From Streptomyces sp. SCUT-3 (GTDB taxonomy: Bacteria > Actinomycetota > Actinomycetes > Streptomycetales > Streptomycetaceae), in the NCBI RefSeq assembly GCF_014083985.1, contig NZ_CP046907.1:2212001-2276000 (forward strand): a stretch of DNA of 64,000 nucleotides, written 5' to 3'. The notes beneath the pieces are model-generated. The model did not search any database. It was not told where the DNA came from and saw nothing but the letters and a program-made list of their open reading frames with translations. Every line of letters begins with the position of its first letter. Positions within the stretch are counted from its first letter, which is position 1. Shown piece by piece: positions 1 through 64,000 of this stretch. The translations under genes were made by a program, and so were the position numbers.

Positions 1-1137
1 CCCGGCACCGCCCTCGTGCTCAGCGACCGCGGGCCGGCCGGGCTCGGCGCGGAGGTCGGCGTGGACCACCTCGCCGCCTGCGTGGTCGACCTGCGCGGGA
101 AGGTCCGCGCCTCCGCCTACGCGGAGGCGCCCAACCGCGACCATCCGCCGGAGAGGGTCCTGGCCGACCTCGCCGGCCTGGTCGTCCGCGTCGCCCGGGA
201 GGGAGCGGCCGCCGGGCTGCGGCCCGTCGGGATCACCGTCGCCGTGCCCGGACTCGTCGGGCGGGATCCCGGCACCGTGGAGCGTGCCTCCAACCTCGGC
301 TGGGAGCAGGTCCCCGCCGGGCCCCTGCTCACCGCCGCACTGGCCGACGCGGAACCGCCCGCCGGCCCACCCGCCGGCCCACCCGCCGGCACACCCGCCG
401 ACGATCCGTCGGGCAACCCGTCGCACGCGCCCTCCGCCGGCCCCCCTTCTTCCGCCGGCCGCCTGTCCGGGCTGCCGATCGGGTTGGACAACGAGGCGAA
501 CCTCGGCGCCCTCGCCGAACTGTGGCTGGGCGGTCACGACCGCGGCCTGCGGCATTTCCTGCACGTCTCGGCGGAGATCGGCATCGGCGCGGCCCTGGTC
601 GTGGAGGGCCGCCTGTTCCGCGGGGCGCACGGCCACGCGGGCGAGCTGGGGCACGTCCCGGTGAGGCCGGCCGGGCCGGCGTGCCCGTGCGGGGCCCGCG
701 GTTGCCTGGAGCAGTACGCGGGCGAGGAGGCGGTGCTGCGCGCCGCGGGCCTGGACCCGGCCCGTGCCGCCGCCGAGCGCCCGGGGCCGGGCGGGCGCGT
801 GCGGCTGCTCGCCGAACGCGCCGGGACCGACCCCGCCGTCCGGCGTGCCCTGCACCGGGCGGGGAGCGCCCTGGGGCTGGCCCTGTCCGGGGCGGTGAAC
901 GTGTTCGACCCGCAGAAGGTGGTGCTCGGCGGGGGCCTCGCCGAGCTGTCGCCGTGGCTGCTGCCCGGGATCGAGTCGGAGCTGCGCCGCCGGGTGACGG
1001 ACCGCCACTGGCCGGACGGTGCCGTCGCCGTGTCCTCGGTGGGCCGTGAGGGACCGCTGCTGGGGGCGGCCAACAGCGTCGTCCGGTCGGTCCTGGACGA
1101 CCCGACGTCCGTCCGGCCGCGCGAGGACCCTTCCTGA
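1..1137 (+). CDS. ROK-family protein (probable sugar-responsive repressor), 5' truncated by window edge
   Basis: The frame is open from the first base, so the true start lies outside the window, and the N-terminal winged helix-turn-helix usual in ROK repressors cannot be seen. Visible is the two-lobed ROK sugar-kinase-like fold: an opening strand EVGVDHLAACVVDLRGKV and, at nt 682-711, the family zinc motif CPCGARGCLE. Between the lobes (about nt 355-470) is a Pro/Gly/Ala-rich spacer built on repeated PPAG that most ROK proteins lack. A NagC/XylR-type transcriptional repressor is most likely. A ROK glucokinase is the alternative and cannot be excluded without the N-terminus. It stands alone, followed by a hairpin and a gene in the same direction. 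Confidence 0.85.
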   Translation, partial: PGTALVLSDRGPAGLGAEVGVDHLAACVVDLRGKVRASAYAEAPNRDHPPERVLADLAGLVVRVAREGAAAGLRPVGITVAVPGLVGRDPGTVERASNLGWEQVPAGPLLTAALADAEPPAGPPAGPPAGTPADDPSGNPSHAPSAGPPSSAGRLSGLPIGLDNEANLGALAELWLGGHDRGLRHFLHVSAEIGIGAALVVEGRLFRGAHGHAGELGHVPVRPAGPACPCGARGCLEQYAGEEAVLRAAGLDPARAAAERPGPGGRVRLLAERAGTDPAVRRALHRAGSALGLALSGAVNVFDPQKVVLGGGLAELSPWLLPGIESELRRRVTDRHWPDGAVAVSSVGREGPLLGAANSVVRSVLDDPTSVRPREDPS

Positions 1138-1246
1138 CGGCCTCTCCCGAGGGCCCTTCCTGAGTCCCCCCGAGGACCCCTCCCGGTTTCTTTCCCGGGG
1201 TCCCCCCCGAGGGGAAGTCCCGGGGTTCGCCTCCGGCTCCTCTCCG

Positions 1247-1268
1247 CCCCGCGCGGGCCCGCGCGGGG
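1247..1268. terminator. Palindromic hairpin after the ROK gene
   Basis: A 22-bp perfect palindrome (11-base arms CCCCGCGCGGG / CCCGCGCGGGG) lies 110 bp after the ROK stop in an otherwise gene-free 302-bp gap. There is no U-tract, which is usual for Streptomyces terminators. The gap also holds a short imperfect repeat of the end of the ROK gene (GACCCTTCCTGA-like, near 1128-1164). It then holds the presumed promoter of the next gene, where no clear -35/-10 was recognised. Confidence 0.5.
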
Positions 1269-1439
1269 GTGTGCGCCGTGCGTTCCCGGTCTCCGACAGC
1301 CCTCCGCTGTGAGGGAGTTCACCACCGAACGGCATGTTACCGGCGGTAGCCAATGCCGGTCGGCTGTCGTACTGTCACCCGGAACGGGACGTAAGTCAGG
1401 GGACCAGGGGATCGGTGCGATCTCGGGGAAGGGGCCGCC

Positions 1440-2696
1440 ATGAGCGTCGAGAGACACATTCGCAGACACGCCCGCAGGGGTCTGGGCGGGGCCGCCGCGG
1501 CCGTGATGGCGATGACGGCGCTGACCGCGTCCCAGGCGCCGATGTCGGTCGCCGCGCAGTCCGCCGCCGAGCCGAGCCCGCCGCCCGGCACCGCGATCAC
1601 CGGCAACTCGCCCTACCGCACCGAACTGCCCCCGCTGAAGGCCGATCCCGAACCCGAGGCGGCCGCGCCGTCGAAAGCCCCCGACGCCCCTGACGAGGCC
1701 GCGCCCGAGGCGGGTGCCGCCGGCTCCTCGGGCGTCCCCGCCACCGTGCTCGGCGCCTACCGCCGGACCGAGACCGTCATGGCCCGCGCCGTCCCCGGCT
1801 GCAACCTGCCGTGGGAACTGCTCGCCGCCATCGGCAAGGTCGAGTCCGGGCACGCCCGCAACGGCCGGGTGACCGCCGACGGCACCGCCGCCCCGGCCAT
1901 CCTCGGCCCGCAGCTCAACGGCGACGGCTTCGCCTCCATACCCGACACCGACGGCGGCCGGTACGACGGCGACACCGCCTACGACCGCGCGGTCGGCCCC
2001 ATGCAGTTCATCCCCTCCACCTGGGCCTCCTGGGGCGCCGACGGCAACGCCGACGGGGTGCGCGACCCGAACAACATCCACGACGCGACGCTCGGCGCGG
2101 GCCTGTACCTGTGCGCCGACGGCCGGAACCTGGCACGGGCGGCCGACCTGGACCGGGCGGTCCTCGGCTACAACCACTCCTCGGAGTACCTGGCCACCGT
2201 CAAGTCCTGGCTGGGCTTCTACGAAACCGGCGTGCACCGGATCCCGGACACCGGTGCCACCGGCCCCGTCGGCATCGGCATCGGCATCGGCACGGACGCA
2301 GGCGGCACCGGGAGCACCGACGCCGGCCGGAAGCCCGGCGACAAGGGCTCCGAGGGCAAGAAGGACGAGAAGGAGAAGGAGAAGGGGAAGGACGAGAAGC
2401 CCGCGGACTCCGGCTCCGGCTCCGGCAAGGGGGACGGCTCCGGAAAGACCCCCTCCCCGGGCGCCGGTTCCGGCTCGGGCAAGCCGTCCTCCCCCACCCC
2501 CACCCCCTCCGACCCTGCCCCGGCGCCCGAGCCGGAGCCCGGGACCCCGACCGCCCCGGCGCCTTCCACACCTGCGCCCTCCTCCCCGGCACCCGAGCCG
2601 GAGCCCGCGCCGGAGGAGCCGCAGGAACCCGGCTGCCTGACCCCGATCATCGAGAAGATCACCGGCGTCTGCCTCATCCCCCTGCCGCCCTCCTGA
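1440..2696 (+). CDS. Secreted lytic murein transglycosylase (MltB/SLT_2 type)
   Basis: Predicted to cleave peptidoglycan glycan strands outside the membrane. The 418-aa product opens with a basic n-region and a hydrophobic stretch (residues 1-40, ending near SVAAQ) that reads as a signal peptide. The catalytic domain spans about residues 100-265. It contains the probable catalytic Glu in AIGKVESGHA, the block AVGPMQFIPSTWASWG and the late motif VLGYNHSSEYL, the order seen in MltB-like enzymes. The C-terminal 140 residues are low-complexity: a Lys/Glu stretch, then Ser/Gly, then Pro/Glu repeats, probably a wall-spanning linker or protein-binding tail. A ribosome site GGGAAGGGG lies 5-6 nt before the ATG. 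No c-di-AMP riboswitch of the kind found before some Streptomyces wall hydrolases was recognised upstream. Confidence 0.88.
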   Translation: MSVERHIRRHARRGLGGAAAAVMAMTALTASQAPMSVAAQSAAEPSPPPGTAITGNSPYRTELPPLKADPEPEAAAPSKAPDAPDEAAPEAGAAGSSGVPATVLGAYRRTETVMARAVPGCNLPWELLAAIGKVESGHARNGRVTADGTAAPAILGPQLNGDGFASIPDTDGGRYDGDTAYDRAVGPMQFIPSTWASWGADGNADGVRDPNNIHDATLGAGLYLCADGRNLARAADLDRAVLGYNHSSEYLATVKSWLGFYETGVHRIPDTGATGPVGIGIGIGTDAGGTGSTDAGRKPGDKGSEGKKDEKEKEKGKDEKPADSGSGSGKGDGSGKTPSPGAGSGSGKPSSPTPTPSDPAPAPEPEPGTPTAPAPSTPAPSSPAPEPEPAPEEPQEPGCLTPIIEKITGVCLIPLPPS

Positions 2697-2745
2697 TCCC
2701 GCCCCCGCCCGCGTTGCCCGGCCGTGTTTCCGGTCTGCCGCCTGC

Positions 2746-2774
2746 GCCTCCCCGACGGTCTCCGTCGGGGAGGC
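2746..2774. terminator. Strong terminator hairpin after the transglycosylase
   Basis: A perfect 13-bp stem (GCCTCCCCGACGG pairing with CCGTCGGGGAGGC) closes on a three-base loop TCT, about 50 bp after the transglycosylase stop. It is a textbook U-less actinobacterial terminator. The rest of the 350-bp gap to the next gene holds no ORF that I can support. Confidence 0.75.
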
Positions 2775-3046
2775 AGCCCCTCCTCGGACGGCCGACGAAC
2801 GGCCGAGATCGATTTGCCCCCGGCCACCGGATCGCCCAGCCTGGTTTCAGGGCCTGCTCCGCATGCCCCGGCCGGCCCCGCTCCCCGACGGCTCACCGTT
2901 CTGCGGTCCGTCGTGCGGTTCACGTGCGCGACGGGCGGGTCCGTACGAGAGGTCCCGAACGTCGGCCGCCGGTGCAGCAGAAAAAACGTTCGCCCGCAGA
3001 GAGGGGCGGAGGCGCGGCCGGAGAAAGCACGATCGGGAGCAGAGCG

Positions 3047-4078
3047 ATGGACAAGGGCCAAGGGGTGATCGTCGGGGTCGACGGGTCGGACTCCTCGTGG
3101 ATCGCGTTGGACTGGGCGTACCGCGAGGCGGCCCGGCGGAGGACGCGGCTGCGGGTCCTGCACGTCCGGGGAATCGCCCATCCCCTGCAGCACTGGCTCC
3201 GCCGCAGGTCCGCCGCCGCTCCTCCCGGGTCCGACCGCGTCCTGGAGGAGGTCGACGGGCACCTGCCCGAACTCGCCGACGCGCCCGCCTCCGTGGAGAA
3301 GTCCGCGCCCGCAGCGAAGCTCAGCACGCTCAGTCCGGCCCCGGACCTCGTCGAGTACTCCAAGGACGCGGAACTCCTCGTCCTGGGAGCCGTCGGTTCC
3401 AGCGGCACGCGGGAGCACCTGTTCGGCTCGACCGCGCTGAGGTGCGCCGCCTCCAGCTCCTGCCCGACGGTCATCGTCCGCGAACAGCCGCACGAGGTCA
3501 GGAGGGTCCTGGCGGGCATCGACGGTTCGCCGAACCAACTCGACGTGCTGCGTTGGGCGTTCAACGAGGCGGACCGGCACCGGGCCGAACTCCGCGTCGT
3601 CCACGTGATCTGGCCCTGGGAGTGGCCCCCGTACTCGGAGTCCGAGACGGCGCAGGCCGCGCGGCAGATGGTGAGGTTCGCCGTCGAGCAGTTGCCCGCG
3701 AGCCCCAGCGGCCGGGGGGTGTCCGTGGTGGCGGAGGTCGTCCGGCACAAGCACCCCGCCCAGGAGCTGCTGGACAGGGCGCGGGACGCCGATCTCCTGG
3801 TCTGCGGATCGTTGGGGACGGGTTCCGGGGAGGTCTCCGCCTCGCTCGTCCACGCGGCGGCGAAGCACCTTCGCGGAGCGGCGGAGGCGGGGGCGGAGGC
3901 GGCTTCGGCTGCGGACCGCACGGCGCACGCCTTCCCTTCGCACGTGGTGGTCGTTCCCACCGAGCCCGAACCCAAATTCTCCTGGGAATGGGACGAGTTG
4001 GTCGAGGAGGAGCGCGACTGGAACCGGCAGCAGTTCGCTCCGCAGCCCGACGACGTCATGCGTTTCGAGCTTCCCTGA
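3047..4078 (+). CDS. Tandem-domain universal stress protein (UspA family)
   Basis: The 343-aa product has two Usp domains (about residues 4-145 and 150-310). Domain 1 carries the full ATP-binding signature G-2x-G-9x-G-S, in GAVGSSGTREHLFGS. Domain 2 keeps the first two glycines (GSLGTG) but has lost the terminal G(S/T), so only the first domain is expected to bind ATP. An Ala/Gly/Glu-rich insert interrupts domain 2 just before its last strand (HVVVVPT). An acidic tail follows, rich in Glu, Asp and Trp. The ATG at 3047 follows GGGAGCAGAGCG. Family members act in dormancy, hypoxia and general stress. The specific trigger here is unknown. Confidence 0.85.
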   Translation: MDKGQGVIVGVDGSDSSWIALDWAYREAARRRTRLRVLHVRGIAHPLQHWLRRRSAAAPPGSDRVLEEVDGHLPELADAPASVEKSAPAAKLSTLSPAPDLVEYSKDAELLVLGAVGSSGTREHLFGSTALRCAASSSCPTVIVREQPHEVRRVLAGIDGSPNQLDVLRWAFNEADRHRAELRVVHVIWPWEWPPYSESETAQAARQMVRFAVEQLPASPSGRGVSVVAEVVRHKHPAQELLDRARDADLLVCGSLGTGSGEVSASLVHAAAKHLRGAAEAGAEAASAADRTAHAFPSHVVVVPTEPEPKFSWEWDELVEEERDWNRQQFAPQPDDVMRFELP

Positions 4079-4102
4079 GGTGCTGCACGGCCGCTCCTCC
4101 CG

Positions 4103-4128
4103 CGCGGGACACGGGCGCGGGACACGGG
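4103..4128. repeat. 13-bp tandem duplication in the gap before the LCP gene
   Basis: The unit CGCGGGACACGGG occurs twice in direct succession, and a partial third copy (CGCGGG) follows. It lies just after the universal stress gene in the 321-bp gap before the LCP gene. The rest of that gap shows no ORF or clear hairpin. It must hold the LCP promoter. Confidence 0.6.
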
Positions 4129-4399
4129 GCGCGGGTAAAGCCGCGTCAAAGGCGTGGCGCGGTACGTTCCGAATCGGAGAGACCTCCCGGTTCGCCGAGG
4201 AACGATTTCGCCCCCGGCCCTGCTCTGCCCCGAACCGAGCGGATAGTGTGAGCCGCCCGGTGCGGTCGTCCCGCGCCCGTGCGCGGGCCGCGCGCTGTCC
4301 AGGGAGTCGGCCGAGCGGGTGGCCCGGCCGTCGGACCGGGCGGTCGATCGAGCGCCCGGGAGGGGCGCGCCTGCCGGTTACGGAGGGAACACAGCAACT

Positions 4400-6160
4400 G
4401 TGGACACGCACGGCCGTGGGTGGACGGACGACGAGGACCCCGCAGACCAGTGGGTGTTCGACCCTGGCACCGGGAACTACGAGATGCGGCCGGGCCCCCC
4501 GGCCGCGCGACCGGACTCCGTCACCTCCCCGCCGTCAGCCACTCCCTCCGCCGGGCCCTCCGCCGCCACCAGGACCGACTCCCCCCGCCGCCGGGGCCCC
4601 GCGGCCCCGGAGGTCCCGGGGCAGCGCGGCAGGAGGCGGGCCGGCGCTGGCGCGGGGCCCGAACGGGCCGGCGGCACGCCGCCCGGCCGGCGCAAGCGCA
4701 GGGCGGAGAAGAGCGGGAAGCAGAAGGCGCTGCTGTGGACGGGCGGCGTCATGGCCTTCGTGCTGGTCGGCGGCTCGGTCGGCGCCTACCTCGTGTACGA
4801 CCACTTCTTCGGGAACATCGACACGCTCCCCGACGACGGCGCGGGCACCGGCGGCTTCAGCCCGGACCGCGCGATCAACGTCCTGCTGATCGGCACCGAC
4901 AAGCGGACCGGCGCGGGCAACGAGGGGTACGGCGACCGGAACAGCCCCGGCCACGCCGACACCACGATCCTGCTGCACGTCTCCAAGGACCGTACGAACA
5001 CCACCGCGTTGAGCATCCCCCGCGACCTGGTCACCGACATCCCGGACTGCCCGACCACTCAGGCCGACGGCACGCAGAAGGTCATCCCGGGCACGCCGAA
5101 CAAGCGGTTCAACGAGAGCCTGGGCCAGTTCGGCCGCACTCCGAGCTGCACCATGCGGACCGTCACCGAGATGACGGGGATCCGGATCGACCACTTCATG
5201 GTGGCCGACTTCAACGCGGTCAAGACGCTGACCACCGCGGTCGACGGCGTCACCGTCTGCCTCGCGAAGGACGTCGACGACCCCGACTCCAAGCTCAAGC
5301 TGTCGGAGGGCGAGCACACGATCCAGGGGGAGCAGGCGCTCGCCTTCGTGCGCACCCGCAAGAGCTTCGGCAACAGCGGGGACCTCGACCGGATCAAGAC
5401 GCAGCAGCAGTTCATGAGTTCGCTGATGCGCAAGATGAAGTCCGACGACACCCTCACCGACCCGAAGAAGCTGTGGAACCTGGCCGAGGCGGCCACCGAG
5501 GCGCTGACGGTCGACTCCACGCTCAAGGACGTCGGCAAACTGCGCGCCCTGGCCATGGAGCTCAACAAGGTCGACCTGAAGAACATCAGCTTCGCCACGG
5601 TCCCGGTGACCGACAACCCCGCGGAGACGGTCAAGGCGACCGTCGTCCTCCACAGGACGAAGGCGCCCCAGCTCTTCTCGATGATCCGGGAGGACGTCTC
5701 CCTCACCGAGGTGAAGAAGAAGGAGAAGAGCAGGAAGGCGGCCGAGGAGGCGGCCAGGCTCAAGGGCCCCAAGGCCGATCCGTCGCAGGTCCGGGTGAAG
5801 GTCCTCAACGGCGGCGCCAAGGGCGGCTCGGCCCAGACGGTGCTCAACTGGCTGCAGAACGACCAGCTGATCACGAAGTCCGACAACGGCGGCAACGCGC
5901 CCGAGAACGTGGCGAAGACCCAGCTCGTCTACGCCCCCTCGCAGGCCGACCAGGCACGGCTCCTCGCCGAGGTCATGGGCCTGCCCGCGTCGGCGCTGAA
6001 GCCCACCGCGGAGGACGCCGCCGCGGGTGCCGAGCCGGAGCCGATGGCCCTCACCCTCGGCCCGGACTTCCAGGAGCCGGGCGTCCCCCTCGCGGCCCCG
6101 ACAGAGGTGCCGAAGGACATCCCGAAGGTCGAGGCGGACAAGACCGTCTGCGCCGAATGA
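4400..6160 (+). CDS. LytR-CpsA-Psr (LCP) family cell-wall glycopolymer ligase
   Basis: LCP proteins transfer wall teichoic acids or other anionic glycopolymers from lipid carriers to peptidoglycan at the outer membrane face. The 586-aa product has a Pro/Arg-rich cytoplasmic N-terminus and one transmembrane helix (about residues 110-135). The LCP domain follows (about 158-335), starting INVLLIGTDKRTG and including SIPRD and the Arg/Asp cluster FVRTRKSFGNSGDLDRIK. A Lys/Glu coiled linker leads to a C-terminal LytR_C domain (about 463-534). I chose the GTG at 4400, preceded by GGAGGG, because the resulting start MDTHGRGWTDDEDPADQWV is typical of Streptomyces homologues. An in-frame GTG at 4319 would add 27 residues. 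Confidence 0.88.
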   Translation: MDTHGRGWTDDEDPADQWVFDPGTGNYEMRPGPPAARPDSVTSPPSATPSAGPSAATRTDSPRRRGPAAPEVPGQRGRRRAGAGAGPERAGGTPPGRRKRRAEKSGKQKALLWTGGVMAFVLVGGSVGAYLVYDHFFGNIDTLPDDGAGTGGFSPDRAINVLLIGTDKRTGAGNEGYGDRNSPGHADTTILLHVSKDRTNTTALSIPRDLVTDIPDCPTTQADGTQKVIPGTPNKRFNESLGQFGRTPSCTMRTVTEMTGIRIDHFMVADFNAVKTLTTAVDGVTVCLAKDVDDPDSKLKLSEGEHTIQGEQALAFVRTRKSFGNSGDLDRIKTQQQFMSSLMRKMKSDDTLTDPKKLWNLAEAATEALTVDSTLKDVGKLRALAMELNKVDLKNISFATVPVTDNPAETVKATVVLHRTKAPQLFSMIREDVSLTEVKKKEKSRKAAEEAARLKGPKADPSQVRVKVLNGGAKGGSAQTVLNWLQNDQLITKSDNGGNAPENVAKTQLVYAPSQADQARLLAEVMGLPASALKPTAEDAAAGAEPEPMALTLGPDFQEPGVPLAAPTEVPKDIPKVEADKTVCAE

Positions 6161-6201
6161 CGTTTCCCGACGGGTAACCGAAAAAGCGGACCGACGCCGG
6201 G

Positions 6202-6444
6202 TCAGGCGCCGCTCACGGTGCCCGGCCCGGGGACGGGGCCGGACCCGAGGTCGGCGAAGTGGTCGAACTCGCCTGCCTTGACGCCGAGTATGAAGGCCCG
6301 CAGCTTCTCGGGCGTGGTGGTCACCACGACGTCCGGGTCGTCGCTCTCGCGGATCCTGACCGTCCCGTCGGGTGCGGCGGCGACGTAGACGCAGGAGGAC
6401 GCCTCCTCACTGTAGGAGGACTTCTGCCAATCGAGAGCGGACAC
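6202..6444 (-). CDS. DUF397 protein (BldB/WhiJ-cluster type)
   Basis: The 80-residue product has the DUF397 pattern: LDWQKSSYSEEASSCVYVA, then RIRESDDPD and a late phenylalanine (RAFILGVKAGEFD). DUF397 proteins are small actinobacterial proteins, usually encoded beside a Scr1/WhiJ-type DNA-binding protein, and are thought to act as its partner. Here the gene starts 11 nt after the stop of that regulator on the same strand, so the two form an operon. The extra C-terminal Gly/Pro tail (GSGPVPGPGTVSGA) is not conserved in the family. Confidence 0.85.
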   Translation of the reverse strand: MSALDWQKSSYSEEASSCVYVAAAPDGTVRIRESDDPDVVVTTTPEKLRAFILGVKAGEFDHFADLGSGPVPGPGTVSGA

Positions 6445-6455
6445 GTTCGTTCCCT

Positions 6456-7307
6456 TCAGATCTCTCGGACGATGCCGTGGACGAGGTCGCGCGACGCCTC
6501 CGGCGTGAGCGCGACTTCTTCCATGCGGTCCAGGACGAGCCGGTACTTCTCCACCTGGGCTGCGGCATCGATCAGTTCACTGCCGTGGGCGGTGTCGAGC
6601 TGCACCGTGTCGAGTTGTGGCACAGGACCGTACACGTAGTCGACGCCGTGACCCGTGGTGGGGAAGGAGGTCCCGCCGAAGGGGATGACAACGACCGTGA
6701 TGTTGTCCCGTTCGCTCACCGCCAAGAGGTGCTTCAGCTGTGCTTCGGCCACGGCAGGACCGCCGAACTGCATACGCAACGCAGCCTCGTGGACGATCGC
6801 CGTGTATGGGGGTGCCTCCTCCTTGTGGAGGACGGCCTGCCGTTTGATCCGGAAGGAGACCCGATGTTCCACCTCGTGCGGCGGGAGCGGCGGGACGGCC
6901 TCTCCGAAGAGTGCCCTTGCATGATCGGGGGTCTGGAGCAGACCCGGAATATTGATGACCTGGCCGACCCGTAGCGCCAACGCGTGGTGTTCGAGTTCCG
7001 CCAGGTCCAGCAACCGGGTGGAGAGGACCTCCCGGTACTCCTCCCACCAGCCCTTCTTCCGGTCACCGGTCATCCCCGCCAGTGCATCGACGAGCCGTTG
7101 GTCGGAGCAGTCGTAGTTGCGGGCCATGGCCCGCACTCGGTCGGCACTCACCGCGTAGCGGCCAGCTTCGATGTTGCTGATGCGCGCCTGGTTGCCGCCC
7201 AGGAGCGCTGCGGCTTCCGTGGAGGAGATACCCGCACGCTCCCGGAGCTTTCGCAGTTCGGCTCCCAGGCGCTGTTTCCGCGCGGTCGGAGTGCTACGCG
7301 GCGGCAT
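6456..7307 (-). CDS. Helix-turn-helix regulator with DUF5753 (Scr1/WhiJ-like)
   Basis: The 283-aa product has an XRE-type helix-turn-helix at about residues 14-70 (RLGAELRKLRERAGISSTEA, then GGNQARISNIEAGR). The long C-terminal DUF5753 domain follows, with the usual LLQTPDHARALF segment and a VIPFGG strand near the end. Such proteins regulate development and antibiotic production in Streptomyces (WhiJ family), working with a DUF397 partner. The ATG at 7307 gives the standard Arg/Lys-rich N-terminus, and upstream in-frame starts would add an unrelated tail. It is transcribed divergently from an ATPase gene, the same three-gene arrangement as the abaA/whiJ-type loci of S. coelicolor. Confidence 0.87.
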   Translation of the reverse strand: MPPRSTPTARKQRLGAELRKLRERAGISSTEAAALLGGNQARISNIEAGRYAVSADRVRAMARNYDCSDQRLVDALAGMTGDRKKGWWEEYREVLSTRLLDLAELEHHALALRVGQVINIPGLLQTPDHARALFGEAVPPLPPHEVEHRVSFRIKRQAVLHKEEAPPYTAIVHEAALRMQFGGPAVAEAQLKHLLAVSERDNITVVVIPFGGTSFPTTGHGVDYVYGPVPQLDTVQLDTAHGSELIDAAAQVEKYRLVLDRMEEVALTPEASRDLVHGIVREI

Positions 7308-7363
7308 GATTCGCCTTCTCCTTTTCGCACACGTGGTGCAATCTTCACCCCTGGAGGGGAAAT

Positions 7364-7401
7364 TGTAAGTTATTCCATTGTTTCTATGTAAGAAATTACA
7401 T
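7364..7401. promoter_or_regulatory. AT-rich divergent promoter with inverted repeat, probable operator
   Basis: The 165-bp gap between the Scr1-like regulator (-) and the ATPase (+) has an unusually AT-rich core. It holds the perfect inverted repeat ATGTAA-GAAA-TTACAT (7386-7401). The hexamer TGTAAG occurs at 7364-7369 and again at 7387-7392, 23 bp apart. An XRE-family repressor commonly binds such a repeat at its own promoter, so autoregulation is inferred. Confidence 0.55.
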
Positions 7402-7472
7402 CGGCGGCCGTACGCTGCGAGTCGGACCATCGCGTCTTCTCCATCAACTCCGACTCGTCCCAGGAGACTTCC

Positions 7473-8036
7473 ATGACCACGGCGTCCTCGCAGCGTTCTC
7501 GGCCGGAGCCGTCCGATCGGGCGGGTTACGAAGTGGAATCCGGCGTGCCGTGGGCCTACACGCTGCATCTGCCACGTGATCCGCGCGCCGTTGGGGTGGC
7601 CCGCAGGACGCTGCGGGCGGTGCTGGGCGGTTACGGGCTGCGGGAATTGGCCGACACGGCCGAGCTGCTGGCGAGCGAACTGGTCACCAACGCCCAACGG
7701 CACACCGGGGGCGCCTCGTTGATGCGGCTGAGCGGCATGGAGGGGGAACGGGTCCGAGTCGGGGTGTGGGACACCGATCCGGTGGTCCCGCCGCCGTTCG
7801 ACCGGCCGCCGCGCCGGGGCGGGGAGCGGCGGGGCGGAGGGCAGCGGGGCGGGAGCGCCCCGTCCGATCCCGGGGGCGAGGGCGGGCGCGGGCTGCTGCT
7901 GGTGCGGACGTGGGCGGACCGGTGGGGCGGGTACGCGCTGGGCGAGGCGCCGTTCGGGGCGGGCGGGAAGCTGCTGTGGTTCGAGCTCGCCGCCCGGCAG
8001 GAGGGAAGGCCGGACGGCGGGCTCCCGGCGGGGTGA
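7473..8036 (+). CDS. Anti-sigma-type ATP-binding protein (HATPase_c, RsbW-like)
   Basis: The 187-aa product carries a histidine-kinase-like ATPase fold without a kinase core. The N-box is ELVTNAQRHTGG, the G1-like box VGVWDTDP, and the G2-like box GGRGLLLVRTWADRWG. Proteins of this type are very abundant in Streptomyces. They are either anti-sigma factor kinases or partners in WhiJ/Scr1-DUF397 clusters, as the context suggests here. A Gly/Arg-rich insert (about residues 108-130) separates the G1 and G2 boxes. The ATG follows CAGGAGACTTCC. It is divergent from the Scr1-like gene. Confidence 0.82.
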   Translation: MTTASSQRSRPEPSDRAGYEVESGVPWAYTLHLPRDPRAVGVARRTLRAVLGGYGLRELADTAELLASELVTNAQRHTGGASLMRLSGMEGERVRVGVWDTDPVVPPPFDRPPRRGGERRGGGQRGGSAPSDPGGEGGRGLLLVRTWADRWGGYALGEAPFGAGGKLLWFELAARQEGRPDGGLPAG

Positions 8037-8053
8037 GCGGGCGGGGACGGGGA

Positions 8054-8104
8054 ACGGGCGGGGCCCGGGTGCCGGATCGTCTCCGGTGCCCGGGCCCCGC
8101 CCGT
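8054..8104. terminator. Bidirectional terminator between the ATPase and L,D-transpeptidase genes
   Basis: Two 23-base arms (8054-8076 and 8082-8104) pair through their whole length, with only two G-T wobbles, around a five-base loop TCGTC. It sits between convergent genes ending at 8036 and 8164, so it probably serves both. Confidence 0.75.
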
Positions 8105-8163
8105 CGTCGGTGCGGCGCGGGTGCGCCGCCGCCGTGCGCCGCGGGTGGCGGCGCGGTGCGCGG

Positions 8164-9465
8164 TCAGATCGCGCTGCCGGCCTTCCACTCCTCCCAGGAC
8201 ATGTTCCAGCCGTTGAGGCCGTTGTCCGGGGCGATGGTCTTGTCCGGGGAGTTCTTCACGACCACCACGTCGCCGATGAGGGAGTTGTTGAAGAACCAGG
8301 CGCCGTCCTGGCCGCTGTCGCCCGCGCCCTTGACGTCGTTCAGGCCCACGCAGCCGTGGCTGGTGTTGGCCGATCCGAAGATGGAGTCGGCGGCCCAGTA
8401 GTTGCCGTGGATGAAGGTGCCGGAGGTGCTCAGGCGCATGGCGTGCGGCACGTCGGAGATGTCGTACTCGCCCTTGCCGTCCTTGCCGACGAAGCCGACG
8501 GTGGAACCGTCCATCCGGGTCTCCTTGAACTTCTCGGAGATCACCATCTGGCCGTTGTAGGTCGGGGTCGCGGGGCTGCCGGCCGAGATCCGGAAGGTCT
8601 TGACGGTCTTGCCGTCCTGCACCACGGTCATCGTCTTCGCCCGGGCGTCGACGGTGCTGACCTGGGAGCGGCCGACCTGGAAGGTGACCGTCTTGTCCTG
8701 GATGCCCGTGACGCCGTCGGCGCCCTCGACCCCGTCGAGGTTGAGGTCGACGCTCACGGTGGAGCCGGCCTTCCAGTACTCCTCGGGGCGGAAGTCCAGG
8801 CGGGTGGGGCTGAACCAGTGCCCGACGACCTCCTGGCCGGAGCTGGAGTTGACCTTGATCGCGGACTGGACGGCGGCCTTGTCGGTGATCGCCTTGTCGA
8901 AGTTGATCGACACCGGCATGCCGACGCCGACCTTGGCGCCGTCGTCCGGGGTGAAGTAGCCGATGAAGCTGTTGGCCGGGGAGACCGTGGTGAACGTGCG
9001 GTTCACGGTCTCCTTGCGGCCGTCGGCGTCCTTCGCGACCGCCTTGACCTGGTACTTGGTGCCCCGCTCCAGCTGGCCGTTCGGCTTCCAGCCGGTCTTG
9101 TCACCGTTGAAGCTGCCCTCGACCGCGGTGCCGCTGTCCGCGGCGGTGAGGACGACCTCGGTGAAGGTGCCCTTCTTCACCGAGGCGCTGAAGGAGTTGA
9201 TCGAGACGTTGTCCTGGCCCTCCTTGGCGGAGAACGTGACCTTCGCCTCCGACGAGGCCTTGGCGGCGGCGGCGTCGATCGCGGCCTGGGAGTCCGGCTT
9301 CCTCGCGGAGTCGCTGCTGCTGTCGCCGCCCCCGTCGCTGCCGCAGGCGCTCAGCGTGAGCACTCCGCTCAGCAGCACCGCCACTGCCCCGGCCGTCCTG
9401 CGTCCACGACGCCCACGACGCACGGACTGCCGTCCGGAAGGTATGCCGGTCTCCGCTGACTTCAC
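8164..9465 (-). CDS. L,D-transpeptidase lipoprotein (YkuD domain, Ig-like repeats)
   Basis: Predicted to make 3-3 peptidoglycan cross-links outside the membrane. The 433-aa product has a lipoprotein signal ending in the lipobox LSAC, a Ser/Gly/Asp linker and two Ig-like domains as in mycobacterial LdtMt2. A C-terminal YkuD domain holds the catalytic His and Cys in HGNYWAADSIFGSANTSHGC. The GTG at 9465 is preferred over GTGs at 9477 and 9483, because GTGGAG lies six bases before it and the protein then starts MKSAETG directly before the signal peptide. It is monocistronic, with a terminator at 8054-8104. Confidence 0.9.
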   Translation of the reverse strand: MKSAETGIPSGRQSVRRGRRGRRTAGAVAVLLSGVLTLSACGSDGGGDSSSDSARKPDSQAAIDAAAAKASSEAKVTFSAKEGQDNVSINSFSASVKKGTFTEVVLTAADSGTAVEGSFNGDKTGWKPNGQLERGTKYQVKAVAKDADGRKETVNRTFTTVSPANSFIGYFTPDDGAKVGVGMPVSINFDKAITDKAAVQSAIKVNSSSGQEVVGHWFSPTRLDFRPEEYWKAGSTVSVDLNLDGVEGADGVTGIQDKTVTFQVGRSQVSTVDARAKTMTVVQDGKTVKTFRISAGSPATPTYNGQMVISEKFKETRMDGSTVGFVGKDGKGEYDISDVPHAMRLSTSGTFIHGNYWAADSIFGSANTSHGCVGLNDVKGAGDSGQDGAWFFNNSLIGDVVVVKNSPDKTIAPDNGLNGWNMSWEEWKAGSAI

Positions 9466-9635
9466 ACCAATCTCCACTTCCACAGACGCCTGTCACCACT
9501 ACGACCCGTGCCCGGGCACTCCGGCACCGATGCGTGCCCGCCCATGTTCAAGGACTGGCGAAGTCCCGCGTCCGTTCCTGCCGTAACCAAACTGTGGCAT
9601 ACGTAACCGGGAGGCCGACGGCCGGAACCGGGCGG

Positions 9636-10010
9636 TCAGCCGCCGGCGCCCTCCCCGTCGGGGCCCGCCTCCCCCTCGGGGGCCTCGTCCTCGTAGAGGT
9701 CCCACTCGTCGGACTCGGGGTCGTACTCAGTGTGCACCGACTGCCAGGAGGCCTGGGCCAGCTCGATGCCGGGGATCTCGTCGACGAGGTCGAACGGGTC
9801 GATGAGGTAGGCCAGCGCCTCGGCCGGGTCGGAGTCGATGGAGGCGGCCGCGTGCTCGCGCTCGTCGTCGGGCATGTACTGGTCCTCGCGGACCTGCTCG
9901 AGGGCGGCGCTGGTCAGGGCCCCGGAATCGGTGATCTCGACGACCAGTTCGACCTGGAGGCGGATGTGGCGCGGGGTGTTGCCGGCGCCCTCGCCGTTCT
10001 CTGTGCTCAT
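9636..10010 (-). CDS. Conserved hypothetical acidic protein
   Basis: I do not recognise a named domain. The 124-aa product is strongly acidic, with a central conserved-looking segment (RHIRLQVELVVEITDSGAL) and a Glu/Asp/Gly-rich tail. No signal peptide or membrane helix is apparent. The ATG at 10010 was chosen. The upstream in-frame extension to 10055 runs into the divergent promoter region and is Pro/Arg-rich. Very similar proteins sit at this position in other Streptomyces, as far as I recall, so it is probably a real cytoplasmic protein of unknown role. Confidence 0.65.
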   Translation of the reverse strand: MSTENGEGAGNTPRHIRLQVELVVEITDSGALTSAALEQVREDQYMPDDEREHAAASIDSDPAEALAYLIDPFDLVDEIPGIELAQASWQSVHTEYDPESDEWDLYEDEAPEGEAGPDGEGAGG

Positions 10011-10151
10011 GGTTGGGCAGGGTAGGCGCAACGGCCGGTGCGGTGCGCCGGACACGACGGCCGCACCCTCCGCCTTTCCCCCGGTACGGTCATCTCACTA
10101 CCATCTGGCGTGACACCCAATCCGCCGTGCTCTCAAGGGGATTCGTTGGCC

Positions 10152-10724
10152 ATGTCGTCGAGGCGCCGTCCGATCACCGCCGCAGCGGCAGCCTCGGTGC
10201 TGCTGGGCCTGTGGTTCGTTCCGTCCGCCTCGGGCGAGGAGGCCGTGCGGTCCGGGGTGAACACCCCCGCCACGGTTGCCGTTCAGGCCCGGGCCGGATC
10301 CGCCCCCGCCGAGGCCGCCCCCGCGGCCGGGGACGACACCGCATCCGATGTGACCAACGCCACTTCAGAAACCTCCGCGGAAGAGGCGGGAGAGCAGGGC
10401 GCCGGCACCTCCGGGGACACCGGCGCGCCCGCGGCCGGCGGCGCCGCCGCGGCCGGCGGCGGAGCGGGCACGGACGCCTCCGGCGCGGCCGGCTCCGCCG
10501 ACACGTCCGACACGTCCGACACGTCCGGGACTGTCCCCGCCGCCGGGTCCGCGCCCGGCACCGGCGCCGACGCCGGCCGGGCGGTCTACCTGGCTGACAC
10601 CGGCAGCGTGGACACCACGCCGTACGTCACCGGCGGCCTGCTCTTCCTCGGCGTGGGCGCGGCCCTGGTGCTGCACTCCGTGCGCCGCGCGGGCGGCGCC
10701 GAGGAGGCGGACGGCGCCGCCTGA
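10152..10724 (+). CDS. Sortase-anchored surface protein with LAxTG signal
   Basis: The 190-aa product starts with a signal peptide (RRRPITAAAAASVLLGLWFVPSASG). An Ala/Gly/Thr/Ser-rich stalk follows, with a tandem DTS repeat near nt 10500. It ends with a classic cell-wall sorting signal: YLADTGS, then a hydrophobic helix (GGLLFLGVGAALVLHSV), then RRAGG. LAxTG is the motif recognised by Streptomyces class E sortases, which link such proteins to peptidoglycan. The body has no recognisable domain. The ATG at 10152 lies 11 nt after AAGGGG. A TTG at 10146, two codons earlier, has better spacing and is an alternative. Confidence 0.7.
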   Translation: MSSRRRPITAAAAASVLLGLWFVPSASGEEAVRSGVNTPATVAVQARAGSAPAEAAPAAGDDTASDVTNATSETSAEEAGEQGAGTSGDTGAPAAGGAAAAGGGAGTDASGAAGSADTSDTSDTSGTVPAAGSAPGTGADAGRAVYLADTGSVDTTPYVTGGLLFLGVGAALVLHSVRRAGGAEEADGAA

Positions 10725-10776
10725 CGGCGGCGACCGCCCGCCCGGGCTCCCCGCCCGGCCCCCGTCGGACGCCGGG

Positions 10777-12354
10777 TCAGGCCAGCGGGCCGGTGACGCC
10801 CTCCGCGGCGGCCACCAGCCGCCCCTGCCCGACGAACGCCTCCGCGGCGGCCAGGTCGGGGGCGGTGAAGCGGTCCGTGCCCGGTCCGGCGACGCCGGCG
10901 CCGCGCACCGCGGCGACCACGGCGCGGGCGGCCGGGGAGAGCACCGGGCCGCGGCCCAGGGTGTTCTCCCTGATCTCCAGCGCGCGGGTCGCGGCGACCA
11001 GCTCGACGGCCACGATGCGGGTCAGGTTGCCGATCGCGGTGCGCAGCTTGCGGGCCGCGGACCAGCCCATCGAGACGTGGTCCTCCTGCATGGCCGAGGA
11101 GGGGATGGAGTCCACCGAGGCCGGCACGGCGAGCCGCTTGTTCTCGCTGACCAGGGCGGCCTGGGTGTACTGGGCGATCATCAGGCCGGAGTCGACGCCG
11201 GGGTCGTGGGCGAGGAACGGCGGCAGGCCGTGCGAGCGGTTGGCGTCCAGCAGCCGGTCGGTGCGGCGCTCGCTGATCGACCCGAGGTCGGCGACGGCCA
11301 CGGCGAGGAAGTCCAGCACGTAGCCGACGGGCGCGCCGTGGAAGTTCCCGTTGGACTCCACCCTGCCGTCGGGGAGCACCAGGGGGTTGTCCACCGCCGC
11401 GGCCAGCTCGCGCTCGGCGACGAGCCGGGCGTGGGCGAGGGTGTCGCGGCCCGCGCCGGCCACCTGGGGTGCGCAGCGCACCGAGTAGGCGTCCTGCACG
11501 CGCGGGGCGGCGGGGAGGCCGTCGATGCCGCTCTGGTGCCGGCCGGTCAGCCCGGACCCGGCCAGTACGCGCCGCATGTTCCCGGCGCTGGCGGCCTGCC
11601 CCGGGTGGGGGCGGACGGCGTGCAGTTCGGGGGCGAGGACGCGCTCGGTGCCCATCAGGGCCTCCAGCGTCAGCGCCGCGGCGATGTCGGCGGAGGTGAA
11701 GAGCCGCTCCAGGTCGGCGCAGGCCATGACGAGCATGCCGAGCATGCCGTCGGTGCCGTTGATGAGCGCCAGCCCCTCCTTCTCGCGCAGCACCACGGGT
11801 TCGATGCCGGCCTCGGCGAGGAGCTCGGCGGCGGGGCGGACCGTGCCGTCGGGGCCCTCCGCCTCGCCCTCGCCCATCAGGACCTGCGCGCAGTGGGCGA
11901 GCGGCGCCAGGTCGCCCGAACAGCCGAGGGAGCCGTACTCGTGGACGACGGGGGTGATGCCGGCGTTCAGCACGGCCGCCATGGTCTCCGCGACGACCGG
12001 GCGCACCCCGGTGTAGCCGGAGGCCAGCGTCTTCAGCCGCAGGAACATCAGGGCCCGGACGACCTCGCGCTCGACCCGCGGGCCCATGCCGGCGGCGTGC
12101 GAGACGACCAGGGAGTGCTGGAGGCGGCCGCGCAGCGCGGGGTCGACGTGGCGCACCGCGAGGGCGCCGAAGCCGGTGGAGACGCCGTAGACCGGGTCGG
12201 GCCCGCCCGCCAGGTCGTCGACGATCTTCCGGGCCGCGGCGATGCCGTCCAGTGCGGCGGGGGACAGTTCGACCCGCGCGCCGCCCCTGGCCACCGCCAG
12301 TACGTCGTCCGCGCCGGCCCCCGAGGGCTCGACCACCACAGTGTGCATATTCAT
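10777..12354 (-). CDS. hutH: Histidine ammonia-lyase
   Basis: Deaminates L-histidine to trans-urocanate, the first step of the hut pathway. The 525-aa length is usual. The prosthetic-group region reads GSLGCSGDLAPLAH. The MIO cofactor would therefore form from Cys-Ser-Gly rather than Ala-Ser-Gly, a variant allowed in the family pattern and, as I recall, present in streptomycete enzymes. Other conserved blocks are GVSTGFGALA near the N-terminus, LINGTDGMLGM, and QEDHVSMGW late in the chain. Two in-frame ATGs lie close together (12354 and 12348). Divergent from fdhD across 59 bp that contain a small inverted repeat (TTCAG 12356-12360, CTGAA 12373-12377). Confidence 0.95.
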   Translation of the reverse strand: MNMHTVVVEPSGAGADDVLAVARGGARVELSPAALDGIAAARKIVDDLAGGPDPVYGVSTGFGALAVRHVDPALRGRLQHSLVVSHAAGMGPRVEREVVRALMFLRLKTLASGYTGVRPVVAETMAAVLNAGITPVVHEYGSLGCSGDLAPLAHCAQVLMGEGEAEGPDGTVRPAAELLAEAGIEPVVLREKEGLALINGTDGMLGMLVMACADLERLFTSADIAAALTLEALMGTERVLAPELHAVRPHPGQAASAGNMRRVLAGSGLTGRHQSGIDGLPAAPRVQDAYSVRCAPQVAGAGRDTLAHARLVAERELAAAVDNPLVLPDGRVESNGNFHGAPVGYVLDFLAVAVADLGSISERRTDRLLDANRSHGLPPFLAHDPGVDSGLMIAQYTQAALVSENKRLAVPASVDSIPSSAMQEDHVSMGWSAARKLRTAIGNLTRIVAVELVAATRALEIRENTLGRGPVLSPAARAVVAAVRGAGVAGPGTDRFTAPDLAAAEAFVGQGRLVAAAEGVTGPLA

Positions 12355-12413
12355 ATTCAGAAACCCTAGATACTGAAAAGGAAGTTGTCACGCCCCCCGG
12401 ATATCCTCGATCC

Positions 12414-13235
12414 ATGGCACGGAGCACGATCCGCCGCAAGGTACTCCGGCTCGACGGCGACCGGAGCACGGGCCGCCCCGACTCGCTCGCGGCGGAGGAG
12501 CCGCTGGAGATCCGGATCGGCGGCACCCCCCTGACCGTCACCATGCGCACCCCGGGCCACGACTTCGACCTGATGGCCGGGTTCCTCGTCGGCGAGGGCG
12601 TGATCACCCGGCCCGACCAGCTGCGCTCGATGCGCTACTGCGCCGGCGCCGGCCCCGACGGCGCGAACACCTACAACGTGCTGGACGCGGTCCTGGCCCC
12701 CGGCACCTCCGCGCCCCTGACCGCCAACCGCTCGATGCTCACCACCAGCGGCTGCGGCATCTGCGGCAAGGACAGCATCGAGGCCGTGCGGCTGAAGAGC
12801 CCGTTCCCGGTCGGGGAGGACCCGGTGCGCCTGACCCCCGAGGTCCTCTACGGGCTGCCCGACGCACTGCGCGCCGCGCAGCGGGCGTTCGACAGCACCG
12901 GCGGCCTGCACGCCGCGGGGCTGTTCACCGCCGACGGCCGGCTGCTGTGCGCCCGCGAGGACGTGGGCCGGCACAACGCCGTCGACAAGGTGGTCGGCCA
13001 GTCGCTGCGCGAGGGACTGCTGCCCCTGTCCGGCCGCGTCCTGATGGTCAGCGGCCGGGCCTCGTTCGAGCTGACGCAGAAGGCGGCGATGGCCGGCGTG
13101 CCGGTGCTGGCCGCGGTCTCCGCCCCCTCCTCCCTGGCCGTGGAGCTGGCCGAGGAGGTCGGCCTGACGCTCGTCGGCTTCCTGCGCGGCCGCACCGCCA
13201 ACGTCTACACCCACCCCCACCGCGTCGCGGTCTGA
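12414..13235 (+). CDS. fdhD: FdhD, formate dehydrogenase sulfurtransferase
   Basis: FdhD transfers sulfur from IscS to the molybdenum cofactor of formate dehydrogenase, a step needed for activity. The 273-aa product shows the diagnostic cysteine motif in TTSGCGICGKDSIEA, the early TPGHDFDLMAGFLVGEG, the REDVGRHNAVDKVVG block, and the late GRASFELTQKAAMAG. The ATG at 12414 gives the normal MARSTIRRKVLRL start, and the frame is open further upstream only because of G+C bias. No formate dehydrogenase gene lies in the window. Confidence 0.93.
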   Translation: MARSTIRRKVLRLDGDRSTGRPDSLAAEEPLEIRIGGTPLTVTMRTPGHDFDLMAGFLVGEGVITRPDQLRSMRYCAGAGPDGANTYNVLDAVLAPGTSAPLTANRSMLTTSGCGICGKDSIEAVRLKSPFPVGEDPVRLTPEVLYGLPDALRAAQRAFDSTGGLHAAGLFTADGRLLCAREDVGRHNAVDKVVGQSLREGLLPLSGRVLMVSGRASFELTQKAAMAGVPVLAAVSAPSSLAVELAEEVGLTLVGFLRGRTANVYTHPHRVAV

Positions 13236-13294
13236 CCCGCAGGGCGGCGCGGGACGGGGGCCGGGCCCGGGGGCCGGGAGGGGCCGGCCGGGGC

Positions 13295-14488
13295 TCAGGG
13301 CGCGGGCTCCCGCCCGCCGCGGTCCTGCCCGCCGCGGTCCTGCCCGCCGCGGTGCAGTGCTCCGCGGAAGCGGCGGCGCTCGTCCGACTTCGGCGGCGCG
13401 GCCTCCACCAGTTCGATCACCGGGTCCGGGTCGCCGCCGCGGCCGGCGACGACCGGGTGCCGGGAGCGCGCCGCCTTCGCCCGGTACTGGGCCGCGTCCG
13501 CCAGGCGGAACAGCCTGCGGGCGGAGGTCACCTCGCCGATCGGGTCACCGGTGGAGGCGACCCCGCAGGCCACGCCCTCCCCGTGCTCCAGTTCGTCCGC
13601 GCGCCGGCACAGCTCCTCCGCCACCCGGACCACCTCGTCCGCCTCCGGGCCCGCGGCCAGCAGGCAGAACTCGTCCCCGCCGAGCCGGGCCGCCAGCGTG
13701 CCCGGCAGCATCGCCCCGCACAGCGACAGGACCGAGCCGAATCGTTCCAGCAGCCGGTCGCCGACGTCGTGGCCCAGGGTGTCGTTGACCCCCTTGAGCC
13801 CGTTGAGGTCGCAGACCACCAGGCTGACCACCGTGCCCCGGGCACGGTGGTGCTCCAGCGCCTCGTCCATACGGGCGTCGACCGCCCGGCGGTTGGCCAG
13901 ACCGGTCAGCGGATCGGTGAACGCCAGCTGCCGGACCTCCTCCAGCCGGTCCGTCTGGGCGATCCCCGCCGCGATCACCGCGGCCAGCACGGTCGCGAAG
14001 TCCGCGTCCGCCCGGTCGAAGACCGGACGGCCGGGCATCCGGGCCAGGTACAGCTCCCCCCAGGCCCGCCCGCGCAGCACTATCGGGGCGACGACGCAGC
14101 AGGCGCGGCCGCGCCTGCGCAGCGCGGCGACCCGCTGGTGACGGTAGGTCCCCTGCTCCTCCGGGCCGTCGGCGGTCTCCACCCAGGCGTGCGGCTCCCC
14201 TCCGGAGGCCCAGCGCTCGTGCAGGAAGCCGACGATCTCGGGGAAGTCGTGGACGGGGTACCCCTCGTCCTTCGGCAGGGCCTCCTCGCCCGGTGCCAGC
14301 AGGCCGTCGTTGACCAGCACCTTCAGCCGCCCGGACGCCCGCTCCCACTCGGAGATCGCGGCGAACTCCGCACCCATGGCCGCCCTGGCGCCGGCCGCGG
14401 CGGCGCGGATCACGTCGCAGGGGCCCTGCGCGGCCGCCATGGCCTGCGCGAGCTTCACCACGGCCCGCAGCCCCGCGTCCTCGCCCAC
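13295..14488 (-). CDS. GAF-GGDEF diguanylate cyclase
   Basis: Predicted to make cyclic di-GMP, which in Streptomyces holds BldD in its dimeric form and delays sporulation. The 397-aa product has an N-terminal GAF-type sensor (about residues 20-175) and a GGDEF domain (about 200-355). The GGDEF domain has FTDPLTGLANRRA and an intact active site, LGGDEFCLL. No RxxD inhibitory site was recognised, and there is no EAL domain. The last residues encode a DRGGQ tandem repeat from three copies of a 15-bp unit. Start: the GTG at 14488 follows GGGACGGCCA, and upstream in-frame starts add a disordered Arg/Pro tail. It is convergent with fdhD. Confidence 0.85.
   Translation of the reverse strand: MGEDAGLRAVVKLAQAMAAAQGPCDVIRAAAAGARAAMGAEFAAISEWERASGRLKVLVNDGLLAPGEEALPKDEGYPVHDFPEIVGFLHERWASGGEPHAWVETADGPEEQGTYRHQRVAALRRRGRACCVVAPIVLRGRAWGELYLARMPGRPVFDRADADFATVLAAVIAAGIAQTDRLEEVRQLAFTDPLTGLANRRAVDARMDEALEHHRARGTVVSLVVCDLNGLKGVNDTLGHDVGDRLLERFGSVLSLCGAMLPGTLAARLGGDEFCLLAAGPEADEVVRVAEELCRRADELEHGEGVACGVASTGDPIGEVTSARRLFRLADAAQYRAKAARSRHPVVAGRGGDPDPVIELVEAAPPKSDERRRFRGALHRGGQDRGGQDRGGREPAP
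13313..13353. repeat. 15-bp tandem repeat in the 3' end of the GGDEF gene
   Basis: Nearly three exact copies of CCCGCCGCGGTCCTG (13313-13327, 13328-13342, 13343-13353). The unit is a multiple of three and keeps the GGDEF frame, encoding GGQDR repeats, so copy number can change without breaking the gene. Confidence 0.8.
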
Positions 14489-14639
14489 TGGCCGTCCCGT
14501 CTCCCGATCACCGCTCCCACGCCGCGCAGGAGTCCCAGAATAGAGGCTTTCACTCCTTTCATCCCGCGCGGGGAGGCCGGGCGGACGCCCGCGGGAAGGC
14601 CGCACGGGCCGGGGGGTCATCTCCCCGGACGCCCGCGGC

Positions 14640-15461
14640 TCACTCCCCCGGCCACTCGGGGGTGCGCTTGTCGTTGAAGGCCGCGACGCCCTCGTGGCGG
14701 TCGCCGGAGAAGGCGACCGTGCGCCAGGCGGCGTCCTCGACCTCCAGCCCGGAGCGCAGGTCCATGCCGTGCCCCAGCCGCAGGGCCCGCTTGGCCGCCC
14801 GCAGCCCGACCGGGGAGTTGACGGCGATGCGGTGGGCCAGCGCCAGGGCCTCGGCGCGGTCCTGGCCCTCGGCGGCCAGGAAGTCGACCATGCCGAGCTC
14901 CAGTGCCTCGCCCGCGGGCACCCGGCGCGCGGTGAAGACGAGCTCGGCGGCGCGCGCCGCGCCGACCCTGCGCGGCAGCAGCTGGGTCCCGCCGCCGCCG
15001 GGGATCACCCCGACGGAGACCTCGGGCAGCCCGACCACGGCGGTCGGGTCGGCGACGATCAGGTCGCACGAGAGCGCCAGCTCGTACCCGCCGCCCAGGG
15101 CGAAGCCGTGCACGGCGGCGACCGTGGGCATCGGCAGCTCGAGCACCCCGGTGTAGGCGGCCCGGGCGTGGGGGCGCTGGCGGGCCAGCTCGGCGTCGGA
15201 CCAGCCGTTGCGCTCCCTCAGGTCGGCACCCACGCAGAACGCCCGCTCGTGGGAGGAGGTCAGCACCACGACACGGGCGGTGCGGTCGGCCGCCAGGGCC
15301 GCGGTGGCCTCGGCGACGGAGGCGGCCATCGCGGTGGAGACGGCGTTCATCGCCTTGGGGCGGTCCAGCACCAGCTCGACCACGTGCCCGTGCCGGCGCA
15401 CCGCCACGTACTCCCCGTACCGCTGCTCCTCGTGCGTGCCGCCCTGCTGCGTGCTGTCCAT
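14640..15461 (-). CDS. Enoyl-CoA hydratase/isomerase family protein
   Basis: Crotonase-fold enzyme of 273 aa, expected to hydrate enoyl-CoA esters in fatty-acid or amino-acid breakdown. The oxyanion-hole segments are visible: HERAFCVGADLRERN and AAVHGFALGGGYELALSCDL. The acidic residue region PEVSVGVIPGGGGTQLLPR has a Glu at the position of one catalytic Glu and Gly at the second, so strict hydratase activity is not certain and another crotonase reaction is possible. The ATG at 15461 gives a short polar leader (MDSTQQGGTHEEQRYGEY). It reads in the same direction as the adenylate cyclase and birA upstream. Confidence 0.88.
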   Translation of the reverse strand: MDSTQQGGTHEEQRYGEYVAVRRHGHVVELVLDRPKAMNAVSTAMAASVAEATAALAADRTARVVVLTSSHERAFCVGADLRERNGWSDAELARQRPHARAAYTGVLELPMPTVAAVHGFALGGGYELALSCDLIVADPTAVVGLPEVSVGVIPGGGGTQLLPRRVGAARAAELVFTARRVPAGEALELGMVDFLAAEGQDRAEALALAHRIAVNSPVGLRAAKRALRLGHGMDLRSGLEVEDAAWRTVAFSGDRHEGVAAFNDKRTPEWPGE

Positions 15462-15597
15462 GGCTCCCGGCCCTCCCGGTGTCGGCGCCCGCCCGCGGTG
15501 CTCCGCGGGCGTTCCGCGGGCCATGATCGCCTCCGGGGCGCCCCGCCTCAACCCCCGCCCGCGGACGCGGGCCGGCCGCACCCGCCCGGGCGGCCGG

Positions 15598-16845
15598 TCA
15601 ACCCGCGGCGGAGGGCCGCCGCGTGAGCTGCCAGGGCTCGACCACTCCGAGGCCGCGGACGGGGCGGCGCCACATCGGCTGGAGGGCGAAGCGGTAGGCG
15701 GAGGCACCGCCCTCCTTCTCCTCCTCCGCGGCCTCGACCTCCGACAGCGGCGCGTCGCCGTCCCGGGCCAGCGCCCCGGCCATCTCGCCGTCGACGAGCA
15801 CGGCGTCCTTGGGGGCTATGGAGGTCAGCCGGCTGGCCAGGTTGACGGTGGTGCCGAAGACGTCGCCCATCCGGGTGGTGACGGTGCCGAAGGCGATGCC
15901 GACGCGGAGGGCCGGCATGGTCTCGTCGTGCCGCATCGACTCGATCAGCCGCAGGCCGATCTCCGCCGCGGTGCCGGCCTCGCTCGCGACGTAGAGCACC
16001 TCGTCGCCGAGGGTCTTGATCAGCCGGCCGCCGTGCGCGACGACCAGGTCGGCCGCGGTGGTCTCGAACGCCTCCACCAGCTCGCCGAGCTCCGACTCCT
16101 CCAGCCGCTTGGACAGCCGGGTGAAGCCCACGAGGTCGGCGAACCCGACCGCCATGCGGCGGTGGACGCTCTCCTCGTCGTCGGCGGACTGCATCACCCG
16201 GCCGGTGGCGGCGGCGAGCTGGCGGCGCCAGACGTAGATCAGGAACTCCTCCAGGTCGGGCAGGAGGAGCTCGATCAGCGGATAGGTGACCTCGCTGCGG
16301 CTCAGCCCGGCCTCCGGGGCCTCGGTCAGCCCCTCCAGGAAGGAGTCGATCTGCCACTCGGCGAGGCGGGCGGTGGTCTGCCCCGTGGAGCGGGCGACCT
16401 GGACGGCCATAGGCTCGCTCAGCAGCCCGGCCTCGACCAGGCCGGACAGGCGGCGCAGGGCGATGACGTCCGCGTCGGTGAGGGCCTTGGCCTGGCCGAT
16501 GTCGGCGAAGCCCATGGCGCGCCAGAAGCGGGCGGCCAGCTCCATGGGGACGCCGGCGGTGCGCGCGGCCTGGAACGGGGTGTACTGGCGCTCGGCGCCG
16601 AGGATCAGCTGCTCCAGCCGGATCGCGAGCGGGTCCTCGTCGGTCTCCCCGCCGCCGACGGCCTCCACGGCCGCGTCCGCGCCGGCTCTCCCGGCGGTGC
16701 CGGCGGGCCCGAAGCCCGGTTCCCGGTCGTCGCGCCCGTGCTCGCCGGACCCGTCCCCGCGGACGGCGGCCCCGCCGTCCGCCGCGGTCCCGCCGTCCTC
16801 GGCGGCCGTCCGGCGCGGGTCGGCTCCCGTGCCCTCCACGCTCAC
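15598..16845 (-). CDS. cya: Class III adenylate cyclase
   Basis: Predicted to make cAMP, which in Streptomyces affects germination and development. The 415-aa product has a disordered acidic N-terminus (residues 1-70), an alpha-helical regulatory region (about 75-210) and a C-terminal class III catalytic domain (about 225-390). Metal-binding Asp lies in VGFADLVGFT, the adenine-selecting Lys and second Asp in IKTLGDEVLY, and the transition-state Asn and Arg in TTVNLASRL. It corresponds to the single adenylate cyclase of S. coelicolor, which also lies beside birA and the carboxylase genes. No membrane helix is seen. Confidence 0.9.
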   Translation of the reverse strand: MSVEGTGADPRRTAAEDGGTAADGGAAVRGDGSGEHGRDDREPGFGPAGTAGRAGADAAVEAVGGGETDEDPLAIRLEQLILGAERQYTPFQAARTAGVPMELAARFWRAMGFADIGQAKALTDADVIALRRLSGLVEAGLLSEPMAVQVARSTGQTTARLAEWQIDSFLEGLTEAPEAGLSRSEVTYPLIELLLPDLEEFLIYVWRRQLAAATGRVMQSADDEESVHRRMAVGFADLVGFTRLSKRLEESELGELVEAFETTAADLVVAHGGRLIKTLGDEVLYVASEAGTAAEIGLRLIESMRHDETMPALRVGIAFGTVTTRMGDVFGTTVNLASRLTSIAPKDAVLVDGEMAGALARDGDAPLSEVEAAEEEKEGGASAYRFALQPMWRRPVRGLGVVEPWQLTRRPSAAG

Positions 16846-16950
16846 CGCCCGCCCCCTGTACCTGGCCTGTGCACTGCCCTTCCGCCCGTCAGGTCCGTCG
16901 TGCCGGTCTGCACCCGTCGGCCCCCCACGATACGGCAGATGTGCTCCAGC

Positions 16951-17844
16951 TCACTCCGCGCTCGGCGTGCCGCGGACGCCGTTGCCGCCGGACGGCCGGA
17001 CGTGCACGACGTCGCCGGCGCCGACCGGCCGCAGGCCGTCCCCGGTGGCCACGACCAGGCGGCCGGTGTCGTCGATCGCGACGGCCTCGCCCTCGAGCGA
17101 CTCCCCGCCGGGGAGTTCGGCGCGCACGGTGCGGCCCAGGGTCGCGCAGCCGGCCGTGTAAGCCTCGTGCAGGCGGGACGCGCCGGGGTCGGCGCCCACC
17201 TCGCGCCACCGCCCGTACCAGTCGGCGATCGAGCGCAGCACGGCGCGCAGCAGCGGGTCGCGGTCGGTCTCCGCGGCGCCGGCCAGTTCCAGCGAGCCGG
17301 CCGTGGGGACGGGCAGCTCGTCGGCGCCGAGGGTGACGTTGAGCCCGATGCCGACGATCAGGGCGCCCTCGCAGCGCTCGGCGAGGATGCCGCCGGCCTT
17401 GCGCTCCTCGCCGTCGACGGTGACCAGGATGTCGTTGGGCCACTTGAGTGCGGTGTCGACGCCTGCGGTGCGGGCCAGGGCGCTCGCCGTGGCGACGCCG
17501 ACCAGCAGCGGCAGCCAGCCCCAGCGGGCCACCGGCACGGCGTCGCCGGGGCGCAGCAGCACGGAGAAGAAGAGCCCGGAGCGGGCCGGGGCGCTCCAGC
17601 GCCGGTCGAGCCGGCCGCGCCCGGCGGACTGCTCCTCGGCCACCAGCACGGCGCCCTCGGGCGCGCCGGAGCGGGCCCGCGCGCCCAGATCGCTGTTGGT
17701 GGAACCCGTGACATCCACCACATCGAGGCTGGTCCACAACGACCCCGGGACGACCAGCGCACGGCGCAGCGCGGCGGCGTTCAACGGCGGTCTGCGCAGG
17801 TCGGACCAGCGTGAGGGGCCCGTACCGGGCTGCTGCGGGGTCAT
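16951..17844 (-). CDS. birA: Biotin-acetyl-CoA-carboxylase ligase (BirA), no DNA-binding domain
   Basis: Attaches biotin to the carrier lysine of acyl-CoA carboxylase alpha subunits. The 297-aa product has the biotin-loop motif [17 protein letters not shown] and the later [20 protein letters not shown], with a small C-terminal SH3-like domain. It lacks the N-terminal helix-turn-helix of E. coli BirA, so it is a group I ligase and not a repressor. It is divergent from pccB and lies near accA2, whose EAMKMEQ site it is expected to modify. Confidence 0.93.
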
Positions 17845-18010
17845 GCGACCAGCCTATGCCGCCGTAGGCGGAACCCGACAAAGACGTGCCGACGGCACTG
17901 TGTCCAACGCCGCACGGCCGCCCTGCACCTGCGCGGATACGCTACGAAGCGGCGCACAGCGCCATCGGTATGGTCCGTACAAGAGCAACCAGAGCAGGAG
18001 AACCGCTTCG

Positions 18011-19591
18011 ATGGCCGAGTCGGAGATCGACATCCACACCACCGCGGGCAAGCTCGCGGACCTGCGACGGCGCATCGAGGAGGCGACCCACGCCGGCTCG
18101 GCGCGTGCGGTGGAGAAGCAGCACGCCAAGGGCAAGCTGACCGCCCGCGAGCGGATCGACCTGCTGCTGGACGAGGGCTCCTTCGTCGAGCTGGACGAGT
18201 TCGCGCGCCACCGCTCCACCAACTTCGGGCTGGAGAAGAACCGCCCCTACGGCGACGGCGTCGTCACCGGCTACGGCACGGTCGACGGCCGCCCGGTGGC
18301 CGTCTTCTCGCAGGACTTCACCGTCTTCGGCGGCGCCCTCGGCGAGGTCTTCGGGCAGAAGATCGTCAAGGTGATGGACTTCGCGCTGAAGAACGGCTGC
18401 CCGGTCATCGGGATCAACGACTCCGGCGGCGCCCGCATCCAGGAGGGCGTCAGCGCGCTGGGCATGTACGGCGAGATCTTCCGCCGCAACACCCACGCCT
18501 CCGGCGTGATCCCGCAGATCTCCCTGATCGTCGGCCCCTGCGCGGGCGGCGCGGTCTACTCCCCCGCGATCACCGACTTCACGGTGATGGTCGACCAGAC
18601 CTCGCACATGTTCATCACCGGCCCGGACGTCATCAAGACGGTCACCGGCGAGGACGTGGGCTTCGAGGAGCTGGGCGGCGCCCGCACCCACAACTCGACC
18701 TCCGGCGTCGCGCACCACATGGCGGGCGACGAGAAGGACGCCATCGAGTACGTCAAGGCGCTGCTGTCGTACCTGCCGAGCAACAACCTCGAGGAGCCCC
18801 CGGCCTTCCCCGAGGAGGCCGGCACCGAGGTCACGGACGAGGACCTGGAGCTGGACACGATCGTCCCGGACTCGGCGAACCAGCCGTACGACATGGTCAA
18901 GGTCATCGAGAGCGTCCTCGACGACGGCGAGTTCCTGGAGACCCAGGCCCTGTTCGCGCCGAACATCGTCACCGGCTTCGGCCGGGTCGAGGGCCGCCCG
19001 GTCGGCATCGTGGCCAACCAGCCGATGCAGTTCGCCGGCACCCTGGACATCGACGCCTCCGAGAAGGCCGCGCGCTTCGTCCGCACCTGCGACAGCTTCA
19101 ACGTCCCCGTGCTGACCTTCGTGGACGTGCCCGGCTTCCTGCCCGGCACCGACCAGGAGTACGGCGGCATCATCCGCCGCGGCGCCAAGCTGATCTACGC
19201 CTACGCCGAGGCCACCGTCCCGCTGATCACCGTGATCACCCGCAAGGCGTTCGGCGGCGCGTACGACGTCATGGGCTCCAAGCACTTGGGCGCCGACCTG
19301 AACCTGGCCTGGCCGACCGCGCAGATCGCGGTCATGGGCGCCCAGGGCGCGGTGAACATCCTGCACCGCCGCGCGCTGGCCGAGTCCGACGCCCCCGACG
19401 AGCTGCGGCAGCAGCTGATCGCCGAGTACGAGGACGCCCTCCTCAACCCCTACGTGGCGGCCGAGCGCGGCTACGTTGACGCGGTGATCATGCCGTCCGA
19501 GACCCGCAGCCACCTCGTGAAGGCGCTGCGCGTTCTGCGGAACAAGCGCGAGAGCCTCCCGCCGAAGAAGCACGGCAACATCCCCCTGTAA
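18011..19591 (+). CDS. pccB: Acyl-CoA carboxylase beta subunit (carboxyltransferase)
   Basis: Transfers carboxyl from carboxybiotin to propionyl-CoA or acetyl-CoA, giving methylmalonyl- or malonyl-CoA for fatty acid and polyketide synthesis. The 526-aa product has the two crotonase-like halves. The first contains [12 protein letters not shown] and [14 protein letters not shown]. The second contains [24 protein letters not shown] and [18 protein letters not shown]. The ATG at 18011 follows AGCAGGAGAACC. The epsilon subunit gene starts 22 nt after its stop. The alpha partner is probably accA2 at 24.3 kb. Confidence 0.95.
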
Positions 19592-19613
19592 GCCCCGTTA
19601 AGGAGAAGCTCCG

Positions 19614-19820
19614 GTGATCAACGTCGTCAGGGGCAATCCCGCCCCGGAGGAGCTGGCCGCGGTCGTGGCCGTCGTGCACGCCCGTGCCGCCGCGGCCGCC
19701 GCGGCCGGCGGGGAGGGGAAGGGGCCGGTCTCGGAGTGGGCCGACCCGGCCCGCACGATCCCGCGCCGCCTGCCCCACCCGGGCCCGAAGGCCTGGCGTT
19801 CCTCCTTCTGGCCGCAGTAG
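19614..19820 (+). CDS. pccE: Acyl-CoA carboxylase epsilon subunit
   Basis: The 68-aa product starts INVVRGNPAPEELAAVVAVV, the pattern of actinobacterial carboxylase epsilon subunits (AccE/PccE). These small helical proteins bind the beta subunit and raise complex activity. It ends with the common basic and aromatic tail PGPKAWRSSFWPQ. The GTG start follows AAGGAGAAGCTCC and lies 22 nt after pccB, so it is translated from the same message. A terminator follows 11 nt after its stop. Confidence 0.88.
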   Translation: MINVVRGNPAPEELAAVVAVVHARAAAAAAAGGEGKGPVSEWADPARTIPRRLPHPGPKAWRSSFWPQ

Positions 19821-19830
19821 GCGGCCTCCC

Positions 19831-19865
19831 GCCCGCGCGGCCCCGGCACCCGGGGCCGCGCGGGC
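19831..19865. terminator. Terminator after pccBE
   Basis: A perfect 16-bp G+C stem (19831-19846 with 19850-19865) closes on the three-base loop CAC, 11 nt after the pccE stop codon. Confidence 0.8.
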
Positions 19866-19878
19866 GTTCCGCGTTCCG

Positions 19879-19926
19879 TGACGGCTTCGGCGCCTGAGTA
19901 CGCGTACTCAGGCGCCGGAGCCGTCA
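19879..19926. repeat. 48-bp near-perfect palindrome between pccE and a small membrane gene
   Basis: The central 28 bp (19889-19916, GGCGCCTGAGTACG and its complement) form a perfect palindrome. The flanks TGACGGCT and AGCCGTCA extend it to 24-base arms with a single G-T mismatch. It lies 13 bp after the terminator and ends 20 bp before the start of a 41-codon gene. It could be a second terminator, a dimeric repressor site, or a structured leader. Confidence 0.7.
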
Positions 19927-19945
19927 CCGGACGCACCCTGGAAGG

Positions 19946-20071
19946 ATGCTGTGGTCCGACCCTTCCCAGGAGCCGCCCGAGGAGATGCGGCAGGTCCAGG
20001 CGATGCTGCGCAGGGCGGGCGTCGTGCTGGCCGTGGCCGTCTTCGTGGTCATGGTGCTCCTGGGGCTGTAG
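19946..20071 (+). CDS. 41-residue single-pass membrane peptide of the carboxylase locus
   Basis: A short ORF starts MLWSDPSQEPPEEMRQ and ends with a hydrophobic helix, RAGVVLAVAVFVVMVLLGL, followed directly by the stop. The layout is an acidic N-terminus, two arginines, then one transmembrane segment, which would place the N-terminus in the cytoplasm. I recall similar 40-45 residue peptides next to pccE/maf in other Streptomyces, which supports it being real. GGAAGG overlaps the ATG very closely, so the ribosome site is not ideal. Function unknown. Confidence 0.6.
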   Translation: MLWSDPSQEPPEEMRQVQAMLRRAGVVLAVAVFVVMVLLGL

Positions 20072-20149
20072 TCCCCGCCCCGCCTCTCCGTCCCCCATGG
20101 ATCACGCCGGTTCCCGCCCGGCGGTTCCCCACCCCCTACGCTGGTCCGC

Positions 20150-20752
20150 ATGAGTGACAAGCGCGCCCTCGTCCTGGCCTCCGCCTCCCCCGCCCGGCTC
20201 GGCCTGCTGCGGCAGGCGGGGATGGACCCGAAGGTGATCGTCAGCGGTGTCGACGAGGACGCGCTGTCCGCGCCGACCCCCGCGGAGCTGGCCCTGGTGC
20301 TGGCCGAGGCCAAGGCGCACGCCGTGGCGGGACTGCCCGAGGCCGCGGGCGCGCTGGTCGTCGGCTGCGACTCCGTGCTGGAGCTGGACGGGCGGGCGCT
20401 GGGCAAGCCGTCCGACGCCGAGGAGGCCGTGGTCCGCTGGAAGTCGATGCGCGGCCGCTCCGGTGTGCTGCGCACCGGGCACTGCGTGGTCGACACCGCG
20501 AGCGGCCTGCGGGTGTCCGAGACGGCCTCCACCACGGTCCGCTTCGGCACCCCCGACGACGAGGAGATCGCCGCCTACGTCGCCTCGGGCGAGCCCCTGT
20601 ACGTGGCCGGGGCGTTCACCCTGGACGGGCGTTCCGCGCCGTTCGTGGAGGGCGTCGACGGCGACCCCGGGAACGTCATCGGGCTCTCGCTGCCCCTGCT
20701 GCGCCGGCTGCTGGCCGGCCTCGGCGTGCGCATCACCGACCTGTGGGCCTGA
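20150..20752 (+). CDS. maf: Maf-family nucleotide pyrophosphatase
   Basis: Maf proteins hydrolyse non-canonical or modified nucleoside triphosphates (dTTP/UTP/m5UTP type) to monophosphates and influence septation. The 200-aa product shows the family motifs [18 protein letters not shown] at the N-terminus, [17 protein letters not shown], the WKSMRGRSG block and the late [20 protein letters not shown]. The length is standard. It follows the 41-aa membrane gene by 78 nt and shares its direction. Confidence 0.92.
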
Positions 20753-20757
20753 GACCT

Positions 20758-20949
20758 GCCCCGCTCGACCACAGTCCCGCGCAGCCTGGACACCGCGCCG
20801 CCGTGTGCGAGGTGTTCCTGACCGACTCCGCCCGGACCTCCGAGCGGGAGGTCCTCGTGGCGGCCCGGCTTCCGCGCGTGCACAGCCACTACAGCGGTCA
20901 CACGGCCACCCCGGCGTCGAACGGCTGCGCCCCGTCGTGGACGAGGTGA
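20758..20949 (+). pseudogene. Remnant of an AfsA-type gamma-butyrolactone synthase gene
   Basis: Directly after maf, a 63-codon stretch reads HRAAVCEVFLTDSARTSERE followed by VLVAARLPRVHSHYSG. This matches the start of the A-factor biosynthesis hotdog domain in AfsA/ScbA-type proteins (pattern VHRAxVAEVFLTD...RTGxxxFxVAAQxPRxHSxYxP). The frame stops at 20949, a few residues after the match ends. Downstream sequence up to about 21100 reads in another frame as VDEVIDRRFSALRRQNRPANP, with no recognisable continuation. A full gene would need about 900 bp, so this is a 5' fragment left by deletion. The assignment rests on remembered family patterns only. Confidence 0.5.
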
Positions 20950-21243
20950 TCGACCGGCGCTTCTCGGCCCTGCGGCGCCAGAACCGGCCCGCCAACCCCC
21001 GGCACCCGCAGTTCGGCCGTGGACGGACTGCGCTCCACGACGACGGTCCGTACGCGCCGTGCAGGCCGAGTTCGCATGCGGGCAGCATCCCCACGGGGCC
21101 ACCGCCGTCGACGGCGACGGCGACGGCGACGGCGAAGTGCTGGACGGGGGCGGGCACACGGGCTCCTCGTGGTCGGCCGGGGTCACCGGGACCGGAACCG
21201 GGGAGTGCGGAACCGGGGACGGCGCGGCGGGCTGTCGGGGTGG

Positions 21244-21321
21244 CGGGCGTCGGACTGTCGAGGCGTCGGGCCGTCGGGGTGTCGGGCGTCGGACTGTCGA
21301 GGCGTCGGGCCGTCGGGGTGT
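21244..21321. repeat. 39-bp tandem repeat, two exact copies
   Basis: Two identical 39-bp units (21244-21282 and 21283-21321), starting CGGGCGTCGGACTGTCGAGG, lie immediately 3' of the MFS gene stop at 21329. Partial GTCGGGG-type fragments flank them on both sides. The unit itself is built from shorter CGTCGGG motifs. No ORF here is convincing. The remaining gap (20950-21243) holds only decayed sequence. Confidence 0.85.
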
Positions 21322-21328
21322 CGGGGCG

Positions 21329-22912
21329 TCAGGCGGAGGGCTGCCGGGCGGGGCGGCCGCGCAGCAGGGCCACGACGAGCAGGCCGAGCAGCAGGCAGAC
21401 GCCGGCCAGGGTCCACAGGACGGTGTGGAACGCTCCGTCGTAGGCGGTGACGAGGAATTCGGTGAGGCCGGCCCGGTCGGCCGCCCCGGCCGCCTCCACC
21501 GCGCCGGACAGGTCGCCGGCGGCCAGGTCGCCGGCGACGGCGGGCGTGCGGTCCGCTCCGGCGAAGTCCCCGATGCCGTCCCGGACCCTGCCGGTGACCG
21601 CGGTGGCCAGCAGTGCGCCGTAGACGGCGACGGCGACGGCCTCGCTGCCCAGGCGCAGGGTGTTGAGGAAGCCGGCCGCCATGCCGGCCCTGGCGTCGTC
21701 GACGAGTTCGAGGGCCTGGCCGTCGACGAGTCCGGCGGACAGGCCCATGCCGGCTCCGGTGACGAGCATGGGCAGGGCCACCACGGCGACGACGGGGTCC
21801 GGGCCGAAGAGGGTGAGGCCGACGTCGCCGGCGACGAGGCAGACGAGGCTGACGCGGATGAGGGTGAGCGGTGCGACGCCGCGGCCGACGAGCTCGGCGG
21901 CGAGCATCGGGCAGACCAGCACAGGGAGGGTCAGGAGCACCATGGTGGCGCCGGCCGCGCTGCTGCCGAACCCGGCGACGGCGGTGAGGTAGCTGGGCAG
22001 GTAGGTCAGCATCGTCACGAAGCCGAAGGAGGCCGCGACGGGGACCATGCACAGGGCGAGGAAGCGGCGGTCGCCCAGCAGGCCCAGGTCGAGCAGGGGG
22101 TACTCGGTGCGCTTCTCCACCAGGACGAAGACGGCGAGGGCGGCGGCGGAACCCGCGAAGAGCCCGAGCACTCCCGGGGAGGCCCAGCCCCACTGCGAAC
22201 CCTGGACGATGGCGGTGGTCAGCAGCATCGTCGCGACGACGAAGACGACGCTGCCGGGCACGTCGAGGCGGGCGCCCTCGCGGCGGACGCGCGGGAAGCC
22301 CTTGGCGACGGCGGGCAGTGCGGCCGGCACCAGGCCCAGGGCCAGGGCGTGGAGGCCGAACACCCAGCGCCAGCCGAGGTTCTCGACGAACAGGCCGGAG
22401 AGGCTGGGGCCGACCGCGACCCCGACGCCGGCGACGGTGCCGAAGAGGGCGAAGGCGCGGGTGCGCTCGGGCCCGGCGAAGACGGTGGCGAGGATGGCGC
22501 TGCCGCAGGCGAAGATCGCGGCTCCGCCGACTCCGGCGAGGGCGCGGGCGACGTCCAGCAGCACCACGTTCCCCGCGAGGGCGCCGGCCAGGGAGGCGAC
22601 GGTGTAGACCGCGGCGCCCAGGGCGAAGGCGCGGAGGCGGCCGATGATGTCGGCGACCGAGCCCCACACCAGCGTTGAGCAGGCGAAGGCGACGTTGAAG
22701 GCGTTGACGACCCACTGGAGGGGGACGAGGCCGGCGTGGGTGTCGCTGCCGATGTCGGGCAGCGCGACGGCCGTCCCGGAGATCGAGGTGGGGACGACGA
22801 AGACGGCGAGCAGGACGGCGGCCAGGGTGAGGGCCCGCCGGGGGACGGGCCCGGTGTCCGGGACGCCTTCGGCGGCGTCCTGTGCCGCGGGGGCATCGGT
22901 GTGCGTGGTCAT
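21329..22912 (-). CDS. MFS drug exporter, DHA2 (14-helix) type
   Basis: Proton-driven efflux protein of 527 aa in the inner membrane. It shows about 14 hydrophobic segments, the size of EmrB/QacA-type exporters, and conserved loop residues such as WGSVADIIGRLRAFALG and the motif C-like GVGVAVGPSLSGLFVENLGW. The start MTTHTDAPAAQDAAEG is a short polar leader. Divergent from an ArsR-type regulator across 148 bp, which suggests that regulator controls it. Substrate unknown. It lies in the accessory block between maf and accA2. Confidence 0.9.
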   Translation of the reverse strand: MTTHTDAPAAQDAAEGVPDTGPVPRRALTLAAVLLAVFVVPTSISGTAVALPDIGSDTHAGLVPLQWVVNAFNVAFACSTLVWGSVADIIGRLRAFALGAAVYTVASLAGALAGNVVLLDVARALAGVGGAAIFACGSAILATVFAGPERTRAFALFGTVAGVGVAVGPSLSGLFVENLGWRWVFGLHALALGLVPAALPAVAKGFPRVRREGARLDVPGSVVFVVATMLLTTAIVQGSQWGWASPGVLGLFAGSAAALAVFVLVEKRTEYPLLDLGLLGDRRFLALCMVPVAASFGFVTMLTYLPSYLTAVAGFGSSAAGATMVLLTLPVLVCPMLAAELVGRGVAPLTLIRVSLVCLVAGDVGLTLFGPDPVVAVVALPMLVTGAGMGLSAGLVDGQALELVDDARAGMAAGFLNTLRLGSEAVAVAVYGALLATAVTGRVRDGIGDFAGADRTPAVAGDLAAGDLSGAVEAAGAADRAGLTEFLVTAYDGAFHTVLWTLAGVCLLLGLLVVALLRGRPARQPSA

Positions 22913-23060
22913 GGAGGTCTCTCCGGCGCTCGGCCCGTCCCGCGACGGGCTAGGTACGGCAAGGATCGAACCTCATCGTGGCACGCGGCGAAGGTACGAT
23001 GCAAGCAGAACCCCTGGGGCGCGCGCCCCGCGCGACGCCCGAGCCGGAAGGAGTCGGACG

Positions 23061-23393
23061 GTGCCCGACGAAGAAGGCCACCCCTCACGCGAGGAGATGG
23101 ACCTGCGGTGCGTGATGAACGCGCTCGCCGACCCGCTGCGCTACCAGGTCGTCTCGGCGCTGGTGAAGGACGCGGAGGACAAGGAGCGGCACTGCAGCTC
23201 CTTCGGCCTGCCGGTGTCGAAGTCGACCCGCACGCACCACTTCAGGATCCTGCGCCAGGCCGGGCTGATCCGGCAGGTCGACCGCGGGAACAGCCGCATG
23301 GCGCACCTGCGGCGCGCCGACCTCGACGCCCGCTTCCCCGGACTGCTGGACCTGATCAGGCAGAACCCTGCGGCGCTTCCAGGTTCGGACTGA
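23061..23393 (+). CDS. ArsR-type winged-helix regulator
   Basis: The 110-aa product has the ArsR-like winged helix: MNALADPLRYQVVSAL, the recognition helix region SKSTRTHHFRILRQAGLI, and the wing RQVDRGNSRMAHLRRAD. No metal-binding CxC is visible apart from a lone Cys in RHCSS, so the signal is more likely organic than a metal. The GTG at 23061 has a strong AAGGAG seven bases upstream. Divergent from the MFS exporter and presumably its repressor. The 3' end overlaps the convergent membrane gene by 38 bp. Confidence 0.85.
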   Translation: MPDEEGHPSREEMDLRCVMNALADPLRYQVVSALVKDAEDKERHCSSFGLPVSKSTRTHHFRILRQAGLIRQVDRGNSRMAHLRRADLDARFPGLLDLIRQNPAALPGSD

Positions 23394-23874
23394 GCGGACC
23401 GGTGCCGGGCACGGCCCCGTCGGGCGACCCGTCGCCGCCGCCCCGCCCACTGTCGTCCCGCTCGCCGTCGCCCCGCTCGGCGTCGCCCCGCTCGCCCAGG
23501 ACCACCAGACTGAGCACCTGCGCGCACAGCAGGAGCATCATCACACCGAAGGCCGCCCAGCCGACCAGCGCGGCCCCGGCCGCGCCCACCACGGCGGTCA
23601 CCACGGCCGCGGAGATCAGCAGGACGCGGCCGAAGCGCCCGGGGGCGCGGTCGCGCACCGCCGCGACCACCAGCACCAGGGCGCAGGAGAGGAAGTACAG
23701 CGCGGTCAGCACCGCGCCGGCCCACGCACCCTTCGAGGCGGCCGCGGGGTCCATGCCGGCCAGCGACATCTGCTGGTAGTCGACCATGACCCCCATCACG
23801 TAGTTGACCAGGGCGAACCCGGCCGCCTCCGCGACGAGCAGAGCCGCCGTCACCGCGAGCACCGTCCTGCGCAT
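23356..23874 (-). CDS. Four-helix integral membrane protein, function unknown
   Basis: The 172-aa product has four hydrophobic segments (about residues 7-28, 50-72, 84-106 and 108-126) and an acidic, Gly/Asp-rich cytoplasmic tail with an ERGD repeat. No family name recognised. I recall a similar predicted membrane protein beside accA2 in S. coelicolor, so this gene is probably the older resident. The exporter and regulator would then have been inserted between it and maf. Its 3' end overlaps the ArsR-type gene by 38 bp. Confidence 0.7.
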   Translation of the reverse strand: MRRTVLAVTAALLVAEAAGFALVNYVMGVMVDYQQMSLAGMDPAAASKGAWAGAVLTALYFLSCALVLVVAAVRDRAPGRFGRVLLISAAVVTAVVGAAGAALVGWAAFGVMMLLLCAQVLSLVVLGERGDAERGDGERDDSGRGGGDGSPDGAVPGTGPLSPNLEAPQGSA

Positions 23875-24291
23875 CCCGCTGCCACCTCTGCCGTCGAGCC
23901 GTAGTTACCGCCGGTATCCGGTCAGCACGAAGGCTACTAACGGGTAACCGGGGGGACAAGGGGCGTGCACCGCATCCGCGCCCCTCCGCAGCTCCCGTCG
24001 CACCCCCGCCGCAGCTCCCGTCGCAGCTCCCGGCAAAGTTTCCCGGTGCCCTTCGTAGGAAGCCCACAAAAAATCCCTCTGCCGCACCTCCACCTCCCAC
24101 CGAGATCCAGCCCACACCCGGAGCGTCCCACCACCGGGCGAAACGCGGCGTACCTTGGGATTTTCCAAGGACTCCAAGCGCGTTCGAGGGCTCCGCCCCA
24201 CCCTCCGTGTGGGCAAGCTCACCACGGGGGGCACCTCGGCACGAGGTGTCGGCTGTACCTAAAATCGCCTTGGTTCAAGAAGGGAGCCATC
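23875..24291. other. 417-bp divergent regulatory region upstream of accA2
   Basis: No supportable ORF. It holds a 17-bp direct repeat CCGCAGCTCCCGTCGCA (23986-24002 and 24009-24025, plus a partial third copy) in a pyrimidine-rich stretch. Closer to accA2 lies an inverted repeat CCTTGG-GATTTT-CCAAGG (24153-24170), about 120 bp before the start codon, which could be an operator. CCTTGG recurs at 24268. The promoters of both accA2 and the membrane gene must lie here. Confidence 0.5.
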
Positions 24292-26061
24292 GTGCGCAAG
24301 GTGCTCATCGCCAACCGCGGAGAGATCGCAGTCCGTGTCGCCCGTGCCTGCCGTGACGCCGGTATCGCGAGCGTAGCCGTCTACGCCGAACCGGACCGGG
24401 ACGCCCTGCACGTCCGCGCGGCCGACGAGGCCTTCGCCCTGGGCGGCGACACCCCGGCCACCAGCTACCTGGACATGGCCAAGGTCCTCAAGGCCGCGGC
24501 CGACTCCGGTGCGGACGCCGTCCACCCCGGCTACGGATTCCTGTCCGAGAACGCCGAGTTCGCGCAGGCGGTCATGGACGCCGGGCTGACCTGGATCGGC
24601 CCGCCGCCGCAGGCCATCCGCGACCTGGGCGACAAGGTCGCCGCCCGCCACATCGCGCAGCGCGCCGGCGCCCCGCTGGTCGCCGGCACCCCCGACCCGG
24701 TCTCCGGCGCGGACGAGGTCGTCGCCTTCGCGAAGGAGCACGGCCTGCCGATCGCCATCAAGGCCGCCTTCGGCGGCGGCGGCCGCGGCCTGAAGGTCGC
24801 CCGCACGCTGGAGGAGGTCCCCGAGCTGTACGACTCCGCCGTGCGCGAGGCGGTCGCCGCCTTCGGCCGCGGCGAGTGCTTCGTCGAGCGCTACCTGGAC
24901 CGTCCCCGGCACGTGGAGACCCAGTGCCTGGCCGACACCCACGGCAACGTGGTCGTCGTCTCCACCCGCGACTGCTCGCTGCAGCGCCGCCACCAGAAGC
25001 TCGTCGAGGAGGCCCCCGCGCCGTTCCTGACCGCCGAGCAGAACGCCGAGCTGTACCGGGCGTCGAAGGCCATCCTCAAGGAGGCCGGCTACGTCGGCGC
25101 CGGCACCTGCGAGTTCCTGGTCGGCCAGGACGGCACGATCTCCTTCCTGGAGGTCAACACCCGCCTGCAGGTCGAGCACCCGGTGACCGAGGAGGTCACC
25201 GGCATCGACCTGGTCCGCGAGATGTTCCGCATCGCCGACGGCGAGGCCCTCGGCTACGACGACCCGGTGCTGCGCGGCCACTCCTTCGAGTTCCGCATCA
25301 ACGGCGAGGACCCGGGCCGCAACTTCCTGCCCGCCCCCGGCACCGTGACGAAGTTCGCCCCGCCGGCCGGCCCGGGCGTGCGCCTGGACGCGGGCGTGGA
25401 GACCGGCTCGGTCATCGGCCCGGCCTGGGACTCCCTGCTGGCCAAGCTGATCGTCACCGGCGCCACCCGGCAGCAGGCCCTGCAGCGCGCCGCCCGCGCG
25501 CTGGCCGAGTTCGAGGTCGAGGGCATGGCCACCGCCATCCCCTTCCACCGCGCCGTGGTGACCGACCCGGCCTTCGCCCCCGAGACGACCGGCTCCGAGG
25601 AGCCGTTCACCGTCCACACCCGGTGGATCGAGACCGAGTTCGCCAACGAGATCGCCCCCTTCACCGCCCCCGGCGGCGAGGAGGCCGAGGCCGAGGAGCG
25701 CACCAGCGTCGTCGTCGAGGTCGGCGGCAAGCGCCTGGAGGTCTCCCTCCCCGCCTCGCTGGGCGTCACCGCGGCGGCCGGCGCGGGCGCCGGCAAGAAG
25801 GCCCCCAAGCGGAGGGCCGGGAAGAAGGCCGGCGCCGCCGCCTCCGGCGACACCCTCGCCTCCCCGATGCAGGGCACCATCGTCAAGGTCGCCGTCGAGG
25901 AGGGCCAGGAGGTCAAGGAGGGCGACCTGGTCGTCGTCCTGGAGGCCATGAAGATGGAGCAGCCGATCAACGCGCACCGCTCCGGCACCGTCAAGGGCCT
26001 GACCGCCGAGGTCGGCGGCTCGGTCACCTCCGGCGCCGCGATCTGCGAGATCAAGGACTGA
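24292..26061 (+). CDS. accA2: Acyl-CoA carboxylase alpha subunit (biotin carboxylase and carrier)
   Basis: The 589-aa product carboxylates its own biotin using ATP and bicarbonate. The N-terminal part is biotin carboxylase (about residues 1-445): [19 protein letters not shown], the ATP-grasp Gly loop [13 protein letters not shown], and [16 protein letters not shown]. An Ala/Lys-rich hinge leads to the C-terminal biotinyl domain (about 520-589) with the modified lysine in [10 protein letters not shown]. The GTG at 24292 follows AAGGGAGCC. It is expected to pair with PccB/PccE and other beta subunits. A branched terminator follows. Confidence 0.95.
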
Positions 26062-26074
26062 GGCACGCACCGCC

Positions 26075-26143
26075 GCAGCGGGCGGGGCCCGGTCGGCCGC
26101 CCGGCGTTCGCGCCGGACGGTCCGGCGGGGCCCCGCCCGCTGC
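26075..26143. terminator. Branched terminator after accA2
   Basis: A perfect 16-bp outer stem (26075-26090 with 26128-26143) encloses an inner hairpin CCGGCG-TTCG-CGCCGG (26101-26116) with a stable UUCG tetraloop. It sits between convergent accA2 and the DeoR-family gene and probably serves both. Confidence 0.75.
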
Positions 26144-26177
26144 CGTTGTGCTGCCGCGGGTGCCCTGTCGGGCCCGC

Positions 26178-27092
26178 TCAGCGGCCCCGGGGGCCCAGGC
26201 CCGCGGCCCGGCCGCCGTCGGGCAGCGCGGGGCCGCGCCCCGTCGCGCCGCGGGTGCGGCGCTGTCCCGGCATCGGCACGTCGCGCCGGCGCTGGTCCGC
26301 CTCCGACGCCTGCGTGGGGACGACGCTGACCTGCACGCCCCGGTCGGCGAGCGCCTGCAGCTCGGGCAGGGTCCGTTCGTCCGCCGCGGGCGGCTCGTCG
26401 GTCACCAGGTGGGTGATCATGTCCGTGGGCACGGTCTGGAACATGGTGTCCGTGCCCAGCTTGCTGTGGTCCGCCAGGACGACCACCTCCCCCGCCGACT
26501 GCACCAGCGCGCGGTCCACGCTCGCCGAGAGCATGTTGGACGTGGACAGCCCCCGCTCCGCGGTCAGCCCGCTGCCGGACAGGAACGCCCTGGAGACCCG
26601 CAGGCCCTGCAGCGACTGCTCCGCGCCGCTGCCGACCAGCGCGTAGTCCGAGCCGCGCAGGGTGCCGCCGGTCATCACGACCTCGACCCGGTTCGCGTGC
26701 GCCAGCGCCTGGGCGACGAGCAGGGAGTTGGTCACCACCGTCAGCCCGGGGACCCGGGCCAGCCGGCGGGCCAGCTCCTGCGTGGTGGTGCCGGCGCCGA
26801 GGACGACCGCCTCGCCCTCCTGCACCATGGCCGCCGCGGCGTCGGCGATCGCGGTCTTCTCGGCGGTCGCCAGGTGCGACTTCTGGGGGAAGCCGGACTC
26901 CCTGGTGAAACCGCCCGGGAGGACCGCGCCGCCGTGCCGGCGGTCCAGCAGGCCTTCGGCCTCCAGCGCCCGCACGTCGCGCCGTACGGTCACTTCTGAG
27001 GTCTGGACGACTCGGGCCAGCTCACGGAGCGACACCGCTCCGTTCGCACGCACCATTTCGAGGATCAGCTGGCGACGTTCTGCTGCGAACAC
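26178..27092 (-). CDS. DeoR/GlpR-family transcriptional regulator
   Basis: The 304-aa product has the DeoR-type helix-turn-helix at residues 3-57 (RRQLILEMVRANGAVSLREL, then EVTVRRDVRALEAEGL). A C-terminal sugar-phosphate-sensing domain follows (isomerase-like fold) with VLGAGTTTQELARRL and FLSGSGLTAERGLST. Family members respond to phosphorylated sugars or nucleoside-derived sugars. It lies within 2.3 kb of the purine nucleoside phosphorylase gene, so a role in nucleoside or deoxyribose catabolism is possible. However, the CTACGCGYGTAG box found at those genes is absent from its own promoter. The basic Arg/Gly tail is not conserved. Confidence 0.88.
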   Translation of the reverse strand: MFAAERRQLILEMVRANGAVSLRELARVVQTSEVTVRRDVRALEAEGLLDRRHGGAVLPGGFTRESGFPQKSHLATAEKTAIADAAAAMVQEGEAVVLGAGTTTQELARRLARVPGLTVVTNSLLVAQALAHANRVEVVMTGGTLRGSDYALVGSGAEQSLQGLRVSRAFLSGSGLTAERGLSTSNMLSASVDRALVQSAGEVVVLADHSKLGTDTMFQTVPTDMITHLVTDEPPAADERTLPELQALADRGVQVSVVPTQASEADQRRRDVPMPGQRRTRGATGRGPALPDGGRAAGLGPRGR

Positions 27093-27208
27093 AGCACCGA
27101 CAGTAACGCCACCGACCGACTTGTTTCAGCAGTTTGCACCTAATAACGGAAGTTGTTCGTGTCGGTCCGCCCGGAATGCTATGGGACGGGACCGGCCCAG
27201 GGACGAGG

Positions 27209-28657
27209 TCAGCCCTGCCCCTGCATCTTGCGGGTGTGCAGCTGGCGGGCCACCTCGGCGAGCGAGCCGGACAGCGACGGGTAGACCGTGAAGGTGTTGG
27301 CGACCTGGTCCACCGTCAGGTTGTTGTCCACCGCGAGGGAGATGGGGTGGATCAGCTCGCTGGCGCGGGGGGAAACCACCACGCCGCCGACCACGATGCC
27401 CGTCCCCGGGCGGCAGAACAGCTTCACGAAGCCGTCGCGGATGCCCTGCATCTTGGCCCGCGGGTTGCGCAGCAGCGGCAGCTTGACGACCCGCGCGTCG
27501 ATGCGGCCGGAGTCCACGTCCGCCTGGGTGTAGCCGACGGTGGCGATCTCCGGGTCGGTGAAGACGTTGGAGGAGACCGTCTTGAGGTTCAGCGGGGCGA
27601 CCGCGTCGCCGAGGAAGTGGTACATGGCGATACGGCCCTGCATGGCGGCGACCGAGGCGAGGGCGAAGACGCCGGTGCAGTCGCCGGCCGCGTAGACGCC
27701 CGGGGCGGTGGTGCGCGAGACCCGGTCGGTCAGGACGTGGCCGGAGTCCCGCAGCTTCACCCCGGCCTCCTCCAGGCCGATCCCGCGGGTGTTCGGGACG
27801 GCGCCGACCGCCATCAGGCAGTGGCTGCCGCGCAGCACCCGGCCGTCGGCCAGGGCGACCTCGACGCCGTCGCCGACCCGCTTGGCCGACTGGGCCCGGG
27901 AGCGGGCCACGACGTTCATCCCGCGGCGGCGGAAGACGTCCTCCAGGACAGTCGCGGCGTCCGGGTCCTCGCCGGGGAGCACGCGGTCGCGGCTGGAGAC
28001 CAGGGTGACCTTCGAGCCCAGGGCCTGGTAGGCGCCGGCGAACTCGGCGCCGGTGACGCCGGAGCCGACCACGATCAGCTCCTCGGGGAGCTCCTCGAGG
28101 TCGTAGACCTGGGTCCAGTTCAGGATCCGCTCGCCGTCGGGGAGGGCGTCGGGGATCTCGCGCGGGTGCGCGCCGGTGGCGATCAGCACGGCGTCGGCGG
28201 TCAGCGTCTCGGAGGAGCCGTCGACGGCCTCGACGACCACCGTGCGGGAGCCGTCGGGGGCCTGGTTCGGCTCCAGGCGGCCCCTGCCGCGCACGACGCG
28301 GGCGCCGGCGCGGGTGACGGAGGCGGCGATGTCGTGCGACTGGGCGAGGGCGAGCCGCTTGACCCGGCGGTTGACCTTGCCCAGGTCCACCCCGACCACG
28401 CGGGCGGGCCGTTCCAGGGGCGGGGTGTCGTCGGCGACGATGATGCCCAGCTCCTCGTAGGAGGAGCCGAAGGTGGTCATCACCTCCGCCGTGGCGATCA
28501 GGGTCTTGGAGGGGACGCAGTCGGTGAGCACCGAGGCCCCGCCCAGCCCGTCGCGGTCGACGACGGTCACCTCCCCCCCGAGCTGCGCGGCCACCAGAGC
28601 CGCCTCGTACCCGCCAGGTCCGCCACCGATGATCACGATCCGAGTCACGTACCCCAT
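27209..28657 (-). CDS. lpdA: LpdA-like NAD(P)H quinone reductase (flavoprotein)
   Basis: FAD-dependent pyridine-nucleotide oxidoreductase of 482 aa. It shows the N-terminal FAD site IVIIGGGPGGYEAALVAAQLG, the NAD site VVGSGVTGAEFAGAY, a GVYAAGDCTG block and the dimerisation domain. The redox site reads LGGASVLTDCVPSKTL. Only one of the two cysteines of true dihydrolipoamide dehydrogenases remains, and the family's catalytic C-terminal His-Glu pair is not evident. This matches mycobacterial LpdA (quinone reductase) rather than a 2-oxoacid dehydrogenase E3. The ATG at 28657 was used. A GTG at 28648 is also possible. Confidence 0.88.
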   Translation of the reverse strand: MGYVTRIVIIGGGPGGYEAALVAAQLGGEVTVVDRDGLGGASVLTDCVPSKTLIATAEVMTTFGSSYEELGIIVADDTPPLERPARVVGVDLGKVNRRVKRLALAQSHDIAASVTRAGARVVRGRGRLEPNQAPDGSRTVVVEAVDGSSETLTADAVLIATGAHPREIPDALPDGERILNWTQVYDLEELPEELIVVGSGVTGAEFAGAYQALGSKVTLVSSRDRVLPGEDPDAATVLEDVFRRRGMNVVARSRAQSAKRVGDGVEVALADGRVLRGSHCLMAVGAVPNTRGIGLEEAGVKLRDSGHVLTDRVSRTTAPGVYAAGDCTGVFALASVAAMQGRIAMYHFLGDAVAPLNLKTVSSNVFTDPEIATVGYTQADVDSGRIDARVVKLPLLRNPRAKMQGIRDGFVKLFCRPGTGIVVGGVVVSPRASELIHPISLAVDNNLTVDQVANTFTVYPSLSGSLAEVARQLHTRKMQGQG

Positions 28658-28764
28658 TGTCCCGCACGCGCCAAGCGATCACCGGACCGCCCCCCGACCG
28701 CCTCGGCCGAACGAGTGCGAAACGATTGATCCGCCGTTGGACTTCCTCCCGTACCCTTCTGACC

Positions 28765-29202
28765 ATGTCGCTCTTCGCCGCGTACGCCGGCACCCTCGAC
28801 GCGCGGCTGATGGCGCGCCGCGCACCCCACTCACCGCTGCGCAGCACGGGCTGGCTCAACGGCTGGCGGCTCACCTTCGGCGGTGAGCACATGGGCTGGG
28901 AGGGGGCGCTGGCCACCATCGTCGAGGACCCCCTCCACCAGGTCTTCGTCTGCCTGTACGACATCGCGGACATGGACGAGGAGGCCATGGACCGCTGGGA
29001 GGGCGTCCCGCTGGGCATCTACCGGCGGGCCCTGGTGCGGGTGCACACCCTGGAGGGCGACGCAGCGGCCTGGGCGTACGTGCTCAACGACTACGAGGGC
29101 GGCCTGCCGTCGGCCCGCTACCTGGGCGAGATCGCCGACGCAGCGGAGTCCGCCGGCGCCCCGCACGACTACGTGATGGAACTGCGCAAGCGCCCCTGCT
29201 GA
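28765..29202 (+). CDS. Gamma-glutamylcyclotransferase-like protein
   Basis: The 145-aa product starts [20 protein letters not shown], the YGSN-like loop region of the GGCT/AIG2 fold (here AYAG), and keeps GWRLTFGG and the acidic [17 protein letters not shown]. Enzymes of this fold release 5-oxoproline from gamma-glutamyl peptides or amines. The exact substrate is unknown. Divergent from lpdA across 107 bp, and followed by the purine nucleoside phosphorylase gene, which has its own promoter. Confidence 0.78.
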
Positions 29203-29266
29203 CCCGCCCGCCGCCGACCGCCCGCCACGGCGCCGGGAAGAGGCAGGACCTGTTCCGCCACCTCTT

Positions 29267-29278
29267 CTACGCGCGTAG
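29267..29278. promoter_or_regulatory. Nucleoside-regulon box 1 (purine nucleoside phosphorylase promoter)
   Basis: Perfect palindrome CTACGCGCGTAG. A -10-like GGATAC (29288-29293) follows nine bases later and would start transcription at about the ATG (29298), giving a leaderless message. The palindrome would then overlap the -35. The same box precedes deoC, add and the BMP operon. Confidence 0.7.
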
Positions 29279-29297
29279 GCAAAGACCGGATACCCTC

Positions 29298-30125
29298 ATG
29301 GGCGTGATGAACGCTTCCCCCTCGGAGCTGGGCTCCGACCCCTACGCCGCAGCGGACACCGCCGCCGCCACTCTCCGTGCCCTGACCGGCGCCGAGTCGC
29401 ACGACGTCGCGCTCGTCATGGGCTCCGGATGGGTTCCCGCCGCCGACGCGCTGGGCGAGCCCGACGCCGAGTTCCCGGTCACCGAACTGCCCGGGTTCGC
29501 CCCGCCGGCCGTCGCCGGCCACGCGGGGAAGGTCCGCTCGGTGCGGATCGGGGACCGGCGAGCCCTGGTCTTCCTCGGCCGCACCCACCTGTACGAGGGC
29601 CACGGCGTCGGCTCCGTGGTCCACGGCGTGCGCACCGCCGTCGCGGCCGGCTGCAGGACCGTCGTGCTGACCAACGGCTGCGGCGGGCTACGCGCGTCAT
29701 TCCGCCCCGGCCAGCCGGTCCTGATCAGCGACCACATCAACCTCACGGCGACCTCCCCCATCGTCGGCGCCAACTTCGTCGACCTGACCGACCTGTACTC
29801 GCCGCGGCTGCGGAAGCTGTGCAAGGAGGTGGACGACTCCCTGGAGGAGGGCGTCTACGTCCAGCTCCCCGGGCCGCACTACGAGACCCCGGCCGAGATC
29901 GGCATGGTCCGGGCCATCGGCGGGGACCTGGTCGGCATGTCCACCACCCTGGAGGCCATCGCCGCCCGCGAGGCCGGCGCCGAGGTGCTGGGCCTGTCGC
30001 TGGTCACCAACCTCGCCGCGGGCATGACCGGCGAGCCGCTCAACCACGAGGAGGTGCTCCAGGCCGGCCGCGACTCCGCGACCCGGATGGGCGCCCTGCT
30101 CGCCCGGGTGCTCGGCCGGATCTGA
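29298..30125 (+). CDS. Purine nucleoside phosphorylase
   Basis: Phosphorolysis of purine (deoxy)ribonucleosides to free base and (deoxy)ribose 1-phosphate. The 275-aa product is of the trimeric class: [17 protein letters not shown] phosphate loop, [34 protein letters not shown], and [10 protein letters not shown] with the base-binding Asn. The ATG at 29298 ([11 protein letters not shown]) is probably used on a leaderless message. A second ATG at codon 4 is possible. It is followed at 103 nt by a phosphohexomutase that could isomerise ribose 1-phosphate or hexose phosphates. Confidence 0.93.
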
Positions 30126-30228
30126 GCCCGGCGGCAGGCGGGAACGGCGGGCGGGGACGGCCGGCCGGCACGACGGCGGGCGCGGTGGCCGGCCGACGAC
30201 ACGGAAACACACCCATCAGGAGTCGCAC

Positions 30229-31911
30229 GTGGGAAACGACCTGGTACAGCGGGCGCAGGACTGGCTCATCGAGGACCCGGACCCGCAGACCCGCGAGGAG
30301 CTGCGGGGGCTGCTCGACGCCGTCGCCGCCGGTGACGGGCCGGCCCGGGCCGACCTGGCGGACCGCTTCTCGGGCACCCTGCAGTTCGGCACCGCGGGCC
30401 TGCGCGGCGAGCTCGGCGCCGGACCGAACCGGATGAACCGCGCCGTGGTGGTCCGGGCGGCCGCCGGCCTGGCCGGCTGGCTGCGCGCGCAGGGCCAAGG
30501 CGACGGGCTGGTCGTCGTCGGGTACGACGCCCGCCACATGTCGGAGGAGTTCGCCCGCGACACCGCGGCCGTGGTGACCGGGGCGGGCCTGCGGGCCGCG
30601 CTGCTGCCCCGGCCGCTGCCCACCCCCGTCCTGGCGTTCGCCGTCCGGCACCTGGGCGCGGCCGCCGGGGTGATGGTCACCGCCAGCCACAACCCGCCGC
30701 GGGACAACGGCTACAAGGTCTACCTGGGCGACGGCGCGCAGATCGTGCCGCCGGCCGACTCCGGCATCGCGGAGCGCATCGCCGCGGTCGGCCCCCTGGC
30801 GGAGGTCCCGCGCCCCGCCTCCGGCTGGCAGGTCCTCGACGACGGCATCGTCGACGCCTACCTGGAGCGCGTGACCGGCGTGGTCGCGGACGGCTCCCCC
30901 CGCGAGCTGTCCGTGGTCTACACGCCGCTGCACGGCGTGGGCCGGGAGGTGCTGGAGCGGGCGTTCGCCCGGGCCGGCTTCCCCGCGCCCGCCGTCGTCG
31001 CCGAGCAGGCCGACCCCGACCCGGACTTCCCCACCGTCGCCTTCCCCAACCCGGAGGAACCGGGGGCGATGGACCTGGCGTTCGCGCACGCCCGCGCCGC
31101 CGGCCCGGACATCGTGATCGCCAACGACCCCGACGCGGACCGCTGCGCGGTCGCCGTGCCGGACGCGCGCGCCGGGGGCGGCTGGCGGATGCTGCGGGGC
31201 GACGAGGTCGGCGCCCTGATCGCCGCCCACCTGGTGGCCGGCGGGGCCTCGGGCACCCTCGCCACGACGATCGTCTCCTCCTCGCTGCTGTCGCGGATCG
31301 CGCGGGCCGCGGGCCTGGGCTACGCCGAGACGCTGACCGGGTTCAAGTGGATCTCCCGCGCCGAGGGCCTGCGGTACGGCTACGAGGAGGCCCTGGGGTA
31401 CTGCGTCGACCCGGAAGGGGTGCGCGACAAGGACGGCATCAGCGCCGCGCTCGTCGTCGCCGAGCTGGCCGCCGCCCTCAGGGCGGACGGCCGCACCCTG
31501 ACCGACCTGCTGGACCGGATCGCCGTGGAGCACGGCCTGCACGCCACCGACCAGCTGTCGGTGCGGGTGGAGGACCTGTCGGTGATCGCCGGCGCCATGG
31601 CCCGGCTGCGCGAGCACCCGCCGACGGAGCTGGCCGGACTGCCCGTCTCCTCCGCCGAGGACCTGAGCGCGGGCACCGCGGACCTGCCGCCCACCGACGG
31701 CCTGCGGTACCGGCTCTCGGGCGGCCCGGCGTCGGGCGTGGAGGCGGCCAGGGTCGTGGTGCGCCCCAGCGGCACCGAGCCGAAGCTCAAGTGCTACCTG
31801 GAGGCCGTCGTGCCGGTGGCCTCGGCGGACGCCCTGGACGACGCCCGCCGCCGGGCCGGCGAGGTGCTCGCCGCCCTCAAGCGCGACCTCGCCGCCGCAG
31901 CCGGCATCTGA
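30229..31911 (+). CDS. Phosphomannomutase/phosphoglucomutase
   Basis: Alpha-D-phosphohexomutase of 560 aa, which moves phosphate between C1 and C6 (or C1 and C5 of pentoses) of sugar phosphates. Catalytic phosphoserine loop: VTASHNPPRDNGYKVY. Metal site: NDPDADRCAVAV. Sugar-binding loop: EEALGYCVDPEGVRDKDG. Phosphate-binding loop: VVRPSGTEPKLKCY. The GTG follows CAGGAG with six-base spacing. The position right after purine nucleoside phosphorylase suggests use of ribose 1-phosphate or deoxyribose 1-phosphate (phosphopentomutase activity). That is inference from context. Confidence 0.9.
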   Translation: MGNDLVQRAQDWLIEDPDPQTREELRGLLDAVAAGDGPARADLADRFSGTLQFGTAGLRGELGAGPNRMNRAVVVRAAAGLAGWLRAQGQGDGLVVVGYDARHMSEEFARDTAAVVTGAGLRAALLPRPLPTPVLAFAVRHLGAAAGVMVTASHNPPRDNGYKVYLGDGAQIVPPADSGIAERIAAVGPLAEVPRPASGWQVLDDGIVDAYLERVTGVVADGSPRELSVVYTPLHGVGREVLERAFARAGFPAPAVVAEQADPDPDFPTVAFPNPEEPGAMDLAFAHARAAGPDIVIANDPDADRCAVAVPDARAGGGWRMLRGDEVGALIAAHLVAGGASGTLATTIVSSSLLSRIARAAGLGYAETLTGFKWISRAEGLRYGYEEALGYCVDPEGVRDKDGISAALVVAELAAALRADGRTLTDLLDRIAVEHGLHATDQLSVRVEDLSVIAGAMARLREHPPTELAGLPVSSAEDLSAGTADLPPTDGLRYRLSGGPASGVEAARVVVRPSGTEPKLKCYLEAVVPVASADALDDARRRAGEVLAALKRDLAAAAGI

Positions 31912-31948
31912 CGGCCGCGGCTGCGGCCCGGCGGGGCAGGCAAGCCGT

Positions 31949-32006
31949 GGCGGCAAACCGTAGAGAAAAACGGGCAGAACGGACAGATTTTCTACGCTTT
32001 GCCGCC
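31949..32006. ncRNA. Conserved hairpin element, copy A (see also 49981-50042)
   Basis: Arms GGCGGCAAA (31949-31957) and TTTGCCGCC (31998-32006) pair perfectly. An inner stem CGTAGA...TCTACG and an AAA/TTT run continue it. The apical loop includes GGGCAGAACGGACAG. It starts 38 bp after the phosphohexomutase stop. A second copy at 49981-50042 keeps the loop and the A/T inner stem but changes both sides of the outer stem together. The element may be a terminator of unusual type, a regulatory RNA or a processing site. Type is inferred. Confidence 0.55.
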
Positions 32007-32134
32007 TCGGTCGACTCTGCCGCTCAACGCATCACCCCTTCGGGGGCGGCTGTCCGGATCGCCTCCGCGCTGCCGGCCCGGCACGGTAGCGTCCCCGTCC
32101 GACCACGCACCGCCCACCGCACGGAGCAGCGCAC

Positions 32135-32455
32135 ATGCACGACGAGGCCTGGGACACCGTCGACCGCCTGGTGGAGTGGCTGGACGCCGAGAGCCCCGTC
32201 TCCCCGGAGGTGGCACGGCTGCTGCGGGTACTGAAGATCACCGAGGAGGCCGGGGAGGTCGCCGAGGCCGTGCACGGCGCCTTCGGCTCCAACCCGCGCA
32301 AGGGCGCCAGCCACACCTGGGAGGACGTGCAGAACGAGCTGTGCGACGTCATCCTCACCGGCATGGTCGCCCTGGCCACGATCGCCCCGGACGCCCGGGA
32401 GGTCTTCGCCGGGCGGCTGGAGCACGTCGCCGGCCGGTCCTTGCCCTCCGCCTGA
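32135..32455 (+). CDS. MazG-like nucleotide pyrophosphohydrolase family protein
   Basis: The 106-aa product is a single all-alpha MazG/dUTPase-like domain with the metal motif in two parts: KITEEAGEVAEAVHG (E-E-x-x-E) and NELCDVILTGMVAL (E-x-x-D). Such proteins hydrolyse (d)NTPs or house-cleaning nucleotides. The ATG follows GGAGCAGCGCAC. It has its own promoter region of 223 bp after the phosphohexomutase, which includes the hairpin element copy A. Confidence 0.82.
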   Translation: MHDEAWDTVDRLVEWLDAESPVSPEVARLLRVLKITEEAGEVAEAVHGAFGSNPRKGASHTWEDVQNELCDVILTGMVALATIAPDAREVFAGRLEHVAGRSLPSA

Positions 32456-32678
32456 CCGTTCCTTGAGGGCAGGGACGGCAGGGCCTCCTCCTCTTCCTCC
32501 GGGAGAGCGTGATCGTGCGCCGTCGGCGACCGGGCTCCGGAAGGGGGCGGGTCACACACCCGGGGGAACGGGCCGGGGGAACGGGCCGGGGGAACGGTAC
32601 GGGAGGCCGCGCGGTTGCGGGAACCCGCCCGCGTCCCTCCCGTCGCCGCTCCGGACGGCCCGGTCCGGTCGCTCCGGC

Positions 32679-33338
32679 TCAGCCGGCCGCCCACAGGACG
32701 GCCAGGGCCACCGCTCCCGCGACCGCCGGGACGACGATCTCCCAGGCCCAGCGCACCTGCGGCTTCCCCTGCGCCTCCGGCCGCCGGGCGTTGCGCTCCA
32801 CCAGCTCCCGCAGGTCGTCGACCGCCTGGTCGGACCAGGCGCGCGCCGGTGCCGCCGACTGCGGGCCCCGGCCGCCGGAGGGGCCGCCGGCCGCCGTCCG
32901 GGGCTCGTTGCGCGCGGGACGGGTCCCCTCCGCCGCCGCCCGGGCCTCGGCGCGCGCGGCCCTCTTGCGCTGGCGCAGCGAGACGGGCAGGGCCCACAGC
33001 TGGTACTTGCGCCCGTCCGCGAAGATCTCGTGGGAGTAGCCGGAGCGCAGGCCCTCCACGGCGGCCCACGGCAGCACGACCGTCCGGAACGGGTTGCGCA
33101 CCACCAGCCGGTCGGCGCCGGCGACGACGGCGGGCCGCAGGGTGAAGGCGGTCACGAGGGGCGCCGCCAGCGCCAGACCGGCCAGGGCGATCCACCGCAC
33201 CCGCCCCTCACCGTTGACGACCGCGTCCGTCACCACCCACAGGCCCAGGGCGAGCATCAGGACGCCGGCGACCAGGCCGGCCGTCGATCGGTAGGTCCTG
33301 TCGGCGTGGTGCGGTCCGGAGTCCTCGGGGGTCGTCAT
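32679..33338 (-). CDS. PH-domain membrane protein
   Basis: The 219-aa product has two N-terminal hydrophobic helices (AGLVAGVLMLALGLWVVTD and IALAGLALAAPLVTAF). A bacterial pleckstrin-homology-like segment follows (VVAGADRLVVRNPFRTVVLP, then AVEGLRSGYSHEIFADGRKY), then an Ala/Arg/Gly-rich linker and a C-terminal helix (VPAVAGAVALAVLWAAG). Bacterial PH proteins of this type are of unknown function. The start MTTPEDSGPHH at 33338 was chosen because upstream sequence belongs to the deoC promoter. Convergent with the MazG-like gene. Confidence 0.75.
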   Translation of the reverse strand: MTTPEDSGPHHADRTYRSTAGLVAGVLMLALGLWVVTDAVVNGEGRVRWIALAGLALAAPLVTAFTLRPAVVAGADRLVVRNPFRTVVLPWAAVEGLRSGYSHEIFADGRKYQLWALPVSLRQRKRAARAEARAAAEGTRPARNEPRTAAGGPSGGRGPQSAAPARAWSDQAVDDLRELVERNARRPEAQGKPQVRWAWEIVVPAVAGAVALAVLWAAG

Positions 33339-33478
33339 GCGACAGATTGTGCACGACGACCCCCGGGCACCGCCCCGGGCTCCGGCCCGGGTGCCCGTCG
33401 ACGGCACTCCGCGACCGTCCGGTGACGTTTCGGCCCGTCCGCGCCGGAGAACCCCGCCCAGGGGGGAATGACGCTTTG

Positions 33479-33490
33479 CTACGCGTGTAG
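33479..33490. promoter_or_regulatory. Nucleoside-regulon box 2 (deoC promoter)
   Basis: Palindrome CTACGCGTGTAG, one base different from box 1. A -10-like TATGCT (33492-33497) follows one base later. Transcription from it would start at about the GTG at 33504, again suggesting a leaderless message with the box set between -35 and -10. Confidence 0.7.
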
Positions 33491-33509
33491 ATATGCTCTT
33501 CGGGTGACC

Positions 33510-34502
33510 ATGCCCACTGTTCCCGCACACAGCCCGGAGGCCGCGGAGCGCCTGGCGTCGACGGCGGACGTCACCGCCTCGGACGCCGCGCTGCGCCGCT
33601 TCCTCCACGGGCTGCCCGGCGTCGACGCCGTCGGCCTCGAGGGCCGTGCCGCGATGCTCGGCACCCGCTCGATCAAGACCACGGCCAAGGCGCACGCCAT
33701 CGACCTGGCGATCTCCATGATCGACCTGACGACCCTGGAAGGCGCGGACACCCCGGGCAAGGTCCGGGCGCTGTGCGCCAAGGGCGTCCTCCCCGACCCG
33801 ACCGACCGCACCACCCCGAAGGTGGCCGCGATCTGCGTCTACCCGGACATGGTGGCCACCGCCAAGGAGGCGCTGGGCGGCTCCGGCATCCACGTGGCCT
33901 CCGTCGCCACCGCCTTCCCCTCCGGACGGGCCGGCCTGCCGGTCAAGCTCGCCGACACCGCCGAGGCGGTCGCGGCGGGGGCCGACGAGGTCGACATGGT
34001 GATCGACCGCGGCGCCTTCCTCTCCGGCCGGTACCTGGAGGTCTTCGAGCTGGTGCGCGCCGTCAAGGACGCCTGCCGCCGGGCCGACGGCACCGCCGCC
34101 CACCTGAAGGTGATCCTCGAGACCGGCGAGCTGTCGACCTACGACAACGTGCGCCGCGCGTCCTGGCTGGCCATGCTGGCCGGGGCCGACTTCATCAAGA
34201 CCTCCACGGGCAAGGTCGCGGTCAACGCCACCCCGCCGGTCACCCTGCTGATGCTCCAGGCCGTGCGGGACTTCCGCGACGCCGTCGGCGTGCAGGTCGG
34301 CGTGAAGCCGGCCGGCGGCATCCGCACCACCAAGGACGCCCTGAAGTACCTGGTGATGGTCAACGAGACCCTGGGCGAGGACTGGCTGCACCCGGACTGG
34401 TTCCGGTTCGGCGCCTCCAGCCTGCTGAACGACCTGCTGATGCAGCGTCAGAAGCTGAGCAGCGGCCGGTACTCCGGTCCCGACTACGTGACGGTGGACT
34501 GA
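33510..34502 (+). CDS. deoC: Deoxyribose-phosphate aldolase
   Basis: Cleaves 2-deoxyribose 5-phosphate to acetaldehyde and glyceraldehyde 3-phosphate. The 330-aa product is a TIM barrel with the Schiff-base lysine in FIKTSTGKVAVN, the second lysine in GVKPAGGIRTTKDALKY and the early Asp in ISMIDLTTLEGADTPGKV. It is longer than the E. coli type, as in other actinobacteria. The ATG at 33510 or the GTG at 33504 can serve as start. The GTG matches a leaderless transcript. The acetaldehyde it makes is a likely substrate of the aldehyde dehydrogenase that begins two bases after its stop codon. Confidence 0.93.
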   Translation: MPTVPAHSPEAAERLASTADVTASDAALRRFLHGLPGVDAVGLEGRAAMLGTRSIKTTAKAHAIDLAISMIDLTTLEGADTPGKVRALCAKGVLPDPTDRTTPKVAAICVYPDMVATAKEALGGSGIHVASVATAFPSGRAGLPVKLADTAEAVAAGADEVDMVIDRGAFLSGRYLEVFELVRAVKDACRRADGTAAHLKVILETGELSTYDNVRRASWLAMLAGADFIKTSTGKVAVNATPPVTLLMLQAVRDFRDAVGVQVGVKPAGGIRTTKDALKYLVMVNETLGEDWLHPDWFRFGASSLLNDLLMQRQKLSSGRYSGPDYVTVD

Positions 34503-34503
34503 G

Positions 34504-35934
34504 ATGGTTTTCGAGTACGCACCCGCCCCCGAGTCCCGCTCGGCGGTGGACATCGCCCCCTCCTACGGGCTGTTCGTCGACGGCGAGTTCACCGAGGCCG
34601 CCGGGGGCAGGACCTTCACCACCGTCTCCCCCTCCACCGAGGAGGTCCTGTCCGAGGTCGCCCTGGGCGGCGCCGAGGACGTCGACCGCGCGGTGCGGGC
34701 AGCGGGCAGGGCGTTCGAGAAGTGGAGCGCGCTGCCGGGCCGCGAGCGCGCCAAGTACCTGTTCCGGATCGCCCGGATCCTCCAGGAGCGCTCCCGCGAA
34801 CTGGCCGTCCTGGAGACCCTGGACAACGGCAAGCCGATCCGCGAGACCCGCGACGTGGACCTGCCGCAGGTCGCCGCGCACTTCTTCTACTACGCCGGCT
34901 GGGCCGACAAGCTCGAGCACGCCGGCTTCGGCCCGGACCCCAGGCCCCTGGGCGTCGCCGGGCAGGTGATCCCGTGGAACTTCCCGCTGCTGATGCTGGC
35001 GTGGAAGGTCGCCCCGGCGCTGGCCGCGGGCAACACCGTCGTCCTCAAGCCGGCCGAGACCACCCCGCTGTCCGCCCTGTTCTTCGCCGACGTCTGCCGC
35101 CAAGCGGGGCTGCCGCGCGGCGTCGTCAACATCGTCACCGGGGCCGGGGAGACCGGCGCGGAGCTGGTGGCGCACCCGGGCGTGGCCAAGGTCGCCTTCA
35201 CCGGATCCACCGGGGTCGGGCGTTCCATCGCCCGCTCCGTGGCCGGCACGGACAAGAAGCTCACCCTGGAGCTGGGCGGCAAGGGCGCCAACATCGTCTT
35301 CGACGACGCGCCGGTCGACCAGGCGGTCGAGGGCATCGTCAACGGCATCTTCTTCAACCAGGGCCACGTGTGCTGCGCCGGCAGCCGGCTGCTGGTGCAG
35401 GAGTCGGTGCACGACGAGGTGCTGGACGCGCTGCGGCGGCGCATGGAGCTGCTGCGCGTCGGCGACCCGCTGGACAAGAACACCGACATCGGCGCGGTCA
35501 ACTCCGCCGAACAGCTGGAGCGCATCCGCTCCCTGGCCGACGCCGGGGAGGCCGAGGGCGCGCAGCGCTGGGCGCCGGCCTGCGAACTGCCCGAGCGCGG
35601 CTACTGGTTCGCGCCCACCCTGTTCACCGGCGTCACCCAGGCCCACCGGATCGCCCGCGAGGAGGTCTTCGGCCCGGTGCTTTCGGTGCTGACCTTCCGC
35701 ACCCCGGACGAGGCCGTCGCCAAGGCCAACAACACCCCCTACGGGCTGTCGGCCGGCGTCTGGACCGAGAAGGGCTCGCGCATCCTGTGGATGGCGGACC
35801 GCCTGCGCGCCGGCGTGGTGTGGGCCAACACGTTCAACAAGTTCGACCCGACCTCGCCGTTCGGCGGGTACAAGGAGTCCGGCTTCGGCCGCGAGGGCGG
35901 GCGCCACGGCCTGGAGGCGTACCTCGATGTCTGA
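34504..35934 (+). CDS. NAD(P)-dependent aldehyde dehydrogenase
   Basis: The 476-aa product oxidises aldehydes to acids. The NAD site is FTGSTGVGRSIARSV, the general base Glu is in LELGGKGANIVF, the catalytic Cys is in FFNQGHVCCAGSRL, and EEVFGPVLSVLTF is the late conserved block. The ATG begins one base after the deoC stop, so the genes are co-transcribed, and acetaldehyde from deoxyribose breakdown is the likely substrate. Its last 8 bases overlap the start of the next gene, which encodes a half-length homologue. Confidence 0.92.
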   Translation: MVFEYAPAPESRSAVDIAPSYGLFVDGEFTEAAGGRTFTTVSPSTEEVLSEVALGGAEDVDRAVRAAGRAFEKWSALPGRERAKYLFRIARILQERSRELAVLETLDNGKPIRETRDVDLPQVAAHFFYYAGWADKLEHAGFGPDPRPLGVAGQVIPWNFPLLMLAWKVAPALAAGNTVVLKPAETTPLSALFFADVCRQAGLPRGVVNIVTGAGETGAELVAHPGVAKVAFTGSTGVGRSIARSVAGTDKKLTLELGGKGANIVFDDAPVDQAVEGIVNGIFFNQGHVCCAGSRLLVQESVHDEVLDALRRRMELLRVGDPLDKNTDIGAVNSAEQLERIRSLADAGEAEGAQRWAPACELPERGYWFAPTLFTGVTQAHRIAREEVFGPVLSVLTFRTPDEAVAKANNTPYGLSAGVWTEKGSRILWMADRLRAGVVWANTFNKFDPTSPFGGYKESGFGREGGRHGLEAYLDV

Positions 35935-36808
35935 CCGTCCGAGCACCGACCGTCTGAGTGTGTTCAAGACCTACAAGCTGTTCGTCGGGGGGAAGTTCCC
36001 CCGGTCCGAGAGCGGGCGGGTGTACGAGGTGACCGACGGCAAGGGCCGGTGGCTGGCCAACGCCCCGCAGGGCTCCCGCAAGGACGCCCGCGACGCGGTG
36101 ACGGCGGCCCGCAAGGCGTTCGGCGGCTGGTCCGGGGCGACCGCCTACAACCGCGGCCAGATCCTGTACCGGATCGCCGAGATGCTGGAGGGGCGGCGCG
36201 ACCAGTTCGCCGCCGAGGTGGCCGACGCCGAGGGGCTGTCGCGGAAGGCCGCGGCGGCGCAGGTGGCCGAGGCCGTGGACCGCTGGGTGTGGTACGCGGG
36301 CTGGTCGGACAAGGTCGCGCAGGTCGCGGGCGGCGCCAACCCTGTGGCGGGCCCGTTCTTCAACCTGTCGGTGCCCGAGCCGACCGGCGTGGTGGCCGTG
36401 CTGGCCCCGCAGGAGTCCTCGTTCCTGGGCCTGGTGTCGGTGCTCGCCCCGGTGGTCGTCACCGGCAACACGGCCGTGGTCCTGGCTTCCGAGCGCTCCC
36501 CGCTGCCCGCGCTGTCCCTGGGCGAGGTGCTGGCCACCTCCGACCTGCCCGGCGGCGTGGTCAACATCCTGTCCGGGAAGGTCGCCGACGTCGCCCCGGC
36601 GCTCGCCGCCCACGCGGACGTCAACGCCATCGACCTGGCCGGCGTCGCCGGCGACCCGGAGCGGGCGAAGGAGCTCCAGGTGGCCGCGGCGGACAACCTC
36701 AAGCGGGTGCTGCGCCCGAAGGCCGTCGACTGGGCCGAGCCCCCCGGCACGGAGCGGATGCTGGCCTTCCTGGAGACCAAGACCGTCTGGCACCCGACAG
36801 GCGCCTGA
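35927..36808 (+). CDS. Half-length aldehyde dehydrogenase homologue without catalytic cysteine
   Basis: The 293-aa product aligns with the NAD-binding N-terminal half of aldehyde dehydrogenases: YKLFVGGKFPRSESGRVYEV, RKAFGGWSGATAYNRGQILY, and PEPTGVVAVLAPQESSFLGL. The expected FTGSxxxG loop reads IDLAGVAGDP, and the chain ends before any catalytic Cys domain. It cannot be a normal dehydrogenase. The sequence and length look conserved in Streptomyces from memory, and there is no stop or frameshift scar. A structural or regulatory partner of the upstream enzyme is therefore likely. Overlap of 8 bp with the upstream gene implies translational coupling. Confidence 0.85.
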   Translation: MSDRPSTDRLSVFKTYKLFVGGKFPRSESGRVYEVTDGKGRWLANAPQGSRKDARDAVTAARKAFGGWSGATAYNRGQILYRIAEMLEGRRDQFAAEVADAEGLSRKAAAAQVAEAVDRWVWYAGWSDKVAQVAGGANPVAGPFFNLSVPEPTGVVAVLAPQESSFLGLVSVLAPVVVTGNTAVVLASERSPLPALSLGEVLATSDLPGGVVNILSGKVADVAPALAAHADVNAIDLAGVAGDPERAKELQVAAADNLKRVLRPKAVDWAEPPGTERMLAFLETKTVWHPTGA

Positions 36809-36850
36809 GGCCGCCGGCGCCTCCCCCGCCGGCCCCGTCGCAGGACCGCC

Positions 36851-36886
36851 CGGAGCCCCCGGCATCGCACCGTGCCGGGGGCTCCG
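36851..36886. terminator. Terminator after the deoC operon
   Basis: A perfect 14-bp stem CGGAGCCCCCGGCA / TGCCGGGGGCTCCG (36851-36864, 36873-36886) with an eight-base loop, 43 bp after the half-length dehydrogenase. The rest of the 324-bp gap contains no supportable ORF. Confidence 0.8.
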
Positions 36887-37100
36887 CCGCGCCCGGCCGC
36901 CCTCTCGCGGGCGTTGCAGGCACCCTGCCGGTGCTGTAGCCCGCCGCGGACGGCAGGACCGTCCGCGACGCCCGCGACGGCGACGGCCCGCGACCGCGCC
37001 GCCCTGCTCGCCCTGCTGGACGCGCGCGACCGGGACGAGACCGCTCACCCGCGGGTCACCGTGCACCGCACCGAGGAGGACAACGCCGTCCACCACTGGC

Positions 37101-37136
37101 CCATAACGCCTGCGCCATATACCATCGAAGTTATGG
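37101..37136. promoter_or_regulatory. Inverted repeat over the toxin-antitoxin start, probable operator
   Basis: CCATAAC (37101-37107) and GTTATGG (37130-37136) form an inverted repeat around an AT-rich segment with a -10-like TATACC. The second arm contains the ATG of the toxin gene at 37133. This is typical of an autoregulated toxin-antitoxin promoter. Binding by the XRE partner is inferred. Confidence 0.5.
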
Positions 37137-37519
37137 ATGGCGGGCGGTACACGATCGAGGTCGAGCCAGAGGTGTCCCTCTGGCTGGAGAACATCCCCGC
37201 CCGTCACTACGTCGTCGCCGAGCAGAAGGTCGACCGGCTCGCCGAGAACGCCACCACGCTCGGCGAGCCCTACACCCGCCATCTCGGCGGCAAGCTCCGT
37301 GAACTGCGCTTCGACCTCGACGGCAATGCCCAGCGCGTCACCTACTGGATCGCCCCCGGCCGCCGCATCGTGCTCCTGACGGTGTTCCGCAAGACCAGGA
37401 TGCGCGAGACGGCGGAGGTGGAACGCGCCCGCGCAGCCCAGGCCGTCTGCGAGGCCCGCCACGAACCGGCCGCCGAACACGCCGTCTACAGCCGGAACCT
37501 CAAGGAGGAACTGCGATGA
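37133..37519 (+). CDS. HigB/Gp49-like toxin (RelE superfamily)
   Basis: The 128-aa product shows the layout of phage Gp49/HigB toxins: an N-terminal strand YTIEVEPEVSLWLENI, a helix, then GGKLRELRFDLDGNAQRVTYWIAPGRRIVLLTVFRK. The last part is the basic and aromatic core used by ribosome-dependent mRNA interferases. The chain ends in a Glu/Arg-rich helix. The frame is open upstream to 36872, but the ATG at 37133 starts directly at the toxin fold. Overlaps the XRE gene by 4 bases (ATGA). Toxin-first gene order is typical of higBA. Confidence 0.8.
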   Translation: MDGGRYTIEVEPEVSLWLENIPARHYVVAEQKVDRLAENATTLGEPYTRHLGGKLRELRFDLDGNAQRVTYWIAPGRRIVLLTVFRKTRMRETAEVERARAAQAVCEARHEPAAEHAVYSRNLKEELR

Positions 37520-37830
37520 ACCACTCCGAGTGGAAGACCCGCCGCCACCGCAGGCTCCTGGGCGAAGCAGCCGAGGACAACCCCGAGTACGACCGCCTCT
37601 ACGAAGAGGCGGAACTGGCCCACGACCTGGGCCAGATGGTCTACGACCGGCGCACCGCTCTCGGTCTGTCCCAAACCGAGCTCGCCGAGCGATGCGGCAT
37701 GAAGCAACCCCAGATCTCCCGCATCGAAGGCGGCGGCACCGTTCCCACCATCCCCCTCCTGCGACGTCTGGCCCGCGCCCTCGACGCCGACCTGACCATC
37801 AACCTCACCCCCCACGGCAACGCCGCCTGA
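37516..37830 (+). CDS. XRE-family antitoxin (HigA-like)
   Basis: The 104-aa product has a helix-turn-helix near its C-terminus: MVYDRRTALGLSQTELAERC, then KQPQISRIEGGGTVPTIPLL and LARALDADLTINL. The N-terminal 40 residues (acidic, EDNPEYDRLYEEAELAHD) probably bind and neutralise the toxin. It starts within the last codon of the toxin gene (ATGA overlap). Expected to repress the pair through the inverted repeat at 37101-37136. Confidence 0.83.
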   Translation: MNHSEWKTRRHRRLLGEAAEDNPEYDRLYEEAELAHDLGQMVYDRRTALGLSQTELAERCGMKQPQISRIEGGGTVPTIPLLRRLARALDADLTINLTPHGNAA

Positions 37831-37938
37831 GCACATAAGCCTTCCGCGGGCCCGCGTGCGCACGGCGGCGCCGGCCGCCGGGGAGGGGTCCGGCGGCCGG
37901 CGCGGGGGCGGCAGGGCGGGGGTGCGGGGTGCGGGGCG

Positions 37939-38463
37939 TCAGCCGGGGAGGAGGCCGCCCGCGGCGCCGCCCGCCGTGCCGACGGCGTCAGAGGCCAGGT
38001 CGTTCAGGGAGGCGCCGTGGGCGATCGGGCCGGTGAGGTCGGCCGTGGAGACCGGGCGGAGGTCCGCGACCCGGGTGCCGACGGAGTTGTCCAGCGGGTT
38101 GAAGCCGCCGTGGTGCAGCGGGTTGACGGGCAGTGAGCCGGCCGCCGCGAGGTCCTCCTGGAGCCCCCCGACCGTGTCGCCGGTCTGCGGGGCCACCAGG
38201 GTGGAGCCGTCGGCCGCCGCGACCTGCGGGGAGGAGTGGGTGGCGGACTTCGGGACGGACTGTCCGACCGCCTCGTCCGCGGCCTCCTGCGCGGCCGAGA
38301 CGGAGGCACCGGCGTCGACTGCGTCGACGGGCCCCGCGGCGCTCGCCGCTCCCGCGGCGGTCAGGAGCAGCGCCCCGGCGGAGGACGCCGTCACCGCGGC
38401 GCCCAGCAGGGTGCGGGGCAGGACGGAGCGGACGGGGGTGCGGCGGCGGGCGTGTGCGGCCAT
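37939..38463 (-). CDS. Small secreted Ala/Val-rich protein
   Basis: The 174-aa product has a clear signal peptide (RRRTPVRSVLPRTLLGAAVT through the AAGAASA cleavage region) and a low-complexity mature chain rich in Ala, Asp, Gly and Ser with no recognised domain. The 108-bp gap before it (37831-37938) and the 172-bp gap after it show nothing else. A protein of the same general design lies at 44935-45402. Such proteins are common in Streptomyces and are sometimes annotated as ATP-binding without support here. Function unknown. Confidence 0.65.
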   Translation of the reverse strand: MAAHARRRTPVRSVLPRTLLGAAVTASSAGALLLTAAGAASAAGPVDAVDAGASVSAAQEAADEAVGQSVPKSATHSSPQVAAADGSTLVAPQTGDTVGGLQEDLAAAGSLPVNPLHHGGFNPLDNSVGTRVADLRPVSTADLTGPIAHGASLNDLASDAVGTAGGAAGGLLPG

Positions 38464-38635
38464 GGGATCTGCCTTCGGCAATCGTCGGTGGTACTTCCTT
38501 GCGTTCCGCTCCGTGACGGCTCGGTGACGGAGCGGTGGCGGAGCGACTCCGAAACGTACCGGCGCCCGCGGCCCCGGTCGAGGCATTCCGCCCCCCGTCC
38601 CCCGTACGAGTGGCGATGCCTCACACTGGTGTCCC

Positions 38636-39355
38636 GTGAACCCGCCTCATCCGCACCTGCTTGCGCACGTCGTCCTGCTGACGGGCCCCTCGGGCTCGGG
38701 CAAGTCCGTCCTCGCCGAGCACACGGGGCTGCCGGTGCTCCGGCTCGACGACTTCTACAAGGAGGCCGGCGACCCGACGCTCCCGCGCCTGCCCGGCGGC
38801 GAAGTGGACTGGGACTCGCCCATGTCCTGGGACGCCGAGGCCGCCGCGGCGGCCGTGGCCGAGCTGGCCTCGACCGGCCGCACCCGCGTCCCCGTGTACG
38901 ACATCGCGACGAGCTCCCGGACCGGGGAGGCCGAGGTGGTACTGGACGGTGCCCCGGTGTTCGTCGCCGAGGGGATCTTCGCGGCCGAGATCGCCGGGCG
39001 GTGCCGGGAGGCGGGCGTGCCGGCGGACACCCTGTGCCTGCGCGGGAAGCCGTTCACCACCTTCCGGCGCCGGCTGGTGCGCGACCTGCGCGAGGGCCGC
39101 AAGCCGGTGCTCTTCCTGCTGCGCCGCGGCTGGGCCCTGCTGCGGGCCGAGGAGCGGGTCGTGCGGCGGCAGGTGGAGCTGGGCGCCACGGTCTGCGACC
39201 GCCGCCTGGCGCTGGCCCGGATCGGCACCGCGGCCGGAGGCGCGGCGGCGGCGGACGTGGGAGCGGCGGACGCGGGAACGTCCGCCTGGACGGCGGTGGG
39301 CGCGAGGGGCTCCGTGGCGCCCGCCCCCCTGGCCGTCGGCGCGACCGACGGGTGA
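38636..39355 (+). CDS. Uridine kinase-like P-loop protein
   Basis: The 239-aa product has Walker A TGPSGSGKS (residues 16-24), followed by VLRLDDFYKEAGDPTLPRLP with DDFY as in uridine kinases, then DWDSPMSWD. The lid-like Arg segment TFRRRLVRDLREGRKPVL is also present. It probably phosphorylates uridine/cytidine or a related nucleoside, which fits the salvage theme. An Ala/Gly-rich tail of 45 residues is not conserved. The GTG at 38636 has no obvious ribosome site and may be leaderless. No CTACGCG box lies upstream. Confidence 0.82.
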   Translation: MNPPHPHLLAHVVLLTGPSGSGKSVLAEHTGLPVLRLDDFYKEAGDPTLPRLPGGEVDWDSPMSWDAEAAAAAVAELASTGRTRVPVYDIATSSRTGEAEVVLDGAPVFVAEGIFAAEIAGRCREAGVPADTLCLRGKPFTTFRRRLVRDLREGRKPVLFLLRRGWALLRAEERVVRRQVELGATVCDRRLALARIGTAAGGAAAADVGAADAGTSAWTAVGARGSVAPAPLAVGATDG

Positions 39356-39370
39356 CCGCCCGTCGGGTGA

Positions 39371-39401
39371 GTGCCCGGCAGGTGCCCGGCAGGTGCCCGG
39401 C
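39371..39401. repeat. 11-bp tandem repeat after the uridine kinase gene
   Basis: Nearly three copies of GTGCCCGGCAG in a row, in the 252-bp gap between convergent genes. Related GGCAGGTGACCGG sequence continues to about 39430. Possibly a slippage product without function. Confidence 0.6.
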
Positions 39402-39444
39402 CGACGGGTGCGTCACCGGCAGGTGACCGGCCGACGACGGGCGG

Positions 39445-39497
39445 GGCGCGGGGTGCGGCCGGACGGATCCCCCGATCGTCCGGCCGCGCCCCGCGCC
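39445..39497. terminator. Bidirectional terminator between the uridine kinase gene and sigQ
   Basis: Twenty-base arms (39445-39464 and 39478-39497) pair with one G-T wobble. The loop can form a small GATC-CCCC-GATC stem. A 50-bp pyrimidine-only tract follows (C/T runs to about 39550). Confidence 0.75.
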
Positions 39498-39607
39498 CCT
39501 TTTCCCCGTTCCCCCGTGTCCCCCGTCTCTCCCCGTTCCCCCGTCCCCCCCGTGGGACCTGTCCTCCGGGACCGGGCCGTTCCCCCGAACCGGCCCGGTC
39601 CCGCCGG

Positions 39608-40432
39608 TCAGGCGACCAGTTCGCCGAACGCCTCGGCGCCGCTGTGGCCGAGCGTCTCGTCGTCCCGCAGCCGGCGCAGGGAGCGCCAGATGCTGCTCTT
39701 GACCGTGCCGACACTGATGCCGAGTATGTCGGCGATCTCCGGGTCGGTGCGGCCCTCGTAGTAGCGGAGCACCAGCATGGTGCGCTGGGTCTCCGGGAGT
39801 CCGGCCAGTGCCTTCCACAGCACGGCCCGCAGCTCGGTGCCGCGCATGGCGTCGCAGTCGCCCGGCGTCTCCGGCAGCTCCTCCGTCGGGTACTCGTTGA
39901 GCTTGCGCCGGCGCCAGGCGGAGATGTGCAGGTTGGTCATGGTGCGGCGCAGGTAGCCGCCGAGGGCCGCCTTGTCCGCGATCCGGTCCCACGCCCGGTA
40001 GGTCGAGAACAGCGCGCTCTGCAGCAGGTCCTCGGCCTCGTGGCGGTCGCCGGTGAGGTGGTAGGCGGTCGCGTACAGGGAGGCCCGGCGCTCGCGGACG
40101 TAGGCGGTGAAGTCCGCCTCCGCCCGGCCGTCCGTGCGGCCCCTCCCCCCGGCGGGGCCGGTCTCCCCGTACGCGCTCCCCCCGTTCCTCCCCCCGGGCG
40201 CTCCCCCGTTGCCCGGCAGTTCCGTGACGGCGCTCATGTACGACGGGCGGTTGCGGACGACGCCGGCGGCGGCACCCGTCCCCCGGCGGGTGCCGGTGCC
40301 GCGCGCAGTCCGCCCGGTGCCGTGGGCGCACCCCCGTCCGCCCACGGCACCGGACACCTCTCCCCCGTGCCCGCCGCCGAGAGCCCGCGCCGGACGGACT
40401 GCGGTGGTGCTGTTGGCGTGCAGTGCGTTCAT
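39608..40432 (-). CDS. sigQ: SigQ, SigE-family ECF sigma factor
   Basis: Alternative sigma factor of 274 aa. Region 2 is at about residues 105-170 (FTAYVRERRASLYATAYHLT, AEDLLQSALFSTYRAWDRI) and region 4 at about 205-255 (LPETQRTMLVLRYYEGRTDPE, GISVGTVKSSIWRSLRRLR). The first 100 residues are disordered and Gly/Arg-rich. Position divergent from afsQ1-afsQ2 and sequence identify it with S. coelicolor SigQ, which is activated by AfsQ1 and takes part in control of antibiotic production and development under nitrogen imbalance. No anti-sigma gene is adjacent. Confidence 0.92.
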   Translation of the reverse strand: MNALHANSTTAVRPARALGGGHGGEVSGAVGGRGCAHGTGRTARGTGTRRGTGAAAGVVRNRPSYMSAVTELPGNGGAPGGRNGGSAYGETGPAGGRGRTDGRAEADFTAYVRERRASLYATAYHLTGDRHEAEDLLQSALFSTYRAWDRIADKAALGGYLRRTMTNLHISAWRRRKLNEYPTEELPETPGDCDAMRGTELRAVLWKALAGLPETQRTMLVLRYYEGRTDPEIADILGISVGTVKSSIWRSLRRLRDDETLGHSGAEAFGELVA

Positions 40433-40534
40433 GGCGTGCCCCCACGGTTGGAGCCTTCACGGACCGGCGGGCCGTGTTCGCCCGCCGTGGACCATTAGCC
40501 TGCCGCGCCAGTTTCATCGGCCTGTCCGCCCACT

Positions 40535-40550
40535 GTCACAGCACTGTCAC
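40535..40550. promoter_or_regulatory. AfsQ1-binding box between sigQ and afsQ1
   Basis: GTCAC-AGCACT-GTCAC, a perfect fit to the AfsQ1 consensus GTnAC-n6-GTnAC known from S. coelicolor. It lies in the 229-bp divergent intergenic region, 103 bp from the sigQ start and 112 bp from the afsQ1 start. It could control both promoters. Confidence 0.85.
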
Positions 40551-40661
40551 AAGGCCCGGCGCCCCCGTAACCGGCGCCCGGGGGCCGCCTTCGGGGCCCG
40601 TTCCCGCCCCCGTCGTCCACAGGGTCGAACCCCCGGGCGGATGTGGGCCAGAATGACCTAC

Positions 40662-41336
40662 GTGCCCTTCCTGTTGCTGATCGAGGACGACAACGCCATC
40701 CGCACCGGCCTCGAGCTCGCCCTGAGCCGCCAGGGCCACCACGTGGTGGCCGCGGCGTCGGGCGAGGACGGCCTGAAACTCCTGCAGGAGCAGCGCCCGG
40801 ACCTGATCGTGCTGGACGTGATGCTCCCCGGCATCGACGGCTTCGAGGTGTGCCGCCGCATCCGCCGCACCGACCAGCTGCCGATCATCCTGCTGACCGC
40901 GCGCAGCGACGACATCGACGTGGTGGTGGGCCTGGAGTCGGGCGCGGACGACTACGTCGTCAAGCCGGTCCAGCCGCGGGTGCTCGACGCCCGGATCCGC
41001 GCGGTGCTGCGCCGCGGCGAGCGGGACAGCACCGACTCGGCCGCCTTCGGCAACGTGGTGATCGACCGGTCCGCGATGACCGTGACCAAGAACGGCCAGG
41101 ACCTCCAGCTGACCCCCACCGAGCTGCGGCTGCTGCTGGAGCTGAGCCGCCGCCCCGGTCAGGCGCTGTCCCGGCAGCAACTGCTGCGGCTGGTGTGGGA
41201 GCACGACTACCTGGGCGACTCGCGGCTGGTGGACGCCTGCGTGCAGCGGCTGCGCGCCAAGGTCGAGGACGTGCCCTCCTCGCCGACCCTGATCCGCACC
41301 GTGCGCGGCGTCGGCTACCGGCTGGACACCCCGTGA
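40662..41336 (+). CDS. afsQ1: AfsQ1 response regulator (OmpR family)
   Basis: DNA-binding regulator of antibiotic and nitrogen-related genes. The 224-aa product has a receiver domain (about residues 3-115) with the phosphorylated Asp in DLIVLDVMLPG and the Lys in DDYVVKP. A winged-helix output domain follows (about 130-222), with TPTELRLLLELSRRPGQ and RTVRGVGYRLDTP. The GTG at 40662 gives MPFLLLIEDD, matching the S. coelicolor protein start. The ATG at 40653 is an alternative. The stop overlaps the start of afsQ2 (GTGA). Confidence 0.94.
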   Translation: MPFLLLIEDDNAIRTGLELALSRQGHHVVAAASGEDGLKLLQEQRPDLIVLDVMLPGIDGFEVCRRIRRTDQLPIILLTARSDDIDVVVGLESGADDYVVKPVQPRVLDARIRAVLRRGERDSTDSAAFGNVVIDRSAMTVTKNGQDLQLTPTELRLLLELSRRPGQALSRQQLLRLVWEHDYLGDSRLVDACVQRLRAKVEDVPSSPTLIRTVRGVGYRLDTP

Positions 41337-43048
41337 CCGGTAGGGGGGAGGACACCGGCCGGCTCGGCGGGTGGAGGGCGGTGGCGGCCCGGCTGACGAG
41401 CCTCCGGCTGCGGCTGGTCGCGGTCTTCGCGGCGGTGGCGCTGACCGCCGCTGTGTCCGCCTCGGGCATCGCCTACTGGCTCAACCGCGACGCCGTGCTG
41501 ACCCGTGCCCAGAACGCCGCGCTCAACGACTTCCGGCAGGCCATGGAGCGGGAGGCCGGCTCGCTGCCGCTGCGGCCCGAGTGCGACCAGCTGGAGGAGA
41601 CCGCGCGGCGGATGGCGCGCAGCCCGCACAACTACCGGGTCCTGCTGCTGGCCGTGAACCCCGAGGGCGAGCCGTGCGCGAAGTCCTCCGACGGCGAGTT
41701 CAGCATGTCGGCGGTGCCCGGGGCCCTGACCGCGGCCGTGGAGAAGCGCCGCGAGGTGAACGCCGCCAACCGGTTCGAGTACCACCTGTACTGGCAGCGG
41801 ACCACGCCCGGCGGCGACCCGTACCTCGTCGGCGGCGCGAAGGTCATGGGGGGCGGCCCGACCGGCTACATGCTCAAGTCCCTCGACGCGGAGGCCGACG
41901 ACCTCAACTCCCTGGCCTGGTCGCTGGGGATCGCCACGCTGCTCGCCCTGATCGGCTCCGCCCTGCTGGCGCAGGCCGCGGCGACGACGGTGCTGCGCCC
42001 GGTGCAGCGCCTGGGCGACGCGGCCCGCCGCCTCGGCGAGGGGCAGCTGGACACCCGGCTGCGGGTGTCCGGGACCGACGAACTCGCCGACCTGTCACGG
42101 ACGTTCAACCGGACCGCGGAGTCGCTGGAGGCCCGGGTCGAGGAGCTGAGCGCGCGCGAGGCCGCCAGCCGCCGCTTCGTCGCCGACATGTCTCACGAGC
42201 TGCGCACGCCGCTCACCGCGATCACGGCGGTGACCGAGGTGCTGGAGGAGGAGACCGACTCCCTCGACCCGATGATCGCCCCCGCCGTCCAGCTGGTGGT
42301 CACCGAGACCCGGCGGCTGAACGACCTGGTGGAGAACCTCATGGAGGTCACCCGCTTCGACGCCGGCACGGCGCGCCTGGTGCTGGACGACGTGGACGTG
42401 GCCGACATGGTGACCGCCTGCATCGACGTCCGCGCCTGGCTGGACGCGGTCGAGGTGGACGCGCCGCGCGGCATCGTCGCGCGGCTGGACCCCCGCCGCC
42501 TGGACGTGATCCTGGCCAACCTGATCGGCAACGCCCTCAAGCACGGCGGGTCCCCGGTGCGGGTCGCGGTGCGCACCGAGGACGCGCGCACCGGCGGAGC
42601 GTGCGCCGGGGGGACGGAGCCGGCCGGGGCCCCCACGGGCCCCGCGGGCCCCGGGGAGGCGTGGGACGACGGCGCCGGGGACGCCGGGGACGAGGGGCCC
42701 GCCGCGGCGGCGGAGGGGTGCGACTTGGTCGTGGAGGTCGCGGACCGCGGCCCCGGCATCCCCGAGGACGTGCTCCCGCACGTCTTCGACCGCTTCTACA
42801 AGGCGAACAGCTCCCGCCCGCGCTCCGAGGGCAGCGGCCTGGGGCTGTCCATCGCCATGGAGAACGCCCTCGCGCACGGCGGCACGATCGTGGCGGCCAA
42901 CGCCCCGGACGGCGGCGCGGTGTTCACCCTGCGGCTGCCGCTGGGCGGTCCGCGGCCGGACGAAGGACATGGCCCCGGTCACGGCCCCGGCACGGACCGG
43001 AAGGCCGGCACGGGCCGGAAAGCCGGGGAAGAGGACGGACGGAATTGA
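41333..43048 (+). CDS. afsQ2: AfsQ2 sensor histidine kinase
   Basis: Membrane sensor partner of AfsQ1. The 571-aa product has TM1 (about residues 28-50), an extracytoplasmic sensor region (about 50-193) and TM2 (about 194-215). HAMP follows, then the dimerisation His in DMSHELRTPLTAI, the N-box NLIGNALKHGG, VADRGPGIPEDVLPHVFDRF and GSGLGLSIAMENALAHGG. A low-complexity insert of about 47 residues (nt 42577-42717; Gly, Ala, Thr, Pro, Asp) separates the N-box strand from the G1 box inside the ATPase fold, longer than I recall in the S. coelicolor protein. Starts GTGA-overlapped with afsQ1 and ends 4 bases into the lipoprotein gene. Confidence 0.92.
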   Translation: MTGRGEDTGRLGGWRAVAARLTSLRLRLVAVFAAVALTAAVSASGIAYWLNRDAVLTRAQNAALNDFRQAMEREAGSLPLRPECDQLEETARRMARSPHNYRVLLLAVNPEGEPCAKSSDGEFSMSAVPGALTAAVEKRREVNAANRFEYHLYWQRTTPGGDPYLVGGAKVMGGGPTGYMLKSLDAEADDLNSLAWSLGIATLLALIGSALLAQAAATTVLRPVQRLGDAARRLGEGQLDTRLRVSGTDELADLSRTFNRTAESLEARVEELSAREAASRRFVADMSHELRTPLTAITAVTEVLEEETDSLDPMIAPAVQLVVTETRRLNDLVENLMEVTRFDAGTARLVLDDVDVADMVTACIDVRAWLDAVEVDAPRGIVARLDPRRLDVILANLIGNALKHGGSPVRVAVRTEDARTGGACAGGTEPAGAPTGPAGPGEAWDDGAGDAGDEGPAAAAEGCDLVVEVADRGPGIPEDVLPHVFDRFYKANSSRPRSEGSGLGLSIAMENALAHGGTIVAANAPDGGAVFTLRLPLGGPRPDEGHGPGHGPGTDRKAGTGRKAGEEDGRN

Positions 43049-43806
43049 TCTCGCGCACCATCCGCCGGGCCGCCCGCACGCCCGCCGCCCGCACACCCGC
43101 CGCCCGCACACCCGTCACCCGCAGGCCCGCCACCCGCAGGCCCGTCGCGGCGCTCCTGGTGGCCGCGGCCCTGGCCGCCGCTTCCGGCTGCGGCATCCGC
43201 GCCACGTCGGTGCCGGTGGACGCGGGCGCCGCGCCGTCCCGCGTCTCGTGCACCACCCCCTCCGAGGACCCCGGGCCGGGGGCGCCTCCCGCCTCCCCGT
43301 CCGGCACCGCACAGCCCTCCCCGTCCGGCTCCTCCTCCGCGGACGCCTCCGCGTCACCGGGGGCGGAGGCGTCCGGGAAGCCGGCCGCGCAGCGGGCCGT
43401 GGAGGTCTACCTGGTCTGCCGCTCCGAGGTGGTCCCGCGCACGCGGACCGCCGAGTTCCGCGACGACGACCCCGAGGCGGCCGCCCGCCGCCTGGTCGGC
43501 CTGCTGCGGGCCGGGCCGACCCGGGAGGAGGGCGGTGCGGGCTTCACCACCGACGTCCCCCCGGACCTCCAGGTCCGCGGCCCGCGCTCCGGGGACCCCG
43601 AGGACGCCTGGCGGCTGAGCCGCGAACCGGACGAGCTCCCCTCGTTCGCCCTCGCCCAGCTGGTGTGCACCTTCTCCGCCTCGCTGGCCGACGGGGGCCC
43701 CGTCCTGCTCGGCGGACCCGACGACGACCGGGTGCTCTCGTACCCCTGTACGCAGGAACTGCGGACACGACCCGAAGCCGGGCTCACCGCCGGTGCGTCG
43801 GTGTGA
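43045..43806 (+). CDS. Lipoprotein of the afsQ operon
   Basis: The 253-aa product starts at a TTG that overlaps the afsQ2 stop (TTGA). The first 30 residues are Arg/Thr/Pro repeats (ARTPA, TRRPA) from tandem DNA repeats at about 43075-43146. A hydrophobic stretch with the lipobox ASGC follows, then a Ser/Pro linker. The last 150 residues resemble a diverged GerMN-like domain (VEVYLVCRSEVVPRTR, RRLVGLLRAGPTREEGGAGF, LPSFALAQLVCTFSASL). S. coelicolor also encodes a lipoprotein right after afsQ2, so it is probably part of signal sensing at the membrane. That role is inferred. Confidence 0.82.
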   Translation: MISRTIRRAARTPAARTPAARTPVTRRPATRRPVAALLVAAALAAASGCGIRATSVPVDAGAAPSRVSCTTPSEDPGPGAPPASPSGTAQPSPSGSSSADASASPGAEASGKPAAQRAVEVYLVCRSEVVPRTRTAEFRDDDPEAAARRLVGLLRAGPTREEGGAGFTTDVPPDLQVRGPRSGDPEDAWRLSREPDELPSFALAQLVCTFSASLADGGPVLLGGPDDDRVLSYPCTQELRTRPEAGLTAGASV

Positions 43807-43931
43807 CACCGCCGCCGGATCCCGTACCGTTGCCTGCCGTGGCATCAGCATTCGCCGGTCGGCCGCCCCGCTCCGGGAACCGCACCGCTCCGGCCCGCGT
43901 CCTTTCCCCCGTGCAGCGTGGAGGCTCCGGC

Positions 43932-44528
43932 GTGCGGACCGGATCTGAGCAGTCGGTACGGACCCCGGGCGCCGGGGCCCGCTCCGCATTCCCCGCGGCC
44001 AGGGCCGCCGGCGTCGTACTGACCGTCGCCTGGCTGGCCCTCGTCGGCTGGCTGCGGCTGCGTCCGGTGGACGTGCCGTGGGTCTACGGGGCGAACTTCG
44101 ACCCCTTGGCGACCATCAGACGCGACCTGGCACTCGGCCCCGCCCGGGCCGTCCGGTCCTTCGCCTCCGGTCTGGCCCTGCTGGCCCCGCTGGGTTTCCT
44201 GCTGCCCCTGGCCGGCGGCCGGGCCCGGGCCTCCGCGGTGGCCTCGTTCGTCCGGACCCTCCTCGCCGGCTCGATGATCGCGTTCGCCCTGGCCTGCGCC
44301 CAGACCTGGGTGCCGGGCCGGGTCTTCGACATCGACCAGCTGATGCTGAACACCGCGGGCATCGTGGTGGCGCACCTGGCCGTGGTGCCCGCGGTGCGGG
44401 GGCGGCTGCGCAGACGGGCAGGGGCGGCCCGGGTCGGGGACAACCCCGAGAAGCACGTCGGGGGCGGTTCGCCCCGTGGAGTGACGATCGGCGCGATTCG
44501 CGGTTCTACGGTTGATTCGTCGGCCTGA
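43932..44528 (+). CDS. VanZ-family membrane protein
   Basis: The 198-aa product has four to five hydrophobic helices and the VanZ layout: GVVLTVAWLALVGWLRLRP, ANFDPLATIRRDL, AVRSFASGLALLAPLGFLLP, and VPGRVFDIDQLMLNTAGIVV, where an Asp-x-Asp-x-x-x-Asn motif is typical of the family. VanZ proteins are linked to glycopeptide (teicoplanin) resistance and other envelope roles. Function here unknown. The GTG at 43932 follows GGAGGCTCCGGC. Same direction as the afsQ operon but separated by 125 bp. Confidence 0.82.
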   Translation: MRTGSEQSVRTPGAGARSAFPAARAAGVVLTVAWLALVGWLRLRPVDVPWVYGANFDPLATIRRDLALGPARAVRSFASGLALLAPLGFLLPLAGGRARASAVASFVRTLLAGSMIAFALACAQTWVPGRVFDIDQLMLNTAGIVVAHLAVVPAVRGRLRRRAGAARVGDNPEKHVGGGSPRGVTIGAIRGSTVDSSA

Positions 44529-44573
44529 TACCGGGAAGGCCGTCGTCGAGTCCTCCACCAGAAGGAGCAACCG

Positions 44574-44774
44574 ATGTCTGCCGCTCTCGTACGCCCCCGT
44601 GACGGAAGGATGATCGCCGGGGTCTGCGCCGCACTGGCGAACCGTTTCGGCACGTCTCCCACCACCATGCGGGTGATCTTCGTGGTCTCGTGCCTGCTGC
44701 CCGGCCCCCAGTTCCTCGTCTACCTCGCACTGTGGGCGCTGCTGCCCTCGGAGGAGCGGGTGCACACGTACTGA
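44574..44774 (+). CDS. PspC-domain envelope stress protein
   Basis: The 66-aa product is a single PspC domain: LVRPRDGRMIAGVCAALANR, then TTMRVIFVVSCLLPGPQFLV and YLALWALLPSEE. It has a basic helix and one membrane helix. PspC proteins sense or respond to membrane stress. The ATG follows AGAAGGAGCAACCG. It lies 45 bp after the VanZ gene, probably in the same unit, and is followed by a strong terminator. Confidence 0.87.
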   Translation: MSAALVRPRDGRMIAGVCAALANRFGTSPTTMRVIFVVSCLLPGPQFLVYLALWALLPSEERVHTY

Positions 44775-44842
44775 GCCGCGCCGGCGGCGGGGCGCGCAAG
44801 CGCCGAGGTGCCTTCGTGCCGGGGCGGGTACGCACCGGCACA

Positions 44843-44899
44843 CGCGCGGCGGGCCGCGCCCCGCACCCGGTGGGTGGGGGCGCGGCCCGCCGCCGCGCG
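44843..44899. terminator. Strong bulged terminator after the PspC gene
   Basis: Left arm CGCGCGGCGGGCCGCGCCCC (44843-44862) pairs with 44877-44899 around a three-base bulge. The apical part CACCC-GGT-GGGTG pairs too. Lies between convergent genes. Confidence 0.75.
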
Positions 44900-44934
44900 C
44901 TGCCGCCGCCGTACTGAAGCCGCGGCGGCCGGAC

Positions 44935-45402
44935 TCAGCCGGCCAGGCCGCCGGTCACCGCACCCGTCGGCAGACCGGTGGCGGGCAGACCGGTCGACGG
45001 CAGACCGGCCGTGGGCAGACCGGCCGTGGGGGCGGTGACGCCGCCGGGGAGGGCGCCGGCCGTGACGGCACCGGCGGGCCCGCTCACGGCGGCCACGCCC
45101 TGGACCGGGTCTCCCGCGGCGGCGGGCAGGGTGCGGGTCGCCCCGGTGCCCTCGACCAGGCCGGAGAGCTTGCCCAGAGCGCTGCCGGTGGTGCCGTTCA
45201 GGCCGCCGAGGCCGTTCGCGGCCCTGGTGGACGGCAGGGCCGCGGCCCCCTCGACGGTCTGCGCGACCTTCTCGAGCGGCAGGTCGGCCGGCAGCCGGTC
45301 CGAGGTGCCGTGTCCGGCCGCGGAGGCGGAGCCCGCGGCGGCGGCCGCGAGGGCGACGCCGAGGGCGGCGGCTCCGGCGGTCTTGAGCATGGCCTGCTTC
45401 AT
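44935..45402 (-). CDS. Small secreted Ala/Gly/Pro-rich protein
   Basis: The 155-aa product has a signal peptide (KQAMLKTAGAAALGVALAAA through SASA) and a mature chain without a known domain. It starts HGTSDRLPADLPLEKVAQTV and ends in a run of GLPxT pentapeptides (GLPTAGLPSTGLPATGLPT) encoded by 15-bp tandem repeats at about 44963-45030. GAGGA lies nine bases before the ATG. It resembles the product at 37939-38463 in design. Role unknown, possibly a wall-associated or matrix protein. Confidence 0.68.
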   Translation of the reverse strand: MKQAMLKTAGAAALGVALAAAAAGSASAAGHGTSDRLPADLPLEKVAQTVEGAAALPSTRAANGLGGLNGTTGSALGKLSGLVEGTGATRTLPAAAGDPVQGVAAVSGPAGAVTAGALPGGVTAPTAGLPTAGLPSTGLPATGLPTGAVTGGLAG

Positions 45403-45507
45403 GGGGGAACGTCCTCGTGGTTGGTGGCGTCGGTGCACCGCGCCGGCGGACCGGCCGTGACCGCGGAGTTCCGCAACGTAGCCACCCCTCCCGGGCCGCG
45501 CAAACAG

Positions 45508-45546
45508 CCGGACGCGGCCCGGGACCGCCTCCCGGGCCGCGTCCGG
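45508..45546. terminator. Terminator after add
   Basis: A perfect 17-bp stem (45508-45524 with 45530-45546) and five-base loop CCGCC, 24 bp beyond the stop codon of the adenosine deaminase gene on the minus strand. Confidence 0.8.
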
Positions 45547-45569
45547 CCCCCCGTTCCCGCCGCTTCCCG

Positions 45570-46727
45570 TCAGGCCTCAAAAGCCCCTTCGGAAGAGGTC
45601 ACCGCGGGTGCCCCGCGGAACAGCCACTCGGACTTCAGCGCGGCGTACCCGGGCTTGATCACCTCGTTGATCATCGCCAGACGTTCATCGAAAGGGATGA
45701 ACGCGGACTTCATCGCGTTGACGGTGAACCACTGCATGTCGTCGAGCGTGTAGTGGAAGGTCTTCACCAGGTGCTCGAACTCGCGGCTCATGCTGGTGCC
45801 CGACATCAGCCGGTTGTCGGTGTTGACCGTGGCGCGGAAGTGCAGCCGGCGCAGCAGCCCGATGGGGTGCTCGGCGTACGACGCGGCCGCGCCCGTCTGG
45901 AGGTTGGAGGTCGGGCACAGCTCCAGCGGGATCCGCTTGTCGCGCACGTAGGCGGCGAGCCGGCCGAGGGTGACCGAGCCGTCCTCGTCGACGGTGATGT
46001 CGTCGATGATCCGCACGCCGTGGCCGAGCCGGTCGGCGCCGCACCACTGCAGTGCCTGCCAGATCGAGGGCAGCCCGAACGCCTCGCCGGCGTGGATCGT
46101 GAAGTGGTTGTTCTCGCGCTTGAGGTACTCGAAGGCGTCCAGGTGCCGGGTGGGCGGGAACCCGGCCTCGGCGCCGGCGATGTCGAAGCCGACGACGCCG
46201 TCGTCCCGGTGCGTGTTGGCCAGTTCGGCGATCTCCAGCGAGCGCGCCGCGTGCCGCATCGCGGTGAGCAGCGCGCCAACCCGGATGCGGTGCCCGGCGT
46301 CGAGCGCCCGGCGCTCGCCCTCGCGGAAGCCCTCGTTGACGGCGCGGACGACCTCCTCGAGGGTCAGGCCGCCCTCCAGGTGCTGCTCGGGCGCGTACCG
46401 GACCTCGGCGTAGACCACTCCGTCGGCGGCCAGGTCCTCGGCGCACTCCGCGGCGACGCGGAAGAGCGCGTCCCTGGTCTGCATGACGGCGCAGGTGTGG
46501 CTGAACGTCTCCAGGTAGCGCTCCAGCGAGCCGGAGTCGGCCGCGTCCCGGAACCAGGTGCCCAGGCGGTCGGGGTCGGTCTCCGGGAGGTTCTCGTAGC
46601 CGCAGTCGGCGGCGAGCTCCACGATCGTGGCAGGACGCAGGCCGCCGTCGAGGTGGTCGTGGAGGAGCACCTTGGGGGCCCGGCGGATCTGGTCCGCGTC
46701 CGGTGTGGTGAGGTTCGGGCTCTGCAT
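45570..46727 (-). CDS. add: Adenosine deaminase
   Basis: Converts (deoxy)adenosine to (deoxy)inosine for purine nucleoside phosphorylase. The 385-aa product shows the zinc-binding [17 protein letters not shown], the catalytic [24 protein letters not shown], and the late zinc and base Asp residues in [15 protein letters not shown]. An additional N-terminal [11 protein letters not shown] precedes the fold. The ATG at 46727 lies about where a transcript from the -10-like TAGCAT (46739-46734) would begin, so the message may be leaderless. Divergent from an alpha/beta hydrolase gene across the nucleoside box. Confidence 0.95.
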
Positions 46728-46743
46728 TGGCGAATGCTACCGC

Positions 46744-46755
46744 CTACGCGCGTAG
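46744..46755. promoter_or_regulatory. Nucleoside-regulon box 3 (add promoter)
   Basis: Perfect palindrome CTACGCGCGTAG in the 100-bp divergent region between add (-) and the hydrolase (+). On the minus strand a -10-like TAGCAT follows four bases later. Identical to box 1. Confidence 0.7.
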
Positions 46756-46827
46756 AATGCATGTTGATACCGATTCTTGACCACCCCGACAGGTAGTCCC
46801 CACCACCCCTTCTGCCATCGTTCTTCC

Positions 46828-47583
46828 ATGGCTTCGCAAGTCTTGCCGGTACGCGCCGCGCGGCTCGGCCGCCGGACGGGGGTTCCTGCGCAGGACGGCA
46901 CGGTCCGCGCGGCCGTCCTCGTACTGCCCGCGGGCCCCGAACTGAGCACCCGTCACCGCTCGCCCCTGGCCGCCGCCGCACTCCGGCCGCTCGCCCGCCG
47001 GCTGGTGCGCGCCGGGCACTCCCGGGGACTCGTCGGCCACCTCGTCCACTACCGCTTCCGCGGCTGGAACGGCGACTGGGCCCACCCGGTGGAGGACGCC
47101 GAGTGGGCGGTCGACGAGGTGGTGCGCCGCTACGGCGACATACCCGTGTGCCTGGTCGGCATGGGCATGGGGGCCCGCGCCGCACTGCGGGCGGCGGGCC
47201 GGCCCGCCGTGGAGTCGGTGGTGGCGCTCGCCCCCTGGGTCCCCGCCGTCCCCGAGCCGGAGCCGGTGCAGCAGCTCGCCGGACGCCGGGTCCTCATCGT
47301 CCACGGCACCAACGACTCCGTCTTCGACCCCGAGGAGTCCTACCGCTACGCGCGTCGGCTGAAGAAGACCAACCGGGACGTGTGCCGCTTCGAGGTCCAC
47401 TCCGACGGGCACCACCTGGTCCAGCACCGCCACGAAGTCTTCGCCCTCGCCGAGGACTTCGTGGTCGGCACCCTCCTCGGCCGGGGCCTCTCCCGGCCCG
47501 TGGCCGACGCCCTCGCCGCTCCCCCGCCCCTGGGCCTGCGCATGCCGCTCGCCTCCGGGTTCGGCCGCAGCCTCCGCCACTGA
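46828..47583 (+). CDS. Alpha/beta-hydrolase fold protein
   Basis: The 251-aa product has an alpha/beta-hydrolase order: AAVLVLPAGPELST, VCLVGMGMGARAALRAAG as the nucleophile-elbow region, and VLIVHGTNDSVFDPEESYRY with the acid and FEVHSDGHHLVQH with the His. The elbow reads GMGMG, with Met where the nucleophilic Ser is expected, so ordinary esterase activity is doubtful. The ATG at 46828 was chosen, since the frame extends to a TTG at 46777 without a ribosome site. It shares the intergenic nucleoside box with add. Substrate unknown. Confidence 0.78.
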   Translation: MASQVLPVRAARLGRRTGVPAQDGTVRAAVLVLPAGPELSTRHRSPLAAAALRPLARRLVRAGHSRGLVGHLVHYRFRGWNGDWAHPVEDAEWAVDEVVRRYGDIPVCLVGMGMGARAALRAAGRPAVESVVALAPWVPAVPEPEPVQQLAGRRVLIVHGTNDSVFDPEESYRYARRLKKTNRDVCRFEVHSDGHHLVQHRHEVFALAEDFVVGTLLGRGLSRPVADALAAPPPLGLRMPLASGFGRSLRH

Positions 47584-47616
47584 CCCGGCCGCCCCCTCCC
47601 CCGGCCCCCGAACCCG

Positions 47617-48603
47617 TCAGCCCGACAGCAGCCGTCCCCGCCGGGCCAGTACGAACCGTTTGAACGCCTCCACCGGCGCCGTCCCGCCGGGCCCCGCCCG
47701 CCAGGCCACCCCGATCTCGCGCACCGCCCTCGGCTCGACGACGGCCAGCTCCACCACCCCCGGGCGCGGCACCGCCGGGGGCGGCAGCAGGGCGACCCCG
47801 AGCCCCGCCGCGACCAGCCCGCGCAGCGTCTCCGCCTCCTCGCCCTCGAACGCCGTCCGGGGCGTGAACCCGGCGCGGGCGCACAGCGCGTCGGTGATCC
47901 GGCGCAGTCCGTAGCCCGGCTCCGTGGTGACGAACGGCTCCTCCGCCGCCTCGGCCAGCCGGACCCGGCGGCGCCCGGCCAGGCGGTGGTCCGCCGGGAC
48001 GACGAGCCGCAGCCGCTGCTCGTCCAGCCGGTGCGTCACCAGGTCGGGGTCGTCCGGCAGGGGCGCCGTCAGGCACAGGTCGAGCTCTCCGGTGCGCAGC
48101 CGCTGCAGCATGGCCTCGTTGTGGTCCTGCACCAACTGGAAGCGCACCCGGGGGTGTTCGGCGCGGAACTCCCGCAGCAGCCCCGGCACCGTCTCCCAGC
48201 CCAGCGTGTGCAGGAAGCCGAAGGCGACCCGGCCCGACCCCGGGTCCGCGTCCGCCCGCACGGCCTCCGCCGCCCGCTCCACCTCCGCCAGCGCGCGTTC
48301 GACCGAGGCGAGGAAGGTCCGTCCGGCGGGGGTGAGGGAAACCCCGCGGCCGTGCCGGGCCAGCAGGGGCACCCCCAGGTCGGCCTCCAGTCGGGCGACC
48401 GCCCGGCTCATCGTCGGCTGCGGCACGGCGAGCAGGCGGGCGGCCCGGGTGACGTGCTCGGTGCGCGCCACCGCGGCGAACTGCGCCAGGCGCGGGGCGA
48501 GCAGCGCCGCCCACGAACCCGCCTCCAGCTCCGCCGTGACGAAAGCCTCTTCCTCCTGCCCGGACGCCGCCCGGTACCCCTGTGGCCTCGGCTCATTCAC
48601 CAT
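47617..48603 (-). CDS. LysR-family transcriptional regulator
   Basis: The 328-aa product has the LysR helix-turn-helix (about residues 37-95): LAQFAAVARTEHVTRAARLL, then PQPTMSRAVARLEADLGVPL. A periplasmic-binding-protein-like effector domain follows (about 120-315). Starts at the ATG 48603, 62 bp from the divergent MFS gene, which it most likely controls. The pairing of a LysR regulator with this type of MFS exporter (YnfM-like) is common. The effector is unknown. Confidence 0.88.
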   Translation of the reverse strand: MVNEPRPQGYRAASGQEEEAFVTAELEAGSWAALLAPRLAQFAAVARTEHVTRAARLLAVPQPTMSRAVARLEADLGVPLLARHGRGVSLTPAGRTFLASVERALAEVERAAEAVRADADPGSGRVAFGFLHTLGWETVPGLLREFRAEHPRVRFQLVQDHNEAMLQRLRTGELDLCLTAPLPDDPDLVTHRLDEQRLRLVVPADHRLAGRRRVRLAEAAEEPFVTTEPGYGLRRITDALCARAGFTPRTAFEGEEAETLRGLVAAGLGVALLPPPAVPRPGVVELAVVEPRAVREIGVAWRAGPGGTAPVEAFKRFVLARRGRLLSG

Positions 48604-48638
48604 GGCATCGATTCTCGCTTTTTCATGCATTGGACGCA

Positions 48639-48662
48639 TCGAACGGCGCGTCCTACGTTCGA
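48639..48662. promoter_or_regulatory. Inverted repeat between the LysR gene and the MFS gene
   Basis: TCGAACG (48639-48645) and CGTTCGA (48656-48662) with a ten-base spacer, in the 62-bp divergent region, right before the MFS start. A plausible LysR-type binding site with T and A at the arm edges. Confidence 0.5.
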
Positions 48663-48665
48663 GAC

Positions 48666-49997
48666 ATGCCCGATGCCGATACAAGGGCGCCCGCCCCCGC
48701 CGCGGGCGCCCGGACCACCGAATCCCCCGCCCCGGCAAGAACCGGGACCGCCGCCGCGAAGGCCGCCGCGACGGCCGACGAGCGGCTGCTGCCCGGCACG
48801 TCCGCCTACCGCCGCGCCATCCTCGCCCTCTTCGCCGCCGGCACCGCCACCTTCCTCCTCGTCTACGCCACGCAGGGGCTGCTCCCGGCGATCTCCGCCG
48901 AGTTCTCGGCCACCCCGGCCCGCGCCAGCCTCACGGTCTCCCTGACCACCGGCGCCCTCGCCGCCGCGCTGCTGCCGGTGAGCACCCTGTCCGAGAAGTA
49001 CGGACGCCTGCAGGTGATGACCGCGTCGGTCTTCGGCGCGGCCCTCGTCGGCCTGGCGATCCCCTTCTCCCCCGACCTGACCACCCTGGTGGTGCTGCGC
49101 GCCCTGCAGGGCGTGGCCCTGGCCGGGCTGCCCGCCAGCGCGATGGCCTACCTGGCCGAGGAGGTCTCGCCCCGGGCCCTGGCCGGCGCCGTCGGGCTGT
49201 ACGTGGCGGGCAACAGCCTCGGCGGCATGACCTCGCGGCTGGCGGCCGGCTGGATCGCCCAGTGGACGAACTGGCGGATCGCCCTGGGCGTGCTGGGCGC
49301 GACGTCGCTGCTGTGCGCCGTGACGTTCCTCCTCCTGGCCCCGAAGGCCCGGCACTTCACGCCGTCCCCGATCAACCCGGCGGCCCTGCTGCGCACCGTG
49401 CGCGGGCACCTGGGCAACCCGCTGCTGCTGCGCCTGTACCTGCTCGGGATGCTCTTCATGTCGGTCTTCGGCTCGGTCTACACCGTGCTGGCCTACCGGC
49501 TGACCGAGGCCCCCTTCCACCTGGCCGAGGGCGTGATCGGCTCGATCTTCCTGGTCTACCTGGTGGGCACCTTCACCTCGGCCGTCTCCGGCAGGCTAAC
49601 CGCCCGCATCGGCCGGCGCGGCTCGCTGTACACCGGAATCGCCACCGTCACCGCCGGCCTGCTGCTGACCCTGGCGGACTCCCTGACCGCCGTCCTCCTC
49701 GGACTGGTACTGATCACCGGCGGCTTCTTCACCGGGCACGTGGTCGCCTCCGGATCGGTCAGCGGCACCGCCGCCTCCGGACGGGCCCAGGCGTCCGCGC
49801 TGTACATGACGGCCTACTACGTCGGCAACAGCGTGGGCGGCACGGTGGGCGCCGGCGCCTACCACTCGGCGGGCTGGAGCGGCACCACGGCCGTCGCCCT
49901 CCTGGCCATGGCCGCCGCTGCCGCCACCACCGGCTACGCCACCTGGCGCGCCCGCGGCGGACGGCGGGCCGGGGCGAACCGCGGCGCCGAACCGTAG
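48666..49997 (+). CDS. MFS transporter (12-helix, YnfM/arabinose-efflux type)
   Basis: The 443-aa membrane protein has a polar, Ala/Thr-rich N-terminus of 45 residues and about 12 helices. MFS loop motifs are visible: LSEKYGRLQVMTASVF (motif A-like), VLRALQGVALAGLPASAMAY and RLTARIGRRGSLYTG. Likely exports small organic compounds. Its stop codon lies inside the 5' arm of the conserved hairpin element copy B (49981-50042). Divergent from its presumed LysR regulator. Confidence 0.88.
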   Translation: MPDADTRAPAPAAGARTTESPAPARTGTAAAKAAATADERLLPGTSAYRRAILALFAAGTATFLLVYATQGLLPAISAEFSATPARASLTVSLTTGALAAALLPVSTLSEKYGRLQVMTASVFGAALVGLAIPFSPDLTTLVVLRALQGVALAGLPASAMAYLAEEVSPRALAGAVGLYVAGNSLGGMTSRLAAGWIAQWTNWRIALGVLGATSLLCAVTFLLLAPKARHFTPSPINPAALLRTVRGHLGNPLLLRLYLLGMLFMSVFGSVYTVLAYRLTEAPFHLAEGVIGSIFLVYLVGTFTSAVSGRLTARIGRRGSLYTGIATVTAGLLLTLADSLTAVLLGLVLITGGFFTGHVVASGSVSGTAASGRAQASALYMTAYYVGNSVGGTVGAGAYHSAGWSGTTAVALLAMAAAAATTGYATWRARGGRRAGANRGAEP

Positions 49998-50042
49998 AAG
50001 AAAAGGTGCACAACGGACAGCTTTTCCACGGTTCGGCACCGC
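49981..50042. ncRNA. Conserved hairpin element, copy B (see also 31949-32006)
   Basis: Arms GCCGAACCGT (49986-49995) and ACGGTTCGGC (50028-50037) pair perfectly. GCGG/CCGC extends the base and AAAAG/CTTTT the top. Loop GTGCACAACGGACAG. Relative to copy A the outer stem changes on both sides while the loop core AACGGACAG and the A/T-rich top are kept. The MFS stop codon TAG lies inside the 5' arm. Located between convergent genes. Type is inferred. Confidence 0.55.
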
Positions 50043-50092
50043 ACTTCGTCCGGGGCGGCCGCGGGGCCGGGTGACCGGCCGGCCGCCCCTGC

Positions 50093-50899
50093 TCAGACGG
50101 CGAGCTGCCGTTCGAAGGCGGCCAGGTGGTTGCGGGAGGCCTCGAGCAGGCTGCCGTAGACCTGCGCGACATCGGGGGCGTCCAGCTTCTCGAGCGCGGC
50201 GGTGAGGTCGGCGATGTCGGTGCGCTCCACCGTCCGGCCGGCCTCCAGCGCCTGCTCCTTCCCCTCCTCCCCCCGGGCGAGGAGGCGGTCGTAGGTCGCC
50301 CGGGTCTCCGCATCGGCGAAGTCGCCCGCGGCCCGGCCCCCGGTGGGGTCGTCGATCCCGTACCGGTCCATCAGGGTGCGCACGGCCTCCAGGTGCCGGG
50401 ACTCGGACTCGGCGATGTTGCCGAAGATCCGGGCGTCGTAGCGCTCGGCGAAGGCCGTGTACAGGTCGTGGGCGAGCTTCTCCTCCTCCGCCATGGCGGC
50501 GAGCCCGGCCCGCTGCCCGGCGGTCAGGGTGCCGGACTCGGCGGTGAGCCCGCCCGCTCCGGCACCGGCCTTCCCGCCGCCGAACCCGGCCCGGCTCGCG
50601 TGGCCGCCCTGGTTGCCGCCCTGATTGCCGCCCTGGTTGCCGTGGCCGCCCTGGTTGCCGTGGCCGCCCTGGCCGCCCTTTCCGCCGTGGTCGCCCCGGC
50701 CGCCGCCCCGGCCGTCCTCGCAGTCGGCCGTGCCGGCTCCGCCGCCGTTCCCGTGGGCCGCCGACCGGCTCTGCGTGCCGTGCCGGGCTCCGTCCCCGCC
50801 GCCGTCCGAGGCGAGGGCCACTCCTCCCGCCAGGGCGCCGCCCGCGAGCAGGACGCCGCTCGCGGCCAGGGCCGCCGTGAGTTTCACACTGCGCTTCAT
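50093..50899 (-). CDS. Secreted DUF2202 (ferritin-like) protein with Gly/Asn-rich linker
   Basis: The 268-aa product has a signal peptide (KRSVKLTAALAASGVLLAGG through VALAS). A long His/Gly/Asn/Gln region follows, with repeats GGHGNQ and GGNQ (nt about 50590-50680). The C-terminal DUF2202 domain (about residues 125-265) reads LAAMAEEEKLAHDLYTAFAE, then NIAESESRHLEAVRTLMDRY and LEASRNHLAAFERQLA. The two E-x-x-H-like helices resemble a ferritin-type di-metal site. The glycine-histidine stretch could bind metal. Divergent from a two-component system that may control it. Confidence 0.85.
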   Translation of the reverse strand: MKRSVKLTAALAASGVLLAGGALAGGVALASDGGGDGARHGTQSRSAAHGNGGGAGTADCEDGRGGGRGDHGGKGGQGGHGNQGGHGNQGGNQGGNQGGHASRAGFGGGKAGAGAGGLTAESGTLTAGQRAGLAAMAEEEKLAHDLYTAFAERYDARIFGNIAESESRHLEAVRTLMDRYGIDDPTGGRAAGDFADAETRATYDRLLARGEEGKEQALEAGRTVERTDIADLTAALEKLDAPDVAQVYGSLLEASRNHLAAFERQLAV

Positions 50900-51107
50900 G
50901 GCTTCTCGCTCCTCTTCGGATCGTCGGGCGGCCTCCTCGACCGCCCGCCCCGCCCTTCCCGGGCACCCTCACCATGGCTCCGGGCGGCGCAGTCGCCGTG
51001 GCGCCGGTGTGGAGACGGTGTGGAGACGAACCCGCCGGGACGTCCGTCACCGGCCCGGGGCCGTTCGGCGCTCGACGGCCCACCGCGGCCGGTGTAGACC
51101 TGGGCAC

Positions 51108-51842
51108 ATGTCCGCCACACTGCTCGTCGTCGAGGACGAGAAGGAGCTCCGCGAGCTGCTGCGGCGCTACCTGGAACGCGCCGGGTACGCCGTGGTGACC
51201 ACCGCCTCGGGCGCCGAGGCGATCAGGCTGCTGGGGGCCGGCGGGATCGACCTGGCCGTCCTCGACCTGGGGCTGCCCGACGTGGACGGGACGGAGGTGC
51301 TGCGCGAAGCCCGTCGCGGAGACGGAAGCGGCACGGCCGGGAACGGGACCGGGGGCGCGGCCGGGGTGCCGGTGGTCGTCCTGACCGCGCGCAGCGCCGT
51401 GGAGGACCGCATCCGGGGGCTGGAACTGGGCGCCGACGACTACGTGACCAAACCCTTCAGCCCGACCGAGGTGGTGCTGCGCGTCCAGGCGGTGCTGAAC
51501 CGGGCCCGGGGGACGGCGGGCGGGACGTCGGCGGTGGCCTGCTACGGCGGCGGACGGCTGCGCGTCGACCAGGAGCGGCACCGGGTGTCGGTGGACGGGG
51601 AACCGGTGGACCTCACGCCGACCGAGTGGGGCCTGCTGACCGCCCTGGCCTCGGTGCCGGGGCGGGTGTACTCCCGCTACGAGCTGGTCAACCGGGTGCG
51701 CGGCTACGAGTTCGCCGGCTACGAGCGGACGATCGACTCCCACGTGAAGAACCTGCGGCACAAGCTCGGCCCCGCCGGGGCGCAGGTGGTGGAGACCGTG
51801 CTGGGCGTCGGCTACCGGCTGGGGCTCGACCGTGACGCCTGA
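51108..51842 (+). CDS. OmpR-family response regulator
   Basis: The 244-aa product has a receiver domain (Asp in DLAVLDLGLPDVDGTEV, Lys in DDYVTKPFSP) with an unusual Gly/Thr/Ser insert of about 15 residues after the fourth strand helix (nt 51316-51363). A winged-helix domain follows (LTPTEWGLLTALASVPGRVY, TVLGVGYRLGLD). The ATG at 51108 opens a 208-bp divergent region shared with the DUF2202 gene. Its 3' end overlaps the kinase gene by 11 bases. Confidence 0.9.
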   Translation: MSATLLVVEDEKELRELLRRYLERAGYAVVTTASGAEAIRLLGAGGIDLAVLDLGLPDVDGTEVLREARRGDGSGTAGNGTGGAAGVPVVVLTARSAVEDRIRGLELGADDYVTKPFSPTEVVLRVQAVLNRARGTAGGTSAVACYGGGRLRVDQERHRVSVDGEPVDLTPTEWGLLTALASVPGRVYSRYELVNRVRGYEFAGYERTIDSHVKNLRHKLGPAGAQVVETVLGVGYRLGLDRDA

Positions 51843-53508
51843 GCCGCCCGGCGGGCACGGCCCGGCCGGTACGCCCGGCGGTCACGACGCCCCCGGCGTC
51901 TCCGGCGCCCCCGGCGGACGCCGCCGGGCCGACGGTGCCGCGCCCCACTCCCCCGCGCCCGCGACCGCGTCCCCCGCCGCCCCTTCCGCTCGGGAGCGCG
52001 GCCTGAGCCCCTTGGGGTGGCGGCTGTTCGCCGCATTCGTCCTGGTGGCGCTCTCCTCGGTGGCCGTCCTGACCGCGGCGGCGCTGGTCGGGACCGGGCG
52101 CGGGCTGAGCGAGACGCGGCAGGCCGACCGGCAGCAGGCCGCCGAGCGCGCCGCGGAGGCGGCGGCGGTCGCCTACTCGCGTGCGGACGGCTGGACCGGT
52201 GCCGACCTCGGGCCGGCCCGCGCGGTCGCCGACGCCGCGGGCGCCCGGCTGGTCGTGCGGGACGAGGACGGGCAGGTCGTCGCCGGAAGCAGCGGCACCG
52301 GACAGGGCAGGCCCGGCGCGGGCCCCGCGGGAACGGGAACGCCGGGAACAGGAACACCGGGTGCGGGAACACCGGGTGCGGGAACACCGGGGCAGGGAAC
52401 GCCCGGGCAAGGGACGCCCGGGCAGGGGCCTCCCGGCGCCGGCGCCACGGGAACGCCCGGGACCGGAGGCGGGGGCACCGGCACGGGCGCGGGCGCGGGC
52501 GCGCCCAGGGCGAGTGCCTCCGTGGCGGTGGAGGGCCGCACGGTCGGCTCCGCCACCCTGGTCTTCGCTGCGGAGTCCGCCTCCGCGGCCCGGCGGATCG
52601 CCTGGGGGTGGATCGCCGCCGCCGCGGCTACCGCCCTGGTCGTGGCGCTGGCCGCCAGCTGGTTCGTCACCCGGCGCCTGACCGGGCCGGTGGTGCGGGT
52701 GGCCCGGACCGCCCGGGCGATCGCCGCGGGCGAGCGGACGGCGCGCTCGCGGGTCGACGCGCCCGGCGAGCTCGGGGAGCTGTCCCGCGCCTTCGACGCT
52801 ATGGCGGACGACGTGGCCCGCGCGGAGTCGTCGCGGCGCAACCTGGCCGCCGACGTCGCCCACGAGCTGCGCACGCCGCTGGCCGCGCTGCAGGCCGGGC
52901 TGGAGGAGCTGCGCGACGGGCTCGTGGAGCCCGGTCCGCAGCGTCTGGCCGGGCTCCACGACCAGTCGCTGCGGCTGGGGCGGATCGTCGGGGACCTCGC
53001 GGAACTGTCGGCGGCCGAGGCCGCCGCCCTGTCCCTGCACCCGGCCGACACCGACCTGGCCGGGCTGGTGCGGGCCCTCCTGGCGGACCGGGAGGCGGAG
53101 CTGCGGTCCGCCGGGCTGCGGGTACGCGCCGACCTCGGGACGCGCCCGGTGACGGTGCGCGCCGACGCCGGCCGCCTCCACCAGGCGTTCGGCAACCTGC
53201 TGAGCAACGCGGCCCGCTACTGCCGCCCCGGCGACACCGTCGAGGTCACGGTCGGCACCGGGGGCGGACGCGCGGTGGTGGAGGTGTCCGACACCGGGCC
53301 CGGCATCGCCGCGGAGGACCTGCCGCACGTGTTCGACCGGTTCTGGCGCGGGAAGTCCGGGAACGGCGTGAGCGGATCGGGGATCGGGCTGGCGGTCGTG
53401 CGCGAACTGGTCGCGGCGCACGGGGGCACCGTCCGCGTGGCGTCCCCGCCGTCCGGCGGGGCGGTGTTCACCGTCTCCCTGCCCCTGCCGGACGGCCGGG
53501 GCGACTGA
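51832..53508 (+). CDS. Sensor histidine kinase with GxGTP repeats in the sensor loop
   Basis: The 558-aa product has a disordered Pro/Gly N-terminus, TM1 (about residues 64-90), an extracytoplasmic sensor (about 90-255) and TM2 (about 256-280). HAMP follows, then the His in DVAHELRTPLAALQ, the N-box GNLLSNAARYC and VSDTGPGIAAEDLPHVFDRF. The sensor contains seven pentapeptides of the form GxGTP (nt 52330-52434), followed by more Gly/Thr. The GTG at 51832 overlaps the regulator gene. The pair is one operon. The signal is unknown, but the divergent secreted DUF2202 protein suggests an envelope or metal cue. Confidence 0.9.
   Translation: MTPEPPGGHGPAGTPGGHDAPGVSGAPGGRRRADGAAPHSPAPATASPAAPSARERGLSPLGWRLFAAFVLVALSSVAVLTAAALVGTGRGLSETRQADRQQAAERAAEAAAVAYSRADGWTGADLGPARAVADAAGARLVVRDEDGQVVAGSSGTGQGRPGAGPAGTGTPGTGTPGAGTPGAGTPGQGTPGQGTPGQGPPGAGATGTPGTGGGGTGTGAGAGAPRASASVAVEGRTVGSATLVFAAESASAARRIAWGWIAAAAATALVVALAASWFVTRRLTGPVVRVARTARAIAAGERTARSRVDAPGELGELSRAFDAMADDVARAESSRRNLAADVAHELRTPLAALQAGLEELRDGLVEPGPQRLAGLHDQSLRLGRIVGDLAELSAAEAAALSLHPADTDLAGLVRALLADREAELRSAGLRVRADLGTRPVTVRADAGRLHQAFGNLLSNAARYCRPGDTVEVTVGTGGGRAVVEVSDTGPGIAAEDLPHVFDRFWRGKSGNGVSGSGIGLAVVRELVAAHGGTVRVASPPSGGAVFTVSLPLPDGRGD
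52330..52434. repeat. Seven 15-bp in-frame tandem repeats in the sensor kinase gene
   Basis: Seven successive 15-base units encode GTGTP, GTGTP, GAGTP, GAGTP, GQGTP, GQGTP and GQGPP. Neighbouring copies are most alike, the pattern left by repeat expansion. Unit length keeps the frame, so copy number can vary between strains. Confidence 0.85.
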
Positions 53509-53603
53509 CCGGTGCGGACGCCGGGTGCGCCCGGGGCGACCGGCCCGGCTCTTCTCCCGCATCCCACCGCGGTACTCAACTAACTTCTTGCACAGGAGAG
53601 TTG

Positions 53604-53642
53604 ATGCCTCCGCAGGTGAACACGAAGGGCTGGCAGCGGTGA
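53604..53642 (+). CDS. 12-codon leader ORF coupled to the DUF574 methyltransferase gene
   Basis: ATG at 53604 has a strong AGGAG five bases upstream and encodes MPPQVNTKGWQR. Its TGA (53640-53642) overlaps the GTG start of the methyltransferase (53639) as GTGA, so translation of the short ORF would deliver ribosomes to the gene. It is preceded by the inverted repeat TCAACT...AGTTGA (about 53576-53604). It could be a regulatory leader peptide, or a coupling device only. Confidence 0.45.
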   Translation: MPPQVNTKGWQR

Positions 53643-54481
53643 ACGGACAGGACTGGATGAGGATCGACCCGGGCGCGCCGGAGAGGGCACCGGTGGAGCT
53701 GAACACCGACCGGCCGCACTCCGCGCGGATATACGACTACCACCTGGGCGGGAAGACCAACTACCCGGCGGACCGGGAGTCCGCCCGGGCCGCCGAGGCG
53801 GCCTTCCCCCTGCTCCCGCTCACCGCGCGGATCAACCGGGCGTTCATGCACCGCGCGGTCGCCCGGCTCGCCCGGGAGGAGGGGATACGCCAGTTCCTGG
53901 ACGTCGGCACCGGCATCCCCACCGCCCCGAACCTCCACGAGACCGTCCAGGCGATCGCGCCGGACGCCCGGGTCGTCTACGCCGACAACGACCCGATCGT
54001 CCTGGCCCACGCCCAGGCCCTGCTGACCGGCACCCCCGAGGGACGCACCGCCTACGTCGACGGGGACGCCCGCGACCCGAAGGGCATCCTCGGCTCCCCG
54101 GAGCTGGCCGCGACGCTCGACCTGGACCGGCCGGTCGCGCTGTCGCTGGTGGCGCTGCTGCACTTCGTCTCCGACGAGGACGGGCCGCGCGGGATCGTCG
54201 CGGAGTTCATGGACGCCCTGGCCCCGGGGAGCTTCCTCGTCCTGTCGCACGTGACGGCGGACTTCTCGCCGCAGTGGGCGCAGGCCCTGGAGGCGTACAA
54301 GCGCAACGGGACCATGGGGTACCTGCGCACCCGGGACGAGGTGGCCCGGTTCTTCGACGGGCTGGAAATGGTGGAGCCCGGCCTGGTGCCGGCCCACACC
54401 TGGCACCCGGAGCCCGGGGTCCCCGCCCCCGACGCCCACGCCCTGGCCACCCTGCACGCCGGGGTCGCCCGCAAGCGCTGA
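53639..54481 (+). CDS. SAM-dependent methyltransferase (DUF574)
   Basis: The 280-aa product belongs to the S-adenosylmethionine methyltransferase family DUF574, frequent in Streptomyces: DRPHSARIYDYHLGGKTNYP, then FLDVGTGIPTAPNLHETVQ as the SAM motif, and RVVYADNDPIVLAHAQALL. Late VLSHVTADF and PEPGVPAPDAH are also typical. Substrates are unknown. Members sit beside regulators and secondary-metabolite genes. The GTG at 53639 overlaps the stop of a 12-codon leader ORF. The ATG at 53657 is an alternative start. Confidence 0.87.
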   Translation: MNGQDWMRIDPGAPERAPVELNTDRPHSARIYDYHLGGKTNYPADRESARAAEAAFPLLPLTARINRAFMHRAVARLAREEGIRQFLDVGTGIPTAPNLHETVQAIAPDARVVYADNDPIVLAHAQALLTGTPEGRTAYVDGDARDPKGILGSPELAATLDLDRPVALSLVALLHFVSDEDGPRGIVAEFMDALAPGSFLVLSHVTADFSPQWAQALEAYKRNGTMGYLRTRDEVARFFDGLEMVEPGLVPAHTWHPEPGVPAPDAHALATLHAGVARKR

Positions 54482-54617
54482 CGCCCTTCCGGGGCGGCCC
54501 CGCCGCGCAGGAGCCGCGGGGCCGCCCTGCCTGCCGCAGGTGCCGCTCGCCCGCCCCGGCAAGGAATCCACCCTTTCGAGTTAATCCCCCCCTTTTTCCT
54601 GCCACGCCCTCCGGAAC

Positions 54618-54669
54618 AAACCTCACCATGTAGCCATGGCCCGTATAGGTTTTTTCCGAGGCATGCCTC
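54618..54669. promoter_or_regulatory. Promoter region of the AbiE pair with inverted repeats
   Basis: The 218-bp gap before abiEi is markedly less G+C-rich. It contains AAACCT (54618-54623) and AGGTTT (54647-54652) as an inverted repeat around a -10-like TATAGG, the perfect palindrome GAGGCATGCCTC (54658-54669), and a direct repeat CCTCACC (54621-54627, 54666-54672). AbiEi antitoxins bind inverted repeats in their own promoters, so these are operator candidates. Confidence 0.5.
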
Positions 54670-54699
54670 ACCGCACCCGGCAGCAGGCAGGAGAGAACC

Positions 54700-55287
54700 A
54701 TGAGCACCGGCGGATCCGCGCTCCCCCCGACCTTCACCTACCGGCAGGCCCGTGAGGCCGGGCTCTCCAAGCACCGGCTTTACGCGCTGCGCGACAGCGG
54801 TGCCGTGGAACAGATAGGCCGAGGCCTGTTCCGGCGCGGCGACGCCGACTGGGACGCCGACATCGACCTGGTCGAGATCGCCCTCCACGCCCCCGAAGCG
54901 ACCCTGTGCCTGGGCACGGCCCTGGCACGCCACGGGCTCACCGACCTCATCCCCGCCTCCATCGACACCGCCCTGCCCCGGGGACGCTGGAAGCCGGTCG
55001 TCCAGGCACCGGTCACCTGGCACTCCTTCCGACCGGAGACCTTCGGGATCGGCCGGTCCGAACTCCCCCTCGAAGGCGATCTCCGCATCGGGATCTACAC
55101 CCCCGAGCGGTCCATCGTCGACGCGTTCCGCCTCCGCCACCGCGAGGGCAGCGACCTGGCCAACGGCGCCCTGCGGCGCTGGCTGCGGCAGCCGGGCAAC
55201 CACCCGGCCGCCCTGTTGCAGATGGCGGAGCACTTCCCTGCCGCCCGCACAGCACTGCGCACATCACTGGAGATCCTTCTTGACTGA
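54700..55287 (+). CDS. AbiEi-type antitoxin (type IV toxin-antitoxin)
   Basis: The 195-aa product has an N-terminal winged helix (FTYRQAREAGLSKHRLYALR, then GRGLFRRGDAD) and the AbiEi C-terminal domain with ATLCLGTALARHGLTDLIP, the PVTWHSF strand region and TPERSIVDAFRLRHREGSD. AbiEi represses the pair and counters the toxin. Its last eight bases overlap the toxin gene. The ATG follows AGGAGAGAACC. A promoter region with repeats lies upstream. The pair looks like an accessory insertion between the methyltransferase and deoA. Confidence 0.85.
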   Translation: MSTGGSALPPTFTYRQAREAGLSKHRLYALRDSGAVEQIGRGLFRRGDADWDADIDLVEIALHAPEATLCLGTALARHGLTDLIPASIDTALPRGRWKPVVQAPVTWHSFRPETFGIGRSELPLEGDLRIGIYTPERSIVDAFRLRHREGSDLANGALRRWLRQPGNHPAALLQMAEHFPAARTALRTSLEILLD

Positions 55288-56176
55288 CCGCCGCCCCACC
55301 CGGAGCACCCCGGCCGGACGCGCCTACCTCGACCTGCAGAACCTCGCACGCCGTCTGCGCCGCCCCACCGACGAACTGCACCAGCTCTACGCCCTCGAGG
55401 GCTTCCTCTCCCGCCTGGCCGCCTCGGAGCACGCCGACCACCTCGTCCTGAAGGGCGGCGTGCTGCTCGCGGCGTACGAGACCCGCCGCCCCACCCGTGA
55501 CGTGGACCTGTACGCACGGCAGGTTCCCAACGACATCCCCACCGTCCTCCGCACGGTCCGGGAGATCGCGGCCCTCCCCCAGGACGATGGCCTCGACCTC
55601 GCCCCGGAGACCGCCACCGCCGAGAGCATCCGCGACGAGGACGAGTACAGCGGCGTGCGCGTCACGCTGACCGGCCGCCTCTCGGCGGCTCGCATCGCCT
55701 TCCACGTCGACGTCAACGTCGGCGACCCGGTGCAGCCCGCCCCCCGGCGGGTCGTGCTGCCCAGGCTCCTCGGCGGCCGGCTGGAGGTCACCGGTTATCC
55801 GCTGCCGATGGTGCACGCGGAGAAGATCGTCACCGCCGTCCAACGCGGTGCCGGCAACACCCGCTGGCGCGACTTCGCCGACGTGCACGCCCTGTGCCTG
55901 CGGCACGCGGTCGACGGCGACGAACTGCGCAGCAGCGTCGTCACCGTGTCCGAGTACCGGCGGGTCGCCCTCACACCGCTCGCCACCGCTCTCGCCGGTT
56001 ACCCCGCCGTCGCCCAGGCCAAGTGGGCGGCTTGGCGCCGCCGCCAACGGCTGGACGACCGGCTCCCCGAGGAGTTCGCCGACGTGCTGGGCACCGTGAC
56101 GGCCTTCGCCGACCCCGTCCTCACCGGCCGGACGTCGGGCCTCTCGTGGGACCCGGGCGCGCTGTCCTGGCGGTGA
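55280..56176 (+). CDS. AbiEii-type nucleotidyltransferase toxin
   Basis: The 298-aa product carries the nucleotidyltransferase signature LVLKGGVLLAAYETRRPTRDVDLYAR: a GG start to the active-site helix and the metal-binding Asp-x-Asp. Further conserved parts are HVDVNVGDPV and MVHAEKIVTAVQRGAGNTRW with the catalytic Lys region, then RDFADVHAL. Toxins of this family modify tRNA or other substrates with nucleotides and cause abortive infection or growth arrest. A TTG start overlaps the antitoxin stop by eight bases, so expression is coupled. All catalytic residues look intact. Confidence 0.86.
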   Translation: MTDRRPTRSTPAGRAYLDLQNLARRLRRPTDELHQLYALEGFLSRLAASEHADHLVLKGGVLLAAYETRRPTRDVDLYARQVPNDIPTVLRTVREIAALPQDDGLDLAPETATAESIRDEDEYSGVRVTLTGRLSAARIAFHVDVNVGDPVQPAPRRVVLPRLLGGRLEVTGYPLPMVHAEKIVTAVQRGAGNTRWRDFADVHALCLRHAVDGDELRSSVVTVSEYRRVALTPLATALAGYPAVAQAKWAAWRRRQRLDDRLPEEFADVLGTVTAFADPVLTGRTSGLSWDPGALSWR

Positions 56177-56223
56177 ACCACAACCCGCCCGGGGCCGGGG
56201 CGGGCGCGGGTGTTGCCGCCGTG

Positions 56224-56257
56224 CCCGCCGCGGCCCCGGAACCGCGGGGCCGGCGGG
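56224..56257. terminator. Terminator between the AbiEii gene and deoA
   Basis: CCCGCC/GGCGGG and GGCCCCG/CGGGGCC stack with a two-base bulge (56224-56257). It lies between the convergent ends of abiEii (56176) and deoA (56259). Confidence 0.6.
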
Positions 56258-56258
56258 T

Positions 56259-57535
56259 TCAGCCGATGCGGTCGAGGATCACCGGGGACGGGGTGAACGG
56301 GGTGTCGGGGGCGGCGACGGTGATGCCGCCGTCCAGGGGGGCGAGGGCGTACTCGAACCGCTCGGGGGTGTCGGTGTGGAGGGTGAGCAGGGGCTCGCCC
56401 TCGCGCACGGCGTCGCCCGGCTTGGCGTGCAGTTCGACGCCGGCGCCGGCCTGCACCGGGTCCTCCTTGCGGGCGCGGCCGGCGCCCAGGCGCCAGGCGC
56501 ACAGGCCGACCGCGTAGGCGTCCAGCTCGGTGAGGACGCCGGTGGCCGGGGCGGTGACGACGTGCTGCTCGCGGGCGACGGGCAGGGGCGCGTCGGGGTC
56601 GCCGCCCTGGGCGGCGATCATGCGGCGCCACACGTCCATGGCGGAGCCGTCCCGCAGGGCGGTCTCCGGGTCCTTGCCGTGCACACCCGCGCCGGCCAGC
56701 ATCTCGCGGGCCAGGGCCACGGTCAGCTCGACGACGTCCGCGGGGCCGCCGCCGGCCAGGACCTCGACCGACTCGCGGACCTCCAGGGCGTTGCCGGCGG
56801 TCAGGCCGAGGGGGTGGACATGTCGGTGAGCAGGGCGGTGGTGCGCACCCCGTGGTCGGTGCCCAGGGCGACCATGGTGGAGGCCAGCTCGCGGGCGTCG
56901 TCGATGTTCTTCATGAAGGCGCCGGAGCCGACCTTGACGTCGAGGACGAGCGCGCCCGTGCCCTCGGCGATCTTCTTGGACATGATCGAGCTGGCGATCA
57001 GCGGGATCGCCTCGACCGTGCCGGTGACGTCGCGCAGCGCGTACAGCTTCTTGTCGGCCGGGGCGAGGCCGTCGCCGGCGGCGCAGATCACGGCGCCGAC
57101 GTCGCGCAGGACGGCCATCATCTCGTCGTTGGACAGCAGCGCCCGCCAGCCGGGGATCGACTCCAGCTTGTCCAGGGTGCCGCCGGTGTGGCCGAGGCCG
57201 CGCCCGGACAGCTGGGGGACGGCCGCGCCGCAGGCGGCGACGAGCGGGGCGAGCGGGAGGGTGATCTTGTCGCCGACACCGCCGGTGGAGTGCTTGTCGG
57301 CGGTGGGCCGGGGCAGGGACGAGAAGTCCATCCGCTCGCCGCTGGCGATCATCGCCGCGGTCCAGCGGGCGGTCTCGGCCCGGGTCATGCCGTTGAGCAG
57401 GACGGCCATGGCGAGCGCGGCCATCTGCTCGTCGGCGACCTCGCCGCGGGTGTAGGCGTCGATCACCCAGTCGATCTGCTCGTCGGTGAGGGTCTCGCGG
57501 TCGCGCTTGGTGCGGATGACGGAGATGGCGTCCAT
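56259..57535 (-). pseudogene. deoA: Thymidine phosphorylase, split by a one-base frameshift
   Basis: Cleaves thymidine and deoxyuridine to base and deoxyribose 1-phosphate. The N-terminal part (57535 to about 56815) reads normally: MDAISVIRTKRDRETLTDEQ, KHSTGGVGDKITLPLAPLV and SGRGLGHTGGTLDKLESI, up to LLTDMSTP, then runs into a stop at 56801. The expected continuation LGLTAGNALEVRESVEVLAG is in the next frame and reads on to a normal end at 56259. The break lies at the minus-strand run ACCCCCTC near 56810-56815. One more C (Thr-Pro-Leu) restores a full-length enzyme of about 425 residues. Either a sequencing error or a true mutation. Confidence 0.85.
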
Positions 57536-57645
57536 GGTGGCGACGGTCCTTGGGTGTCGGTGGTGTCGGGCCTCGTGGGCCGGGGACGTGTCGTGGGTCC
57601 GGGGTGGCGGAGGGGTGTGGCCGGGGCTGTGAGTTGCGGGCCGGG

Positions 57646-57712
57646 CCGGGGGGGCCGGGGGCGGGGGTGCCGGACCGTGCGCGGCCCGGCACCCCCGCCC
57701 CCGGCCCCCCGG
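57646..57712. terminator. Very long G-rich hairpin between cdd and deoA
   Basis: Arms 57646-57673 and 57686-57712 pair over 27 bp with one bulged G, around the 12-base loop ACCGTGCGCGGC. The plus strand arm is extremely G-rich (runs of 7, 5 and 5 G) and could form a G-quadruplex. It starts four bases after the intended end of cdd, within the nucleoside operon, and may reduce read-through into deoA. The remaining gap (57536-57645) holds nothing else recognised. Confidence 0.65.
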
Positions 57713-57715
57713 GTC

Positions 57716-58158
57716 TCAGTCCGCGTCGGGGACCTCGGGGGCCTCTGGGGCCTCTGGGGCGAAGCCGGCGATGTCGTCGGAGTCGAAGGCGTCGGGGAGG
57801 ACCTCGCTCATCGGGCGGACGCCGCGGGGGTGTCCACCAGCAGGCCGGGGCCGCCGTGCTCCCACAGCAGCTGGCGGCACCGCCCGCACGGCATGATCGT
57901 CTCGCCGTCGCCGTTGACGCAGGTGAACGCGGTCAGCCGGCCGCCGCCGGAGGCGTGCAGGGCGGAGACCAGGCCGCACTCGGCGCACAGCCCGACGCCG
58001 TAGGCGGCGTTCTCCACGTTGCAGCCGGTCACGGTCCGGCCGTCGTCGACCAGGGCGGCGGCGCCGACCCGGTAGCCCGAGTAGGGCGCGTAGGCGCGGG
58101 ACACAACGTCCCGCGCCTGCGCCCGCAGGTGCTCCCAGTCGACGGCGGGGGCCGTCAC
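57716..58158 (-). pseudogene. cdd: Cytidine deaminase, frameshifted near the C-terminus
   Basis: Deaminates (deoxy)cytidine to (deoxy)uridine. Zinc motifs are complete: NVENAAYGVGLCAECGLV (substrate Asn and Glu, His-to-Cys ligand) and MPCGRCRQLLWE. As given, the frame ends LLVDTPAASAR and stops at 57808. The usual C-terminus, GVRPMSEVLPDAFDSDDI, is present in the next frame and runs to 57716. Adding one C to the minus-strand run ACACCCCCGCGG (near 57825-57831) joins them. The core is intact, so the short form might still fold. The GTG at 58158 overlaps the permease stop (GTGA). Confidence 0.85.
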
Positions 58159-59426
58159 TTGCCCGTCCCCCGGCGGTAGGGGTCGCCCACCGCCCGCGGG
58201 GGCCGCAGGCGCTGCGCGGACAGCGCCAGGACCAGGAGGGTGGTGACGTAGGGGGCCATGGTGACGAAGTACGTCGGGACCTCGTCGGTGGAGGCGTACC
58301 AGAACGCCAGGCCCGCGGCGACGACCAGTGCGACCGCGGCACTGACGAACTTGCGGCGGTACAGCTGCCAGGCGGCCGCCAGCACCAGCAGGACCGCCAG
58401 CAGCAGGAGCAGCGCGTGGACGCTGGTGCCGCCGGAGCGCAGGTTGAGGCTGTCGGTGTAGCCGAACAGGCCGGCGCCGAGGGCGAGGCCGCCGGGACGC
58501 CAGTTGCCGAAGATCATCGCGGCGAGGCCGATGTAGCCGCGCCCGCCGGTCTGGCCCTCGCGGTAGTAGCTGCTGGCGACCTCGGCGAGGAAGACGCCGC
58601 CGAGTCCGGCCAGCGCGCCGGAGACGACCACCGCGACGTACTTGTACTTGTAGACGTTGACGCCCAGGGACTCCGCGGCGGTCGGGTTCTCGCCGCAGGA
58701 CCGCAGGCGCAGGCCGAACGGGGTGCGCCACAGGATCCAGTAGCTGGCCGGGACCAGCAGCAGCGCGACGACGGTGAGCACCGAGATGTCGGTGACCACG
58801 CCGCCGACGAAGCCGGCCAGGTCGGAGACGAAGAACCAGTGCTTCTCGTTGAGCGCCTTCATCGCGTCCGACAGCCCGGGGACGGTGAACCGCTCGATCT
58901 GGCCGATCGGCGGTGACTGGGTGGCGCTGCCGCCGCCGGGGGCCTCCTCGAAGGTCAGATTGGACAGGTACTTGGTGCTGCCCGCCGCCAGGATGTTGAT
59001 GGCCACGCCGGAGACGATGTGGTTGACCCCGAAGGAGACGGTGACGACCGCGTGCACCAGGCCGCCGATCGCGCCGCCGAGGATGCCCATGGCGACGCCG
59101 CTCCACGGGCCCCACTGGTAGCCGGCCCAGGCGCCGAACCAGGTGCCGAGGATCAGCATGCCCTCCAGGCCGATGTTGATCACGCCGGCGCGTTCGGCCC
59201 ACAGGCCGCCGAGGCCTGCCAGGCCGATGGGGATGGCCAGCTCCAGGGCGCTGCGCACCTGGCCGACGGAGGTGATGTCGTCGGCGCCGGTGACCAGGCG
59301 CACGGCGGAGAACAGGGCGAGGGCCGCCGCGATGCAGAGCAGCAGTACGGGCAGTGACAGCCGACGGCGCGGAGTGGGGGCCTTGCCGGCCGAGGGCCCG
59401 GCGGCCTTGGTGAGTGTCGCGGTCAC
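58155..59426 (-). CDS. Nucleoside ABC transporter permease (NupQ-like)
   Basis: The 423-aa inner-membrane protein of the branched-chain/sugar permease (BPD_transp_2) family has about ten helices. Key parts are GLGGLWAERAGVINIGLEGM near the N-terminus, RTPFGLRLRSCGENPTAAES as the ATPase-coupling loop, and GGRGYIGLAAMIFGNWRPGG late. With the adjacent permease, ATPase and BMP lipoprotein it forms a nucleoside importer. Overlaps the upstream permease and downstream cdd by four bases each, so all are translated from one message. Confidence 0.92.
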   Translation of the reverse strand: MTATLTKAAGPSAGKAPTPRRRLSLPVLLLCIAAALALFSAVRLVTGADDITSVGQVRSALELAIPIGLAGLGGLWAERAGVINIGLEGMLILGTWFGAWAGYQWGPWSGVAMGILGGAIGGLVHAVVTVSFGVNHIVSGVAINILAAGSTKYLSNLTFEEAPGGGSATQSPPIGQIERFTVPGLSDAMKALNEKHWFFVSDLAGFVGGVVTDISVLTVVALLLVPASYWILWRTPFGLRLRSCGENPTAAESLGVNVYKYKYVAVVVSGALAGLGGVFLAEVASSYYREGQTGGRGYIGLAAMIFGNWRPGGLALGAGLFGYTDSLNLRSGGTSVHALLLLLAVLLVLAAAWQLYRRKFVSAAVALVVAAGLAFWYASTDEVPTYFVTMAPYVTTLLVLALSAQRLRPPRAVGDPYRRGTGK

Positions 59427-60553
59427 ACCGGCACCTCCTTCTTGACCTTGTCCTGGGAGGCCTGGTGGGTGCGGGCGAGTTCCTCGCCGACCCGCTGCTG
59501 CTGGCGGCGCAGGCCCCAGCGGCGGACCGTCTCGTAGGCGACGACGACGGCGATCACGATCAGGCCTTCCATGATCTCGGCGATCTCCTTGACGTAGCCG
59601 TTGGAGTCCAGTGTCTGGGAGGTCACTTTGAGGAAGGCGAGGAGCAGCGCGCCGACGGCCATGCCGACCGGGTTGTTGCGACCCAGCAGTGCGATGGTGA
59701 TGCCGGTGAAGCCGACGCCTGCGGGGAAGGCCAGGTTGTACTCGTGGGCCTCGCCCAGCAGCAGCGGCATGCCGGTCAGGCCGGCCAGCGCGCCGGAGAG
59801 CAGGATGCTGGTGAGCACCATCCGCCGACCGTTGACGCCGCTGGCCGCGGCGGCGCTCTCGGAGGCGCCGGCCGCCCGCAGGTCGAAGCCGAAGCGGGTG
59901 CGGTTGAGCAGGAACCAGTAGCCGATGCCGAGGAGGACCGCGACCACGATGAAGCCGTAGATCTCGCTGCCGGGGGCACTGGTGGGGATGCCGGGCAGCC
60001 AGGCGGACTCCGGCAGCTCGCCGGTGGTCAGGTCGTTGCTGCCCTCGAGTCGCTTGCCCAGCAGGGAGGGCTGGAGCAGGTAGGCGATCAGGGAGGTGGC
60101 GATGGCGTTGAGCATGATCGTGGAGACGACCTCGCTCACGCCCCGGGTGGTCTTGAGGATGCCCGCGATACCGGCCCAGGCGGCGCCGACCAGCATCGCG
60201 GTGACGACGATCACCACCATGCGCAGGGCCCCGGGCAGCGGCACGGCGGTGCCCACTGCGGCGGAGAGCATGGCGGCGAGGCGGTACTGGCCGTCGACGC
60301 CGATGTTGAACAGGTTCATCCGGAAGCCGACCGCGACGGCGAGCGCCGCCAGGTAGTAGGTCGTGGTCCGGTTGACGATCAGGACCTGCACGTCCGGGTT
60401 GACGACCGCGTAGTCGACCATCAGCGCGTACGGCTCGACCGGGTTGCGGCCGGAGGCCAGCAGGATGGCCGAGCTGAGCAGCATCGCGAAGGCGACTGCC
60501 AGAACCGGGGCGGCGACCGCGAGGATCAGCCGCTCCTTGTCGATCTTCTTCAT
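59423..60553 (-). CDS. Nucleoside ABC transporter permease (NupP-like)
   Basis: The 376-aa membrane protein of the same permease family has about nine helices. Conserved parts are GFRMNLFNIGVDGQYRLAAM, RFGFDLRAAGASESAAAASG as the coupling loop, and VGFTGITIALLGRNNPVGMA. The start MKKIDKERLILAV at 60553 overlaps the ATPase stop by four bases. Works as a heterodimer with the following permease. Confidence 0.92.
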   Translation of the reverse strand: MKKIDKERLILAVAAPVLAVAFAMLLSSAILLASGRNPVEPYALMVDYAVVNPDVQVLIVNRTTTYYLAALAVAVGFRMNLFNIGVDGQYRLAAMLSAAVGTAVPLPGALRMVVIVVTAMLVGAAWAGIAGILKTTRGVSEVVSTIMLNAIATSLIAYLLQPSLLGKRLEGSNDLTTGELPESAWLPGIPTSAPGSEIYGFIVVAVLLGIGYWFLLNRTRFGFDLRAAGASESAAAASGVNGRRMVLTSILLSGALAGLTGMPLLLGEAHEYNLAFPAGVGFTGITIALLGRNNPVGMAVGALLLAFLKVTSQTLDSNGYVKEIAEIMEGLIVIAVVVAYETVRRWGLRRQQQRVGEELARTHQASQDKVKKEVPV

Positions 60554-62265
60554 GCTTCCTCTCCCCCGTCGCCGTCGCCGGTGGCGGAGTCCTTGCCCGG
60601 GGCCGGGGCGCCGCTCGTGGCCGGGGCCTTGTCGGCGGCCGGGACCTCGTCGGCCGCGGGGTTCCCGCCGGACGGCTGCCCGTCCGGGGACTCCAGGCGG
60701 CCGGAGGAGGCGCCGGTCATCGCCGAGCCCAGCTCCTCGGAGGTGATCGAGGCCGGGTCGGCGTCCGCGACCAGGCGGCCGCGGTACATCACCCGCAGGG
60801 TGTCCGACAGGCCGATGAGTTCGTCGAGGTCGGCGGAGATGAGCAGGACCGCCAGGCCCTCGCGGCGGGCCTCGCGGATCTGGTCCCAGATCTGGGCCTG
60901 CGCGCCGACGTCCACGCCGCGGGTGGGGTGGGCGGCGATGAGGAACTTGGGGCGGTGGCTCATCTCCCGGCCGACGATCAGCTTCTGCTGGTTGCCGCCG
61001 GACAGGGAGGCCGCGGTGACGTCGATGCCGGGGGTGCGCACGTCGTACTCGCGCACGATCCGCTCGGTGTCGGCGCGGGCCGCCTTGGGCTTGAGCAGGA
61101 AGCCCTTGCTGTTGGGGGCCTCGCCGACGTGGCCGAGGATGCGGTTCTCCCACAGCGGGGACTCGAGGAGCAGGCCGTGGCGGTGGCGGTCCTCGGGGAT
61201 GTAGCCGATGCCGCCCTCGCGGCGCGCGCGGGTGGGGCGGGAGGTGATGTCCTCGCCGTCCAGCCGGATCGTGCCGGAGTCGGGGGCGCGCAGGCCGATC
61301 AGGGCCTCGATCAGCTCGGTCTGCCCGTTGCCCTCGACGCCGGCCAGGCCCAGGACCTCGCCCTTGCGGATGGTCAGGGAGATGTCGTCCAGGACGGCGC
61401 GGGGGCCGCTCTCGGCGTCGTGGGCGGTCAGCCGCAGCGAGTCGACGGCGAGCATCACGGTGTCGGTGACGGTGCACTCGCGGGTCTCCGGCGAGGGCAG
61501 TTCGGCGCCGACCATCAGCTCGGCGAGCTGCTTGGCGGTGACGTCGGCCGGCTTGACCGAGGCCACGGTGGTGCCGCGCCGGATGACGGTGATGTCGTCG
61601 GCGACGGACAGCACCTCGCCCAGCTTGTGCGAGATGAAGATGACGGTCAGGCCCTCGGCCTTGAGCTCGCGCAGGTTGGCGAAGAGCGCGTCCACCTCCT
61701 GGGGCACCAGCACCGCGGTGGGCTCGTCCAGGATGAGGGTGCGGGCGCCGCGGTAGAGGACCTTGAGGATCTCCACGCGCTGGCGGTCGGCCACGCCGAG
61801 GTCCTCGACGACGGCGTCCGGGCGCACGCCCAGGCCGTAGGCGTCGGAGATCTCCTTGATCTTCGCCCGGGCCTTCGCGCCGATGCCGTACAGCTTCTCC
61901 GCGCCCAGAGTGGTGTTCTCCAGGACGGTGAGGTTGTCGGCGAGCATGAAGTGCTGGTGCACCATGCCGATGCCGCGTGCGATGGCGTCGGCCGGGGTGC
62001 TGAAGGCGACCTGCTCGCCGTCGACCGCGATGGTGCCCTCGTCCGGCTTCTGCATGCCGTAGAGGATCTTCATCAGGGTGGACTTGCCGGCCCCGTTCTC
62101 ACCGACGATCGCGTGAACGGTGCCGCGCCCGACGGCGATGTCGATGTCGTGGTTGGCCACGACTCCGGGGAACCGCTTGGTGATGCCGTGCAGCTCCACG
62201 GCGGGCGGCGGTGGACTGGAGGATCGGATGGCGCACTCTCCTCGTGCGAAGAATCCCTGGGACAT
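60550..62265 (-). CDS. Nucleoside ABC transporter ATPase (two nucleotide-binding domains)
   Basis: The 571-aa cytoplasmic protein has two ABC domains in one chain, as in sugar and BMP-type importers. Domain 1: Walker A GENGAGKST, signature-region LGVADRQRVEILKVLYRG, Walker B LILDEPTAVL. Domain 2: a degenerate Walker A GVEGNGQTEL, signature LSGGNQQKLIVGRE and Walker B region KFLIAAHPTRGVD. A Pro/Ala/Asp tail of 50 residues follows. The ATG at 62265 has a poor ribosome site. GAGGAGAG lies just before codon 12 (Ile), so the true start and possibly the sequence there are uncertain. Confidence 0.9.
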   Translation of the reverse strand: MSQGFFARGECAIRSSSPPPPAVELHGITKRFPGVVANHDIDIAVGRGTVHAIVGENGAGKSTLMKILYGMQKPDEGTIAVDGEQVAFSTPADAIARGIGMVHQHFMLADNLTVLENTTLGAEKLYGIGAKARAKIKEISDAYGLGVRPDAVVEDLGVADRQRVEILKVLYRGARTLILDEPTAVLVPQEVDALFANLRELKAEGLTVIFISHKLGEVLSVADDITVIRRGTTVASVKPADVTAKQLAELMVGAELPSPETRECTVTDTVMLAVDSLRLTAHDAESGPRAVLDDISLTIRKGEVLGLAGVEGNGQTELIEALIGLRAPDSGTIRLDGEDITSRPTRARREGGIGYIPEDRHRHGLLLESPLWENRILGHVGEAPNSKGFLLKPKAARADTERIVREYDVRTPGIDVTAASLSGGNQQKLIVGREMSHRPKFLIAAHPTRGVDVGAQAQIWDQIREARREGLAVLLISADLDELIGLSDTLRVMYRGRLVADADPASITSEELGSAMTGASSGRLESPDGQPSGGNPAADEVPAADKAPATSGAPAPGKDSATGDGDGGEEA

Positions 62266-62332
62266 GACCGGGGCCCGGAGGCGGGACGGACGTCCCGCCT
62301 CCGGGCCCGGCGCATCGGTGGCGGTGCCGGTG

Positions 62333-63397
62333 TCAGGAGACGGTGCTCTTGACCTCGATCTTCCCGTCGATGATGTCCTTCTTCACGGCCTCGAGCTTCT
62401 TGATCAGCTCGGCGTTCTCGGCGAAGGCGGGGTTGGACTTGGAGTAGCCGACGCCGTCGTCGCTCAGGTCGTGCGTCTTGACGCCGGTCTGCGGCTTGCC
62501 GTCGACGACGGACTTGATGAACTCGTACACCGCGCCCTCGACGTTCTTGGTCATCGAGGTGATGATGACGTCCTTGACCTTCTCCAGGCTCTTCTGCTGG
62601 TACTGGTCGGAGTCGACGCCGATGCCCATCTTGCCCTCGGCCGCGATGGCCTCGAACGCGCCGCCGCCGGAGGCGCCGGCCGCCGGGTAGATCACGTCGA
62701 TGCCCTGGTCGAGCATGCCGGCCGCGACCTTCTTGCCGTCCGCCGGGGACGAGAAGCCCTTCATGTCCGGCGGCTGCGAGATGTACTGGGTGGTGACCTT
62801 GACGTCCTTGTTGGTGTCCTTGACGCCCTGCTCGAAGCCGGCCTCGAACTTCTGGATCAGCGGGGTGTTCACGCCGCCCAGGAAGCCGACCCTGTCGGTC
62901 TTGGTGAGGGTCGCCGCGGCGACGCCCACCAGGTAGGAGCCCTGCTCCTCGCTGAACACCAGGTTGGCGATGTTCTCGCCCTTGCGCGACGAGTCGTCGA
63001 TGACCGCGAAGCTGGTGTCGGGGAACTTCTTGGCGACCTTCTCGATCGGGCCCGCGTAGGCGTAGCCGACGCCGATGACCGGGTTGAAGCCCTGGCGGGC
63101 CAGCTCGGTGAGGCGCTGCTCCTTGTCGGCGTCCGACTCGCCGTCGGAGGGCTCCTTGTCCTCCCCGGCGATGTCGAATTCCTTGAGGGCCTTGTCGAAG
63201 CCGCGGTAGGCGGCGTCGTTGAAGGACTGGTCGCCGCGGCCGCCGATGTCGTAGACGAGGCCGACCTTGACCTCGCCGTCCTTCGCGGAGGACGACTCGT
63301 TGGAGTTGCCGCTGCTGCCGCTGCCGCACGCGGTGGCGGTGAGGGCGAGGGCGGCAGCGGTGGTGACCGCGGCAGTGATCTTGGATACCCGGCGCAA
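62333..63397 (-). CDS. BMP-family nucleoside-binding lipoprotein
   Basis: Extracytoplasmic binding protein of the importer, 354 aa, with signal peptide RRVSKITAAVTTAAALALTA, lipobox ATAC and a Ser/Gly/Asn linker. The BMP/PnrA fold follows: VGLVYDIGGRGDQSFNDAAY, then VIGVGYAYAGPIEKVAKKFP, VGFLGGVNTPLIQKFEAGF and GIDVIYPAAGASGGGAFEAI. The TTG at 63397 is chosen because AAGGGG lies eight bases before it. A GTG at 63406 is in frame but overlaps that site. First gene of the operon. Its promoter carries nucleoside-regulon box 4. Confidence 0.9.
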   Translation of the reverse strand: MRRVSKITAAVTTAAALALTATACGSGSSGNSNESSSAKDGEVKVGLVYDIGGRGDQSFNDAAYRGFDKALKEFDIAGEDKEPSDGESDADKEQRLTELARQGFNPVIGVGYAYAGPIEKVAKKFPDTSFAVIDDSSRKGENIANLVFSEEQGSYLVGVAAATLTKTDRVGFLGGVNTPLIQKFEAGFEQGVKDTNKDVKVTTQYISQPPDMKGFSSPADGKKVAAGMLDQGIDVIYPAAGASGGGAFEAIAAEGKMGIGVDSDQYQQKSLEKVKDVIITSMTKNVEGAVYEFIKSVVDGKPQTGVKTHDLSDDGVGYSKSNPAFAENAELIKKLEAVKKDIIDGKIEVKSTVS

Positions 63398-63453
63398 GAG
63401 GAGCACCCCTTCGGTTGAAAAGCGCCCCGTCCGGCGCTGGTTCGCGGGCAGCT

Positions 63454-63465
63454 TAACGCGCGTAG
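63454..63465. promoter_or_regulatory. Nucleoside-regulon box 4 (BMP/ABC/cdd/deoA operon promoter)
   Basis: TAACGCGCGTAG on the plus strand, CTACGCGCGTTA on the coding strand: matches the palindrome of boxes 1 and 3 at 11 of 12 bases. It lies 57 bp before the BMP lipoprotein start in a 326-bp gap. Confidence 0.65.
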
Positions 63466-63633
63466 ATGCCGGAAAAACACCCACTCCGGGGCTGTTATCA
63501 GATTGTCGCTCAGGAGGTGGGGCGTGCTCACTCCGGCGGTCCGGAGCGTCACTGTCGGTCCCCCGCCGGACCGCCCCGGCAGGGGTGTGCCGGGGCGTCC
63601 CGGCAGGGGTGGCGGGGTGCCCTGCGGGTACGG

Positions 63634-63666
63634 CGGACCGGCCCGGCGAGGGGCCGGGCCGGTCCG
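63634..63666. terminator. Terminator after the amidohydrolase gene
   Basis: A perfect 14-bp stem CGGACCGGCCCGGC / GCCGGGCCGGTCCG with five-base loop GAGGG, 58 bp beyond the amidohydrolase stop on the minus strand. Confidence 0.75.
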
Positions 63667-63689
63667 GTGGTTCGTTCCGGTGGTTCGTT
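63664..63689. repeat. 13-bp tandem duplication beside the terminator
   Basis: Two exact copies of CCGGTGGTTCGTT in succession, next to further GTCGGACCGG repeats up to 63720. No coding role. Confidence 0.7.
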
Positions 63690-63723
63690 CCGTCGGACCG
63701 GCCCGTCGGACCGGTCCGGCGGT

Positions 63724-64000
63724 TCAGTCCAGCAGGGAGGCGGCGGTGAACAGCTCCACGCCCACCGCGATCGCCCTCTCGTCGACGTCGAAGTCGCCCC
63801 GGTGGAGGTCGCGGCCCGTGCTCTCGTGCGGCGGGCGCACCCCCAGCCGGGCGAGCGCGCCCGGCACCTGCTCCAGGTACCAGGAGAAGTCCTCTCCGCC
63901 CAGGCTCTGCTCGGTGTCCTCCACCGTGTGCCCGCCGTAGCGGGCACCCATCGCCGCGCGCAGCAGCTCCACGGAGTCCGCCTCGTTGACCACCGGCGGC
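63724..64000 (-). CDS. M20-family amidohydrolase, N-terminal part outside the window
   Basis: Only the last 91 codons are present. They contain LGGEDFSWYLEQVPGALARL, the metal-dependent GGEDF block near the end of M20 peptidases/amidohydrolases (hippurate, N-acyl-amino acid type), and the usual FDVDERAIAVGVELFTAASL end. The enzyme would hydrolyse N-acyl or amide bonds. The substrate cannot be judged. It reads toward the nucleoside operon but is separated by a terminator. Confidence 0.82.
   Translation of the reverse strand, partial: PPVVNEADSVELLRAAMGARYGGHTVEDTEQSLGGEDFSWYLEQVPGALARLGVRPPHESTGRDLHRGDFDVDERAIAVGVELFTAASLLD

Follow-up and report, generated by a model that had tools for sequence, protein, structure and literature searches.

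Remains of an afsA-type gene cluster with a surviving exporter and ArsR-type regulator behind maf in Streptomyces sp. SCUT-3

Immediately behind maf, Streptomyces sp. SCUT-3 carries what is very probably the wreck of a gene cluster. The segment 20753–23527 appears, from sequence comparison, to be an insert that the compared relatives lack, and to have lost part of the cluster that it formerly carried, one of the afsA > HAD > P450, FAD, MFS, ArsR type. We found it in a 64,000-nt window, the whole stretch of DNA analysed here (contig NZ_CP046907.1, positions 2,212,001–2,276,000, from a genome of 6.08 Mb, G000). The window keeps afsA, P450, FAD, MFS and ArsR sequence in the order and orientation of the intact clusters of other genomes, the first three genes as scraps.

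The afsA/scbA remnant (20755–20918, plus strand) was recognized by profiles and by DNA homology. It consists of about the first 60 codons of the gene minus the first ~8, has a one-base frameshift before HRAA and ends after ...TPAS; judged by these matches it is a frameshifted N-terminal stub of an AfsA/ScbA gene. It lies in an open reading frame of 68 residues (20743–20949; ...HRAAVCEVFLTDSARTSEREVLVAARLPRVHSHYSGHTATPASNGCAPSWTR), which contains the peptides quoted by the original prediction, a fossil AfsA-type gene at 20758–20949. Residues 12–54 of this frame match positions 3–45 of the 290 of the NCBIfam profile NF041195 (ScbA_BarX) with E 5.8e-8 and 32.3 bits, short of the whole-protein cut-off of 200 bits, and residues 17–54 match positions 3–40 of the 133 of Pfam PF03756 with E 0.021 and 15.3 bits, under the cut-off of 24. 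The Pfam search, which had been proposed as the check, thus gave a match, but one that is insufficient by itself to decide AfsA identity because it falls under the cut-off. With both cut-offs missed, the AfsA of the window is, on these scores, a fragment and no functional member of the family. Its homology to members of the family exceeds chance, as is seen from the NF041195 E value and from the shuffles, none of which was as good (0 of 300 and 0 of 200).

The controls agreed at both levels. In protein comparison of 20753–21328 (576 bases), the stub scored 158 against a maximum of 74 in 300 shuffles, and no score among 300 real decoys equalled it. In DNA comparison, with segment limits for the scraps that were fixed after the cluster DNA comparison, it scored 99.6 bits against 33.7 for the best of 200 dinucleotide shuffles and 41.0 for the best of 200 real decoy stretches (0/200 each). 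Across 150 Streptomycetaceae genomes, our own counted in, 44 had matches to the stub at E 0.001, and the five nearest other homologues, all in open frames, are 62–69% identical to it over 42 residues. The stub DNA is 73–77% identical to that of the five intact clusters used for DNA-level comparison of the scraps (L144–L147 and L214; E 4e-17 to 1e-24). In the longest match this homology starts at 20755, three bases past the maf stop (20752). Its other end is at 20896 in four clusters and, in one, at 20918, where P450 homology starts; the final ~10 codons up to the stop at 20949 do not belong to AfsA. The fossil behind maf is therefore real, although both of its predicted limits had to be moved.

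The P450 scrap (20911–20979, plus strand; GVERLRPVVDEVIDRRFSALRR) corresponds, in protein and DNA comparison, to about residues 110–135 of the cluster P450, and the remainder of that gene left no trace in the window. Its protein score was 81 against 70 for the best of 300 shuffles, with no equal among 300 decoys, and its DNA score was 43.7 bits against 36.5 for the best shuffle and 38.3 for the best decoy (0/200 each). At E 0.05 its DNA matched four of the five clusters, with values from 3e-6 (L147) to 0.006 (L146) and no match in L145; the scrap is short, and chance matches in the same search reach E 5e-4. The scrap of the FAD monooxygenase gene (21013–21118, minus strand) has the Rossmann motif VAVDGGGPVGMLPACELGLHG within the peptide GGGPVGMLPACELG; it covers about residues 10–31 and a little beyond, with a two-base gap in the DNA alignment. 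All five clusters matched its DNA, at 68.0 bits against 40.1 for the best shuffle and 42.8 for the best decoy (0/200 each). In protein comparison a gapped match scored 88 against 76 for the best of 300 shuffles, and none of 300 decoys equalled it. The ungapped core reached 76–77, about the value of the best shuffle and decoy (76), so it is chiefly the DNA match that supports the FAD scrap. When the cluster P450 and FAD proteins were searched against the whole genome, their 17 and 16 matches included neither scrap, and six further reading frames of the stub region had no match in Pfam. A further candidate P450 piece, HPQFGRG (the heme-loop reads HLQFGYG), was dropped, being weak and overlapping the FAD-matching DNA stretch.

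The sixth gene of the cluster, encoding a HAD phosphatase, is not represented. It left no trace in 20753–21328 (score 36, equalled or bettered by 248 of 300 shuffles), and the best HAD match in the genome is a 29% partial one elsewhere; its former presence here would thus have to be read from the relatives. Likewise, 21119–21328 has no cluster homology (its score is reached by 16 of 200 shuffles and 33 of 200 decoys). A (CGACGG)4.5 microsatellite (21109–21135) overlaps the FAD scrap at the end on which the FAD gene would be expected to start. A tandem repeat of about three copies of a 39-base unit (21224–21349) crosses the 3′ end and stop codon of the MFS gene; a 35-base piece of its unit, searched with up to three mismatches, was found in no third place in the window.

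What remains whole is the exporter and the regulator. The MFS gene (21329–22912, minus strand) encodes a DHA2/EmrB-like protein of 527 aa, 64–71% identical to the MFS proteins of the five nearest afsA loci (tblastn). The regulator gene (23061–23393, plus strand) encodes 110 aa from an assumed GTG start; the product is 72–77% identical to the cluster ArsR (tblastn) and 68–77% identical to eight relatives over aligned codons. Both genes were judged intact from their reading frames, homology and codon pattern, and they diverge in the window as they do in the compared clusters. We call the regulator ArsR-type on resemblance: it scored 42.1 bits with NF041413 (Rv2640c-type), below the cut-off of 155, and no Pfam family matched at E 1e-5. 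In comparisons with the window copies, differences were fewest at the second codon position and most frequent at the third in 13 of 13 cases for MFS and 7 of 8 for ArsR (the exception being L186). This pattern, much like that between intact copies, is as expected under purifying selection.

The insertion as a whole (20753–23527) is flanked on the left by an intact maf (20150–20752, plus strand), an open reading frame 74–85% identical to maf of 80 named loci, and on the right by the antisense open reading frame m172 (23356–23874, minus strand), which encodes a small membrane protein. Its edges, defined by DNA homology in five named relatives, are sharp: the homology ends at 20749–20763 and returns at 23528–23547, and in these five relatives other sequence of ~0.1 to 2.5 kb fills the spot. 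For a survey of the interval between maf and accA2 we took the best 80 of 306 maf loci in named relatives; four of the 80 did not span it, which left 76 intervals. Their median length is 973.5 bp, against 3543 bp in the window, and m172 is present in many of them (in 45 of the 76 if its position is defined strictly). afsA, MFS and ArsR are each absent from all 76, and the synteny check called for by the original prediction, for an intact afsA homologue in this interval, accordingly came out at 0 of 76, again among the best 80 of 306 loci, which rules out maf–accA2 as the usual home of afsA. Two relatives (L036 and L067) have ~2.4–2.5 kb between maf and m172, without afsA, MFS or ArsR; with extra sequence at the same spot, the maf–m172 interval may be a favoured insertion site.

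The original prediction had further noted a tandem repeat and an exporter/regulator pair in the block up to accA2, and had supposed that a larger insertion once carried a signalling cluster that was then deleted. The repeat and the pair are both real, and the pair proves to be part of the cluster itself rather than a neighbour in the same block. Insertion, cluster and deletion are borne out by the ordered P450 and FAD scraps and the intact MFS and ArsR genes, while the word signalling comes from the AfsA family, on which the view of the product as a signal depends.

The intact form of the cluster was seen in neighbourhoods of 16–17 kb around the five nearest AfsA homologues (L144–L148). Four of the five have afsA, HAD phosphatase, P450, FAD monooxygenase, MFS and ArsR genes, with afsA, HAD and P450 on one strand, FAD and MFS on the other, and then ArsR; the fifth (L148, in genome G052) has afsA, MFS and ArsR only. 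A wider search for this type of AfsA at E 1e-60 found it in 11 of 394 family genomes. The six neighbourhoods added in this way comprise two full clusters (L214, and L216 with a different gene order) and four with afsA and HAD but without this MFS or ArsR, two of which end at contig ends. The full six-gene cluster was thus seen in 6 of 394 family genomes. AfsA–HAD pairs with 34–36% AfsA identity also occur on plasmids, namely on Rhodococcus records (H1–H3) and on one from Streptomyces (L213), where genes of fatty-acid type surround the pair.

The window and the intact clusters also share operator-like sites between MFS and ArsR. A palindrome, AGGTWCG-N8-CGWACCT, occurs twice between the MFS and ArsR genes of the window, at 22952–22973 (AGGTACGGCAAGGATCGAACCT; 14 of 14 consensus positions) and at 22992–23013 (AGGTACGATGCAAGCAGAACCC; 12 of 14). 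The consensus was derived from the aligned MFS–ArsR intergenic regions themselves, where at least two palindromes at 11 or more of 14 are found in all 13 ArsR-bearing loci and in the window. Nowhere else in the genome is the consensus matched perfectly, as it is at 22952; two other palindromes, each with one mismatch, fall within open reading frames and were put down to chance. Palindromes upstream of afsA had no part in deriving the consensus, and in 7 of 7 afsA loci with this ArsR one of them (12–14 of 14) lies at −42 to −61 bp from the assumed afsA start, which amounts to about four independent cases, as four of the seven loci (L144–L146 and L148) are closely related and their sites are nearly identical. 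In the afsA loci without this ArsR, no site above 9 of 14 was found within 300 bp (4 of 4). Background sequence of 1.37 Mb yielded 59 palindromes with at least 11 of 14 positions, 7 with at least 12 and none with at least 13; one further palindrome of 13 of 14, in L192, lies away from MFS, ArsR and afsA genes. Upstream of the stub in the window, which adjoins maf, there is no palindrome, consistent with its loss at the maf junction. The presence of the same palindrome before afsA and at MFS–ArsR ties synthesis to export, and we regard it as evenly balanced whether the ArsR protein would repress both the exporter and the afsA operon until released by a ligand.

Measured against the intact cluster of L147, at least two internal deletions, of ~1.9 and ~2.3 kb, very probably removed most of the afsA, P450 and FAD genes, and with them the HAD gene, if it was ever present here. 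The remaining afsA was broken by the frameshift and by loss of its 5′ end, and the exporter, the ArsR gene and the two shared palindromes were left whole. By analogy with known pathways, AfsA of an intact cluster would condense a β-ketoacyl thioester with dihydroxyacetone phosphate, the HAD enzyme would take off the phosphate, the P450 and the FAD enzyme would oxidise the butenolide, and the MFS protein would export the product. This product should be an oxidised butenolide and would probably be the ligand of ArsR. A query for ScbR-type receptors gave only noise-level matches in the window and in the clusters (one query; window, L144–L148, L214 and L216), which makes ArsR the obvious candidate for the sensor of the product. 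In SCUT-3, synthesis is dead, and the ArsR–MFS unit probably continues to respond to this compound, or to a similar one, when others produce it, and to export it. More broadly, the intact clusters may form a butenolide system with an ArsR-type repressor as receptor, instead of an ArpA-type TetR protein, and with one palindrome at the synthase and the dedicated exporter. Synthesis would then have been lost repeatedly (in G000, and probably in G052 and G175) with sensor and exporter kept under selection, such that some lineages detect and export a signal whose production they have given up. We offer this wider proposal tentatively, with rather more doubt than belief.

The same wreck could have had another job. 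It is a serious possibility, falling a little short of an even chance, that what the cluster made was no signal but a compound of defence or detoxification, the FAD enzyme and the DHA2 exporter being resistance genes and MFS–ArsR a drug-efflux switch. The cluster FAD enzyme (497 aa; FAD_binding_3 and Rng_hyd_C) has polyketide oxygenases as its nearest solved structures and a rifampin monooxygenase further down, and in profile searches the MFS protein resembles tetracycline, tetracenomycin and lincomycin exporters, under the cut-offs. MFS–ArsR without the four biosynthetic genes in several genomes, and the lack of a ScbR-type receptor in the cluster stretches with the one query used, would also suit such a role. 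However, the palindrome before afsA in every locus with this ArsR and in none of the four without it links synthesis to export, and AfsA, HAD and an oxygenase together are the known set for butenolide and furan signals (PMC7564063 and PMC7037778).

The order of events can also be read differently. MFS relatives of the window copy were found at E 1e-100 in 13 other genomes of the 150, in four full clusters, one locus with afsA, MFS and ArsR (L148), one with P450, ArsR, MFS and FAD (L191), five with MFS and ArsR only, and two (L189 and L193) with MFS but no ArsR match in the compared stretch. All four biosynthetic genes are missing in 7 of the 13 (compared stretches), so the MFS–ArsR pair also lives alone. 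A lone pair might then be ancestral, with biosynthetic genes added in some lineages, and gained and then lost in that of the window; this is conceivable, though we lean against it. The MFS tree, built from 16 rows without L189 and L193, would allow it: full and lone loci are mixed, and supported branches force at least two changes, in either direction. The tree gives the window copy no supported position. What looks like loss, however, is the case of L188 (G175), whose MFS groups with those of full clusters at 100/100 and which has MFS, ArsR and the same two neighbours as the full clusters (64% and 92% identical), but none of the four biosynthetic genes. L148 has the same neighbours and keeps MFS and ArsR with three biosynthetic genes missing, and the two look like separate losses. 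Loss of biosynthetic genes fits the distribution of MFS loci best.

Some of these loci are curious in themselves. L191 (G106) lacks afsA and HAD in the compared stretch, and its genome gave no AfsA match at E 1e-6. L189 (G060) has two palindromes (at 7763 and 7803 of that locus), no ArsR match and a TAG inside the MFS match, and is perhaps at a still later stage of decay. A supposed FAD remnant beside the lone MFS gene of G059 was dropped, since its score of 73 on a 1.5-kb stretch is below that of the best of 300 shuffles (76, on 576 bases).

It is very improbable that the 68-residue frame is a working gene for a small AfsA-derived protein. It is true that the frame is open, and that against L214 the scrap has 5, 7 and 18 differences at codon positions 1, 2 and 3, a pattern still coding-like relative to intact genes; but this excess at third positions fits recent death equally well, and suggests it, and the frame overlaps the maf stop, is without the first AfsA residues in frame, has P450-like sequence at its end and covers only profile positions 3–40 of 133 of the AfsA domain. 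Still less credible is a chance landing of an afsA fragment next to an unrelated MFS–ArsR pair, since, even with pairs of this type alone elsewhere, it is already contradicted by the P450 and FAD scraps between them in cluster order and orientation, and the MFS and ArsR genes match the cluster copies.

Read as the remains of an intact cluster, the insertion is a small-molecule cluster caught dying, with order, strand and operator-like sites still readable, and an example of an exporter and regulator outliving the biosynthetic genes. It also draws attention to afsA clusters of a rare family that have an ArsR-type switch and their own exporter, and whose intact members make testable the export of butenolide/butyrolactone signals and the existence of non-TetR receptors.

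Elsewhere in the SCUT-3 genome, no AfsA exceeds the PF03756 cut-off; one match of 13.2 bits, under the cut-off, was set aside. An AfsA over this cut-off is present in 128 of the 150 family genomes. The genome has one ScbR/ArpA-type receptor (221 bits against a cut-off of 150; G000:C1:4314091–4314642; L205 and L220), 2 Mb away from the stub. Its gene lies near an MFS gene (34%) and an open reading frame judged SARP-like by eye. The arrangement of a classical γ-butyrolactone system, with an ArpA/ScbR-type TetR receptor beside the synthase, is not seen here with the one ScbR-type query used. Among ScbA/BarX/AfsA γ-butyrolactone synthases (NF041195 and PF03756), the intact AfsA of L147 falls inside the family (218 bits against 200, and 148 against 24), in contrast to the window copy, a stub under both cut-offs.

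Our literature search, with subscription journals mostly outside it, found no description of an AfsA cluster with an ArsR regulator. Several known systems are close in other respects. The SrrA and SrrB repressors of S. rochei are of the TetR type. In the SRB butenolide genes srrX-srrP-srrO on pSLA2-L of that species, an AfsA-type synthase likewise has a phosphatase and a P450 nearby, according to PMC7564063. Compared by that description only, a dehydrogenase (srrG), a thioesterase (srrH) and the repressor genes srrA and srrB surround srrX, whereas here there are an FAD monooxygenase, an MFS exporter and ArsR. The methylenomycin furan genes mmfL-mmfH-mmfP and the ahfa genes of Streptomyces sp. 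RK44 likewise combine an AfsA-like butenolide synthase, a phosphatase and a flavin monooxygenase (PMC7037778, in the part consulted). Their regulators are of the TetR type, AhfaH has 384 aa against 497 aa for the cluster FAD enzyme, again by description only, and the same part of that source names no exporter or ArsR. In S. albus J1074, the portion of PMC3937824 consulted reports that the signal genes are absent and one receptor homologue is kept, much as SCUT-3 has no synthase over the cut-off and one TetR-type receptor. That portion describes no remnant of the lost synthase, whereas in SCUT-3 the remnants are visible together with the surviving exporter and regulator.
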